Shown here: one piece after another, positions 1 to 41,833 of the stretch
Numbering within the stretch: position 1 is the stretch's first letter
Layout of the letters: every line of letters starts with the position of its first letter
Source of the DNA: an uncultured Flavobacteriaceae bacterium
GTDB lineage: Bacteria > Bacteroidota > Bacteroidia > Flavobacteriales > Flavobacteriaceae
NCBI GenBank assembly: GCA_937959395.1
Contig: CALGLR010000017.1
Location: 1 to 41,833, forward strand
Reading direction: 5' to 3'
DNA: 41,833 nucleotides
Notes under the pieces: model-generated
Seen by the model: only the letters and a program-made list of their open reading frames with translations
Told to the model about the DNA's origin: nothing
Databases searched by the model: none
Made by a program: the position numbers and the translations under genes

Positions 1-70
1 GTTCTTGCTTAAAATGTAATCGACAACTCTGCTCGTCTGTAAAATGAACTCCAAAAGAAAATATATTCAT
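1..70 (-). CDS. IS1595-like transposase, N-terminal fragment cut by window edge
   Basis: Reading leftward from an ATG at 70-68 gives 23 codons beginning MNIFSFGVHFTDEQSCRLHF, open to the window edge. From memory this resembles the start of flavobacterial IS1595-family transposases, whose N-terminus (F..DE.SC..HFK..R) precedes a zinc-ribbon and an ISXO2-type DDE domain. Only the first residues are visible, so intactness cannot be judged. The left inverted repeat of the element would be expected within about 100 bases to the right; none could be proved because the partner end lies outside the window. Confidence 0.6.
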   Translation of the reverse strand, partial: MNIFSFGVHFTDEQSCRLHFKQE

Positions 71-492
71 GGTTAACTATTTAAAAATCAATTAAATATA
101 CGTAATTATAATGAAATTAGGGATGTTTACGGACATACAATTTAAATTATTTTTGTATCGGACATTTAAAGCGAATAAATAAAAAATCCGTTTCTATAAG
201 ATATTTTAACGCTCAAGGGATTTTGGACAAAAAAATACTAAACATAATTTTAAGGATATTACAAAATTGAGTTTTGACGACCGTTATGCAAACGTATTTT
301 CAAAATATTTAATAGAATAATGAAAAACGTAGAAAATATTTTAAATAAACGTACTGAAACTATAAAACTTATAGTTTCTAAATAAATAACAATTCACTTT
401 ACTTTTCTATCTTAATACCAATTATAAATTAAAATGCACCTTAAACGAAGTTGTATTGTTATAATACATATATAAAACCATAGTGATATAAA
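71..492. other. Intergenic region, no gene recognised
   Basis: This AT-rich stretch has no credible reading frame. It probably contains the outer end of the IS-like element at the window start; a candidate is the GGATGTTTACGGACAT stretch near 121. Two near-repeats, TACGGACATACAA and ATCGGACATTTAA, lie at about 129-175. The motif taataccaattataaatta near 413-433 recurs in similar form near 33605 and 35587 and may be a short dispersed repeat. Confidence 0.5.
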
Positions 493-873
493 TTAAACAT
501 AGCAATCATCGCATTTACCTTGTAATAATACTTGAGAGATATCTACTTTACGATTTGGAATTTTTGGAATAAGAATATTTGTAGGTAAACAATCTACTTT
601 CCCACAATCCGAACATTGAAAATGAGGATGAGCGTCTTGATGTCCAGAAACAGAACATCCATTACATTTGGCATACCATTTATATCCATTTTTCCCAAGA
701 AATGAATGCAAAATCTTATCCTCTTCAAGCTTATCTAAAACACGATAAACGGTAGTTTTATTCATCTTCAAACTAAGACGTTCTATCAAAGTGATTACAG
801 AAATAGCACTTGAATTCTTATCGAATTCATTAAGTAACAATTTAACTGACTTTGTTTTTCTTACAATACCCAT
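493..873 (-). CDS. Fur-family metalloregulator (Zur-like candidate)
   Basis: A 126-residue protein of normal Fur-family size. An N-terminal winged helix contains the recognition helix (NKTTVYRVLDKL, residues 38-49). The C-terminal dimerisation domain carries HPHFQCSDCGKVDC (82-95) and a final CDDC (121-124); the C87xxC90 and C121xxC124 pairs form the usual structural zinc site. An extra CNGC pair (70-73) is present. It is a DNA-binding repressor whose metal cannot be fixed from sequence; Zur-like is favoured over iron Fur because of the neighbours (MerC-like protein, His-rich permease loop). It diverges from the ABC/TonB operon at 1156-7652, and a perfect 7-1-7 palindrome lies 25 bases upstream of its start, so it probably represses itself and that operon. 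Confidence 0.92.
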   Translation of the reverse strand: MGIVRKTKSVKLLLNEFDKNSSAISVITLIERLSLKMNKTTVYRVLDKLEEDKILHSFLGKNGYKWYAKCNGCSVSGHQDAHPHFQCSDCGKVDCLPTNILIPKIPNRKVDISQVLLQGKCDDCYV

Positions 874-877
874 AATA

Positions 878-885
878 CAAATATA
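878..885 (-). promoter_or_regulatory. Bacteroidota -7 element for the Fur-family gene
   Basis: On the minus strand TATATTTG matches the Bacteroidota -7 consensus TAnnTTTG and ends only five bases before the ATG at 873. No well-spaced -33 TTG was found; operator 1 (898-912) occupies that position. If this element is used, transcription would begin at or within a few bases of the start codon, giving a leaderless or nearly leaderless mRNA. Confidence 0.42.
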
Positions 886-897
886 ATATAATTTTAA

Positions 898-912
898 TGC
901 AACTTAGTTGCA
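898..912. promoter_or_regulatory. Fur-family operator 1, perfect 7-1-7 palindrome
   Basis: TGCAACTTAGTTGCA is a perfect inverted repeat of two 7-base arms around one base, the architecture of Fur, Zur and PerR boxes. It overlaps the -33 zone of the rightward promoter and the upstream part of the leftward one, so a bound dimer could block both. The motif is inferred from symmetry and position. Confidence 0.62.
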
Positions 913-938
913 ACAATATAATATTTTAATTACATTTG
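907..938 (+). promoter_or_regulatory. Promoter of the ABC/TonB operon
   Basis: GTTG at 907-910 and TACATTTG at 931-938 match the Bacteroidota -33/-7 pair (TTTG and TAnnTTTG) with a 20-base spacer. Transcription would begin near 943-946. Operator 1 covers the -33 element and operator 2 begins inside the -7 element and runs past the start site, a layout typical of repression. Confidence 0.55.
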
Positions 939-951
939 CAACCAAGTTGCA
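937..951. promoter_or_regulatory. Fur-family operator 2, near-perfect 7-1-7 palindrome
   Basis: TGCAACCAAGTTGCA has the same 7-1-7 design as operator 1 with one arm mismatch. The centres of the two operators (905 and 944) are 39 bp apart, close to four helical turns, so two dimers would lie on nearly the same DNA face. It covers the predicted transcription start of the rightward operon. Confidence 0.57.
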
Positions 952-954
952 TTA

Positions 955-1008
955 ATGGCTGAATATTATGGATTAAATCATTATGCATTTGAATATTGGT
1001 TGAATTGA
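955..1008 (+). CDS. Possible 17-residue leader peptide
   Basis: An ATG about ten bases after the predicted transcription start opens a short frame, MAEYYGLNHYAFEYWLN, ending with TGA at 1006-1008. Eight of the 17 residues are aromatic or histidine. The stop lies exactly at the foot of the hairpin at 1008-1094, as in peptide-coupled attenuators. No family is recognised and so short a frame can arise by chance; it is listed because of its position between promoter and hairpin. Confidence 0.25.
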   Translation: MAEYYGLNHYAFEYWLN

Positions 1009-1094
1009 AAATTGAGCCTTTTAAATCCAATTACGTTTTTAAAGTTTATAGCTGGAGCTATAAAAATAAAAACCGGATTCAAAAGGCCAATTTT
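1008..1094 (+). promoter_or_regulatory. Structured mRNA leader, attenuator-like hairpin with T-run
   Basis: Arms 1008-1028 and 1075-1094 pair over 20 bp with one bulged A (1015) and one mismatch. Inside, 1035-1040 pairs with 1068-1073 and 1045-1053 with 1056-1064 (TTTATAGCT/AGCTATAAA, 2-base loop). The right arm ends in a run of six T, as in an intrinsic terminator. A smaller hairpin (TAGTAAT/ATTACTA) follows at 1111-1129, 26 bases before the ATPase start. The whole lies in the roughly 210-base leader of the operon. Roles as attenuator, riboswitch-like element or mRNA stabiliser are all inference. Confidence 0.48.
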
Positions 1095-1155
1095 TTAGTA
1101 AAAAAAAAACTAGTAATGTGCTATTACTATTCAAAAATTTTAATAAATAATACTA

Positions 1156-1848
1156 ATGTTAGAAGCAAAAAATCTTTGCAAGCGTTTTAATGATAAATTA
1201 GCAATCAAAGATCTAAGTTTTTCAGTTTCCCCAGGAGAAATATTTTGTTTACTTGGACAAAATGGAGCTGGTAAAACGACAACTATAAATATGTTTTTAG
1301 GGTTACTAGAACCAACTTCAGGGGAAGCGTTAATTAATAATGCTTCTGTAATCAATAATAAAATTTCTCGAAGTTCGGTTGCTTATATTCCTGAAACTGT
1401 ACAACTATACAGCAGTTTATCAAGTATTGAAAATCTAGATTTTTTTAGTCGATTAGCGGGTTTTAGTTATAAAAAAGAAGAACTAATTGGTTTTCTAAAA
1501 CAAGTAAACTTGCAAGAAGACGCTTATCAAAAAAAACTATCTACTTATTCTAAGGGAATGAGACAAAAGGTAGGAATAGCAATTGCATTAGCAAAAAATG
1601 CTTCCTTTATTCTTATGGATGAACCTACTTCTGGTTTAGATCCTAAATCATCTGTAGAATTCGCAAAAATATGCAAAGACTTATCGGCAAAAGGTGTGGG
1701 TATTTTTATGGCTACTCATGATATATTTAATGCCGCTAATATTGGTTCTAGAATTGGAATCATGAAAGAAGGCACCATAGTACACTCTACCAATACTACT
1801 AATATAACCGCTCAAGAACTTCAAGATTTATATATAAAAACCATTTAA
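1156..1848 (+). CDS. ABC transporter ATP-binding protein
   Basis: A complete 230-residue ATPase: Walker A GQNGAGKTT (34-42), signature YSKGMRQK (131-138), Walker B FILMDEP (151-157), D-loop SGLDP and switch histidine in ATHD. The order and the KGMRQ signature are those of the group that drives ABC-2 type membrane proteins (CcmA, NosF and DrrA-like). Its natural partners are the two ABC-2 permeases downstream, separated from it only by the receptor gene. MLEAKNLCKRF is the usual beginning of such proteins, so the ATG at 1156 is preferred. It is the first large gene of the Fur-family-controlled operon; its stop lies 14 bases before the receptor start. The substrate is unknown. Confidence 0.93.
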   Translation: MLEAKNLCKRFNDKLAIKDLSFSVSPGEIFCLLGQNGAGKTTTINMFLGLLEPTSGEALINNASVINNKISRSSVAYIPETVQLYSSLSSIENLDFFSRLAGFSYKKEELIGFLKQVNLQEDAYQKKLSTYSKGMRQKVGIAIALAKNASFILMDEPTSGLDPKSSVEFAKICKDLSAKGVGIFMATHDIFNAANIGSRIGIMKEGTIVHSTNTTNITAQELQDLYIKTI

Positions 1849-1862
1849 TTAATAAAAAAGCA

Positions 1863-4364
1863 ATGAATTTTAAAAATAGCGTATTCTCAATTCTTTTATT
1901 GGTAATGCAATTAAGTTTCTCCCAATCAAAAATAACAGGTATAGTTACAGATTCTAACAATTTAGCCATTGAAGGTGCAAATGTTGTCTTAACCAACGAA
2001 TCACAAAAACAAAAAGGAGCAACAACAGATAAAAATGGAAATTTTGGCATTGAAATAGGAGAAAGCAACACCTATAAAATTAGTATCACATTTATAGGGT
2101 ATGAAGCCTTTACTAAAAGTTTAAATATTACAGATACTAAGAACATAAACTTAGGATCAATTACACTCTTAGAATCTATTGAATCACTACAATCTGTAGA
2201 AATTATAGGGAGAAAACGTCAAGATTATAATAGCGACTATTCTTTTTCAGCGACTAAAGTAGCTATTAAGAATAGAGAATTACCTCAAGCAGTAGCAACG
2301 GTAACAAAAGAGCTTATAGCCGATCGGTTAGCGTTTCAATTACCAGATGCTGTTAAAACAGTAAGTAATGTTTCGATTACAGGTTTATATAACCATTATA
2401 ATATTCGTGGGATTACCCAAGCAGATGATGGACAAATACTAAATGGTATGCGTACACGTCAGTATTATTTTTTGCAACCAATTACTTCGCACCTTGAGCG
2501 CGTAGAAGTTATTAAAGGGCCTTCATCAGTAACATTTTCTAGTGCAGATCCTGGCGGAACCGTAAATATGGTAACTAAAAAACCATTAACTGAAAAGCGT
2601 AATGAAGTTTCAGTCTCGGCAGGTAGTTTTGGAACATTAAGAACTACTGCTGATTTTACAGGTCCTTTAAATAAATCTAAAACATTGTTATATCGTTTCA
2701 ATGCAGCAGTTCAAGAAGGGGGATCATTTAGAGATGTCGTAGATAACAATGCTATTTTGGTGACCCCATCATTAAGTTATATTCCTAACGACAAAACATC
2801 ACTTAATGTGGAAATGATTTACAATAATGCTGAAGGTAATGTAGATAGAGGACAACCAATTTTCGATGCTGTTGATGATAATTATGATCCATTTAGTACA
2901 CCAATTACTTTGAACCCAGGCGCAATTAACGACTTTTATAAAACTAAAGAACTCATATTTATGACAAGCTTTAGTAAAAAATTTACTAAAAACTTTGGTT
3001 TCAATGCTCAATACATGAAACAAACTTGGGATGAAGATTTACAAGAGCATAGAGCAGATGCATTTCGTCAAGCTTATGATATTAATGGCAATGTTGTTCC
3101 AAATCTTATAGCCATGCGATATGCAGAAAGACAACAAAATTGGAATACTGATAATTTTAGCACTTATTTTAATTACGACATTAAAAAAAATAATATTACA
3201 AATAAAATATTAGTAGGATTTGATGCATCAAGTTGGGAAAGAAAAACGGGTGGCGCAAATAGCGCAAGAAATTATTTGTTAAATGATGGTTCTGCTGCAA
3301 GATTTAGACCCGGAACAAGTGATCCAAATGATTTTCAGCAAACAGCTGATGGATTATTAGTTCCTGTTATACCTCATTTAGATTTAACTAATCCTTTTAA
3401 CGGAATTAGAAACACTAATAATTATGTGATTTCACAATTTGAAATTCCTGCAAATTTAACAACTTCAAGTGGTATCTATTTTCAAAACCAATTTAAGATT
3501 GGAAAATTTTCAGCTTTAGTAAACTTAAGGTATGAGTGGTTCACAGATATTTTTGATTATGACGGGGCAAATGAAGAAGAATTTAAAACCAATGCTTTTG
3601 TACCCAGAATAGGTTTAACTTATGAAGTGACTAATGATATTAGTGCTTATGCTACTTATTTAGAAGGTTTTCAGCCTCATACAAATACTGTATCATTATC
3701 ACCAACTGCGGAAGGTTTCTTCTGGGCCGCTTCACCAAGCAGATTTGATCCTTTAGAAAGTAGCCTATTAGAAATAGGTGCAAAAGGGGAGTTTTTAAAT
3801 GGTAAAATATTTGCAAACCTTGCTTTGTTTGATATCTCTCAAAAGAACATTTTACTTGGAGATATCTTTGACCCAGATAACTTAACAACAAGAGGAGAAC
3901 AACGTAGTAGAGGTTTTGAAATGGATATTTCTGGTTACTTATCACCAAACTTTCAACTTACAGCGTCTTATGGCTATAATGATGCTAAAATTGAAGAAGA
4001 TTTTATAGAAGATTTTATTGGAGAACGAATTGGAGGAGCTCCAGAACATAATGCAAATTTTTGGGGACGTTATGATTTTATGAATAAAACCTTAAAAGGT
4101 ATTGGAATTGGTTTTGGTATGCAATATGTAGACGAAAGATTTACTTGGTATAACCCTTCTTATTCTACTGATAGAGTACTATTACCAGAATATACCGTAT
4201 TTGATGCTGCAGTATATTACAAGCCAAATAACACAAATATGCAACTAACACTTAAATTTAACAATTTGTTTAATGATACGTATTGGTTAGGCGGCCTTAA
4301 TCCTTCTAGATTAGGTCCAGGAGCACCTAGAAATATTTTATTAAACGCGACATATAAATTTTAA
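1863..4364 (+). CDS. TonB-dependent outer-membrane receptor, siderophore type
   Basis: An 833-residue receptor. A signal peptide (about 1-20, ending LSFSQ) is followed by a CarboxypepD_reg-like domain (ITGIVTDSNNLAIEGANVVL onward), then a plug of the siderophore-receptor group with RGITQADDGQILNGMRTRQY, VEVIKGPSSVTFSSADPGG and VNMVTKKP. The remainder is a 22-strand barrel with a C-terminal aromatic residue (ATYKF). It should import a metal chelate or other large ligand using TonB energy. The ligand cannot be read from sequence; Fur-family control and the neighbouring genes favour a metal complex. It lies between an ABC ATPase and its likely permeases, an unusual order implying a joint function. 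Its stop lies three bases before the next start. Confidence 0.93.
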   Translation: MNFKNSVFSILLLVMQLSFSQSKITGIVTDSNNLAIEGANVVLTNESQKQKGATTDKNGNFGIEIGESNTYKISITFIGYEAFTKSLNITDTKNINLGSITLLESIESLQSVEIIGRKRQDYNSDYSFSATKVAIKNRELPQAVATVTKELIADRLAFQLPDAVKTVSNVSITGLYNHYNIRGITQADDGQILNGMRTRQYYFLQPITSHLERVEVIKGPSSVTFSSADPGGTVNMVTKKPLTEKRNEVSVSAGSFGTLRTTADFTGPLNKSKTLLYRFNAAVQEGGSFRDVVDNNAILVTPSLSYIPNDKTSLNVEMIYNNAEGNVDRGQPIFDAVDDNYDPFSTPITLNPGAINDFYKTKELIFMTSFSKKFTKNFGFNAQYMKQTWDEDLQEHRADAFRQAYDINGNVVPNLIAMRYAERQQNWNTDNFSTYFNYDIKKNNITNKILVGFDASSWERKTGGANSARNYLLNDGSAARFRPGTSDPNDFQQTADGLLVPVIPHLDLTNPFNGIRNTNNYVISQFEIPANLTTSSGIYFQNQFKIGKFSALVNLRYEWFTDIFDYDGANEEEFKTNAFVPRIGLTYEVTNDISAYATYLEGFQPHTNTVSLSPTAEGFFWAASPSRFDPLESSLLEIGAKGEFLNGKIFANLALFDISQKNILLGDIFDPDNLTTRGEQRSRGFEMDISGYLSPNFQLTASYGYNDAKIEEDFIEDFIGERIGGAPEHNANFWGRYDFMNKTLKGIGIGFGMQYVDERFTWYNPSYSTDRVLLPEYTVFDAAVYYKPNNTNMQLTLKFNNLFNDTYWLGGLNPSRLGPGAPRNILLNATYKF

Positions 4365-4367
4365 TAT

Positions 4368-5813
4368 ATGAAAAAGCAAGTTGTTGTTTTAATAGCAAAG
4401 CAATTTTTCAAAAAGACCTTTAATAACAAAGGTCTTTTTGTGCTTTTATTCATCTATTTAACAATTTTGGGCTATGTAAGTATAAATAGTTGGAATGCTT
4501 TTGAAAAACACAATCATGTCGTTGAGCATCACCAAGAAAAATCTAGACAAAGTTGGGAAGACAACCCAGATAAACACCCACACAGAATGGCGCATTTTGG
4601 GTCATTCGCTTTTCGTTTGCAACACCCTTTAAGTATTTTTGATTCCGGAATAGAAAGTTATACAGGAAATTCTATTTTTTTAGAAGCACACAAGCAGCAT
4701 ACTGCTAATTTTTCTGAGGCAAGTTTGTCTACAGGTTTGGTTCGTTTTGGTGATTTAAATATCGCCATGTTGCTACAGTTAATTTTACCATTGATTATAT
4801 TTTTCTTAGGTTATTCATCTATTACTTCCGAAAAAGAAAACGGAACGCTTAAAATAATGCATATACAAGGTTCTAAAATAAAAGAAATACTTTTAGGTAA
4901 GTCATTAGGCCTATTTTTTGTATCCACATTATTCTTTATACCTGGATTAATAGCTTTGTGGAGTATTTCTTTTTTAGAACACTTTACCGCTAATAGCTCA
5001 ATAGTCATTAGAGCGACATTAATAACCATAAGTTACTTATTATTTTATATCATATTATGCTGTATTACTGTAATACTATCTGGTTTAAGTAAAAACTCTA
5101 ATAAAGCATTACTAAGCTTATTAGGTATTTGGTTATTATTTTTTATAATTATTCCAAAAACAGCTCAGGTTATAGGAAATTACACATATCCTAATCTTTC
5201 AAAAATAGAATTTAAAGCTGCTATAGAAGAAGAAGTTTCAAAAAAAGGAGATAGTCATAACCCTAACGACCCCTATTTTAATAGTCTACGAGATTCAATT
5301 TTAAAAGCTAATAAAATCACCGATGTCAAAGATTTACCTTTTAATTATAGCGGTTTCTTGATGAGTAAAGGCGAAAAGCAATCAGCTATTATTTATAGTA
5401 ATCAGCATCAAAAACTAATTAAAACGTATCGAAAACAGAATAGAATTACCAACCGTCTAGTATTAATAAACCCATACTTGGCCATCAAAAATTTATCAAT
5501 GAGTTTATCTGGAACCGATTTCGATACTTATGTGAGTTTTTTATCACAGACTGAAAATTACAGATACCAACAATCTCAATACATGAACGATTTACAAATG
5601 AAATATATAAGTAACAAGGCAAAAAGTAGTGAAGGTAAAGTTCATGTCGTTGGTAAAGAAAATTGGAAAGCATTACCAGCTTTCAACTATCAATATATTC
5701 CCATAAATAAAACCATAATAAAACAACTACTTGCTATTGTTTCTCTTTTTGTTTGGTTACTATTAACACTAGTTTTTATGAGCAAATTCTCTAACCGTTT
5801 TAAAATTATTTAG
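4368..5813 (+). CDS. ABC-2 type permease, DUF3526-like, His-rich loop
   Basis: A 481-residue membrane protein with one helix near 24-44, a long extracytoplasmic loop, five helices between about 140 and 270, a second large soluble part, and a last helix near 455-474. The layout and the EKENGTLKIMHIQG segment resemble ABC-2 permeases of the DUF3526 group, which work with a NosF-like ATPase. The first loop (about 50-110) is rich in histidine (HNHVVEHH, KHPHRMAHF), which suggests contact with a metal. The next permease follows after two bases. Codons 15-25 of this gene contain a perfect terminator-like hairpin (4409-4440). Direction of transport and substrate are unknown. Confidence 0.8.
   Translation: MKKQVVVLIAKQFFKKTFNNKGLFVLLFIYLTILGYVSINSWNAFEKHNHVVEHHQEKSRQSWEDNPDKHPHRMAHFGSFAFRLQHPLSIFDSGIESYTGNSIFLEAHKQHTANFSEASLSTGLVRFGDLNIAMLLQLILPLIIFFLGYSSITSEKENGTLKIMHIQGSKIKEILLGKSLGLFFVSTLFFIPGLIALWSISFLEHFTANSSIVIRATLITISYLLFYIILCCITVILSGLSKNSNKALLSLLGIWLLFFIIIPKTAQVIGNYTYPNLSKIEFKAAIEEEVSKKGDSHNPNDPYFNSLRDSILKANKITDVKDLPFNYSGFLMSKGEKQSAIIYSNQHQKLIKTYRKQNRITNRLVLINPYLAIKNLSMSLSGTDFDTYVSFLSQTENYRYQQSQYMNDLQMKYISNKAKSSEGKVHVVGKENWKALPAFNYQYIPINKTIIKQLLAIVSLFVWLLLTLVFMSKFSNRFKII
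4409..4440 (+). terminator. Terminator-like hairpin inside the first permease gene
   Basis: CAAAAAGACCTTT (4409-4421) and AAAGGTCTTTTTG (4428-4440) form a perfect 13-bp stem with a 6-base loop; the descending arm ends in five T. It begins 45 bases after the receptor stop codon but within the coding region of the permease. It may cut transcription after the receptor, lowering permease output, unless translating ribosomes prevent folding. Termination has not been shown. Confidence 0.5.
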
Positions 5814-5815
5814 CA

Positions 5816-7162
5816 GTGTATAGCATATTAATTAAACATTTTTTTAGAACAAAAACGGTAACATTAGCTTTTGTCTTGCTTATGGTTTTAGGCCTTTTAA
5901 GTATTGGCACTGGAAAACAATTTCTTACTCAAAAACAAACCGCTATTACAAAAACAATAGAACAACAACAAAAGCATATAGAAACGCAAACAAATCTCCA
6001 TAAGGATGATTTAGGGTTGTTATTATACTATTTAAAATTTTCTTTTATTAATAATATTACTCCTTTAGCTGGTATTTCTATTGGGCAAAGCGATTTGAAT
6101 TTACATATTCAAAATGTAACTATTCTAAATCTTGAAGGGCAGAAATATGATACCGATTTAATAAACCCTATGCGTTTGCATGTGGGAAATTTAGATGTTA
6201 GCTTTCTTATTATTTTTCTTTTTCCTTTAGTTATTATTTCATTAACCTTTAATATTCTATCTGAGGAAGAAGAAAAAGGAACTTGGAAAATGGTAACCAT
6301 TCAAGGGCAATCTTCTTTTAAGTTTTTAGTGATGAAACTATCTATAAGGATCTTATTTATTTTTGGAGTTTTAGCGCTATTATTCTTATTAACCAAATTC
6401 GCTTTAGGCATCCCTTTTAACTTTGATTTTATTTACATGATATCTATTAGCTATTTATACATGCTATTTTGGTTTGCATTATGCTTTTTTGTTATTCTAT
6501 TAAGAAAATCATCTAATATTAATGCCATTGTATTATTAACTAGTTGGTTAATATTGGTTGTTTTCTTACCTGTTTTGGTAAATAATTATGTTACTCATAA
6601 ATACCCTATAGGTGAGGCTTTTTCTATGACCATAAAACAAAGAGACGAATATCACAAAAAATGGGATACAGATAAAAAAGAAACTTTAGATAAATTCTAT
6701 AAACATTACCCTCAGTTTACTAAATACGGAATAAAAGAGGAAGGTTTTTCTTGGTTGTGGTATTATGCAATGCAGCAAATGGGAGATGATGAATCAAAAC
6801 TAGAACGAGAAGCGATGTATGAAAAAATTGAAAAAAGAGAAGCATTAAGCAAAGCTATTTCTCAATTTCTACCTCCATTACAAATACAATTATCGATGAA
6901 TGAGATTGCTAATACAAGCTTAAAACATCACATAGATTTTTTAAATGCAACTACTAAATTTCATGAATCTATTCGTTTACAATTTTATCCTAAGATTTTT
7001 GATAATGAATCTGCAGATAATGTAAACTGGAAAAACTATAATCCTGAGTTTTTTATAGCTCAAAATGAATTTCGTTTTTTTAAAAACACGAGTTATATAA
7101 CTCTCATTATTTTATTTCTAATAGGCTTTGCCATTTTAAAAAACAAAAAACATTTCACTTGA
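5816..7162 (+). CDS. Second ABC-2 type permease, DUF3526-like
   Basis: A 448-residue membrane protein, the sister of the preceding gene: N-terminal helix, extracytoplasmic domain, cytoplasmic EEEEKGTWKMVTIQGQ segment, a cluster of helices (about 120-270), a soluble region and a final helix. The two probably form a heterodimer powered by the ATPase at 1156-1848. It starts at GTG 5816, two bases after the stop of the previous gene, so translation is probably coupled; no nearby ATG gives a better start. It lacks the histidine-rich loop of its partner. Confidence 0.77.
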   Translation: MYSILIKHFFRTKTVTLAFVLLMVLGLLSIGTGKQFLTQKQTAITKTIEQQQKHIETQTNLHKDDLGLLLYYLKFSFINNITPLAGISIGQSDLNLHIQNVTILNLEGQKYDTDLINPMRLHVGNLDVSFLIIFLFPLVIISLTFNILSEEEEKGTWKMVTIQGQSSFKFLVMKLSIRILFIFGVLALLFLLTKFALGIPFNFDFIYMISISYLYMLFWFALCFFVILLRKSSNINAIVLLTSWLILVVFLPVLVNNYVTHKYPIGEAFSMTIKQRDEYHKKWDTDKKETLDKFYKHYPQFTKYGIKEEGFSWLWYYAMQQMGDDESKLEREAMYEKIEKREALSKAISQFLPPLQIQLSMNEIANTSLKHHIDFLNATTKFHESIRLQFYPKIFDNESADNVNWKNYNPEFFIAQNEFRFFKNTSYITLIILFLIGFAILKNKKHFT

Positions 7163-7247
7163 TAATTAAATCTCTCTATTACTTTTCAAAAAGTAATAAT
7201 TTAACCTTTTCTATTATATCTATAAAAAATTACGATAAACTATTTAA

Positions 7248-7652
7248 ATGATACTCATAAAACAAAAACCAGATAGTATTGGTGCTTTTGCTAGTGCATT
7301 ATGTCTCATACATTGTATTGCTACTCCCTTTCTTTTTATAGCCCAAACGTGTACTTTAACTCGCTGTCAAGAAACACCTTTATGGTGGCAATATATTGAT
7401 TACTTTTTTTTAGTTATTTCGTTTTTTGCTATTTATAAAACAACACAAAACACTTCAAAAAATTTCATAAAACCCTTGCTATGGATAAGTTGGTTTATAC
7501 TAGCAATAATAATAGTTAATGAAAAAAACGAGTGGTTACATTTAAACCATCATTTAATTTATGTGCCAGCATTAACATTAATAGTCTTGCATTTATACAA
7601 TCGTAAATACTGCCAGTGTAATAAAAATAAATGCTGTGCAAATGAAGAATAA
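7248..7652 (+). CDS. MerC-like small membrane protein
   Basis: A 134-residue protein with about four membrane helices. The first carries the MerC signature ASALCLIHCIATP (CxxHC, C19-C23), and the C-terminus is cysteine-rich (CQCNKNKCC). MerC proteins move Hg(II) and possibly other soft or thiophilic metals across the inner membrane; in Bacteroidota such genes commonly occur outside mer operons, so mercury resistance is not implied. It follows the second permease by 85 bases on the same strand and is likely the last gene of the Fur-family-controlled unit. Promoters of its own were not recognised. Confidence 0.82.
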   Translation: MILIKQKPDSIGAFASALCLIHCIATPFLFIAQTCTLTRCQETPLWWQYIDYFFLVISFFAIYKTTQNTSKNFIKPLLWISWFILAIIIVNEKNEWLHLNHHLIYVPALTLIVLHLYNRKYCQCNKNKCCANEE

Positions 7653-8043
7653 ATTTAAATTGTATCACAATGAAAATTTAACACCAAAACACGTTCACAA
7701 ATTCATTGAAAGCTTTTAAAATCCGTTAAAAAGAACCTAAAGTAACAATATGAATCCATTTTTAATATGGCCTTTTTCTGATCGAATCAGAAACCTTTGA
7801 CTTTATTAGCATTAAACAATGCTTGCGCAATAATTAAAAAGTAATTAAGTTTGTTATAGAACTCGTTTAAACTTTTTCAATTTGCTAAAAAATTGCCTTT
7901 TTGTATATGATTTTAGTCTTTTTTTCATTCCGTAGCGATGCTATGCAATTCATAAAAGCCGTCAACCAAATCCAAAATGACTAATTTTCGCTTAAATCCA
8001 AAAAAAATAAACAAGTTCATAGACCTTTTCTAAACTTTAATAT
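7653..8043. other. Intergenic region with repeat copy A
   Basis: No gene is credible here. An 8-bp hairpin TTTCTGAT/ATCAGAAA (7775-7793, loop CGA) lies near the middle without a T-run, and the rest is dominated by the 160-bp repeat element at 7859-8018. No clear terminator for the preceding operon was seen. Confidence 0.55.
7859..8018 (-). repeat. 160-bp inverted-repeat element, copy A
   Basis: Read on the minus strand this matches copy B (16524-16683) along its whole length, sharing the segments GCGAAAATTAG, GAATTGCATAGC / GAGTTGCATAGC, GCTACGGAA, GGCAATTTTTTAGC and AATTGAAAAAGTTTAAA. Both copies are 160 bp. Its ends (GAACTCGTTTAAACTTTTT and the complement of the right end, GAACTTGTTTATTTTTT) are imperfect terminal inverted repeats. 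It carries no gene. It is best described as a MITE-like or structured-RNA element. Confidence 0.65.
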
Positions 8044-8568
8044 ATGACTGCTGAAAATATTACTCTTGTTATACTCGCTATAGTGCCTACTTTTATTGTT
8101 GGTATAATTGCTTATTTTTTCTTTAAAGAACACGTAAAAAACGAAGATCATAGAAGAGATCATATTATTAGCAAAGGGCTTCAATCTGAAGCTATGCCTA
8201 TTCGTTTGCAAGCGTACGAGCGCATGGTTTTATTTTTAGAGCGCATCTCTCCAAACAAACTTCTAATAAGAGTCTCCCCTCTTTCTGAAGACAAAGATCA
8301 ATATGAGAATTTATTAATTCAAAGTATTGAACAAGAGTATGAGCACAATTTGTCGCAGCAAATCTATGTAAGTGATGATTGTTGGAACACAATAAATACA
8401 GCAAAAAATGCAACCATACAATTAATTAGAAAGGCAGCAATGTCTGAAAAAACAAATTCAGCAGATAAATTAAGAGAAGTTGTTTTAACAGAACTCATGG
8501 AAAAAATTCCCCCTACTAATATTGCGTTATCTTTTGTTAGAAATGAAGTAAGTAAAATGTGGAATTAA
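8044..8568 (+). CDS. Conserved hypothetical single-pass membrane protein
   Basis: A 174-residue protein with one N-terminal helix (about 7-26, ILAIVPTFIVGIIAYFFF) followed by a soluble, mostly helical cytoplasmic domain including RLQAYERMVLFLERISPNKLLIRV. It resembles a Bacteroidota-restricted family known to me only as a domain of unknown function. It stands alone: copy A of the 160-bp repeat lies just upstream and the convergent patatin gene just downstream. No catalytic residues are apparent, and no function is proposed. Confidence 0.8.
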   Translation: MTAENITLVILAIVPTFIVGIIAYFFFKEHVKNEDHRRDHIISKGLQSEAMPIRLQAYERMVLFLERISPNKLLIRVSPLSEDKDQYENLLIQSIEQEYEHNLSQQIYVSDDCWNTINTAKNATIQLIRKAAMSEKTNSADKLREVVLTELMEKIPPTNIALSFVRNEVSKMWN

Positions 8569-8607
8569 ACGAGTTTAAAAAAAATAGATGTTTACAAAGA
8601 TTGTTTG

Positions 8608-9525
8608 TTAGTTATCCACCTTTAGCTCATTCATAGTTTGACCTCTATTGTTTTTATTTTCAGCATATTGAAAACCTTCTAACCACCATTTTTCCATTAA
8701 TTTCTTATTAAAAACAAGAGAATTTTCAGTAAGTCGTGTTGGCGTATAATATAAATTAAGTTTTACATCTCTATGTTTGGCTGCCAGTTTACCAATGGCA
8801 ATATCTCCTTTTTCTATTTGATCAATTAAATGTCCAAACAGATTAATTATTAAAGAAAAAGGGTTTTTACCCAAAACTTTATGATAATCTAATCCTTCGC
8901 TTTCTAAAATAACGGCATCAATCTCAGTCGCTCCTCTTCTAATTGCCTCTCTAATAGGAATAACACAACCCAAACCACCATCACCGTATTCAAATCCATT
9001 TTTTGTTGCTAGTGACATAAAAGGAATATAATTACAAGAAATCCATATCCATTCACAAAATTCATCATAATCGAATTCATTAATCGATTTGTATTCTGTT
9101 CTATTTTTAGACAAATTAGCAACCGTAACTACAACATCTTCTTTAGTTAATTTTATTTTTTCGAATTCCTCTTTAGTAAAACTTTTTTTAATGTGACGTA
9201 ATAATGCTTTACTTTCTCCAAAAGTTCGTCTTCGTTTTATAAATTGAAGTAAAGAATTAAAAAAGTTAATAGAGACAAACTCCCGATTATCTTTTCTTCT
9301 TATAAAAAAAGGGTTAACATTAAAAATTGTTTTTTGATTAACATTGGTATAAATATCATATAATTTACCAATATCGTTAACAGCTAAATGAGGAACTAAT
9401 AAACTCCCTGTTGAAGTGCCTAAAAACATATCGTAATTCTTACATTCTTGTTCGATAAGATACTGCGCTACACCACCTGCAAATGCACCCTTACTACCTC
9501 CTCCAGAAATTACTAATGCTTTCAA
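8608..9525 (-). CDS. Patatin-like phospholipase
   Basis: A 305-residue cytoplasmic hydrolase of the patatin fold. The oxyanion loop is GGGSKGAFAGG (8-18), the nucleophile elbow is GTSTG (serine in GxSxG), and the dyad aspartate is in DGG of YGDGGLG near residue 177. Members cleave acyl chains from membrane phospholipids. The start gives the compact MKALVISGGGSKGAF typical of the family. The next minus-strand gene upstream (9636-11642) is 110 bases away, so joint transcription is possible. It converges with 8044-8568 with only 39 bases between, and no strong terminator was seen there. Confidence 0.92.
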   Translation of the reverse strand: MKALVISGGGSKGAFAGGVAQYLIEQECKNYDMFLGTSTGSLLVPHLAVNDIGKLYDIYTNVNQKTIFNVNPFFIRRKDNREFVSINFFNSLLQFIKRRRTFGESKALLRHIKKSFTKEEFEKIKLTKEDVVVTVANLSKNRTEYKSINEFDYDEFCEWIWISCNYIPFMSLATKNGFEYGDGGLGCVIPIREAIRRGATEIDAVILESEGLDYHKVLGKNPFSLIINLFGHLIDQIEKGDIAIGKLAAKHRDVKLNLYYTPTRLTENSLVFNKKLMEKWWLEGFQYAENKNNRGQTMNELKVDN

Positions 9526-9635
9526 TTGTTTATTAGTTAATTATTATACTTTTTTTTTTAAAATTATAAAATTGTTTAATTTTTTATATCCCACATTATC
9601 TATTCAACAGTCGTTAATCAAAAAATCTACAATCG

Positions 9636-11642
9636 TTAATCTTTTTTCTTTATTTCGTCTATTATTAATTTATAGTCTTTATTTTCTTCTAGCGTTTTAA
9701 GCAACGCTCTAGCAAATTTTTTAAAACGCCATACATGATGCTTAGATGCTTCGATTAAATTACTCAACCCTTTTTTATTATAAGCTTCTATAGTCTTTAA
9801 ATAAGAAAATGCATTCTGCCTAGTTTCTACAGAGTAATTAGAAGACGTATAATCCACTAATTCGTCGTAAAAATGTTGCTTACTTTCATTTTCATAACCT
9901 TTCGTGTTTAATGCCAAAATTAACCATAAAAATCTTACGTTTTTATCATTAAAGCCTATTATATTTTTTGTTTTATCTAAATAACTAGATCTATCTTCAG
10001 GAAAATTAACCCATAAATTATACAAAGCAGCTTCTACTGTTATATAAGATTGATCATTAAGCAAGCTTTCATAATCGGTCTTTAATTCATTAGGGATTTG
10101 TTTTAACGATTTAGCTATGGCTTGTCTAACCTCTAAACTGCTTTTAAACACATTATTTGTAATCTTATCTGGAACTTGATTTATAATTTTAACTCTCGCT
10201 TTATCTGAAGCACCAGAATCGATATAATATTCACATTTTGATGTTTTTACAGCACAATCTACTATTAAGTATTCTTGAATAAATACAGATTCTTTTTTCA
10301 AATTTTCCATCGCTTTGTTATAAGGAAATTCTTTTTCCACTAACCAAGTATTTACAAATTCTGTTAAGCTTTTTCCAGATACTTTCTCTACTTCATTTAT
10401 AAAATTATTAGTTTCAACATTCTTATACTCATATTCGTTTAGATAATTTTTAACTGCTTTTCTAAAGTGCTTCTCCCCTACTTTTTCTTTTAAAATATGC
10501 AACACCCATGCGCCTCTTTGATAAAAAGTAAGGCTACTAGACTTCGGATTTAAAAGCGAGGTTCCTTGACCAGATTTATCTTGCATTAAAAGCTGTTGAG
10601 CAGATTCGTAAAGTTTCCAATAATAGTAATCGTCTCCAAATAGATCTCTTTCTGCTAACAAAGCATAATACGTAGCAAAGCCTTCTTGTAACCAATGATG
10701 TGTTCCAGAGGTTTCGGTAACTAAATCTCCAAACCATTGGTGCGCTAATTCATGTGCATTAACATTAACATAGTTTTTATCAATAAATGAGACGGCATCT
10801 ACCATAAAATCGTCTGAAAAAATGGTTAAACTCGTATTTTCCATTCCTGAATACAAAAAATCTTTAACTGGGACTTGTTTGTAATTTTTCCAAGGATAAT
10901 TAACTCCTATTTCTTCTTCTAAAAAATCGAATATCTTTTTCGTGTAACGATACGTAGGTTCTACTTTTGCAGAATCTTCAGGGTAATAATACATTTCTAA
11001 TGGAATTCCACTTTTAGACGTTTCTATTTTTTTATTGTATTTACCTATTGCTAATGCTATCAAATAACTAGACATGGGTTTTTCCATGTCGTATTGCCAA
11101 ATCGTATAATTAAAATCACCTAAATTCTCTTTATTTATAAGTTTACCATTCGCAATCACTTCATAATCTTTTGAAAACGCAATCGATAAATCAAACTCAA
11201 TTTTATCATTCATATCATCTATACTTGGCAACCAATTACTTGTATATTTACCCTGCCCTTGAGTCCATATTTGTTTTTCATCCTCTTTTTTATCGAGAAA
11301 ATACAATGCTTTTTTAGGATTGACTGTATATTCAATTGAAACTAATTGACCTTTTGATATCTTAAACTTATTTTTAATCCAAATCTTTTTCCCATCATTA
11401 ATAAGAGTTATGTATTTACCGTTTAAGATTACTTCTCCTAATTTCATATTTTTAGCATCTAAAAATATAGAATCGACTGGCTTAAGAATGTCGAATTTGT
11501 AGGTTACTTTTCCTATAACTTCATTTTCTTCTAGATTAAATGCAACTTCTGCACTGCAGTGTTTAAAATCAATAAAGTCTGTCTGTTGCGCTTTCGCGGA
11601 AAGACATAAAAAACAAATTAATAATATTGAGAAGTATTTCAT
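9636..11642 (-). CDS. M1-family zinc aminopeptidase, exported
   Basis: A 668-residue peptidase with signal peptide MKYFSILLICFLCLSAKA. The catalytic domain has the exopeptidase GAMEN-like motif SGMENTS (about 267-273), the zinc ligands HELAHQ (about 293-298) and the distant glutamate in LQEGFATYY. A helical C-terminal part follows. It would remove N-terminal amino acids from peptides in the periplasm or at the surface and so help peptide nutrition. It lacks a T9SS tail, so it is probably periplasmic or membrane-associated. The length is normal for bacterial M1 enzymes of this group. Confidence 0.92.
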   Translation of the reverse strand: MKYFSILLICFLCLSAKAQQTDFIDFKHCSAEVAFNLEENEVIGKVTYKFDILKPVDSIFLDAKNMKLGEVILNGKYITLINDGKKIWIKNKFKISKGQLVSIEYTVNPKKALYFLDKKEDEKQIWTQGQGKYTSNWLPSIDDMNDKIEFDLSIAFSKDYEVIANGKLINKENLGDFNYTIWQYDMEKPMSSYLIALAIGKYNKKIETSKSGIPLEMYYYPEDSAKVEPTYRYTKKIFDFLEEEIGVNYPWKNYKQVPVKDFLYSGMENTSLTIFSDDFMVDAVSFIDKNYVNVNAHELAHQWFGDLVTETSGTHHWLQEGFATYYALLAERDLFGDDYYYWKLYESAQQLLMQDKSGQGTSLLNPKSSSLTFYQRGAWVLHILKEKVGEKHFRKAVKNYLNEYEYKNVETNNFINEVEKVSGKSLTEFVNTWLVEKEFPYNKAMENLKKESVFIQEYLIVDCAVKTSKCEYYIDSGASDKARVKIINQVPDKITNNVFKSSLEVRQAIAKSLKQIPNELKTDYESLLNDQSYITVEAALYNLWVNFPEDRSSYLDKTKNIIGFNDKNVRFLWLILALNTKGYENESKQHFYDELVDYTSSNYSVETRQNAFSYLKTIEAYNKKGLSNLIEASKHHVWRFKKFARALLKTLEENKDYKLIIDEIKKKD

Positions 11643-11755
11643 AAATAGACTCTAGCAAAGGCTAAGCCAAAATACATAAAATTAATGCATACGGAGGAAT
11701 CTATAACAAAATTGTTTGATTAAGTAGTAAGTTATAAACTACATAGATTCCTAAA

Positions 11756-11780
11756 TTTGTTGGTGAAAAACACCAACAAA
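11756..11780. repeat. Perfect hairpin with AAAAA loop
   Basis: TTTGTTGGTG and CACCAACAAA form a perfect 10-bp stem around AAAAA. There is no T-run, so it is not a plain terminator. Its core GGTGAAAAACACC recurs, reverse-complemented, in the hairpin at 11888-11914. Confidence 0.5.
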
Positions 11781-11887
11781 GACCTCTTGAATATACTAGC
11801 AAAGATGTAAATCATTTAAATATACGTAATACCAATAGCTATTGGGAATGAAAGTGCTTTACGTATCGTCATTTGTAAACTTAAAGC

Positions 11888-11914
11888 CATTTTTGGTGTT
11901 TTTCACCAAAAATG
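11888..11914. repeat. Perfect hairpin with TTTTT loop
   Basis: CATTTTTGGTG and CACCAAAAATG form a perfect 11-bp stem around TTTTT. Its 13-base core GGTGTTTTTCACC is the reverse complement of the core of the hairpin at 11756-11780, so the two form an inverted pair 108 bases apart. Confidence 0.5.
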
Positions 11915-12050
11915 AATACTCACTTTATACTTTGTTCGTTTCCCAAAAACTTTTAACAAAATACTATACTCCTATTTTGAAACTCAAAGATTACTGTGTT
12001 CACAGGAATTTACTTTCACTTTCAAGAGAAATAACTTAATTTCGTTGTTT

Positions 12051-14153
12051 ATGAATACCAACCTTCAAACTCCTATTGATTATTTAAAAGGTGTCGGGCC
12101 AAATCGAGCAGATTTGCTTCGTAAAGAGTTGGGTATTCATACGTATCAAGATCTCATTAATTTATTTCCTAATCGCTATTTAGATCGTACAAAATATTAC
12201 AAGGTTAACACTTTACAACGTAATTCTGCAGACATTCAAATTATTGGAATGATTACAAAATTTCAGGAAGTGGGTCAAAAAAGAGGCAAACGATTAGTCG
12301 CTACTTTTAAAGACGAAACAGGAACCATGGAATTGGTATGGTTTCGAGGTCAGAAATGGATTCGTGAAAGCTTAAAACTAAACACAACATATGTTGTTTT
12401 TGGGAAGGCAAATTGGTTTAATGGAAAGTTTAATATTCCGCATCCAGATGTTGAGTTAAAAACCGAACACGATACTAATTTACGAAGTGCGATGCAAGCC
12501 ATTTATCCTTCTACAGAAAAATTATCGAACAGAGGAATTACCAATCGCGTAATGACTAAAATTATGCAAAATTTATTTTTGGAAACCAAAGGGAAATTTG
12601 TAGAAACATTATCAAAAAAACTACTCGAAAATCTTAATTTAATTTCAAAATCTGAAGCCCTTTTTAACATCCATTTTCCACAAAATTTAGAAGTGCTTTC
12701 TAAAGCTGAATTTCGATTAAAATTTGAAGAATTATTTTACATTCAACTGCAATTAATTTTAAAAAATTTAATACATAAATCAAAAATAAAAGGCTTTCCT
12801 TTTGAAAAGGTTGGTCACCATTTTAATTCATTTTACAAAGACCATTTGCCTTTCGAATTAACCAATGCTCAAAAACGAGTACTTAAAGAAATTCGTAACG
12901 ATTTAGGAAGTAATGCACAAATGAATCGTCTTTTACAAGGTGATGTGGGTTCAGGAAAAACCATTGTTGCATTAATGTCAATTTTAATAGCACTTGACAA
13001 TGGTTTTCAAGCTTGTTTAATGGCTCCGACTGAAATTTTGTCAGTCCAACACTATAATGGATTACTTGAATTATGTAAATATCTAAATATCAAAATAAAA
13101 AAGCTTACAGGTTCAAGTAAAACTTCAGAACGAAAAAAAATTCATGAAGCTTTAGAAAATGGCGAATTAGATCTCTTAATTGGTACCCACGCCTTACTAG
13201 AAGATAAGGTGAAATTTAAAAATTTAGGCCTTGCAGTAATCGATGAGCAACATCGTTTTGGTGTTGCTCAACGTTCTAAACTATGGAAAAAAAACACATC
13301 GCCTCCACACATTTTGGTGATGACGGCAACACCTATTCCTCGAACTTTAGCAATGTCTGTTTATGGTGATTTAGACATCTCGATTATAGACGAATTACCA
13401 CCTGGAAGAAAGGCCATAAAAACAGTACATCGATTCGACTCAAACCGGCTTAAAGTTTTCAAATTTATTAGAGATGAAATAGACAAAGGAAGACAAGTTT
13501 ATTTAGTCTATCCATTAATACAAGAAAGCGAAAAAATGGACTACAAAGATCTCATGGATGGTTACGAAAGTATCGCTCGAGATTTCCCAATGCCTAAGTA
13601 TCAAATTTCAATTGTTCATGGTAAAATGAAACCTGCAGATAAAGAATACGAGATGCAACGTTTTGTTAAAGGAGAAACTAATATTATGGTCGCCACTACT
13701 GTTATTGAAGTAGGTGTAAATGTGCCCAATGCTTCGGTTATGATTATTGAAAGCTCAGAGCGTTTTGGACTCTCACAATTGCATCAATTACGAGGACGAG
13801 TTGGTCGTGGTGCAGAGCAAAGTTATTGCATACTCATGACGAGCCACAAACTTTCTAATGATAGCAAAACGCGTTTAGAAACCATGGTTCGAACTAATGA
13901 TGGTTTTGAAATTGCAGAAGTAGATTTAAAACTTAGAGGACCAGGAGATATAATGGGTACGCAACAAAGTGGCGTCTTAAATCTTCGCATTGCCGATATT
14001 ATTAAGGATAGCGACATACTGCAACAGGCGAGACATCATGCAAAACAACTTTTAGAAAAAGACCCATCAATAGGGCATCCTGAAAATGCTGTTATTTTAG
14101 AAACGTACAGACAAATGAGCAAATACAAGAACATCTGGAATTATATTTCTTAG
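12051..14153 (+). CDS. recG: ATP-dependent DNA helicase RecG
   Basis: A protein of about 700 residues with the full RecG plan: an N-terminal wedge/OB domain (IDYLKGVGPNRADLL; ADIQIIGMITKFQEVG), then a superfamily 2 helicase core with GDVGSGKT (Walker A), DEQHRFGVAQR (motif II), TATPIPRTLAMS (motif III), TTVIEVGVNVPNA (motif V) and LRGRVGRG (motif VI), and a C-terminal region. RecG remodels stalled replication forks and branch-migrates Holliday junctions. The ATG at 12051 is preferred; an in-frame TTG at 12045 would add two residues. The gene is followed at once by a heptamer repeat array. Confidence 0.97.
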   Translation: MNTNLQTPIDYLKGVGPNRADLLRKELGIHTYQDLINLFPNRYLDRTKYYKVNTLQRNSADIQIIGMITKFQEVGQKRGKRLVATFKDETGTMELVWFRGQKWIRESLKLNTTYVVFGKANWFNGKFNIPHPDVELKTEHDTNLRSAMQAIYPSTEKLSNRGITNRVMTKIMQNLFLETKGKFVETLSKKLLENLNLISKSEALFNIHFPQNLEVLSKAEFRLKFEELFYIQLQLILKNLIHKSKIKGFPFEKVGHHFNSFYKDHLPFELTNAQKRVLKEIRNDLGSNAQMNRLLQGDVGSGKTIVALMSILIALDNGFQACLMAPTEILSVQHYNGLLELCKYLNIKIKKLTGSSKTSERKKIHEALENGELDLLIGTHALLEDKVKFKNLGLAVIDEQHRFGVAQRSKLWKKNTSPPHILVMTATPIPRTLAMSVYGDLDISIIDELPPGRKAIKTVHRFDSNRLKVFKFIRDEIDKGRQVYLVYPLIQESEKMDYKDLMDGYESIARDFPMPKYQISIVHGKMKPADKEYEMQRFVKGETNIMVATTVIEVGVNVPNASVMIIESSERFGLSQLHQLRGRVGRGAEQSYCILMTSHKLSNDSKTRLETMVRTNDGFEIAEVDLKLRGPGDIMGTQQSGVLNLRIADIIKDSDILQQARHHAKQLLEKDPSIGHPENAVILETYRQMSKYKNIWNYIS

Positions 14154-14154
14154 T

Positions 14155-14196
14155 TGTTGACTGTTGGCTGTTGGCTGTTGGCTGTTGGCTGTTGGC
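14155..14196 (+). repeat. Heptamer tandem array, TGTTGGC type
   Basis: Six units in exact 7-base phase: one variant TGTTGAC and five perfect TGTTGGC. The array begins one base after the recG stop codon. The complementary heptamer array at 14264-14298 could pair with it. Confidence 0.85.
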
Positions 14197-14263
14197 TAAA
14201 ATATTTTTTTTAAACGATCTTTTTAAGAAAAAATCGTTAATATTGATCAAAAACATACTAATT

Positions 14264-14298
14264 GCCAAAAGCTAATAGCTAGAGGCCAATAGCCAAAG
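14264..14298 (+). repeat. Degenerate heptamer array, complement of TGTTGGC type
   Basis: Five units in exact phase: GCCAAAA, GCTAATA, GCTAGAG, GCCAATA, GCCAAAG. Read on the other strand they resemble TATTGGC and so match the upstream TGTTGGC array with substitutions. It ends three bases before the miaE start. In RNA, U-A, G-C and G-U pairs with the upstream array could make a stem of about 35 bp around a 67-base loop. Confidence 0.65.
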
Positions 14299-14301
14299 AA
14301 C

Positions 14302-14883
14302 ATGCTACATCTTAAACTTGAAACCGACCCAAGATGGGTAAATATTGTAGAATCAAATATTGAAGAAATTCTTACAGATCATGCTTGGTGCGAACAAAAA
14401 GCAGCGACTAATGCCATTACTATTATTACCAATAACTCAGAATACCCTGAATTAGTTACCGAATTACTGGAGTTAGCAAAAGAAGAGTTAGAGCATTTTC
14501 AAATGGTACATAATATTATTAAAGAACGCGGTTATACTTTAGGACGCGAACGTAAAGATAGTTATGTAAATGAGCTTTTTAAATTTATGAATAAAGGTGG
14601 TAATCGCACCCAAAGTCTTGTAGACCGATTACTTTTTTCGGCAATGATTGAAGCGCGTAGTTGCGAACGGTTTAAAGTACTTTCTGAAAACATAAATGAT
14701 AAAGAACTGTCTAGCTTTTATCATGAACTTATGATTAGTGAAGCTGGCCATTATACAACTTTTATCACTTTTGCTAGAAAATATGGAAAAGACATTAATG
14801 TAGATAAACGTTGGAAAGAACTAGTACAATTTGAATCTGAAGTTATTAAACGATATGGTAAATCTGAAACGATTCATGGATAG
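14302..14883 (+). CDS. miaE: tRNA-(ms2io6A)-hydroxylase MiaE
   Basis: A 193-residue di-iron protein of the MiaE family. The ferritin-like bundle supplies the iron ligands through an early glutamate (EEILTDHAWCEQ), EELEHF, EARSCERF and SEAGHY. It hydroxylates the isopentenyl group of the modified adenosine at position 37 of tRNAs reading UNN codons, using oxygen. The start directly after the heptamer array gives MLHLKLETDPRWV, usual for flavobacterial members. It may share a transcript with recG, with the repeat arrays forming the spacer. Confidence 0.93.
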   Translation: MLHLKLETDPRWVNIVESNIEEILTDHAWCEQKAATNAITIITNNSEYPELVTELLELAKEELEHFQMVHNIIKERGYTLGRERKDSYVNELFKFMNKGGNRTQSLVDRLLFSAMIEARSCERFKVLSENINDKELSSFYHELMISEAGHYTTFITFARKYGKDINVDKRWKELVQFESEVIKRYGKSETIHG

Positions 14884-15092
14884 TCGCCTTTTATAAATAG
14901 TACTATTAAGATAAAACCCCTTGATTTTACTATAAAAAACCTCATAAATACCTCATACAGCAACTAATAATTGATACATATAACGTAAATTTACATTTTC
15001 AAAAATTAAATATTTTAAAGTATTTAATTTTATTAGCTCCAAGATCTACATTATACATAAACTTGTCTTACAAAAATTAACAACAATTAAAA

Positions 15093-16460
15093 ATGAAAAA
15101 GATTAAGCTATTTTTTACTTTCTTGGCATTTACCTCGTTATCATTCACTCAAAATTTTAATTTAGTTGGTGAGCGAAATATAAATTCAAATTCAAATTGG
15201 GATATTCCTGTAGCTCAAGAAATGTACACTGATGAAGAAGGAAATATTTACACCTATTTAACTGAAGCCTCTAGACCTAACTCAAATGAATTAATTCGAT
15301 ACAATTCGAATACAAATTCATGGGATAATTTGACTAACAATACTTTTACAATACCAAATGGATCCTGTGGATCTACTGGTGTTGGTCAGATAGATGGAAG
15401 TATTTTTACAGTAACTATCTCCTGTTCAGGAGGGCGTTTTCAATACGTTCACAAGCTTTCCCCAGATGGAACTTTTGAAGATATAGGAAATCCTGCGAAT
15501 ACAAATAGTCAAGGTTCGCATCTGGCCATGGCAATAAATCCTGTAAATAAAGAATTATATTATGCTAGCGCTGGATTAGACCGTGTTCGTGTTCAAAAAT
15601 ATTCACAAGGACAATGGATAGAATTGCCAGATGTAGATAATACTAGTGTAAGTAGTGTTTATGGTATAGATATGGATTTTGATGAATTAGGAAATCCTTA
15701 TGTTGCTTACAGAAGTAATAATACGAATGAAGGTAAGGTTGCTGTATTTGATGGCAATGAATGGACGAATATATTTACAAGCCCAGGTGAAGGCTATCAC
15801 CCTAATATTCTTGTAAAATCTTCTACAGAAGTTTATTTATCACTTTCTATAGAAAATATTAATATTCAAACTTACTTTTATGATGGTAAAACATTTGAAC
15901 CTATAGGTACTCCAGTAATAGTTACTGAAAATTTTGGCTCAAGTGATATATTAAAAGCTTCTGATGGCAATTTATACTTAGCCACTTATGATGATAACGG
16001 ACTTTATGTTTTCGACAGAGATATTGACAACTGGAAAGCTCTTGATAATAACATAGAAGACAATCTAAGTATCTCTGGTTTTGTAGCGCGCCTTTTTGAA
16101 CATGATGGATTTATTTATAATACATTTACAGATAGCAGAAGTATCACTACAGTTCGCTACGAATTAAGCGGAACACTAAGTACCAATAATGAAGATATAT
16201 CTGCAAATAACTTCTCTATATATCCCAATCCTGTAGATGGCTTATTAACCATTCAGAATATAAATACGTCCAAAAACATAAAATTAACTATTTACGATTT
16301 AACAGGAAAAGTAGTTTTGCTAAATGAGCATAAAACTATGAGTGAAGAACAAGAATTAACAATTAATACGTCTTCACTAAGTCCTGGGGCTTATCTTCTA
16401 AAAATAAAAGATGAAGACAACGCACAAACGCAAAATTTTAAAGTCATAATTAATAGGTAA
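15093..16460 (+). CDS. Secreted propeller-like protein with T9SS tail
   Basis: A 455-residue exported protein. A signal peptide (MKKIKLFFTFLAFTSLSFTQ) precedes about 350 residues of repeated strand-rich segments with DG/GN turns, such as FDELGNPYVAYR and KSSTEVYLSLS, which suggest a beta-propeller. The end, SIYPNPVDGLLTIQNI through KVIINR, is a type A T9SS sorting domain, so the product is secreted or anchored outside. No catalytic motif was recognised. It stands alone with its own terminator at 16479-16517. Confidence 0.85.
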   Translation: MKKIKLFFTFLAFTSLSFTQNFNLVGERNINSNSNWDIPVAQEMYTDEEGNIYTYLTEASRPNSNELIRYNSNTNSWDNLTNNTFTIPNGSCGSTGVGQIDGSIFTVTISCSGGRFQYVHKLSPDGTFEDIGNPANTNSQGSHLAMAINPVNKELYYASAGLDRVRVQKYSQGQWIELPDVDNTSVSSVYGIDMDFDELGNPYVAYRSNNTNEGKVAVFDGNEWTNIFTSPGEGYHPNILVKSSTEVYLSLSIENINIQTYFYDGKTFEPIGTPVIVTENFGSSDILKASDGNLYLATYDDNGLYVFDRDIDNWKALDNNIEDNLSISGFVARLFEHDGFIYNTFTDSRSITTVRYELSGTLSTNNEDISANNFSIYPNPVDGLLTIQNINTSKNIKLTIYDLTGKVVLLNEHKTMSEEQELTINTSSLSPGAYLLKIKDEDNAQTQNFKVIINR

Positions 16461-16478
16461 AACCTAATAATGTAATGT

Positions 16479-16517
16479 AAAAACCACTTAATTAAAACTT
16501 TTAATTAAGTGGTTTTT
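16479..16517 (+). terminator. Intrinsic terminator after the T9SS protein gene
   Basis: Complementary arms AAAAACCACTTAATTAA and TTAATTAAGTGGTTTTT form a long stem with a small loop, ending in T5. It lies 19 bases after the stop codon and is followed immediately by repeat copy B. Confidence 0.8.
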
Positions 16518-16523
16518 ATTTAT

Positions 16524-16683
16524 GAAGTCATTTAAACTTTTTGGATTATAGCGAAAATTAGGAGTTTTGAGACAGTTTAGAGGCTTTTTTGAGTTGCATA
16601 GCTTTGCTACGGAAGGAAAAAAAGATTATAAAATGGCTAAAAAGGGCAATTTTTTAGCTAATTGAAAAAGTTTAAATGACTTC
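16524..16683 (+). repeat. 160-bp inverted-repeat element, copy B
   Basis: The ends GAAGTCATTTAAACTTTTT (16524-16542) and its exact complement (16665-16683) are perfect 19-bp terminal inverted repeats. The interior matches copy A (7859-8018) in reverse orientation, including a short GCATAGC..GCTACGG palindrome. No coding capacity is present. It occupies the gap between the convergent genes 15093-16460 and 16706-17926. Confidence 0.75.
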
Positions 16684-16705
16684 TATAATAAACTCAATTA
16701 TAATT

Positions 16706-17926
16706 CTATTCAGAAATGGTATAACTTATCATTTTTACAGTCGGTTTTTCTTTTTTCAAATCTGTCCAAGCAACATATACAGTATCACCTATAACTTCTA
16801 GCTGAGGAAAACCACTTTGTCTTTCTGCTGAAGTATTTACTATGGTTATATTTTCATCTTTATGACCATCTTTATAAACACGAGCAACTTGTAATACAAC
16901 ATCTTCTCCTTTTGGTTCTAGCCAACTTATTAAAGCACTATTATCTTTTAGAAAATTAACATCTACTCTTCCTATTGCATTGCCTCCATCTATTCGTACT
17001 GGATTTTTAAAATTTTCACCATTATTATCTGAAAAAGCCATCATAATTCTTGGTGTTTCATTTTCTGCAGTAAACCAAGCTACAACAACGTTACTTTCTT
17101 TTGTATCTATAGCTGATCCATTAACTGGACAACCATTTAATTTCCAATTATCTTCATGTACCGGTTTTGGAGCTGTCCATTTTCCGTCTACCCAGCGCAC
17201 AATAGAGATATCTCTAATTTCTTGTTTTCCATTAGAACGATCTCTATACACTACTATTGGTCCATTATTAGAAATTGCAGTTGCTGTACTACAACAATCA
17301 CAAACCCGCTCATCTATTTCTACTTCTTCAGATATTTTACCTTCCGTATCTATGAATGCATTACGTAAAGTCATTTGATTTTTTTCAGCGTCTTTATTTT
17401 TAGTATTTCTACCATCTAACCAACTTATGTAATAGCCACCATCATAAACATGCATTGAAACAAAGCCGTGTTCAGCAGAAACACCATCTGTGTGCAATAA
17501 AAAATTCTCTTTCTTGGTTTTTGATGAAAATAAATGAAGCTTAATATCATAATCATAAGTCCCTGAAGTAGATTTTTGAAGCGTATTTATGAGTACATGT
17601 TCTCCATTTACAGCTAGAGCGGGAAAATCTGCCCAATTTACAAACCAATCTTTACCAGAACTCACTATTTCAGAATCATTCCAACTACTTTTAGTATACT
17701 TTGCATATTTTAAAGTCGCAACAGAATCTTTCATTTCCATCCATGATAAATGAAGACTCCCATTATTACTTGATAATCTTGGCAAATGAGAAAAACCAGA
17801 AGTAGGAACATTAATTTTAGTAAAAACAGAAGACAAAGTCTTAGTCTCTGACTCTGTTTTAACTTTTTTTTCCTTTTTACAAGAAACTAAAAGTATAAGC
17901 AGTATTAAGAAAAGGAAGTGTTTCAT
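16706..17926 (-). CDS. BNR/sialidase-fold lipoprotein with CDCC motif
   Basis: A 406-residue lipoprotein: signal peptide with lipobox LLVSC (C16), then a beta-propeller with SWLDGR-like repeats. It carries RVCDCC (C209, C211, C212), VVYRDR and LNGCPVNG (C266), motifs shared by a widespread family often annotated as exo-alpha-sialidase. The usual sialidase catalytic residues were not identified, so glycosidase activity is doubtful; a metal or redox role for the cysteines is inference. It starts 29 bases after the TlpA-like gene at 17956-19167 and is surely co-transcribed with it. Confidence 0.8.
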   Translation of the reverse strand: MKHFLFLILLILLVSCKKEKKVKTESETKTLSSVFTKINVPTSGFSHLPRLSSNNGSLHLSWMEMKDSVATLKYAKYTKSSWNDSEIVSSGKDWFVNWADFPALAVNGEHVLINTLQKSTSGTYDYDIKLHLFSSKTKKENFLLHTDGVSAEHGFVSMHVYDGGYYISWLDGRNTKNKDAEKNQMTLRNAFIDTEGKISEEVEIDERVCDCCSTATAISNNGPIVVYRDRSNGKQEIRDISIVRWVDGKWTAPKPVHEDNWKLNGCPVNGSAIDTKESNVVVAWFTAENETPRIMMAFSDNNGENFKNPVRIDGGNAIGRVDVNFLKDNSALISWLEPKGEDVVLQVARVYKDGHKDENITIVNTSAERQSGFPQLEVIGDTVYVAWTDLKKEKPTVKMISYTISE

Positions 17927-17955
17927 GTTTTGTAAGTTATAAGTAAGAAAAACTA

Positions 17956-19167
17956 TTATTCATTTAATAATAAATCTAAAAAACCTTCAAATTCCGTCTT
18001 AAATTCTAAATATTTATTTCCAGTCGCAGGACCATTAAACCCAGTATGTATTTTACGTACTTTTCCTTTCTTATCTATAAATACAGAAGTAGGATAACTT
18101 AATACATGATTTAACATGGGTAGCTTTTCTTGAGCCTTAGCCTTATCTGTAGTTCCGGTTTGCGCCAATAGTATTGGGTAATTAATTCCTATTTTCTCTT
18201 GTAGTCTATTTATTGCTTTAAACGCTTTTTCTTTAGTCTTTGCGTACTCAAAAGCCAATGCAACAAATTCTACGCCTTTATTTTTATTTTTTTTATAATA
18301 ATCGACATAATATTTACTCTCATCTAAGCAATTTGGGCACCAAGTTCCCATTATCTGAACCACAACAACCTTATTTTTAAAACGATCATCACTTAAAGAT
18401 ATTTGATTACCATTTGCATCAGGAAACGTAAATTCTAAACTATCATAACCTTCTTTTAAAAAGGTTAACTCATTAGCGCTTGGCAATTCATAATTTGCGT
18501 TACGTTTTGCCACAAACGGTTCTTTCCAATGGTTTCCAGAATAAAACATGCCGTTCATTGTAGAGTCTGTAACTGTGGCTGTAAATAAAAAAGCGTGCGC
18601 GCCATCAAAAGTTGAAAGTTTCATTTCATTTCCGTTAAGGACACCTTCCAAATAACGATAATCTCCTGTCTCTGTTCTAAAAGTGCCAAGAATTTTATTT
18701 CCATTTTGTTTAAAAATTCCTTTAGCAATATATCTATCTGCTTCAATATTTGGACTAAAGACCGTTTCCCAATTACCAGTAACGTTAGCTTTAGAAGTCG
18801 CAGAAACATCAAAACGAGTTTCTTTTTTTTCAGCTTTAAAAGGCACTATTCTATCTTTTCCTTCAATAATAAAATGACCATTAAGTTTATTGTTTTCAAT
18901 TTTTGCTGCAATTACACCTTCAAAAATGGGCATTTGTATAAATATAGAGTCATTTTTATACGTAATATCATTTACCTCAATAACCTCTTCCGCATTAAAC
19001 ATATTAAGAGAATGTACTGTTTTTAACTCAAAATTAAATGGTAGAGTTTCAGTCTTACTTACAAGTAAATCTGCTCTATAAACTCCTAATTCTAGTTTTT
19101 GTTCTTTTTTTTCGGCATTACAAGACAACAAAAAAGATAGAATAAGAAGCATTAAAATATGACGCAT
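17956..19167 (-). CDS. TlpA-like thioredoxin lipoprotein
   Basis: A 403-residue lipoprotein (lipobox FLLSC, C16). An N-terminal strand-rich domain of about 220 residues is followed by a thioredoxin fold with the active site MGTWCPNC (C277, C280). Such proteins act as thiol-disulfide reductases facing the periplasm. It is the first gene of a two-gene unit with the CDCC-motif lipoprotein, whose cysteines are a plausible substrate; that link is inferred from adjacency. Confidence 0.88.
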   Translation of the reverse strand: MRHILMLLILSFLLSCNAEKKEQKLELGVYRADLLVSKTETLPFNFELKTVHSLNMFNAEEVIEVNDITYKNDSIFIQMPIFEGVIAAKIENNKLNGHFIIEGKDRIVPFKAEKKETRFDVSATSKANVTGNWETVFSPNIEADRYIAKGIFKQNGNKILGTFRTETGDYRYLEGVLNGNEMKLSTFDGAHAFLFTATVTDSTMNGMFYSGNHWKEPFVAKRNANYELPSANELTFLKEGYDSLEFTFPDANGNQISLSDDRFKNKVVVVQIMGTWCPNCLDESKYYVDYYKKNKNKGVEFVALAFEYAKTKEKAFKAINRLQEKIGINYPILLAQTGTTDKAKAQEKLPMLNHVLSYPTSVFIDKKGKVRKIHTGFNGPATGNKYLEFKTEFEGFLDLLLNE

Positions 19168-19219
19168 AAATTATAGTTTAAAATATTATTCGAAGTAACG
19201 ACAAAATACTTACAAATAA

Positions 19220-19246
19220 AAAAGCTCAACATATAGTTGAGCTTTT
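19220..19246 (-). terminator. Intrinsic terminator after the acidic exported protein gene
   Basis: AAAAGCTCAAC and GTTGAGCTTTT pair perfectly over 11 bp around ATATA. On the minus strand the stem is followed by TTTTATTTG, suiting termination of the gene at 19271-19621. It may also shield the start of the next minus-strand unit at 19167. Confidence 0.75.
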
Positions 19247-19270
19247 GCAAAAATAAAAATAAATAATAAT

Positions 19271-19621
19271 TTAATTATCGTCGTCGTCTAAATCGTCACC
19301 TTCTAATTCATCTTCTTCAAGATCATCACTATCTAATTCCTTAATAGTTGTTGCTTCACCGTTTACACCTTTAGGCTGCTCTAGTGTTTCTTCCAACTTA
19401 ACTGCTGTTTCAACTTTTTTTGCTTCAGTAGCTTTGGTTGTATAAACACGTTTATCATCCTCTGGATTAAGTTTAGAAGCTTCTTGCTTAATTTCTTCTT
19501 TAACTTCATCAGTAGTAGTTTTTACTTCCTCTACTTTATCTTTAATTTGAGCTGTAGCATATTGCATTCCTGCAAATAGAAAACAGACCGTAAAGAACAT
19601 TACTAGTTTTAAATTTTTCAT
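19271..19621 (-). CDS. Small acidic exported protein
   Basis: A 116-residue protein with signal peptide MKNLKLVMFFTVCFLFAGMQ...ATAQ, a central Lys/Glu helix-prone part and a C-terminus almost purely acidic (EEDELEGDDLDDDDN). It is not assigned to a family. Acidic tails of this type often bind calcium or basic partners, but that is inference. It lies 175 bases from the Lys/Glu-rich gene upstream, with a terminator between, so it is probably transcribed separately. Confidence 0.72.
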   Translation of the reverse strand: MKNLKLVMFFTVCFLFAGMQYATAQIKDKVEEVKTTTDEVKEEIKQEASKLNPEDDKRVYTTKATEAKKVETAVKLEETLEQPKGVNGEATTIKELDSDDLEEDELEGDDLDDDDN

Positions 19622-19742
19622 GGTTTTATTATTTATATGGATTAATATTACTTACTAACATATACGCACAAAACAACATGTAAGATCATAAAAACTAACT
19701 ATTTAGCATTTTTTAACCTTTTTTTTTAACGATATAAACAAA

Positions 19743-19772
19743 GAAAAGGCGTCGTAAAAACAACACCTTTTC
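19743..19772 (-). terminator. Likely terminator after the Lys/Glu-rich gene
   Basis: GAAAAGGCGT and ACACCTTTTC pair over 10 bp (one G-T) around a 10-base loop. On the minus strand the stem is followed by TTTGTTTA. It lies about 25 bases after the end of 19797-20555. Confidence 0.6.
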
Positions 19773-19796
19773 AAACTTTTTAAATATTACTTTTTA

Positions 19797-20555
19797 TTAC
19801 TGCTTATAGACTTTAGACAACTTTTCTTTTTGTGCTTTAAATTTGTCTTTTCCGTTTTTAATTGACGCTTCTAATTTTTTTATTCTTTCTTCTACTCTCG
19901 CAATTTTTTCTTCTTTCATTTTTAATTGCTCTGGAGTTAATTCCTTTTTACCCTTTGCATTTTCAAGACGTTCTTTAGCTGCAGCAACACGTTCTTTACT
20001 TCTAACCAATAAATCCTCTCTTTTGGCTAGTTTAGTTTCCTTTTCTTTAAGTTTTGCCTTAGCCTCTTCTGCTCTAGCTTTACCAAAAGCTTTTCCTTTT
20101 AAATCGCCTTTATTTTTACCGTATGCGTTTCCAGATTTTTCATCATCATCATCATCATCATTTTCTTTCCTCTCTTTTTTCTCCTTCTTTTCCTTCTTTT
20201 CCTTCTTATCTTTTACTTTACCGTCATGATTATTATCGTCATCATCGTCATCGTCATCATCTTTATCTTTTTTAACCTTATCGCGAATGGCTTTCATTTC
20301 TTCTTTTAGCTTCTCACGTTCTTCTGGAGTAGCCTCTTTCATTTTCTCTTTAATTTCAGCAGCCTTAGCTTTAACTTCTTCCTTTACCCCTTGCATTTCT
20401 TCTTTCTTAGCCATCATTTCTTCTTTTTTGGCTTGCCCTTTGTTTTTAAGCACTTTTTCATGCTTATCCTTCATCTTTTTTTGAGCAAAAAGAGATTGAT
20501 TCCCTCCAACAAAAAGTAAAATCAATACTAACACTATGTATTTTAAATTCTTCAT
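19797..20555 (-). CDS. Exported low-complexity Lys/Glu/Asp-rich protein
   Basis: A 252-residue protein: signal peptide to LFAQ (about residue 25), then helix-prone KE-rich segments (KKEEMMAKKEEMQGVKEE), two runs of aspartate and a Lys/Glu block. The C-terminal half (KAKLKEKETKLAKREDLL onward) looks like a long coiled coil. The aspartate runs are encoded by GAT/GAC triplet repeats near 20143 and 20240, which could change length without shifting frame. Dense antisense open frames here are composition shadows. It follows the lipoprotein at 20559-20762 by three bases, so the two are co-translated. Function unknown. Confidence 0.78.
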   Translation of the reverse strand: MKNLKYIVLVLILLFVGGNQSLFAQKKMKDKHEKVLKNKGQAKKEEMMAKKEEMQGVKEEVKAKAAEIKEKMKEATPEEREKLKEEMKAIRDKVKKDKDDDDDDDDDNNHDGKVKDKKEKKEKKEKKERKENDDDDDDEKSGNAYGKNKGDLKGKAFGKARAEEAKAKLKEKETKLAKREDLLVRSKERVAAAKERLENAKGKKELTPEQLKMKEEKIARVEERIKKLEASIKNGKDKFKAQKEKLSKVYKQ

Positions 20556-20558
20556 GGT

Positions 20559-20762
20559 CTATAAATTATCTAGTTCATTTAATTCGTTCTCTAAATCTTT
20601 AGCATCTTTTTCTATAGTTTCTGATGCTTTTTCAGTTTCACTTTCAATAGTTTCAATTTGTTCAACTACTGCTTTTGTTTCTGCTTCTTCTTTTTTCGTG
20701 TCTCTACATGACGTAAATGCTACTATAGAACACACCAATACTAATTTAAAAATTGTTTTCAT
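20559..20762 (-). CDS. Small helical lipoprotein
   Basis: A 67-residue lipoprotein with signal peptide and lipobox AFTSC (C19), followed by one Glu/Lys-rich helix (KEEAETKAVVEQIETIE onward). In size and layout it resembles small coiled-coil lipoproteins that brace the outer membrane, but no family is recognised. Its stop TAG lies three bases before the start of the Lys/Glu-rich gene, a tight operon. Confidence 0.75.
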   Translation of the reverse strand: MKTIFKLVLVCSIVAFTSCRDTKKEEAETKAVVEQIETIESETEKASETIEKDAKDLENELNELDNL

Positions 20763-20885
20763 TGTTTATTATTAAATAGTTAGATTTCTTTTTAAATATA
20801 TCTTTCTTAATTAACAAAATTTAAAATTGTCTATATCCCAAAACATATTATCGATTAAAAACATATATTCAAGTCAAAGTACAAA

Positions 20886-20922
20886 AAAAACCACTCAAAA
20901 TTAAATAGCTTGAGTGGTTTTT
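20886..20922 (-). terminator. Intrinsic terminator after the endonuclease gene
   Basis: AAAAACCACTCAA and TTGAGTGGTTTTT pair perfectly over 13 bp around an 11-base loop. On the minus strand it ends in a long T-run and lies about 20 bases after the stop of 20943-22958. Confidence 0.82.
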
Positions 20923-20942
20923 ATCGTAGTAGTATTTCTGAG

Positions 20943-22958
20943 TTATTTTATCACTACTTTCTTAATTAACGTATGTTGTCCATCATTTATACTTAAAACA
21001 TATACTCCTGAAGGCAAATCGTTAATACTTATTTGTTCTTTAAAACGGCCTTTAGCTAGACGTTGACCAACACTATTGTTTATTGTAAAATTAACCGCTC
21101 TATAATCCCTCATTTTAATAACTAAGGCTGAATTTAAACGAAATACTTTAGCATTAAATAGAGGTTCTTCATTTTCTAAATTAGAATCTGCTATTAATAT
21201 ATTAGCAGAAAAATTAAGACTAGATGAAATATTTAATGTATAATCTTCGACCTCACCATAAGTAAATGTTTCACAAGCAGATTGTGCCGCATTATATTTC
21301 ATAGATACTCTCATTCTTGTTCTTCCAGTTTTTGCCGATGTAGGAATTGTAAATGTTCCAGATAATCTATTCGCACTAGAAGACGAACCACTAACAACTT
21401 TTTCACTATTTTCAAAAGTGCCATTTTGGTTATAATCGATCCATACTGTCCAAAATTCTGTATAGGCTTGACCAGAAAATCCAGCGCTTATTACAACGGT
21501 ATTACTTCCATAACTAACATTCCCAACTTGACTTGTATTATTTTTATATCCATTGTTTGATCCAGATGAATTATTTATACCACCAATCCCTACGTAATCG
21601 ATATACTCAGAACTTGAATCATTTCCTTTAGAGACGCAATAATTTAGAGAATCATTTGTATCTCCAGAAAAAACATGAGTTCCTAGACCTGAAGATGTAT
21701 TAATTCCTAAACGTGTCCATTGTGAAGCTAAGTAAGTCGTTCTTGGAGAACTCACACTACTTTTACGCCTAAGTGTAACGTCTTTAGCAAAATTAGATGT
21801 TCCTCCATTAAAACGTCCAATAATATCTATAAGAACATTGTTTTTAAATAAACCTATCGCATCATTACCATTAAAAGTTAATGGAGAGCTAGAAGTTGTT
21901 CGATCTGCTTTATTTTTAATTGTAGTACTTGCAGAGCTATGAGACACTACAAATGTACGTCCGTTATTTAAAGTACCGCTAAGATTATATGCCGCTTCCC
22001 AGTTTCCTGATCCATTACCTTGCCTTCTTAAATTATAACCAGAAAGATTGACGTTATTTCCTGTAAAATTAGCAATTTCTAATGCTTTATTAAATGAAGA
22101 TCCTTCTACATATTCTGAAATGAACAATTCAGAAGCTCCATCATTATCAGGATCAGTTGGATCATCATTTCCAGTACCAAAACGATCTTCTGCTTGAACT
22201 CCACCCCAAATTTTTGTCGCAAAAGCGGGGTTATCTACAAACGGATTACGATTCCCCTGAATCCCAGCGATAACAGAATTCCTATTATCTTCAAAAGCAT
22301 TTACAGGGTCTTCAGCATTCCATTTCAAAAATACGTCTACCATATTTGGATCTGATGTTACTGCGTTTCCAACACCTACATTTTTAGGTAAACAACGCTC
22401 TCCATAGCGTATGTACATAAATAACATCATACGTGCTACATCCCCTTTCCATTCATCGCCTGGATACCAATTTCCTTGAGGTGTTATTTTTGCATTCCCA
22501 TTTCCAGCAGCAAATTTACGATTACTTCTAGATGAGTTCATTTGTATATCTGCTGGTCGTAAGTTATGCGCATCGGCTCCCGCTCCAGTTGTTCCTAAAT
22601 TGGGTAGACCTAAAGACCTGGCATACGTATGCTCGCGATTCCATTCTCCTGCTCCACCACCATTATTATTCTTACTTCTACTTCTATCTGTTTTTCCATC
22701 GCCGTCATTATCATTATATCCATAAATCAACAATACTTTATTTGGATTGCTTGGATCTAAATCACTCTGTTTTAAAGCGTCCCAAACACCTGGTGTATAA
22801 CTTAGAATCGTAGATTGAGTCGTCGAAACTTTATTAGATAAAACATTTTTTAATGCATTACCAGACAATGTTATGTCTACATTATTATAGTAAGAAGGGA
22901 TTTGCGCATAAGTGTAATAGGAAATTAATGCTAAAAAAAATAGTAATTTGTTTTTCAT
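20943..22958 (-). CDS. Secreted endonuclease I with lamin-tail, GEVED and T9SS domains
   Basis: A 671-residue exported nuclease. A signal peptide (MKNKLLFFLALISYYTYAQ) precedes an endonuclease I domain with EWNREHTYARSLG, DAHNLRPAD, NSSRSNRKF and GDVARMMLFMYIRYG, the histidine and asparagine set of His-Me finger nucleases. A lamin-tail-like domain (SELFISEYVEGSSFNKALEI) follows, then a GEVED domain ending TYGEVEDYTL, and a T9SS sorting tail ending KKVVIK. It would degrade extracellular DNA for nutrients or biofilm release. It is transcribed alone with its own terminator. Confidence 0.93.
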   Translation of the reverse strand: MKNKLLFFLALISYYTYAQIPSYYNNVDITLSGNALKNVLSNKVSTTQSTILSYTPGVWDALKQSDLDPSNPNKVLLIYGYNDNDGDGKTDRSRSKNNNGGGAGEWNREHTYARSLGLPNLGTTGAGADAHNLRPADIQMNSSRSNRKFAAGNGNAKITPQGNWYPGDEWKGDVARMMLFMYIRYGERCLPKNVGVGNAVTSDPNMVDVFLKWNAEDPVNAFEDNRNSVIAGIQGNRNPFVDNPAFATKIWGGVQAEDRFGTGNDDPTDPDNDGASELFISEYVEGSSFNKALEIANFTGNNVNLSGYNLRRQGNGSGNWEAAYNLSGTLNNGRTFVVSHSSASTTIKNKADRTTSSSPLTFNGNDAIGLFKNNVLIDIIGRFNGGTSNFAKDVTLRRKSSVSSPRTTYLASQWTRLGINTSSGLGTHVFSGDTNDSLNYCVSKGNDSSSEYIDYVGIGGINNSSGSNNGYKNNTSQVGNVSYGSNTVVISAGFSGQAYTEFWTVWIDYNQNGTFENSEKVVSGSSSSANRLSGTFTIPTSAKTGRTRMRVSMKYNAAQSACETFTYGEVEDYTLNISSSLNFSANILIADSNLENEEPLFNAKVFRLNSALVIKMRDYRAVNFTINNSVGQRLAKGRFKEQISINDLPSGVYVLSINDGQHTLIKKVVIK

Positions 22959-23176
22959 GAGAATATGTTTTAAAGTTGGTTGAAATTTAAAATCATAGTA
23001 TTACTAAATAGTTTTCTAACCATTAACAAATACTAAAATAATACCACAAAATACCAAAAATAAAACAACAAAAAAGTAAAATATTAATAATTGCTTAACA
23101 TTTTATTAACTTAATTGAATTAATCATAAATATTTAACACCGTAATGCTTTTTAAAATTAAAAGCATCATGTTCTA

Positions 23177-23207
23177 TTTCCATAAACTTTAACTATTAGT
23201 ATATTTG
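23177..23207 (+). promoter_or_regulatory. Promoter of pheT
   Basis: TTTC at 23177-23180 and TATATTTG at 23200-23207, spaced 19 bases, fit the Bacteroidota promoter pattern. A start near 23213 would leave a leader of about 15 bases before pheT, too short for a T-box or peptide attenuator. Confidence 0.5.
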
Positions 23208-23228
23208 TTCTCTTAATTATCGATTAAC

Positions 23229-25655
23229 ATGAAGATTTCTTACAACTGGATTAAACAGTTTTTAAAAATAGATTGGACACCAGAACAAACGAGTGAATTA
23301 TTAACAGATTTGGGCCTTGAAGTTGAGGGACTAGAAACCTACCAAAGCATAAAAGGCGGACTAGAAGGTGTTGTAGTTGGAGAAGTACTAACCTGTGTAC
23401 AACACCCAAATGCAGATCGTCTAAAAATAACTACCGTAAATATAGGCAAAGACGCTCCTGTGCAAATTGTATGTGGTGCTCCTAATGTAGCTGCTGGGCA
23501 AAAAGTTCCCGTAGCAACTATTGGAACGGTTTTATATTCAGACGAAGGCGAACCATGGACCATAAAAAAAGGTAAGATTCGCGGAGAAGAAAGTCATGGA
23601 ATGATTTGTGCTGAAGATGAATTAGGACTTGGAAAGTCTCATGATGGTATTCTTGTATTAGCTGAAGATACAACAGTTGGTATTCCTACTGCTGAACTAT
23701 TTGATATTGAAAATGACCATGTTTTCGAAATAGGGTTAACTCCAAATAGAGCTGATGCCATGAGTCATTACGGTACGGCTAGAGATTTAAAAGCGGGATT
23801 ACAACATAAAGACATCAACCTAGAGCTTAGAACACCAAGCGTTAGTTCTTTTCATATAGATAATAGAACTTTAAAAGTCGATATTAATGTTCTAAACAAG
23901 GACCTAGCTCCTCGTTACTGTGGTGTTACTATTTCTGGAGTAAAAGTTGGAGAATCTCCAAATTGGCTACAACATCGTTTAAAAGCTATTGGCTTAAGCC
24001 CTATAAATAATATAGTTGATGCTACTAATTATGTTTTACATGAACTAGGGCAACCTTTACATGCTTTTGACGCGAATAAAATAGCCGAAAACAAAATTGA
24101 AGTTAAAACCGTTAAAGCAGGAACTAAATTCACCACATTAGATGGTATAGAAAGAGAAATTCACGAAGATGACCTTATGATATGTGATGCTGAAAAACCA
24201 CTATGTATTGCTGGTGTTTTTGGAGGTTTAGATTCCGGTGTTTCAGAATCTACTACAAATATATTCTTAGAAAGTGCCTATTTCAACCCTATTAGTGTTA
24301 GAAAAACAGCAAAACGGCATGCTTTAAATACTGATGCTTCATTTCGTTTTGAACGCGGTATAGATCCAAATATCACCGAATACGCTTTAAAACGTGCTAC
24401 GCTATTAATTCAAGAAATAGCTGGTGGTGATATTACTAGTGATATCTCTGATTCCTACCCAAATAAAATTGAAGATTTCCAAGTGCATCTGGCCTTTGAT
24501 AAGGTTACTAAATTAATTGGCCAAGAAATACCTAAAGAAACCATTAAAAGTATATTAACGTCTTTAGATATTAAGGTTAATAATGTAACAGAAGCTGGTT
24601 TAGGATTAACGGTTCCTGCTTACAGGAATGACGTACAAAGAGAAGCTGATGTTATTGAAGAAATTTTACGTGTTTATGGTTACAATAATATAAAAACAAC
24701 CACAAAATTAAATGCGTCGATTTCTAATTCTTCAAAATTTGAAGATCATAAAATACAAAATGTTATTGGCAACCAATTAGCAGCTCAAGGCTTCTATGAA
24801 ATTCTGTCTAACTCATTAACAACACCAAATTATATTACTCTTAGTGAGCAATTAAAAGAAGAGCATAATGTTGTTATGCTAAACCCGTTAAGTAATGACT
24901 TGTCTGTGATGAGACAATCATTGCTATTTTCTGGTTTAGAAGCAATTTCACATAATATAAATAGAAAGCGCAGTAATTTAAGACTTTTTGAATTTGGAAA
25001 AACATATCATAATTATAGTGAAAGTCGTGAAGAACACAAACATCTAACGTTATTTCTTACTGGCAATAAAACGGAAGAAAATTGGACTTTAAAGGTTGAA
25101 AAAAGTAATTTTTTCTATTTAAAAGGGATTATTGAAACCACTTTACAACGTTTAGGTATTAATCGTTATGCATCAAAACCTGTTAAAAACGACCTCTTTA
25201 GTGAAGGTATGCAACTAAGTATTGGCAAACTTAAAGTGGTTGATTTTGGTATTGTAAAACCAAAAGTTACTAAGTATTTCGATATTTCGCAAGACGTTTT
25301 ATTTGCCGATTTTAATTGGGATAACATTATAGAGATTGCAAAACGAAACAGCATTAAATTTAAAGCTATTTCTAAATACCAAGAAGTTCGTCGTGATTTT
25401 GCTTTATTATTAGATGATAATGTGAGTTTTGAAGACATACACACTATAGCTAAACAAACAGAAAAGCAACTCTTAAAAAATGTGAGTCTTTTTGATGTTT
25501 ATAATGGCAAAAACTTACCTAAAGGCAAAAAAAGTTATGCCGTAAGTTTTACTATTCAAGATGAAAACAAAACACTTACGGATAAGCAAATCGACAAAAT
25601 AATGAACAAATTGCAAGCTAATTTTGAATCTAAGCTTGGAGCTGAGTTAAGGTAA
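23229..25655 (+). CDS. pheT: Phenylalanine-tRNA ligase beta subunit
   Basis: An 808-residue protein with the complete PheT domain order: N-terminal linker, EMAP/tRNA-binding domain (about 40-150, VVVGEVLTCVQHPNADRL), B3/B4 editing domain (FNPISVRKTAKRHALNTDASFRFERG), B5 domain (PAYRNDVQREADVIEEILRVYGYN), core domain and C-terminal FDX-ACB domain (SKYQEVRRDFALLLDD). With PheS it charges tRNA-Phe, and it removes misattached tyrosine. PheS is not beside it, as is common in Bacteroidota. Confidence 0.97.
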   Translation: MKISYNWIKQFLKIDWTPEQTSELLTDLGLEVEGLETYQSIKGGLEGVVVGEVLTCVQHPNADRLKITTVNIGKDAPVQIVCGAPNVAAGQKVPVATIGTVLYSDEGEPWTIKKGKIRGEESHGMICAEDELGLGKSHDGILVLAEDTTVGIPTAELFDIENDHVFEIGLTPNRADAMSHYGTARDLKAGLQHKDINLELRTPSVSSFHIDNRTLKVDINVLNKDLAPRYCGVTISGVKVGESPNWLQHRLKAIGLSPINNIVDATNYVLHELGQPLHAFDANKIAENKIEVKTVKAGTKFTTLDGIEREIHEDDLMICDAEKPLCIAGVFGGLDSGVSESTTNIFLESAYFNPISVRKTAKRHALNTDASFRFERGIDPNITEYALKRATLLIQEIAGGDITSDISDSYPNKIEDFQVHLAFDKVTKLIGQEIPKETIKSILTSLDIKVNNVTEAGLGLTVPAYRNDVQREADVIEEILRVYGYNNIKTTTKLNASISNSSKFEDHKIQNVIGNQLAAQGFYEILSNSLTTPNYITLSEQLKEEHNVVMLNPLSNDLSVMRQSLLFSGLEAISHNINRKRSNLRLFEFGKTYHNYSESREEHKHLTLFLTGNKTEENWTLKVEKSNFFYLKGIIETTLQRLGINRYASKPVKNDLFSEGMQLSIGKLKVVDFGIVKPKVTKYFDISQDVLFADFNWDNIIEIAKRNSIKFKAISKYQEVRRDFALLLDDNVSFEDIHTIAKQTEKQLLKNVSLFDVYNGKNLPKGKKSYAVSFTIQDENKTLTDKQIDKIMNKLQANFESKLGAELR

Positions 25656-25695
25656 GTACTATTTAGCGTTAATAATTACTGCTTTCGGTCATAAA

Positions 25696-25775
25696 AAACA
25701 TCCATCCCCAACCCTTCCTTCAAAGGAAGGGAGTGAGAAAAGTCTCCCTTTGAAGGGAGATATAGAGGGATGTTT
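25696..25775. repeat. 80-bp palindromic element bounded by AAACATCC
   Basis: The ends AAACATCC and GGATGTTT are inverted repeats. Inside, CCTTCCTTCAAAGGAAGG and TCTCCCTTTGAAGGGAGA are two successive hairpins of related sequence. It resembles short mobile or structured elements common in flavobacterial intergenic DNA. Confidence 0.6.
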
Positions 25776-25899
25776 AACGCGCTGTAAGTATCAACACTAA
25801 TTTAAATTAGAGCAATTACTATTAATCTATTGTTTTTAAGGTGTTTAAACCTTATTTTTAGAATTCAATAAATCATTATATAAGACATACTACTAATTT

Positions 25900-25960
25900 G
25901 TCCGTTCGAGCGCAGTCGAGAACTATATAATCTAAAAAAGTCTCGACTGCGCTCCAGACA
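25900..25960. repeat. GAGCGCAGTCGA hairpin element, short copy
   Basis: GAGCGCAGTCGAGA (25908-25921) and its exact complement (25941-25954) form a 14-bp perfect stem. The flanks GTCCGTTC and CCAGAC match the centre of the 130-bp elements at 29106 and 37327, so this is a short relative of that family without their GAGGCTGTCT ends. Confidence 0.7.
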
Positions 25961-26036
25961 TAAATAGTTTCAAAATTATTTTATATAAATATGAACTTAT
26001 ACCTATTATGAATTAAAATACGTTAAAAAGATAGAC

Positions 26037-26753
26037 ATGCTGTTAAAACCAACAAATATAGAAGATAAATTACGAGGCCAAAGAAGTCGAGTTTCTAATC
26101 CTGAAACTATTCTTGAACAAGTGTATTCTATTTTTGAGGCAGAATCTAAGAAAGAATCATTAATATTAAATGAACTGTCTTCCGGAAAAGAAAAACAAAC
26201 GAATGCATTTTGCTTTGATCTCCTAGAATCTGATAAGATCTACCACATAGATACTATTAAGTCTACTTGTATCGATTATAGATTACGATTTTTAGACTCT
26301 AGATTATTTAAAAATGAGTTTCCTCAAGACGCTTTATCTAAAATTAAAGCACTAGAAAAGAATCACAATATTAAATTGCAAGGTTTCAAAATAATGGCGC
26401 CTTCTAAGCTATTTAAACTAAAAAATCCCGACGACCCATTATTATTTGCTCCCATAGGAAATGGTTACTATTATTTAATTCATAAATGGGGGAATGATTT
26501 ACATCCTTTAAGAAAATGGTTAATGTTACCTTTTAAAACTTTTGAGACCTTAATAATATCTGCCTTACTAGCCAGCTTTTTAATCACTTTTATATTCAAC
26601 TTTAAACTATTAGAAAATCAAGTAATATCTTCTAAGTTTCTAATACTATTCTTATTTATGTTTAAGTCTGTGATAGGGGTCATTATTTTTTATGCGTTTT
26701 CGCAAGGAAAGAATTTTAACTCGGTAATTTGGAATAGTAAGTATAGTAAATAA
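26037..26753 (+). CDS. Conserved hypothetical protein with two C-terminal membrane helices
   Basis: A 238-residue protein. The first 160 residues are soluble (MLLKPTNIEDKLRGQRSRVSNPETILEQ...), with no recognised motif; two helices at about 172-192 and 203-223 anchor it, leaving a short tail. An FDLLESDKIYHIDTIKSTCIDYRLRFLDS segment looks conserved-type but is unfamiliar. It stands alone between repeats and a bidirectional terminator. Function unknown. Confidence 0.75.
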   Translation: MLLKPTNIEDKLRGQRSRVSNPETILEQVYSIFEAESKKESLILNELSSGKEKQTNAFCFDLLESDKIYHIDTIKSTCIDYRLRFLDSRLFKNEFPQDALSKIKALEKNHNIKLQGFKIMAPSKLFKLKNPDDPLLFAPIGNGYYYLIHKWGNDLHPLRKWLMLPFKTFETLIISALLASFLITFIFNFKLLENQVISSKFLILFLFMFKSVIGVIIFYAFSQGKNFNSVIWNSKYSK

Positions 26754-26804
26754 ACTTATCTTCACTTTTTTTTCCTAAAAAAGGTCTAGATGAGTTCAAA
26801 AAAA

Positions 26805-26830
26805 AAGGCTACCCTAAAAAAGGTAGCCTT
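26805..26830. terminator. Bidirectional terminator between convergent genes
   Basis: AAGGCTACC and GGTAGCCTT pair perfectly over 9 bp around an 8-base loop, with an A-run before the stem and a T-rich stretch after it. It lies between the convergent genes ending at 26753 and 26858. Confidence 0.78.
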
Positions 26831-26857
26831 CATATTTTATATTATAAAGTACTAGAA

Positions 26858-27913
26858 TTAAGATTTCACCTTAATAGCAAGACCTATAACACCATTAGTT
26901 CCTGCTCCAGCTGTTAAAGTTTCTACTTTAATAACTCCTTTATTACCATATGCATCCTCAAACTCCAAAACATCTCCAACTGCTAATCCTGTAGCTCTTT
27001 CTGAAGTTGGTGTAACTATAGCATCTATTTCAACATCTGTAACTGTATCATAATCAAGAGTAGATGGTGCAATAAAAAATGAATTCAATTCTTCCTGAGG
27101 AACTCCAGTAAGTTGTGAAACATTCTCACCAGTATTGGTCATGGTATCAAAATTAAAAAGCGCTGGATAATTAGCTGTAGAACCTAAACTAGCTAAATCA
27201 GTAGTACCAAAATAATAATAACCAAAATCCCATAGAGCAGCAGTTTCCTCTCCTTCACTAATTCTATATAAATTACCGTTGTAAACTGATGTAAATGTTT
27301 GAGATGAACCATCTCCAAGTGGCGCTTTCAATTCTATAGAATATTCTACAATTTCACCCTCATTCCCCATAGTAGGTGTCCCAAAGTTTAAAGTTATTGT
27401 ACCTAGAGCTGTATCGTCTATTGCATTTCTTTTAGTAACATCTCTAAAATCACCTCTTCCTGTTGTTGCCCAAAATGTATAAACTATACTTTCTCCTTCA
27501 GCCATTGGTGCCGGTAAATTTATTTGAAATTCGAATTCTTTTTTATCATCTCCAACTAAATCTAAAGAGCCATCTGGTTTTTCATCTACTTCTTGAGAGG
27601 TAAATTGAAAAGGTTCTGGAGTTCCACCATTAATTTGCTCTGTAATATATAATCTACGCATGTTTGTTTCTGATTGAAACGATACTTTAGATGTGATCTC
27701 CATTCCTGTACTACCGTCTGCAGAAACGGTTACTTCTCTCATGTCTCCTCCTGCTTCAAAAACACTAAGTTCTGCATCAAAAGTTGCAACTGGATCATCA
27801 TCTCCAGGAGGTGGAATAGAAATGTCTGTGTTATCATCTGAGCTACAACTAAAAGCCAATATGGCTATTAAAAATAATCCTAAAATCGATTTGGGTTTGA
27901 AAAATTTACTCAT
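26858..27913 (-). CDS. Exported lipoprotein, strand-rich
   Basis: A 351-residue lipoprotein starting MSKFFKPKSILGLFLIAILAFSC; the ATG at 27913 is preferred over one 11 codons upstream because it puts the signal peptide at the N-terminus. The mature part begins with an acidic linker (SSDDNTD) and continues as beta-sandwich-like sequence rich in Gly, Thr and Asp. No catalytic motif is recognised. It is probably surface-exposed, given the acidic residues after the lipobox cysteine, as in Bacteroidota surface lipoproteins. Function unknown. Confidence 0.75.
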   Translation of the reverse strand: MSKFFKPKSILGLFLIAILAFSCSSDDNTDISIPPPGDDDPVATFDAELSVFEAGGDMREVTVSADGSTGMEITSKVSFQSETNMRRLYITEQINGGTPEPFQFTSQEVDEKPDGSLDLVGDDKKEFEFQINLPAPMAEGESIVYTFWATTGRGDFRDVTKRNAIDDTALGTITLNFGTPTMGNEGEIVEYSIELKAPLGDGSSQTFTSVYNGNLYRISEGEETAALWDFGYYYFGTTDLASLGSTANYPALFNFDTMTNTGENVSQLTGVPQEELNSFFIAPSTLDYDTVTDVEIDAIVTPTSERATGLAVGDVLEFEDAYGNKGVIKVETLTAGAGTNGVIGLAIKVKS

Positions 27914-28103
27914 AATTATTGATTTAAATTGTTTGTTTGTTAACAAATGTATATAGATTTTGATTATAATTTTAACATAATCTCATTTTTTCGACGAAAT
28001 CGTTTTTATGTTAGAAAAAATCGTTAAAAGGAACGTTTTCAAAGTATTGACTGTTTTTAAAAGGAAAATTGTTCAAGTTTATCCTTATTTTCTTTTTTTA
28101 TAT

Positions 28104-28682
28104 CTAATTATTTCCAGGTAATACAACTCGATCTATTACATGTATAACCCCGTTAGATTGATTAATATCTGCAGACTGTATATTGGCATCATTTCCTTGT
28201 CCATCAGTAAGAATAACGGTTCCTCCTTTTGTGTAAGCAGATATTATATTTCCATTAACTGTTTTAAGATCGGTTTCACCATCATTATCCCTAACCGATT
28301 TTGCTATACTCAAAGCATTATTATTGCCCGATACAACATGATAGGTTAAAATAGATTTCAACCGTTCTATATTTTCTGGTTTTAATAAGCTTTTCAACTT
28401 GCCAGCTGGTAAAGCAGAAAATGCGGTGTTAGTTGGCGCGAAAATAGTAAAAGGGCCATTGCCTGATAATGTTTCTTCTAATCCAGCTGCTTTAATTGCT
28501 GTTAGTAATGTGGTATGCTCTTTAGAATCTGTTATATAAGAGATTACATTCTCTTTTTGAGTAACAGTTAAATTAGAAACTTCTGTATTTTCGATTATAT
28601 TTTCCTGAGCAAAATTAAAATTTACAACACAAATTAATAGCATTCCTATAAAAATTTGAATCTCTTTTTTTATTGTCTTCAT
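28104..28682 (-). CDS. Fasciclin (FAS1) domain protein, exported
   Basis: A 192-residue protein with a signal peptide (to about residue 25, NFAQ) and one FAS1 domain: HTTLLTAIKAAGLEETLSG, the H1 motif GPFTIFAPTNTAFSALP, YHVVSG, and the H2-like end NGVIHVIDRVVLP. FAS1 domains mediate adhesion and polysaccharide or metal-chelate binding at cell surfaces. It is transcribed alone. A 33-base repeat also found upstream of 33354 lies 65 bases upstream of its start. Confidence 0.93.
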   Translation of the reverse strand: MKTIKKEIQIFIGMLLICVVNFNFAQENIIENTEVSNLTVTQKENVISYITDSKEHTTLLTAIKAAGLEETLSGNGPFTIFAPTNTAFSALPAGKLKSLLKPENIERLKSILTYHVVSGNNNALSIAKSVRDNDGETDLKTVNGNIISAYTKGGTVILTDGQGNDANIQSADINQSNGVIHVIDRVVLPGNN

Positions 28683-28746
28683 AATATAAATATTAAAAGT
28701 TTATGTATACCCTTATAAACGAGCAAATAAAAAATACAGATTTCAT

Positions 28747-28779
28747 TTTCACACAACTTTAACTAATTTAACACTTTAA
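28747..28779 (+). repeat. 33-base direct repeat, copy 1
   Basis: The 33 bases beginning TTTCACACAACTTTAACTAA are identical to 33260-33292. Similarity extends about 18 bases to the left in weaker form. It lies upstream of the fasciclin gene, which runs the opposite way. Confidence 0.75.
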
Positions 28780-29105
28780 TAAACTAATATTTACATTGTA
28801 TTCTTTAGTCTTTTTACTTAGACAAATGATAATATTCGTTCAGAAGTTTACCTCTTGTATCGTATTAGTATTAATAAGTATATAGCCAGTAGATGATTAC
28901 TTATATTTTAATTGAAATAGTATCAAAATGTCTGTTTTTTTTACCTTTGTCATTACTCAGACAAGATTAGAAACTTATTTTTAACAAACGAATAGTTCTT
29001 TCGCATAGGCATAGGGAGCAAACGAACAGACAACAGGGATTTTTTTAATACACAGAAAAATCAAATAGTTAAAAAATAGACACTAACACATATTAAACTA
29101 CTGAT

Positions 29106-29234
29106 GAGGCTGTCTAAAAAGTTAAAAACATAGTTAATGTTTGGTTGAGCGCAGTCGAAACCTACTGATTATGGTAGGTATTTAGTTCTCGACTGCGCTC
29201 GAACGGACAGAACTAAGACTTTTGAGACAGCCTC
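29106..29234 (+). repeat. 130-bp inverted-repeat element, copy 1
   Basis: Ends GAGGCTGTCT and AGACAGCCTC are perfect inverted repeats. The interior holds a GAGCGCAGTCGA/TCGACTGCGCTC stem. Its reverse complement matches 37327-37456 with only a handful of differences. No coding capacity is present. Confidence 0.82.
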
Positions 29235-29246
29235 ATTGTTGTAAAA

Positions 29247-29282
29247 AAAAAGCTCAGGATTGAATTCAATTCTGAGCTTTTT
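29247..29282 (-). terminator. Intrinsic terminator of the GH82/sulfatase unit
   Basis: AAAAAGCTCAG and CTGAGCTTTTT pair over 11 bp and continue inward through the palindrome ATTGAATTCAAT. On the minus strand a T-run follows. It lies about 50 bases after the sulfatase stop. Confidence 0.8.
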
Positions 29283-29333
29283 GAAATTTAAAAATTCTGA
29301 TAGCCAAAAATAAGACGATCAATACATATAATA

Positions 29334-31088
29334 TTACCAAATAAATTTAAACGTATCTACATTTATACCGTTTTTTAACTTAGCGACATATATGCCATGG
29401 CTTAAGAAACTTAATTTTAAATCAAATTTGTTCGTATTAGCTATACTCTTAGAAGACATCACTTCCTTACCTTCCATATTGTAGATTAATAATTGTGCAT
29501 TATTATCTAGCTCCTTATTGCTATATACTCGTAAACCAACATTATTGATATTAAACTCAACATTAGTTTTACTAATAACATCATTTACTGATAAGGTACC
29601 TTCTTCAAATAAAACACTGTAATCACCATTTAGCGCAGATTTATTTAAACGTTCTTTATGATCTCTTACTATATCTTCATAGCCTGGATCAGGAAGCCCT
29701 GTTGCTTTGTCGATTAAGTTATTCCATTCATGAGGATCATTACGATGATCATACAATTCTTCAGCAATTAAACCATTTCCTATAACTCTTTTTATATACC
29801 TAAAATCCTGACTTCTTAACGTATGATTATTTGCATTTCTAGAAGTTAAAGCATATCGTTTCCAATCCATATTTGGTGAATCCATTAAACGTTTAAAGCT
29901 TACACCATCTAAATCGTCTTTTTCTGGCAATTCTGCTAAATCTATTAAAGTTGGATAAACATCTACTAAAGACACAGGTCTATCTACCACTTGTCCAACA
30001 GGATTAGATGGGTCATAAATCATTAATGGAACTCTTGCCACTTCTTCCCAAAATGTAGGTTTTGTCCAAAAATCTTTCTCTCCTACATGAAAACCATGAT
30101 CACTCATAAATACGATTATTGTATTATCCTTAAATGGACTGTTTTCTAAAGAATCTAGCAAGTTACCTACACAATCATCGGCAAAAGTAATATTAGCTAA
30201 ATAAGCTAAAACAAAATTTTTCCATAAATCCTTATCTTTTACTTCATTATGTAAAGCAGACCATGTATCACTAACTTGAACATCTGACATATCATCAATA
30301 TTCGGATTCATAGCAATATCTGGAAGAATAATAGTATTAATATCGTACATGTCAAAATATTTTTTAGGACAATACAAAGGCATGTGAGGTCTTAATGTAC
30401 CAGCCGCAGCAAAAAACGGAGCAGCGTTAGCTGGTCTATTCTCAATTAAGTCGGCAACAAAATCTAATGATTTAAAATCAAATGTGCTTTCTAGTGTTTG
30501 AACGTTTCCTGAAAAATCAATTTCTACAGGAAAATAATCGAATTGTTGTTTAAAAAATGGTCCTATCCCAGGTTGATCTAAATTTAAACCATGCTGAAAT
30601 CGATCTGCCTCCGGAGGCTTCTTAGTTCCCATTGTTCCTTTATGCTGTATGTCGAACGAAGCAGGATCACTTTTAGGGTTTGGTACTGCTGAATTTCCTC
30701 GTGGTTTGTGAAAAATTTTACCACCACTTATTGTTTCATAGCCAAAACTATTAAAGTATTGAGGTAAAGTTACTATATTTTCATTTCCTGGTTTATCTCT
30801 AAAGTGAGGTGAATTCTCATAAATTTTTGTGCTTGTTGGATATTTACCAGTAAGAATACTTGTCCTTGAAGGACCGCAAATTGGGGCTGTACAATTCGCA
30901 TTCATAAAAATTGTAGATTTACTTGCTAACTTGTCCATGTTTGGTGTGATAGCCTGCGGATCTCCATAAGGTCCAATCATGGTATTAAGATCGTCTACCA
31001 TTACAAATAAGACATTTTTACGCTGCCCTTGAGCATAAAAACTAAATATAAGTAAGAACAAAAGGTTGATTTTTATTTTTAAATACAT
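29334..31088 (-). CDS. Secreted sulfatase, iduronate-2-sulfatase-like, T9SS tail
   Basis: A 584-residue type I sulfatase. A signal peptide (to about GQ22) is followed by the metal site VMVDDLN (32-33), the formylglycine motif CGPSRTSILTG (C71 is the residue converted), and MSDHGFHVGEKDFWTK, a further metal-ligand segment. The C-terminus (NNVGLRVYSNKE... to DTFKFIW) is a T9SS sorting tail. The closest remembered group is S1_7-like (iduronate-2-sulfatase annotation), some members of which act on iota-carrageenan in Zobellia. It is the second gene of a unit with the GH82-like protein, 46 bases apart, and should remove sulfate from its products. It needs an anaerobic-type sulfatase-maturing enzyme or equivalent elsewhere. 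Confidence 0.9.
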   Translation of the reverse strand: MYLKIKINLLFLLIFSFYAQGQRKNVLFVMVDDLNTMIGPYGDPQAITPNMDKLASKSTIFMNANCTAPICGPSRTSILTGKYPTSTKIYENSPHFRDKPGNENIVTLPQYFNSFGYETISGGKIFHKPRGNSAVPNPKSDPASFDIQHKGTMGTKKPPEADRFQHGLNLDQPGIGPFFKQQFDYFPVEIDFSGNVQTLESTFDFKSLDFVADLIENRPANAAPFFAAAGTLRPHMPLYCPKKYFDMYDINTIILPDIAMNPNIDDMSDVQVSDTWSALHNEVKDKDLWKNFVLAYLANITFADDCVGNLLDSLENSPFKDNTIIVFMSDHGFHVGEKDFWTKPTFWEEVARVPLMIYDPSNPVGQVVDRPVSLVDVYPTLIDLAELPEKDDLDGVSFKRLMDSPNMDWKRYALTSRNANNHTLRSQDFRYIKRVIGNGLIAEELYDHRNDPHEWNNLIDKATGLPDPGYEDIVRDHKERLNKSALNGDYSVLFEEGTLSVNDVISKTNVEFNINNVGLRVYSNKELDNNAQLLIYNMEGKEVMSSKSIANTNKFDLKLSFLSHGIYVAKLKNGINVDTFKFIW

Positions 31089-31134
31089 GTCATTAAAAAT
31101 TTAAATTTAGTTATTATTTTAAGTTATTATTTTA

Positions 31135-32754
31135 TTACAAAACAATCACTCTCTGAATATTATTTATAGAGCCAGAGGCATTCTTTATTTGAACAATGTA
31201 AACTCCAGATTGATTTAATTGTAATGATTTCCTACTTTGAGTAAATGTCTTAACATCAAGATTAGATTGATTTACATTTATAGTTTTTTCAGAGATTAAT
31301 TTCCCCATAATATTGTACACTTTCAATTCTAAATTCTCAGAAGTTGATTGAACACTAAAATTTAATTCATCTGTAACAGGATTTGGATAAAATTTAACCG
31401 AATTATAGGCTTCTACATCATCAACTGATAATGTACAAGTTCTAGTACCATCCTCATTTCTAACTATCATTTTTGAATTGTTAGGAAATCCAAAAGAATT
31501 AGCTCTTATCTCTTGTAATGATGGAATATTTATACTATAATACCTTGGATCGTTTCCAGTATTGCTACTAGCTCTGTAATAAAAAGGTGCTATTGTTGGG
31601 CCTAAATGAAATTTATTTTCCATATTTGGTATAGGATTTGGTCTTAAGATACTTGGATCTCTTAGACCACAAGGAACCCAGTCAAAACTTCCTCTATTAA
31701 CTTGAGCATTTGTTCCAAATGTACATTTAACATCTGTAACTCTTGATCTTGGATCAAAAGTACCAATGCTTGGTGCATTTAAATCTACAAAAGCTCTATC
31801 TATTCGAACGGCCGATTTACAACCTATAGCTTCAATTTTCTGAACATCTAACCAACCATTTTTAGCTCCCCATGGTTGTATCATAACTGCTGAGTTACCT
31901 CTTTCTGCTTTAATATTATACCCTGAAATTTCTGAAAAATTTGATACGTCTTGAGGTGCTCCACTAGCAGTGACATCATCAGACTCCAAACGAAGTGTTA
32001 CACCTCCACCTACAGAACTTAAATCTTTAAATAACATCTTTTCACCAGACCGCACTTGAACCACTCCGTAACCGCCATGAGCATTTTCCTGACTAATATT
32101 TTTAACTAAACCGTTTCGAGATCTTTTCCATTCACCTTGCAAATTTTTCACTACTGAACAGTTAAGTATGGCGTGAATCGTTTTTTTATCTATCACATGG
32201 CAATTAGAAACCATAAAGTTTTCTGCCCATTTTACGTTAAAAACGGTAATTCTTGATAACGGTGGTAAGTTGGACATATCTATTGTAAACTTACCTCCTA
32301 AAGTCCTAATACTAATATTTTCAGAAAGTCCAAATTTGGCTCCAAATTTAAAAATAGAGGTATTTCCACCATTGTTAGTACCTAGTATGGGAAAGACTAC
32401 TGCGTCCTTATCAAATACTAAATGCAAATTATTTCTCATGAATATATCACTTATAATCCATTCTCCAGCAGGAATAGTAATTACCGCACTTAATCCTGAT
32501 CCTGATGGTATTAATCTATTAATAAGATTTTTTAATGCTTGTGAATCATCAATACCATCATTAGGTATACCGCCTTCGTCTATAAAATTTACTCTTCTAT
32601 CAGAGGGAATGGTTAATGATGTATCATTAAAGTAATCACTTTCTGTTAGATTCACAGGTAAAGGGCTTCCTACTTGAGCAAGCATCTTAGTATTACCATA
32701 CAATAAGAAAAGTATAAATAAAACATTGTAAATGTAAATAGTATTTTTTTTCAT
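31135..32754 (-). CDS. GH82-type (iota-carrageenase-like) beta-helix protein, T9SS tail
   Basis: A 539-residue exported protein: signal peptide to about LAQ27, right-handed beta-helix (about 50-445), T9SS sorting tail (YPNPVTDELNF to IQRVIVL). Compared from memory with Alteromonas fortis iota-carrageenase CgiA, the core aligns well: RSRNG, GYGVVQ and LRLESD match CgiA segments holding Q222, E245 and D247, which become Q233, E257 and D259 here. The position of CgiA H281 appears to be W295 (AVMIQPWGAKNG against AVMFGPHFMKNG). The lid domain A of CgiA is missing, as in Zobellia members. It should cut a sulfated galactan; exact substrate uncertain. First gene of a unit with the sulfatase. Confidence 0.72.
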   Translation of the reverse strand: MKKNTIYIYNVLFILFLLYGNTKMLAQVGSPLPVNLTESDYFNDTSLTIPSDRRVNFIDEGGIPNDGIDDSQALKNLINRLIPSGSGLSAVITIPAGEWIISDIFMRNNLHLVFDKDAVVFPILGTNNGGNTSIFKFGAKFGLSENISIRTLGGKFTIDMSNLPPLSRITVFNVKWAENFMVSNCHVIDKKTIHAILNCSVVKNLQGEWKRSRNGLVKNISQENAHGGYGVVQVRSGEKMLFKDLSSVGGGVTLRLESDDVTASGAPQDVSNFSEISGYNIKAERGNSAVMIQPWGAKNGWLDVQKIEAIGCKSAVRIDRAFVDLNAPSIGTFDPRSRVTDVKCTFGTNAQVNRGSFDWVPCGLRDPSILRPNPIPNMENKFHLGPTIAPFYYRASSNTGNDPRYYSINIPSLQEIRANSFGFPNNSKMIVRNEDGTRTCTLSVDDVEAYNSVKFYPNPVTDELNFSVQSTSENLELKVYNIMGKLISEKTINVNQSNLDVKTFTQSRKSLQLNQSGVYIVQIKNASGSINNIQRVIVL

Positions 32755-33353
32755 GCTAAAATTTTAGTTTTAAGATTTATTTTTTTTTAAAAGCGTTTAT
32801 TAAAAGTTTTTTAATTATTAATCTTAAATATTTAGTATTTCAACCTTGTTGAACAAGCACCAAAAATAGATAAGAATTTTACTTATATGTTTCGTCAACA
32901 CAGATTTAAACATAAACAAAAAAAATATCAATATTCCTTAATAAATTAACAATCAAAATGTTAATAAACGTATATTTTACATTTATAAATATAATCTTGT
33001 TTATTTTTACGCAAAAAAATTATCGTCAAAATACACATTAAAATAGATGAAATTTATTATTAACCTGTTGAAATTATTCACAGACTCCTAATTTTCAGAA
33101 TAAACCATTTTCTAAATAATATAAACGAAGCACACAGCTACTCAATAAAATTAAATCTATCAAAATATTTTAAAGCCTCTTTTCTATTTAAATAATTTAT
33201 AAGATAGAACTTGTATCTACTCTCTTATTAATAGAGTTATTAAAAAATATAGATTTTACTTTCACACAACTTTAACTAATTTAACACTTTAAAACACGGT
33301 AATTTATTGACTTTTATTTCGTATATTTAAATTGAACTCTAAATTTAATAGCT
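32755..33353. other. Intergenic region, AT-rich, no gene recognised
   Basis: This 599-base stretch lies between the divergent GH82-like gene and DUF2007 gene. It must hold both promoters, but no TAnnTTTG box in suitable position was identified with confidence. Its one recognisable feature is the 33-base repeat at 33260-33292. Confidence 0.55.
33260..33292 (+). repeat. 33-base direct repeat, copy 2
   Basis: Identical over 33 bases to 28747-28779 and in the same orientation, 4.5 kb away. It lies 61 bases upstream of the DUF2007 gene, close to its expected promoter. Confidence 0.75.
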
Positions 33354-33593
33354 ATGACAGATACGAATTACACTAGAATATACACAGGCAATTTTATAAT
33401 TGTACAACAAGTATTTCAACGATTAGAAAAAATCGGAATTAAAGCTATTATAAAAGATGAATCTGAATCTGGAAGATTAGCAGGTTTTGGCTCACCAATT
33501 CCTGGACAACAAGAAGTTTTTGTTCACGTAAATGAACTGGATAAAGCTGTGCCCATTATAGAACAAGTTAGATTTGCTATGAATGCTAATTAA
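33354..33593 (+). CDS. DUF2007 family small protein
   Basis: A 79-residue cytoplasmic protein matching the DUF2007 pattern: an initial strand (YTRIYTGN), a helix (FIIVQQVFQRLEKIGIKA), a Gly/Pro loop (GRLAGFGSPIPGQQEVFV) and a final helix. The family is annotated as putative signal-transducing protein with a ferredoxin-like fold related to PII; function is not established. It stands alone, followed by a truncated repeat and a terminator. Confidence 0.85.
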   Translation: MTDTNYTRIYTGNFIIVQQVFQRLEKIGIKAIIKDESESGRLAGFGSPIPGQQEVFVHVNELDKAVPIIEQVRFAMNAN

Positions 33594-33628
33594 AAGAACT
33601 CTATATAATACCCAATTATAATTTAAAA

Positions 33629-33690
33629 AAGTCATCAATTTAAACCAAAATGACTAATTTTCGTTTAAATATAAAAAGTTTAAACGAGTT
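33629..33690 (+). repeat. Truncated copy C of the 160-bp element
   Basis: This segment matches the right-hand 60 bases of copy A (about 7960-8018), sharing CCAAAATGACTAATTTTCG and TTAAAT, and keeps one intact end, AAAAAGTTTAAACGAGTT. The remainder of the element is absent. Confidence 0.6.
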
Positions 33691-33693
33691 AAA

Positions 33694-33732
33694 CAAAAAG
33701 TCCTGAATCGTTATACTTTTCAGGACTTTTTG
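33694..33732 (+). terminator. Intrinsic terminator after the DUF2007 gene
   Basis: CAAAAAGTCCTGAA and TTCAGGACTTTTTG pair perfectly over 14 bp around an 11-base loop, ending in T5. It directly follows repeat copy C and lies about 100 bases after the gene's stop codon. Confidence 0.8.
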
Positions 33733-33775
33733 ATGTTTTAGCGTGTGTTCGGCTTGAAAAAATCACATAAGTTAG

Positions 33776-33791
33776 TCCCGAAGCTTCGGGA
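33776..33791. repeat. 16-bp perfect palindrome in composite repeat region
   Basis: TCCCGAAGCTTCGGGA is fully self-complementary and GC-rich against its surroundings. ATCGAGAA at 33811 and TTCTCGAT near 33843 form another inverted pair. Such sequences recur in flavobacterial intergenic DNA; here they fill the gap before the ABC-F gene's end. Confidence 0.55.
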
Positions 33792-33912
33792 TCGATTTCA
33801 AGAGAAGTGTATCGAGAACATTTATTTTCTTACCAAAAACCTATTCTCGATATTATTTTTTTCCACTTTGTTACAAAAAACCACTCGAACTGACGGTTTT
33901 TAAGAATTTAGT

Positions 33913-35873
<1,961 letters not shown>

Positions 35874-37304
35874 ATGTTAAAAAAAAATCCCTTATTCATA
35901 TTTTTTTTAATTCTTGTTTTTTGTTCATGCAAGAATAATAAGATTAAAAATTCTAATGGAAATGCTTTTCTTGGTGGAGAGATCATTAATCGTACAAGTA
36001 ATTACATTGTTCTAAAACACAACAAAAAATTTATCGATTCTATTGTACTAAATAGTAATAACAGATTTGAGTATACTATTAAAGATGCAAAAGCTGGTTT
36101 ATATTATTTCCATCATGGTAAAGAGTTTCAAAGTATCTTAATTGAGCCTGGAGATAGTTTAATGATCAGACTTAACACATACGATTTCGATGAATCTATC
36201 GCTTTTGGTGGAAAAGGATCAAAAGAAAACAATTATTTAATGCGATTATTTCTTGAAAACGAAAAAGAAGTAAAAGGGACTATTCTTAATTATAGTCAAT
36301 TAAAACCTGAATTATTTCAAAAAAAAATTAATACGCTTAGAGATAAAAAATTAGAACTTTTAAAAATTTTTAATTTAAAAAACAATACCTCTAAATTATT
36401 TCAAGAAATTGCTTTAGCTAATATTAATTACAACTATTATAATGCGAAAGAGTTTTATCCATTTGCTAATTATAGAAAAAATGAACTAGAGATTTTTAAT
36501 ACTATTCCAAAAGATTTTTATAGTTATCGTAAAACGATTAATTATAATAATGTCATGTTAGAGAATTATATCCCATACAATTCTTTTTTACGTTTTCATA
36601 TTAACAATATTGCATTAAAAAAGCATTTTGATCATTCTAATGAAAGTAACTACAATGAATATTCTCTCGATTACAATTTAGATAAATTAAATATCGTAGA
36701 TAGTTTAATTAAAAATGAGTCCATAAAAAATGCTTTACTTAATTACAATACTATTATGTTTATAAATGGTTCTCAAAACACATTAGACTATGAACCAATT
36801 TTAAACTCTTTTATAGAAAAAAACTCAGATAAAAAACAAATAAGAAAAGCCAAACAATTGGTTAAAACCTATCAACGCTTAAGACCAGGCGAACCTATTC
36901 CTAATTTAGTATTACTTAATAGTAAAGATGAAGAAGTTTCTATTTCTAGACTTATAAAAAGGCCAACTATTATTTATTTTTGGAATGTAAAAAGTAAAAG
37001 TCATTTAATTGATAGCCACAAACGCATAAAAAAATTACGATTAAAACATCCGGAGTTTGATTATATGGCGATATCTACTAATGATATCTCTTCGCAAGAA
37101 CAACATCAAATCTTAAAACGGTTAAACTTAGTAAACGTAAATGAATACCGTTTCAAAACACCAAATGAAGCAATAAAAACTTTAGCTATAAAACCTATTA
37201 ATAATGTGTTTTTAGTAGACAAGGATGCAAACATAATTAATCCAAAGGCGAATATATTTAATATACATTTTGATCAATTGCTTTTCGAACATGCGATCAA
37301 ATAA
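35874..37304 (+). CDS. Thioredoxin-fold lipoprotein lacking active-site cysteines
   Basis: A 476-residue lipoprotein (lipobox VFCSC, C19). An N-terminal strand-rich domain (about 30-115) resembles the DUF4369 region of Bacteroidota TlpA-like proteins; a long helical, Asn/Lys-rich middle follows; the end (about 340-476) is a thioredoxin-like fold. Where TlpA proteins have WxxWCxxC, this has WNVKSKSH (370-377), so both cysteines are replaced (Ser374, His377) and it cannot act as a normal thiol oxidoreductase. It may bind or chaperone partners. It stands alone. Confidence 0.8.
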   Translation: MLKKNPLFIFFLILVFCSCKNNKIKNSNGNAFLGGEIINRTSNYIVLKHNKKFIDSIVLNSNNRFEYTIKDAKAGLYYFHHGKEFQSILIEPGDSLMIRLNTYDFDESIAFGGKGSKENNYLMRLFLENEKEVKGTILNYSQLKPELFQKKINTLRDKKLELLKIFNLKNNTSKLFQEIALANINYNYYNAKEFYPFANYRKNELEIFNTIPKDFYSYRKTINYNNVMLENYIPYNSFLRFHINNIALKKHFDHSNESNYNEYSLDYNLDKLNIVDSLIKNESIKNALLNYNTIMFINGSQNTLDYEPILNSFIEKNSDKKQIRKAKQLVKTYQRLRPGEPIPNLVLLNSKDEEVSISRLIKRPTIIYFWNVKSKSHLIDSHKRIKKLRLKHPEFDYMAISTNDISSQEQHQILKRLNLVNVNEYRFKTPNEAIKTLAIKPINNVFLVDKDANIINPKANIFNIHFDQLLFEHAIK

Positions 37305-37326
37305 AATAGTCTTAAAAAAATAAAAA

Positions 37327-37456
37327 GAGGCTATCTGAAAAGCCTTAGTTCTGTCCGTTCGAGCGCAGTCGAGAACTAAATACCTACCAATAATTAGTAG
37401 GTTTCGACTGCGCTCAACCAGACATTAACTATGTTTTTAACTTTTTAGACAGCCTC
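37327..37456 (-). repeat. 130-bp inverted-repeat element, copy 2
   Basis: Near-identical reverse complement of 29106-29234, with ends GAGGCTATCT and AGACAGCCTC and the same GAGCGCAGTCGA stem. It lies between convergent genes and may act as their terminator. Confidence 0.82.
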
Positions 37457-37499
37457 GCTTTATTATATGAGGTCACTTAAAAAAAAAATAAATGATTTC

Positions 37500-38153
37500 T
37501 TAATTCCCTTTGTTATAATCTGCTAAAAACTTAGCTAAACCACTATCTGTAAGTGGGTGTCTTAATAATCCTTCAATTGAACTTAAAGGTCCCGTAATTA
37601 CATCGGCTCCTAATTTAGCACAATCTATAATATGCATAGTATGGCGAACTGAAGCCGCTAAAATTTCTGTTTCAAAAGCATAATTATCATAAATATGTCT
37701 AATTTCTGCTATTAAATTTAATCCATCTGTAGAGATATCATCTAAACGTCCAATAAACGGAGAAACATAAGTCGCACCAGCTTTTGCCGCTAATAAAGCT
37801 TGCCCAGGAGAAAAAACTAAAGTTACATTTGTTTTTATGCCTTTATCACTAAAATATTTACATGCTTTTACACCATCTTTAATCATTGGTAACTTTACTA
37901 CAATTTGATCATGCAATTCAGCTAACGCTTCACCTTCTTTTACCATGCCCTCAAAATCTGTAGAAATAACCTCAGCACTAACATCTCCATCTACGATATT
38001 ACATATATCTACATAGTGCTTTAAGATATTATCATGTCCAGTAATTCCTTCTTTTGCCATAAGTGATGGGTTAGTAGTAACTCCATCTAAAATTCCTAAA
38101 TCTTGGGCATCCTTTATTTGTTCAAGATTAGCAGTATCTATAAAAAATTTCAT
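37500..38153 (-). CDS. Transaldolase / fructose-6-phosphate aldolase, small type
   Basis: A 217-residue TIM-barrel of the TalC/FSA subgroup. [24 protein letters not shown] and VVKLPM, in which K87 matches the Schiff-base lysine of FSA, are diagnostic, followed by [20 protein letters not shown] and YVSPFIGR. Proteins of this size in Bacteroidota are annotated as transaldolase of the pentose phosphate pathway; transaldolase and aldolase activity cannot be separated by eye. Complete and transcribed alone. Confidence 0.93.
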
Positions 38154-38269
38154 GTAATTGTTTTTTAGTTTTTATTAAGTTGTGTCTAATTGCTTGTTTA
38201 AAGCAACGCAAAGTTACGACATCAATTAATTTACTGTAAAAAATAATCTAAAATGATATTAACAATAAC

Positions 38270-38318
38270 TTTAGACTTTAGTCTTTAGTCTTTAGTCTTT
38301 AGTCTTTAGTCTTTAGTC
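38270..38318 (+). repeat. Heptamer tandem array, TTTAGTC type
   Basis: Seven units in exact phase: one variant TTTAGAC and six perfect TTTAGTC. It lies between the SDR and transaldolase genes, upstream of the latter. Like the array after recG it begins with one variant unit. No complementary array follows. Confidence 0.88.
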
Positions 38319-38405
38319 AAATTTAAAAATGTAACAATCCCAAATACTATATGTGAGCTTAACATTTAAAAATTTAATTTTAAGTGTTCTTACTCGTTTG
38401 TTTTC

Positions 38406-39209
38406 TTATAATTTATAGTGATTTATCAATAACTTCTCATAGGTTTTATCTGGTAATATAAACTTCAATATAATAGAAAATTTTTGCATAAAAGCTCCTA
38501 CTTTGTAATGAATTTTGGGTTTTTTAGTATTTATAACTTTAAAAACCATTTTTGCAACAGCTATAGGATCACTGCTTTTATTTACGTCTTCATCTATAGC
38601 TTTCAAAACTTTAGCATATTTTTCTTTATAAGGCGAATTTTCTTTTACCGGAGAATGAAAACGACCAGCAGCTATATTCGTTGCAAAATCGCCTGGCGCT
38701 ATATTAGTCATATGAACATTAAAATCTTTAAGTTCCATTCTAAAAGCTTCGGTTAAAGTTTCTAAAGCTCCTTTGCTTGCACTATAAATACCTCGATAAG
38801 GCAATCCCATGTAGCCCGCTATAGAGGTTATATTAATAACCAATCCAGAATTTTGTTTTCGCATTTGAGGCAAAACACCTTTTATAACATTTATAGGTCC
38901 AAAAAAGTTAGTATCGAAATTATGCTGTATTTGGGCTTGAGGGATCTCTTCAATAGGTCCTGTTATTCCAATACCTGCATTATTAATTAGCACGTCTAAT
39001 TGACCTTCTTTTAAAATGACTTCATCAATGGCTTTAGTAATCGAAAATACGTCATTTACATCTAAAGCAATAATTGGAAAAATGCTGTTTTTATAATTTT
39101 CAGGGTTTCGGCTTGTTCCATATATTTTAAATCCTTTAGAAGTTAAAAACGCTCCTATTGCTTTACCTATTCCAGATGAACCACCAGTAATTAAAACGAC
39201 TTTAGACAT
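38406..39209 (-). CDS. Short-chain dehydrogenase/reductase
   Basis: A 267-residue Rossmann-fold enzyme of the classical SDR group: nucleotide-binding TGGSSGIGKAIG (8-19), NNAG (about 91-94), catalytic serine in INITSIAG, and YSASK with the Tyr-Lys pair (about 152-156). The basic residues after strand 2 (TSRNPENYK) suggest NADP(H). Its C-terminal extension resembles the DHRS/retinol-dehydrogenase-like group, but the substrate is not predictable. It is the minus-strand neighbour of the SRP RNA gene. Confidence 0.92.
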   Translation of the reverse strand: MSKVVLITGGSSGIGKAIGAFLTSKGFKIYGTSRNPENYKNSIFPIIALDVNDVFSITKAIDEVILKEGQLDVLINNAGIGITGPIEEIPQAQIQHNFDTNFFGPINVIKGVLPQMRKQNSGLVINITSIAGYMGLPYRGIYSASKGALETLTEAFRMELKDFNVHMTNIAPGDFATNIAAGRFHSPVKENSPYKEKYAKVLKAIDEDVNKSSDPIAVAKMVFKVINTKKPKIHYKVGAFMQKFSIILKFILPDKTYEKLLINHYKL

Positions 39210-39351
39210 ATTTTTTTGGATGAAATTTTAATTTTACTAAAATAAGAAGTTACTTTTTAATTCTGCAAAGAATAAATACATTCCCATATTAGAAGAATAT
39301 GTATTAAAACAAAAAATCCTGAATGCACATTAGCTTTCAAGATTAAAAAAA

Positions 39352-39448
39352 AAGGCAAGCTACCTACATCACACCGCTACGACCATTTACCTTTGCTTCG
39401 TTCCCGACCTGGAGGATTCAACAGGAGCTGGTTGTGTAGGACTTGCCC
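39352..39448 (-). ncRNA. ffs: Bacterial small signal recognition particle RNA
   Basis: On the minus strand this stretch of about 97 bases folds as one long hairpin whose ends GGGCAAG and CTTGCC pair. It carries the SRP Alu-less core: CCAGGTCGGGAACGAAGCAA, with the GGAA tetraloop and asymmetric loop that bind Ffh. It guides ribosomes making membrane proteins to FtsY. A T-run just after the 3' end completes an intrinsic terminator, and a near-ideal promoter lies directly upstream. Confidence 0.93.
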
Positions 39449-39451
39449 ATG

Positions 39452-39481
39452 CAAAGATACAATCTTTTAATTTTATTGCAA
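39452..39481 (-). promoter_or_regulatory. Promoter of the SRP RNA gene
   Basis: On the minus strand TTG (39481-39479), a 19-base spacer and TATCTTTG (39459-39452) match the Bacteroidota housekeeping promoter exactly; the RNA would begin at G 39448, four bases later. It is the best-formed promoter in the window and serves as an internal reference for the others. Confidence 0.8.
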
Positions 39482-39535
39482 TGATTTTTTAAACTGAATT
39501 TTAATAAATATCTTGCTTAAAAATTATAAACAAAC

Positions 39536-40570
39536 ATGAGTTTTTTTAAACTACTTACAATCACATTTTTAAGCCTATTTGTTATCGCTTGTGGTGATAA
39601 TACTAGCAAGAAAAAAAATAACTTTTCAATAAAAACTAACGCCCTTAAAAATGCAATTGCTAATAATAAGACTTTGGAGGTTGGTTTAAATAATCCTAAA
39701 AACTTCACTGTTAAATCGGTTAACTATACATTAAATGACAAGCCAATTAATGCAAACACTAATTTATCGGCCTTCAAATTAGGTAAGTTCCCTATTAAAG
39801 CTACTATTAATTATAATGATGGAGAAACGGAAACGGCAGTTCAGAATATTTCGATATTGAGTGCTACTTCTCCTAAGGTTTATAATTATGAAATTATAAA
39901 TACATACCCTCATGATATTACTTCTTATACCCAAGGCCTAGAGTTTTATAATGGTGAGCTTTATGAAAGTACTGGACAACTAGGAAAGTCTAAGCTTAGA
40001 AAGTTAGATTATAAAAATGGTACCGTATTAGAAAATGTTGATTTAGATAAAGATTACTTTGGTGAAGGTTTAACGGTTTTAAATGATAATATCTACCAAT
40101 TAACTTGGCAAAAAGGCACTGGTTTTGTTTATGATGTAAAAACCTTTAAGAAAACGAGTAGTTTTAAATATGGAAAAAGTAAAGAAGGTTGGGGATTATG
40201 TAATGACAAAACAAACTTATACAAAAGTGATGGTACAGAACGTATCTGGACATTAAACTCTGAAACCTTAGCAGAAACAGATAATATACAAGTCTATACG
40301 CATAAAGGAAAGATTGGACGTTTAAATGAGTTAGAATGGATCGATGGAAAAATATATGCTAATATCTACCAAAGAGATGGTGTTGTAATTATAAACCCTA
40401 AAAATGGTGCCACTGAAGCTGTTGTAGATTTCTCTCCACTAAAAAAAGAAGTAAAACAACACAAAGATTTAGATGTATTAAATGGTATTGCTTACAACCC
40501 AGAAACAAAAACAATCTTTGTAACTGGTAAACATTGGAACAAGTTATTTGAAGTTAAAATAACCGAATAA
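39536..40570 (+). CDS. Glutaminyl-peptide cyclotransferase, plant-type, lipoprotein
   Basis: A 344-residue lipoprotein (lipobox FVIAC, C19). After an N-terminal strand-rich domain (about 30-115), residues about 120-344 form a five-bladed propeller of the glutamine cyclotransferase family: YPHDITSYTQGLEFYNGELYESTG, YFGEGLTVLNDNIYQLTWQ, GWGLCND, LNELEWIDGKIYANIYQ and LNGIAYNPETKTIFVTGK. It converts N-terminal glutamine of exported proteins to pyroglutamate. This step acts on many exported Bacteroidota proteins whose cleaved signal ends before Gln, such as those in this window ending in AQ. Transcribed alone. Confidence 0.92.
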   Translation: MSFFKLLTITFLSLFVIACGDNTSKKKNNFSIKTNALKNAIANNKTLEVGLNNPKNFTVKSVNYTLNDKPINANTNLSAFKLGKFPIKATINYNDGETETAVQNISILSATSPKVYNYEIINTYPHDITSYTQGLEFYNGELYESTGQLGKSKLRKLDYKNGTVLENVDLDKDYFGEGLTVLNDNIYQLTWQKGTGFVYDVKTFKKTSSFKYGKSKEGWGLCNDKTNLYKSDGTERIWTLNSETLAETDNIQVYTHKGKIGRLNELEWIDGKIYANIYQRDGVVIINPKNGATEAVVDFSPLKKEVKQHKDLDVLNGIAYNPETKTIFVTGKHWNKLFEVKITE

Positions 40571-40843
40571 TACACTTCACTCAATAAAACAATCGGTTCA
40601 CTCAATCTTACTATTATAACTTTTAATTTCTATGGTTCTTTGGATAACTAAAACTATTTCTGAATAGAATACACTGTAAAAGAAATTGATGATTTTATCC
40701 TTTATATGAAATATAAAAATAAAGCATAGCCGCTTGTACTGAGCGAAGTCGAAGTATAGTTAGTTTTTTTTATTAAAATAGAAAGGAAAAAAGGGCGATT
40801 TATTACGGTTTATTTTATTCAGAAATGGTATAATAAAGAAACC
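40571..40843. other. Intergenic region with a candidate inverted-repeat element
   Basis: No gene. Most of it is spanned by the inverted-repeat pair described at 40654-40828. CTTGTACTGAGCGAAGTCGAAGTA-type sequence at about 40733-40756 is a relative of the GAGCGCAGTCGA motif found elsewhere in the window. Confidence 0.5.
40654..40828. repeat. Candidate element with imperfect terminal inverted repeats
   Basis: ATTTCTGAATAGAATACACT at the left and, reading the complement of the right end, ATTTCTGAATAAAATAAACC are similar over about 25 bases, continuing with GTAA. The interior includes GCATAGC, a GAGCGAAGTCGAAG motif and AAGGAAAAAAGGGCGATTT, partly recalling copies A and B of the 160-bp element. 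Coding capacity is absent. Confidence 0.45.
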
Positions 40844-41650
40844 ATGAGAAAAGTAATATCAGTATCTATTCCAGAACCTTGCCATGAAGACTGGAATAAA
40901 ATGACACAAAAAGAAAAAGGACGTCATTGTAATGTTTGCGAAAAAACAGTTGTAGATTTTACTAATAAAACAGACGAGCAAATTGTTAAAACATTTGAAA
41001 GCAATGGTAAATTATGTGGCCATTTTAAAACCAATCAATTAGACCGAGAACTTGTATTTAGTCGTAAGAGTAAAAACAGTTATCGATCCATGGCAGCTTC
41101 AGGATTATTGGCTTTTCTTGCTTTAAATTCCTTTAAAAGTAAAGCACAAAACCAACCTCTACTTCCTAAAACAGAACTTATAAAATCGGTAAACCATATA
41201 AAAGGTAAAATAGCGACTTCAGTTTTAAAAGAGCACGTAATTACTGGAACAATATTAGATGAGAACGATTTACCACTTCCAGGGGCAAATGTTATTGTAA
41301 AAGGAGCTAGTATTGGAACCACTACAGATTTTGATGGAAATTTCAAATTAAAAGTAGAAAAAGGAGTGATTCTAGAAGTTAGCTTTATTGGCTATGAAAC
41401 AAAAGAAGTGGTTGTTTCGAATAGTAATATAATAAGAATGTTTATGGATGCCCAAATAATGGGAGAAATGGTAATAACTGAATGTTACAGTTCAGATTAC
41501 GTTTATACTCCAACTCCAGAAGAACTAGCCGAAGAAAAAAAACAATACCAACTTAGAGCCGCTAATAATGAAGCTTTTTACAAAAGAAAATATCAAAAAG
41601 AAAGAGCCGCTAAAAAATTAAAAAGGCAACAAAAAAGAAATAGTCAATAA
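40844..41650 (+). CDS. CarboxypepD_reg membrane protein with N-terminal cysteine motif
   Basis: A 268-residue protein with no N-terminal signal. Residues 1-65 hold C13-H14, H28-C29, C32 and C58-H60 (EPCHEDWNKM, GRHCNVCEKTVVDF, GKLCGH), a conserved Bacteroidota motif probably binding zinc. One membrane helix follows (about 82-97), then a CarboxypepD_reg-like domain (about 131-191, ITGTILDENDLPLPGANVIV, GNFKLKVEKG, SFIGYE), and a basic Lys/Arg-rich tail. The topology puts the cysteine part in the cytoplasm and the beta-domain in the periplasm. Function unknown; a transmembrane signalling or structural role is inference. Confidence 0.83.
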   Translation: MRKVISVSIPEPCHEDWNKMTQKEKGRHCNVCEKTVVDFTNKTDEQIVKTFESNGKLCGHFKTNQLDRELVFSRKSKNSYRSMAASGLLAFLALNSFKSKAQNQPLLPKTELIKSVNHIKGKIATSVLKEHVITGTILDENDLPLPGANVIVKGASIGTTTDFDGNFKLKVEKGVILEVSFIGYETKEVVVSNSNIIRMFMDAQIMGEMVITECYSSDYVYTPTPEELAEEKKQYQLRAANNEAFYKRKYQKERAAKKLKRQQKRNSQ

Positions 41651-41695
41651 AAACATTGAACTCATCAAAAAATAAAAACATTGAACTCATCAAAA
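41646..41695 (+). repeat. Perfect tandem duplication of 25 bases
   Basis: 41646-41670 and 41671-41695 are identical 25-base units containing AAACATTGAACTCATC. The first begins within the stop region of the preceding gene (last codons and TAA at 41648-41650), so the duplication includes its stop codon. Confidence 0.9.
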
Positions 41696-41704
41696 ACTGA
41701 ACCA

Positions 41705-41750
41705 CTATGGACTTAAAGTCCATAGGTTCGGGTTCGTGACTTAAAGTCAC
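41705..41750. repeat. Two REP-like palindromes
   Basis: CTATGGACTT/AAGTCCATAG (41705-41725) and GTGACTT/AAGTCAC (41736-41750) are perfect inverted repeats around a single A and share the core GACTTAAAGTC. A tandem GGTTCG pair lies between. They resemble extragenic palindromes beside transposase genes and lie next to the end of the partial gene at 41758. Confidence 0.65.
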
Positions 41751-41757
41751 CCCATGG

Positions 41758-41833
41758 TTATTTTTCAATTATGAAATTTGTAGCATTACCATCGTCTGGT
41801 CTTCGATGATGCTCCAAGTACTCATTAACCATT
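41758..41833 (-). CDS. C-terminal end of an unidentified gene, cut by window edge
   Basis: On the minus strand an open frame enters from the edge and ends at TAA (41760-41758); its last 24 residues are MVNEYLEHHRRPDDGNATNF plus IIEK. A second frame is also open here, so the reading is not secure. No family is recognised. Nearby palindromes would suit a REP-associated transposase or another mobile gene, but this is a guess. Confidence 0.3.
   Translation of the reverse strand, partial: MVNEYLEHHRRPDDGNATNFIIEK

Follow-up and report, generated by a model that had tools for sequence, protein, structure and literature searches.

The Fur-family gene and the operon facing it on contig CALGLR010000017.1 of an uncultured Flavobacteriaceae bacterium probably represent a zinc-starvation operon and its Zur-like repressor. 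The window, that is, the whole stretch of DNA that was analysed, is 41,833 nucleotides long and belongs to a 4.3-Mb genome that is 99.75% complete. The operon encodes an ABC ATPase, a TonB-dependent receptor, two DUF3526 permeases, and a MerC-family protein (Table 1). The first-pass annotation had proposed metal-responsive control by the Fur-family protein, and this is supported by the Zur-repressed homologues in Caulobacter and by the genes that accompany the regulator in other genera. It had named zinc or copper as the possible metal; the same homology to znuK and znuGHI and the same gene company speak for zinc, and no support was found for copper. I infer that zinc is most likely the metal sensed and transported in this organism. 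The pump is of the known Caulobacter type, which Zur represses there, and what looks like the locus's own is the zinc switch, namely the regulator clade and its operator.

The regulator, the operon, and the doubled operator

All six ORFs were found where the first-pass annotation had placed them, and its gene order, its divergent Fur-family gene, and its two operators were confirmed by the ORFs, Pfam, and the exact palindromes. The gaps are 14 bases between the ATPase and receptor genes, 3 between the receptor and permease 1 genes, 2 between the permease genes, and 85 before merC. Thus, a claimed spacing of 3 to 14 bases holds for the first two gaps and fails for the permease gap, and the 85 bases before merC were correct. 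The ORF of permease 2 starts with GTG. Both permeases carry DUF3526 (107 and 95.4 bits; Pfam cut-off, 25), the MerC match lies well over the cut-off of PF03203 (27.6 bits), and the MerC protein has the CxxHC motif (C19-x-x-H22-C23), so the earlier family assignments also stand. The receptor has TonB barrel, Plug, and CarboxypepD_reg domains in Pfam. The five genes facing the regulator would form a single transcript under its control, and the AT-rich hairpin behind the permease 2 gene could split merC off from the upstream genes.

Table 1. Features of the locus, with positions in the window
Feature	Coordinates	Strand	Basis
Fur-family regulator, Zur-like, 126 aa	493..873	-	Pfam FUR match; close copies; kept metal-type residues
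Operator 1, TGCAACTTAGTTGCA	898..912		Exact palindrome
Promoter-like TTG-N20-TAnnTTTG	908..938	+	Pattern match, overlapped by both operators
Operator 2, TGCAACCAAGTTGCA	937..951		Palindrome; start 39 bp from the start of operator 1
ABC ATPase, ZnuG-like, 230 aa	1156..1848	+	Pfam ABC_tran; Caulobacter ZnuG match, 1.8e-49
TonB-dependent receptor, ZnuK-like, 833 aa	1863..4364	+	Pfam, NCBI models, Caulobacter match
DUF3526 ABC-2 permease 1, ZnuH-like, 481 aa	4368..5813	+	Pfam; ZnuH match, 2.2e-81
DUF3526 ABC-2 permease 2, ZnuI-like, 448 aa	5816..7162	+	Pfam; ZnuI match, 4e-49
AT-rich hairpin between permease 2 and merC	7177..7198	+	Sequence
MerC-family membrane protein, Cys-rich tail, 134 aa	7248..7652	+	Pfam MerC, 80.8 bits

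Both operators sit in the gap between the divergent regulator and ATPase genes. In the 4.3-Mb genome, the exact pattern TGCAAC-N3-GTTGCA occurs only as these two palindromes. With one mismatch allowed, it was found at 5 places, against 3 for a control pattern with reversed letters. The three extra places were dropped; two are inside an ORF, one is 24 bases past the stop of an ORF, and the ORFs are unrelated. In the source genome, the operator marks this one locus only. The pattern TTG-N20-TAnnTTTG, which I take to be a promoter consensus, has 10 matches across the whole window when both strands are counted, and none was found in the regulator's own direction. When zinc is replete, the Fur-family protein would sit on both operators and cover the promoter-like sequence. 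When zinc is scarce, the repressor would leave the operators and the cell would make the operon proteins.

The regulator matches the Pfam FUR family (PF01475) at 35.4 bits (cut-off, 23.1). Residues H56, C70, H78, and C95 are kept in 23, 21, 23, and 23 of 24 close copies, respectively, and are its candidate zinc ligands; two CxxC motifs of the structural kind (C87, C90, C121, and C124) are kept in all 24. A Cys-x7-His is placed as in E. coli Zur, in a YxxC-x7-H context whose Cys and His residues are presumably zinc ligands in the regulatory site. The genome's other Fur-family protein lacks the regulatory-site Cys and scores higher as a Fur protein (92.8 bits vs 34.5 bits). The operon regulator is named only Zur-like because it reaches 17.8 bits with the NCBI Zur equivalog NF008646, far under the cut-off of 167, and by this model it is not of the E. 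coli type. Its best NCBI model is iron Fur, at 33.9 bits and again far under the cut-off (220). This model, together with the receptor, which is above the cut-off of the siderophore-receptor subfamily TIGR01783 (270.8 vs 223.5 bits, a score that says nothing about the cargo), would suit uptake of an iron siderophore under a divergent Fur. Such a reading is highly improbable, since the genome has a separate, higher-scoring Fur and the gene company of the regulator clade is of the zinc type.

Homology to the Caulobacter zinc genes and the role of the ABC proteins

According to the available text of PMC4176598, a Caulobacter zur mutant upregulates znuK (receptor), znuG (ATPase), and znuH and znuI (ABC-2 permeases). 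The znuK and znuGHI promoters respond to zinc and Zur and are repressed by zinc via Zur, and ZnuK is needed under zinc starvation; that text describes no znuGHI deletion (PMC4176598). The C. vibrioides locus was retrieved by the printed Zur site, which matched 17 stretches. The Caulobacter stretch among them (L150) encodes an ATPase and two permeases that match those of the operon one to one and in matching order, with the E-values given in Table 1. Permease 1 is 30% identical to ZnuH over 473 positions and permease 2 is 23% identical to ZnuI over 446 positions, and both Caulobacter permeases carry DUF3526. In a one-way search, the receptor's top match in the Caulobacter genome is at the znuK locus (6.5e-18), and the next receptor follows at 2.6e-13. 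The other 16 stretches gave ATPase matches (L158, L161, and L165), weak receptor matches (L154, L162, and L163), and no permease match. Among 14 named control genomes, DUF3526 was found in Caulobacter only; ZnuA was matched in 11 of them, and Caulobacter is not among these.

Thus, the operon shares with Caulobacter crescentus znuK/znuGHI (CC1517-CC1520) a homologous ATPase, receptor, and pair of DUF3526 permeases in matching order, as well as a Fur-family palindrome at a divergent promoter region. In contrast to Caulobacter, where znuK and znuG point apart and share one Zur site, the receptor gene lies here between the ATPase and permease genes, with the regulator adjoining and merC behind. 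The operator also differs in sequence and is doubled at 39 bp.

I infer that the ZnuK-like receptor would carry zinc or a zinc complex across the outer membrane into the periplasm. The ZnuGHI-type ABC-2 complex, with one ATPase and two unlike permeases, most likely takes the periplasmic zinc and either moves it into the cell or passes it to another protein or site. The MerC-like protein, a membrane protein with Cys and His residues, is probably a zinc carrier or chaperone at the inner membrane. There is no binding-protein gene in the operon. In permease 1, H72, H76, H108, and H297 are each conserved in 90% or more of 47 relatives, and a spread set of 13 sequences has them throughout; these four histidines are a candidate metal site, which would face the periplasm. 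No His is kept at the 90% level in permease 2 (44 sequences). In MerC, D9, C19, H22, C23, P27, and H115 are kept in 9 sequences. The protein resembles MerC of mercury operons in its family match and CxxHC motif, and differs from it in standing alongside a Fur-family regulator. A predicted structure of permease 1, made with no partner sequence other than ZnuH, was unusable (mean pLDDT, 38.9).

The nearest solved relative of permease 1 is NosY (7o0y; 3e-9, profile positions 131-257, 127 of 473 positions), and the PmtD exporters match weakly (0.15). The permeases exceed the 276 aa of the NosY chain by about 170 to 200 residues. Being NosY-like, they are not of the usual importer kind, which counts against the zinc-uptake reading. 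An ABC complex of this kind may import zinc, handle it in the periplasm, or recycle a chelator. Given its resemblance to NosY, it may act by pulling on a site in the periplasm no less than by transporting zinc.

NosDFY, as I understand it, delivers copper to nitrous oxide reductase. Maturation of copper or other periplasmic metalloenzymes, with a NosFY-like motor serving a copper protein and MerC moving a thiophilic metal, was weighed and is improbable. In its favour, the membrane part of permease 1 resembles that of NosY; many genomes have DUF3526 units with a small CxxC...RPPP protein upstream in place of the operator, and elsewhere the palindrome accompanies distant Fur-family proteins and efflux genes of the CusB-like and P-type kinds (both described below). 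Against it, the permeases carry DUF3526 and have the extra length, no NosD- or NosZ-like protein was found among the Pfam-scanned operon proteins, the regulator's neighbours are of the zinc type, and the Caulobacter homologues answer to zinc. The operon also differs from NosDFY in its two unlike permeases, its TonB receptor, and the lack of an adjoining NosD gene.

The metallophore cycle of the first-pass annotation, placed under zinc control, would have the receptor take up zinc or cobalt in chelated form and the ABC-2 complex send out the chelator, whether freed from its metal or made by the cell. It is unlikely and nevertheless stays a serious rival because of a precedent in P. aeruginosa. 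There, a Zur-regulated receptor/importer and an ABC exporter were proposed to move pyochelin-cobalt, as given in the available part of PMC11481552. In PA2911-PA2914 and PA4063-PA4066, Zur controls a TonB receptor together with ABC parts, among them one of exporter type; their families are those of a siderophore importer and MacB, not DUF3526 (PMC11481552, available part). The NosY and PmtD matches of permease 1 and the siderophore-receptor score would fit such a cycle. On the other side, no chelator-making gene was seen among the ORFs adjoining the operon, the genome has no match to the nicotianamine synthase-like PF03059, and the exporter of the precedent is of another family.

Zinc uptake remains the preferred reading, against which several results count. 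Most DUF3526 units have no operator nearby, some genomes with a close regulator have an operator-less unit, the regulator is far under the Zur-model cut-off, and the FolE neighbours are not FolE2. The permeases are NosY-like, the operon encodes no binding protein, and the source genome has the operator at one locus only, with cobW as its only strong COG0523 match. The zinc reading can be extended, tentatively and with more doubt than confidence, into a joint picture. Bacteroidota and Caulobacter would share a zinc uptake route driven by an export-fold, NosFY-type ABC engine that needs no binding protein. Zinc delivered by a TonB receptor would be accepted at a histidine site of two unlike DUF3526 permeases, MerC-family proteins would serve as zinc carriers in Bacteroidota, and a separate Zur clade would read a double operator 39 bp apart.

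Other zinc and metal genes of the genome were also inspected. It has one ZIP-family protein and one ZnuA-type protein. The latter adjoins a DtxR-family repressor, and no operator lies near its gene in the stretch read; thus, it may serve manganese. The genome's only strong COG0523 match was rejected as a member of the zinc regulon, because inspection by eye assigned it to cobW, within a locus for cobalamin.

The regulator clade and its gene company

The regulator is a member of a separate Fur-family clade. In the family sample, 22 of 149 genomes have 24 close copies (48-100% identity), and the next match drops to 36%. The operator pattern was derived from the window alone and then sought in the other genomes, within 350 bases upstream of each regulator copy or 60 bases inside its ORF. 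TGCAAC-N3-GTTGCA with at most 2 mismatches was found at 24/24 copies, which share ancestry and are not independent events, and in 119 of 4800 first-order Markov resamplings. A doubled operator at 37-39 bp is present at 18 of the 24 copies; two or more sites occurred in 1 of 4800 resamplings. The regulator ORFs of L038, L050, L057, L133, and L134 start upstream of the likely start, and the operator distances were measured from there. L148 covers the G072 locus a second time and was left out of the counts.

Of the 24 copies, one of which is the window's own, 21 have MerC within 7 kb, 10 have FolE, 8 COG0523, 7 the permeases, 6 the ATPase, and 5 the receptor. One copy (L132) has none of these nearby. 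Single examples of neighbours were checked with Pfam: FolE (PF01227), COG0523 (PF02492 and CobW_C), MoCF_biosynth, MerC, PRA-CH (HisI-like), PhoX, and a MacB/FtsX permease. The gene company resembles that of a Zur regulon, judging from such matches. The available text of PMC2770081 connects Zur regulons with COG0523, with alternative paralogues of FolE and HisI, and with DUF1826, and it also names the zinc-independent FolE2. The FolE neighbours here are GTP cyclohydrolase I paralogues of the PF01227 type, not FolE2.

The operator also occurs without the regulator. It lies before MerC-FolE genes in L121 and before COG0523 genes in L139 and L140, and the source genome of L140 (G096) has no close regulator copy. 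Outside the family, exact double operators 39 bp apart were found in L206, with the order DUF1826-ATPase-permeases-DUF5916-171 aa-COG0523, and in L211, with the order COG0523-ATPase-permeases. L209, also outside the family, has a single operator before COG0523, two oxidoreductase-like genes, and ABC genes. Comparison across genomes thus suggests a regulon of zinc-starvation genes, represented by one locus in the source genome.

As far as the available parts of PMC6103462 and PMC2770081 go, the Zur regulons of Proteobacteria and Firmicutes share with this one the Fur-family control of TonB receptors, ABC systems, and COG0523, as well as folE and hisI paralogues and DUF1826. In contrast, the regulator clade and the operator differ here, and MerC, the commonest partner in this study (21/24), is no Zur target in those parts of the two papers. 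No Zur regulon of Bacteroidota was found among the literature matches listed, in a search that most subscription papers lie outside, and the search found no paper on DUF3526. The available text of PMC11960050, a 2025 paper, states that zinc homeostasis of Riemerella anatipestifer had been unstudied. Zinc control in Flavobacteriales thus looks little described. The clade, its operator, and its targets form a testable Zur-like regulon that ties MerC proteins, as well as DUF3526 permeases, to zinc. Gene deletion then becomes a way to ask what ABC proteins of export type do in metal uptake.

Several single loci deserve mention. In L055, one 646-aa ORF (5864-7804) fuses a COG0523 GTPase (cobW, CobW_C) to a ZnuG-like ATPase and adjoins the regulator, MerC, and FolE; it ties the zinc-chaperone family to the transporter. 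A gene for a PhoX-type alkaline phosphatase (L121:5582-7261) follows operator-MerC-FolE. Near another regulator copy (L122:11379-13700) are an ATPase, a MacB/FtsX permease with a His-rich stretch, and a 145-aa protein, in a layout that I take to resemble P. aeruginosa PA4063-PA4066. At L146:5367-12523 and L147:7350-13811, the palindrome lies near distant Fur-family proteins and CusB-like, RND, or P-type efflux genes. This speaks for metals, not for zinc alone, and the operator may also be recognised by a second Fur-family clade that controls metal efflux.

DUF3526 units with and without the operator

DUF3526 was found in 26 of the 149 family-sample genomes and in 47 of 296 phylum-sample genomes. 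From the family, 26 loci from 25 of the 26 genomes were read in addition to the window; from the phylum sample, 19 loci were read, five of them from the same family again. This gave 47 units in total (family sample, 28; phylum sample, 19). The neighbourhood survey that the first-pass annotation had proposed gave a mixed result. In the family, 12/28 units have the order ATPase-receptor-permease-permease, 15/28 have the permease pair without this receptor, and 1/28 is a fragment. The regulator, MerC, and all four core genes come together in 5/28 (the window, L038, L050, L052, and L053), and L038, L050, and L052 are of the same genus and gene order as the window.

An operator with at most 1 mismatch lies within 2.5 kb of 15/47 units (first-order Markov resampled DNA, 14/1880). 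Two operators spaced 36-40 bp, with no more than 4 mismatches between them, lie at 9/47 (resampled DNA, 0/1880). The other 32 have no operator within these limits, three of them with under 710 scannable bases. Among units with this receptor, 10/21 have an operator and 11/21 have none. Thus, in the operator-less units, the same transporter may have other control or other cargo. Six genomes with a close regulator and an intact unit have the operator before the unit (G000, G138, G044, G051, G072, and G079), and in G014 it lies about 3.2 kb upstream of the DUF3526 unit in the same cluster. In G001, G019, G057, G086, and G090, which have a close regulator, the operator is found elsewhere only and the unit has none. 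When 18 upstream regions were searched for further palindromes of the 7-1-7 type, none recurred among the receptor loci that lack the operator.

At least 11 operator-less or other units have a protein of about 100 aa with CxxC...RPPP upstream. Such a protein, with CxxC and an RPPP end, precedes the ATPase where the regulator is absent in L036 (4023-4334), L037, L039, L041, L042, L043, L046, L048, L049, L051, and L058. The one example scanned matches no Pfam family. Permease 2 reads as two ORFs in L039 (9264-10604) and L203 (8237-9573), which may reflect decay, a split gene, or a sequencing error. In several receptor-less units, among them L045 (6381-8582), L048 (10416-12626), and L206 (6199-8433), a DUF5916/CBM9-like protein is encoded behind the permeases and is perhaps another outer-membrane partner.
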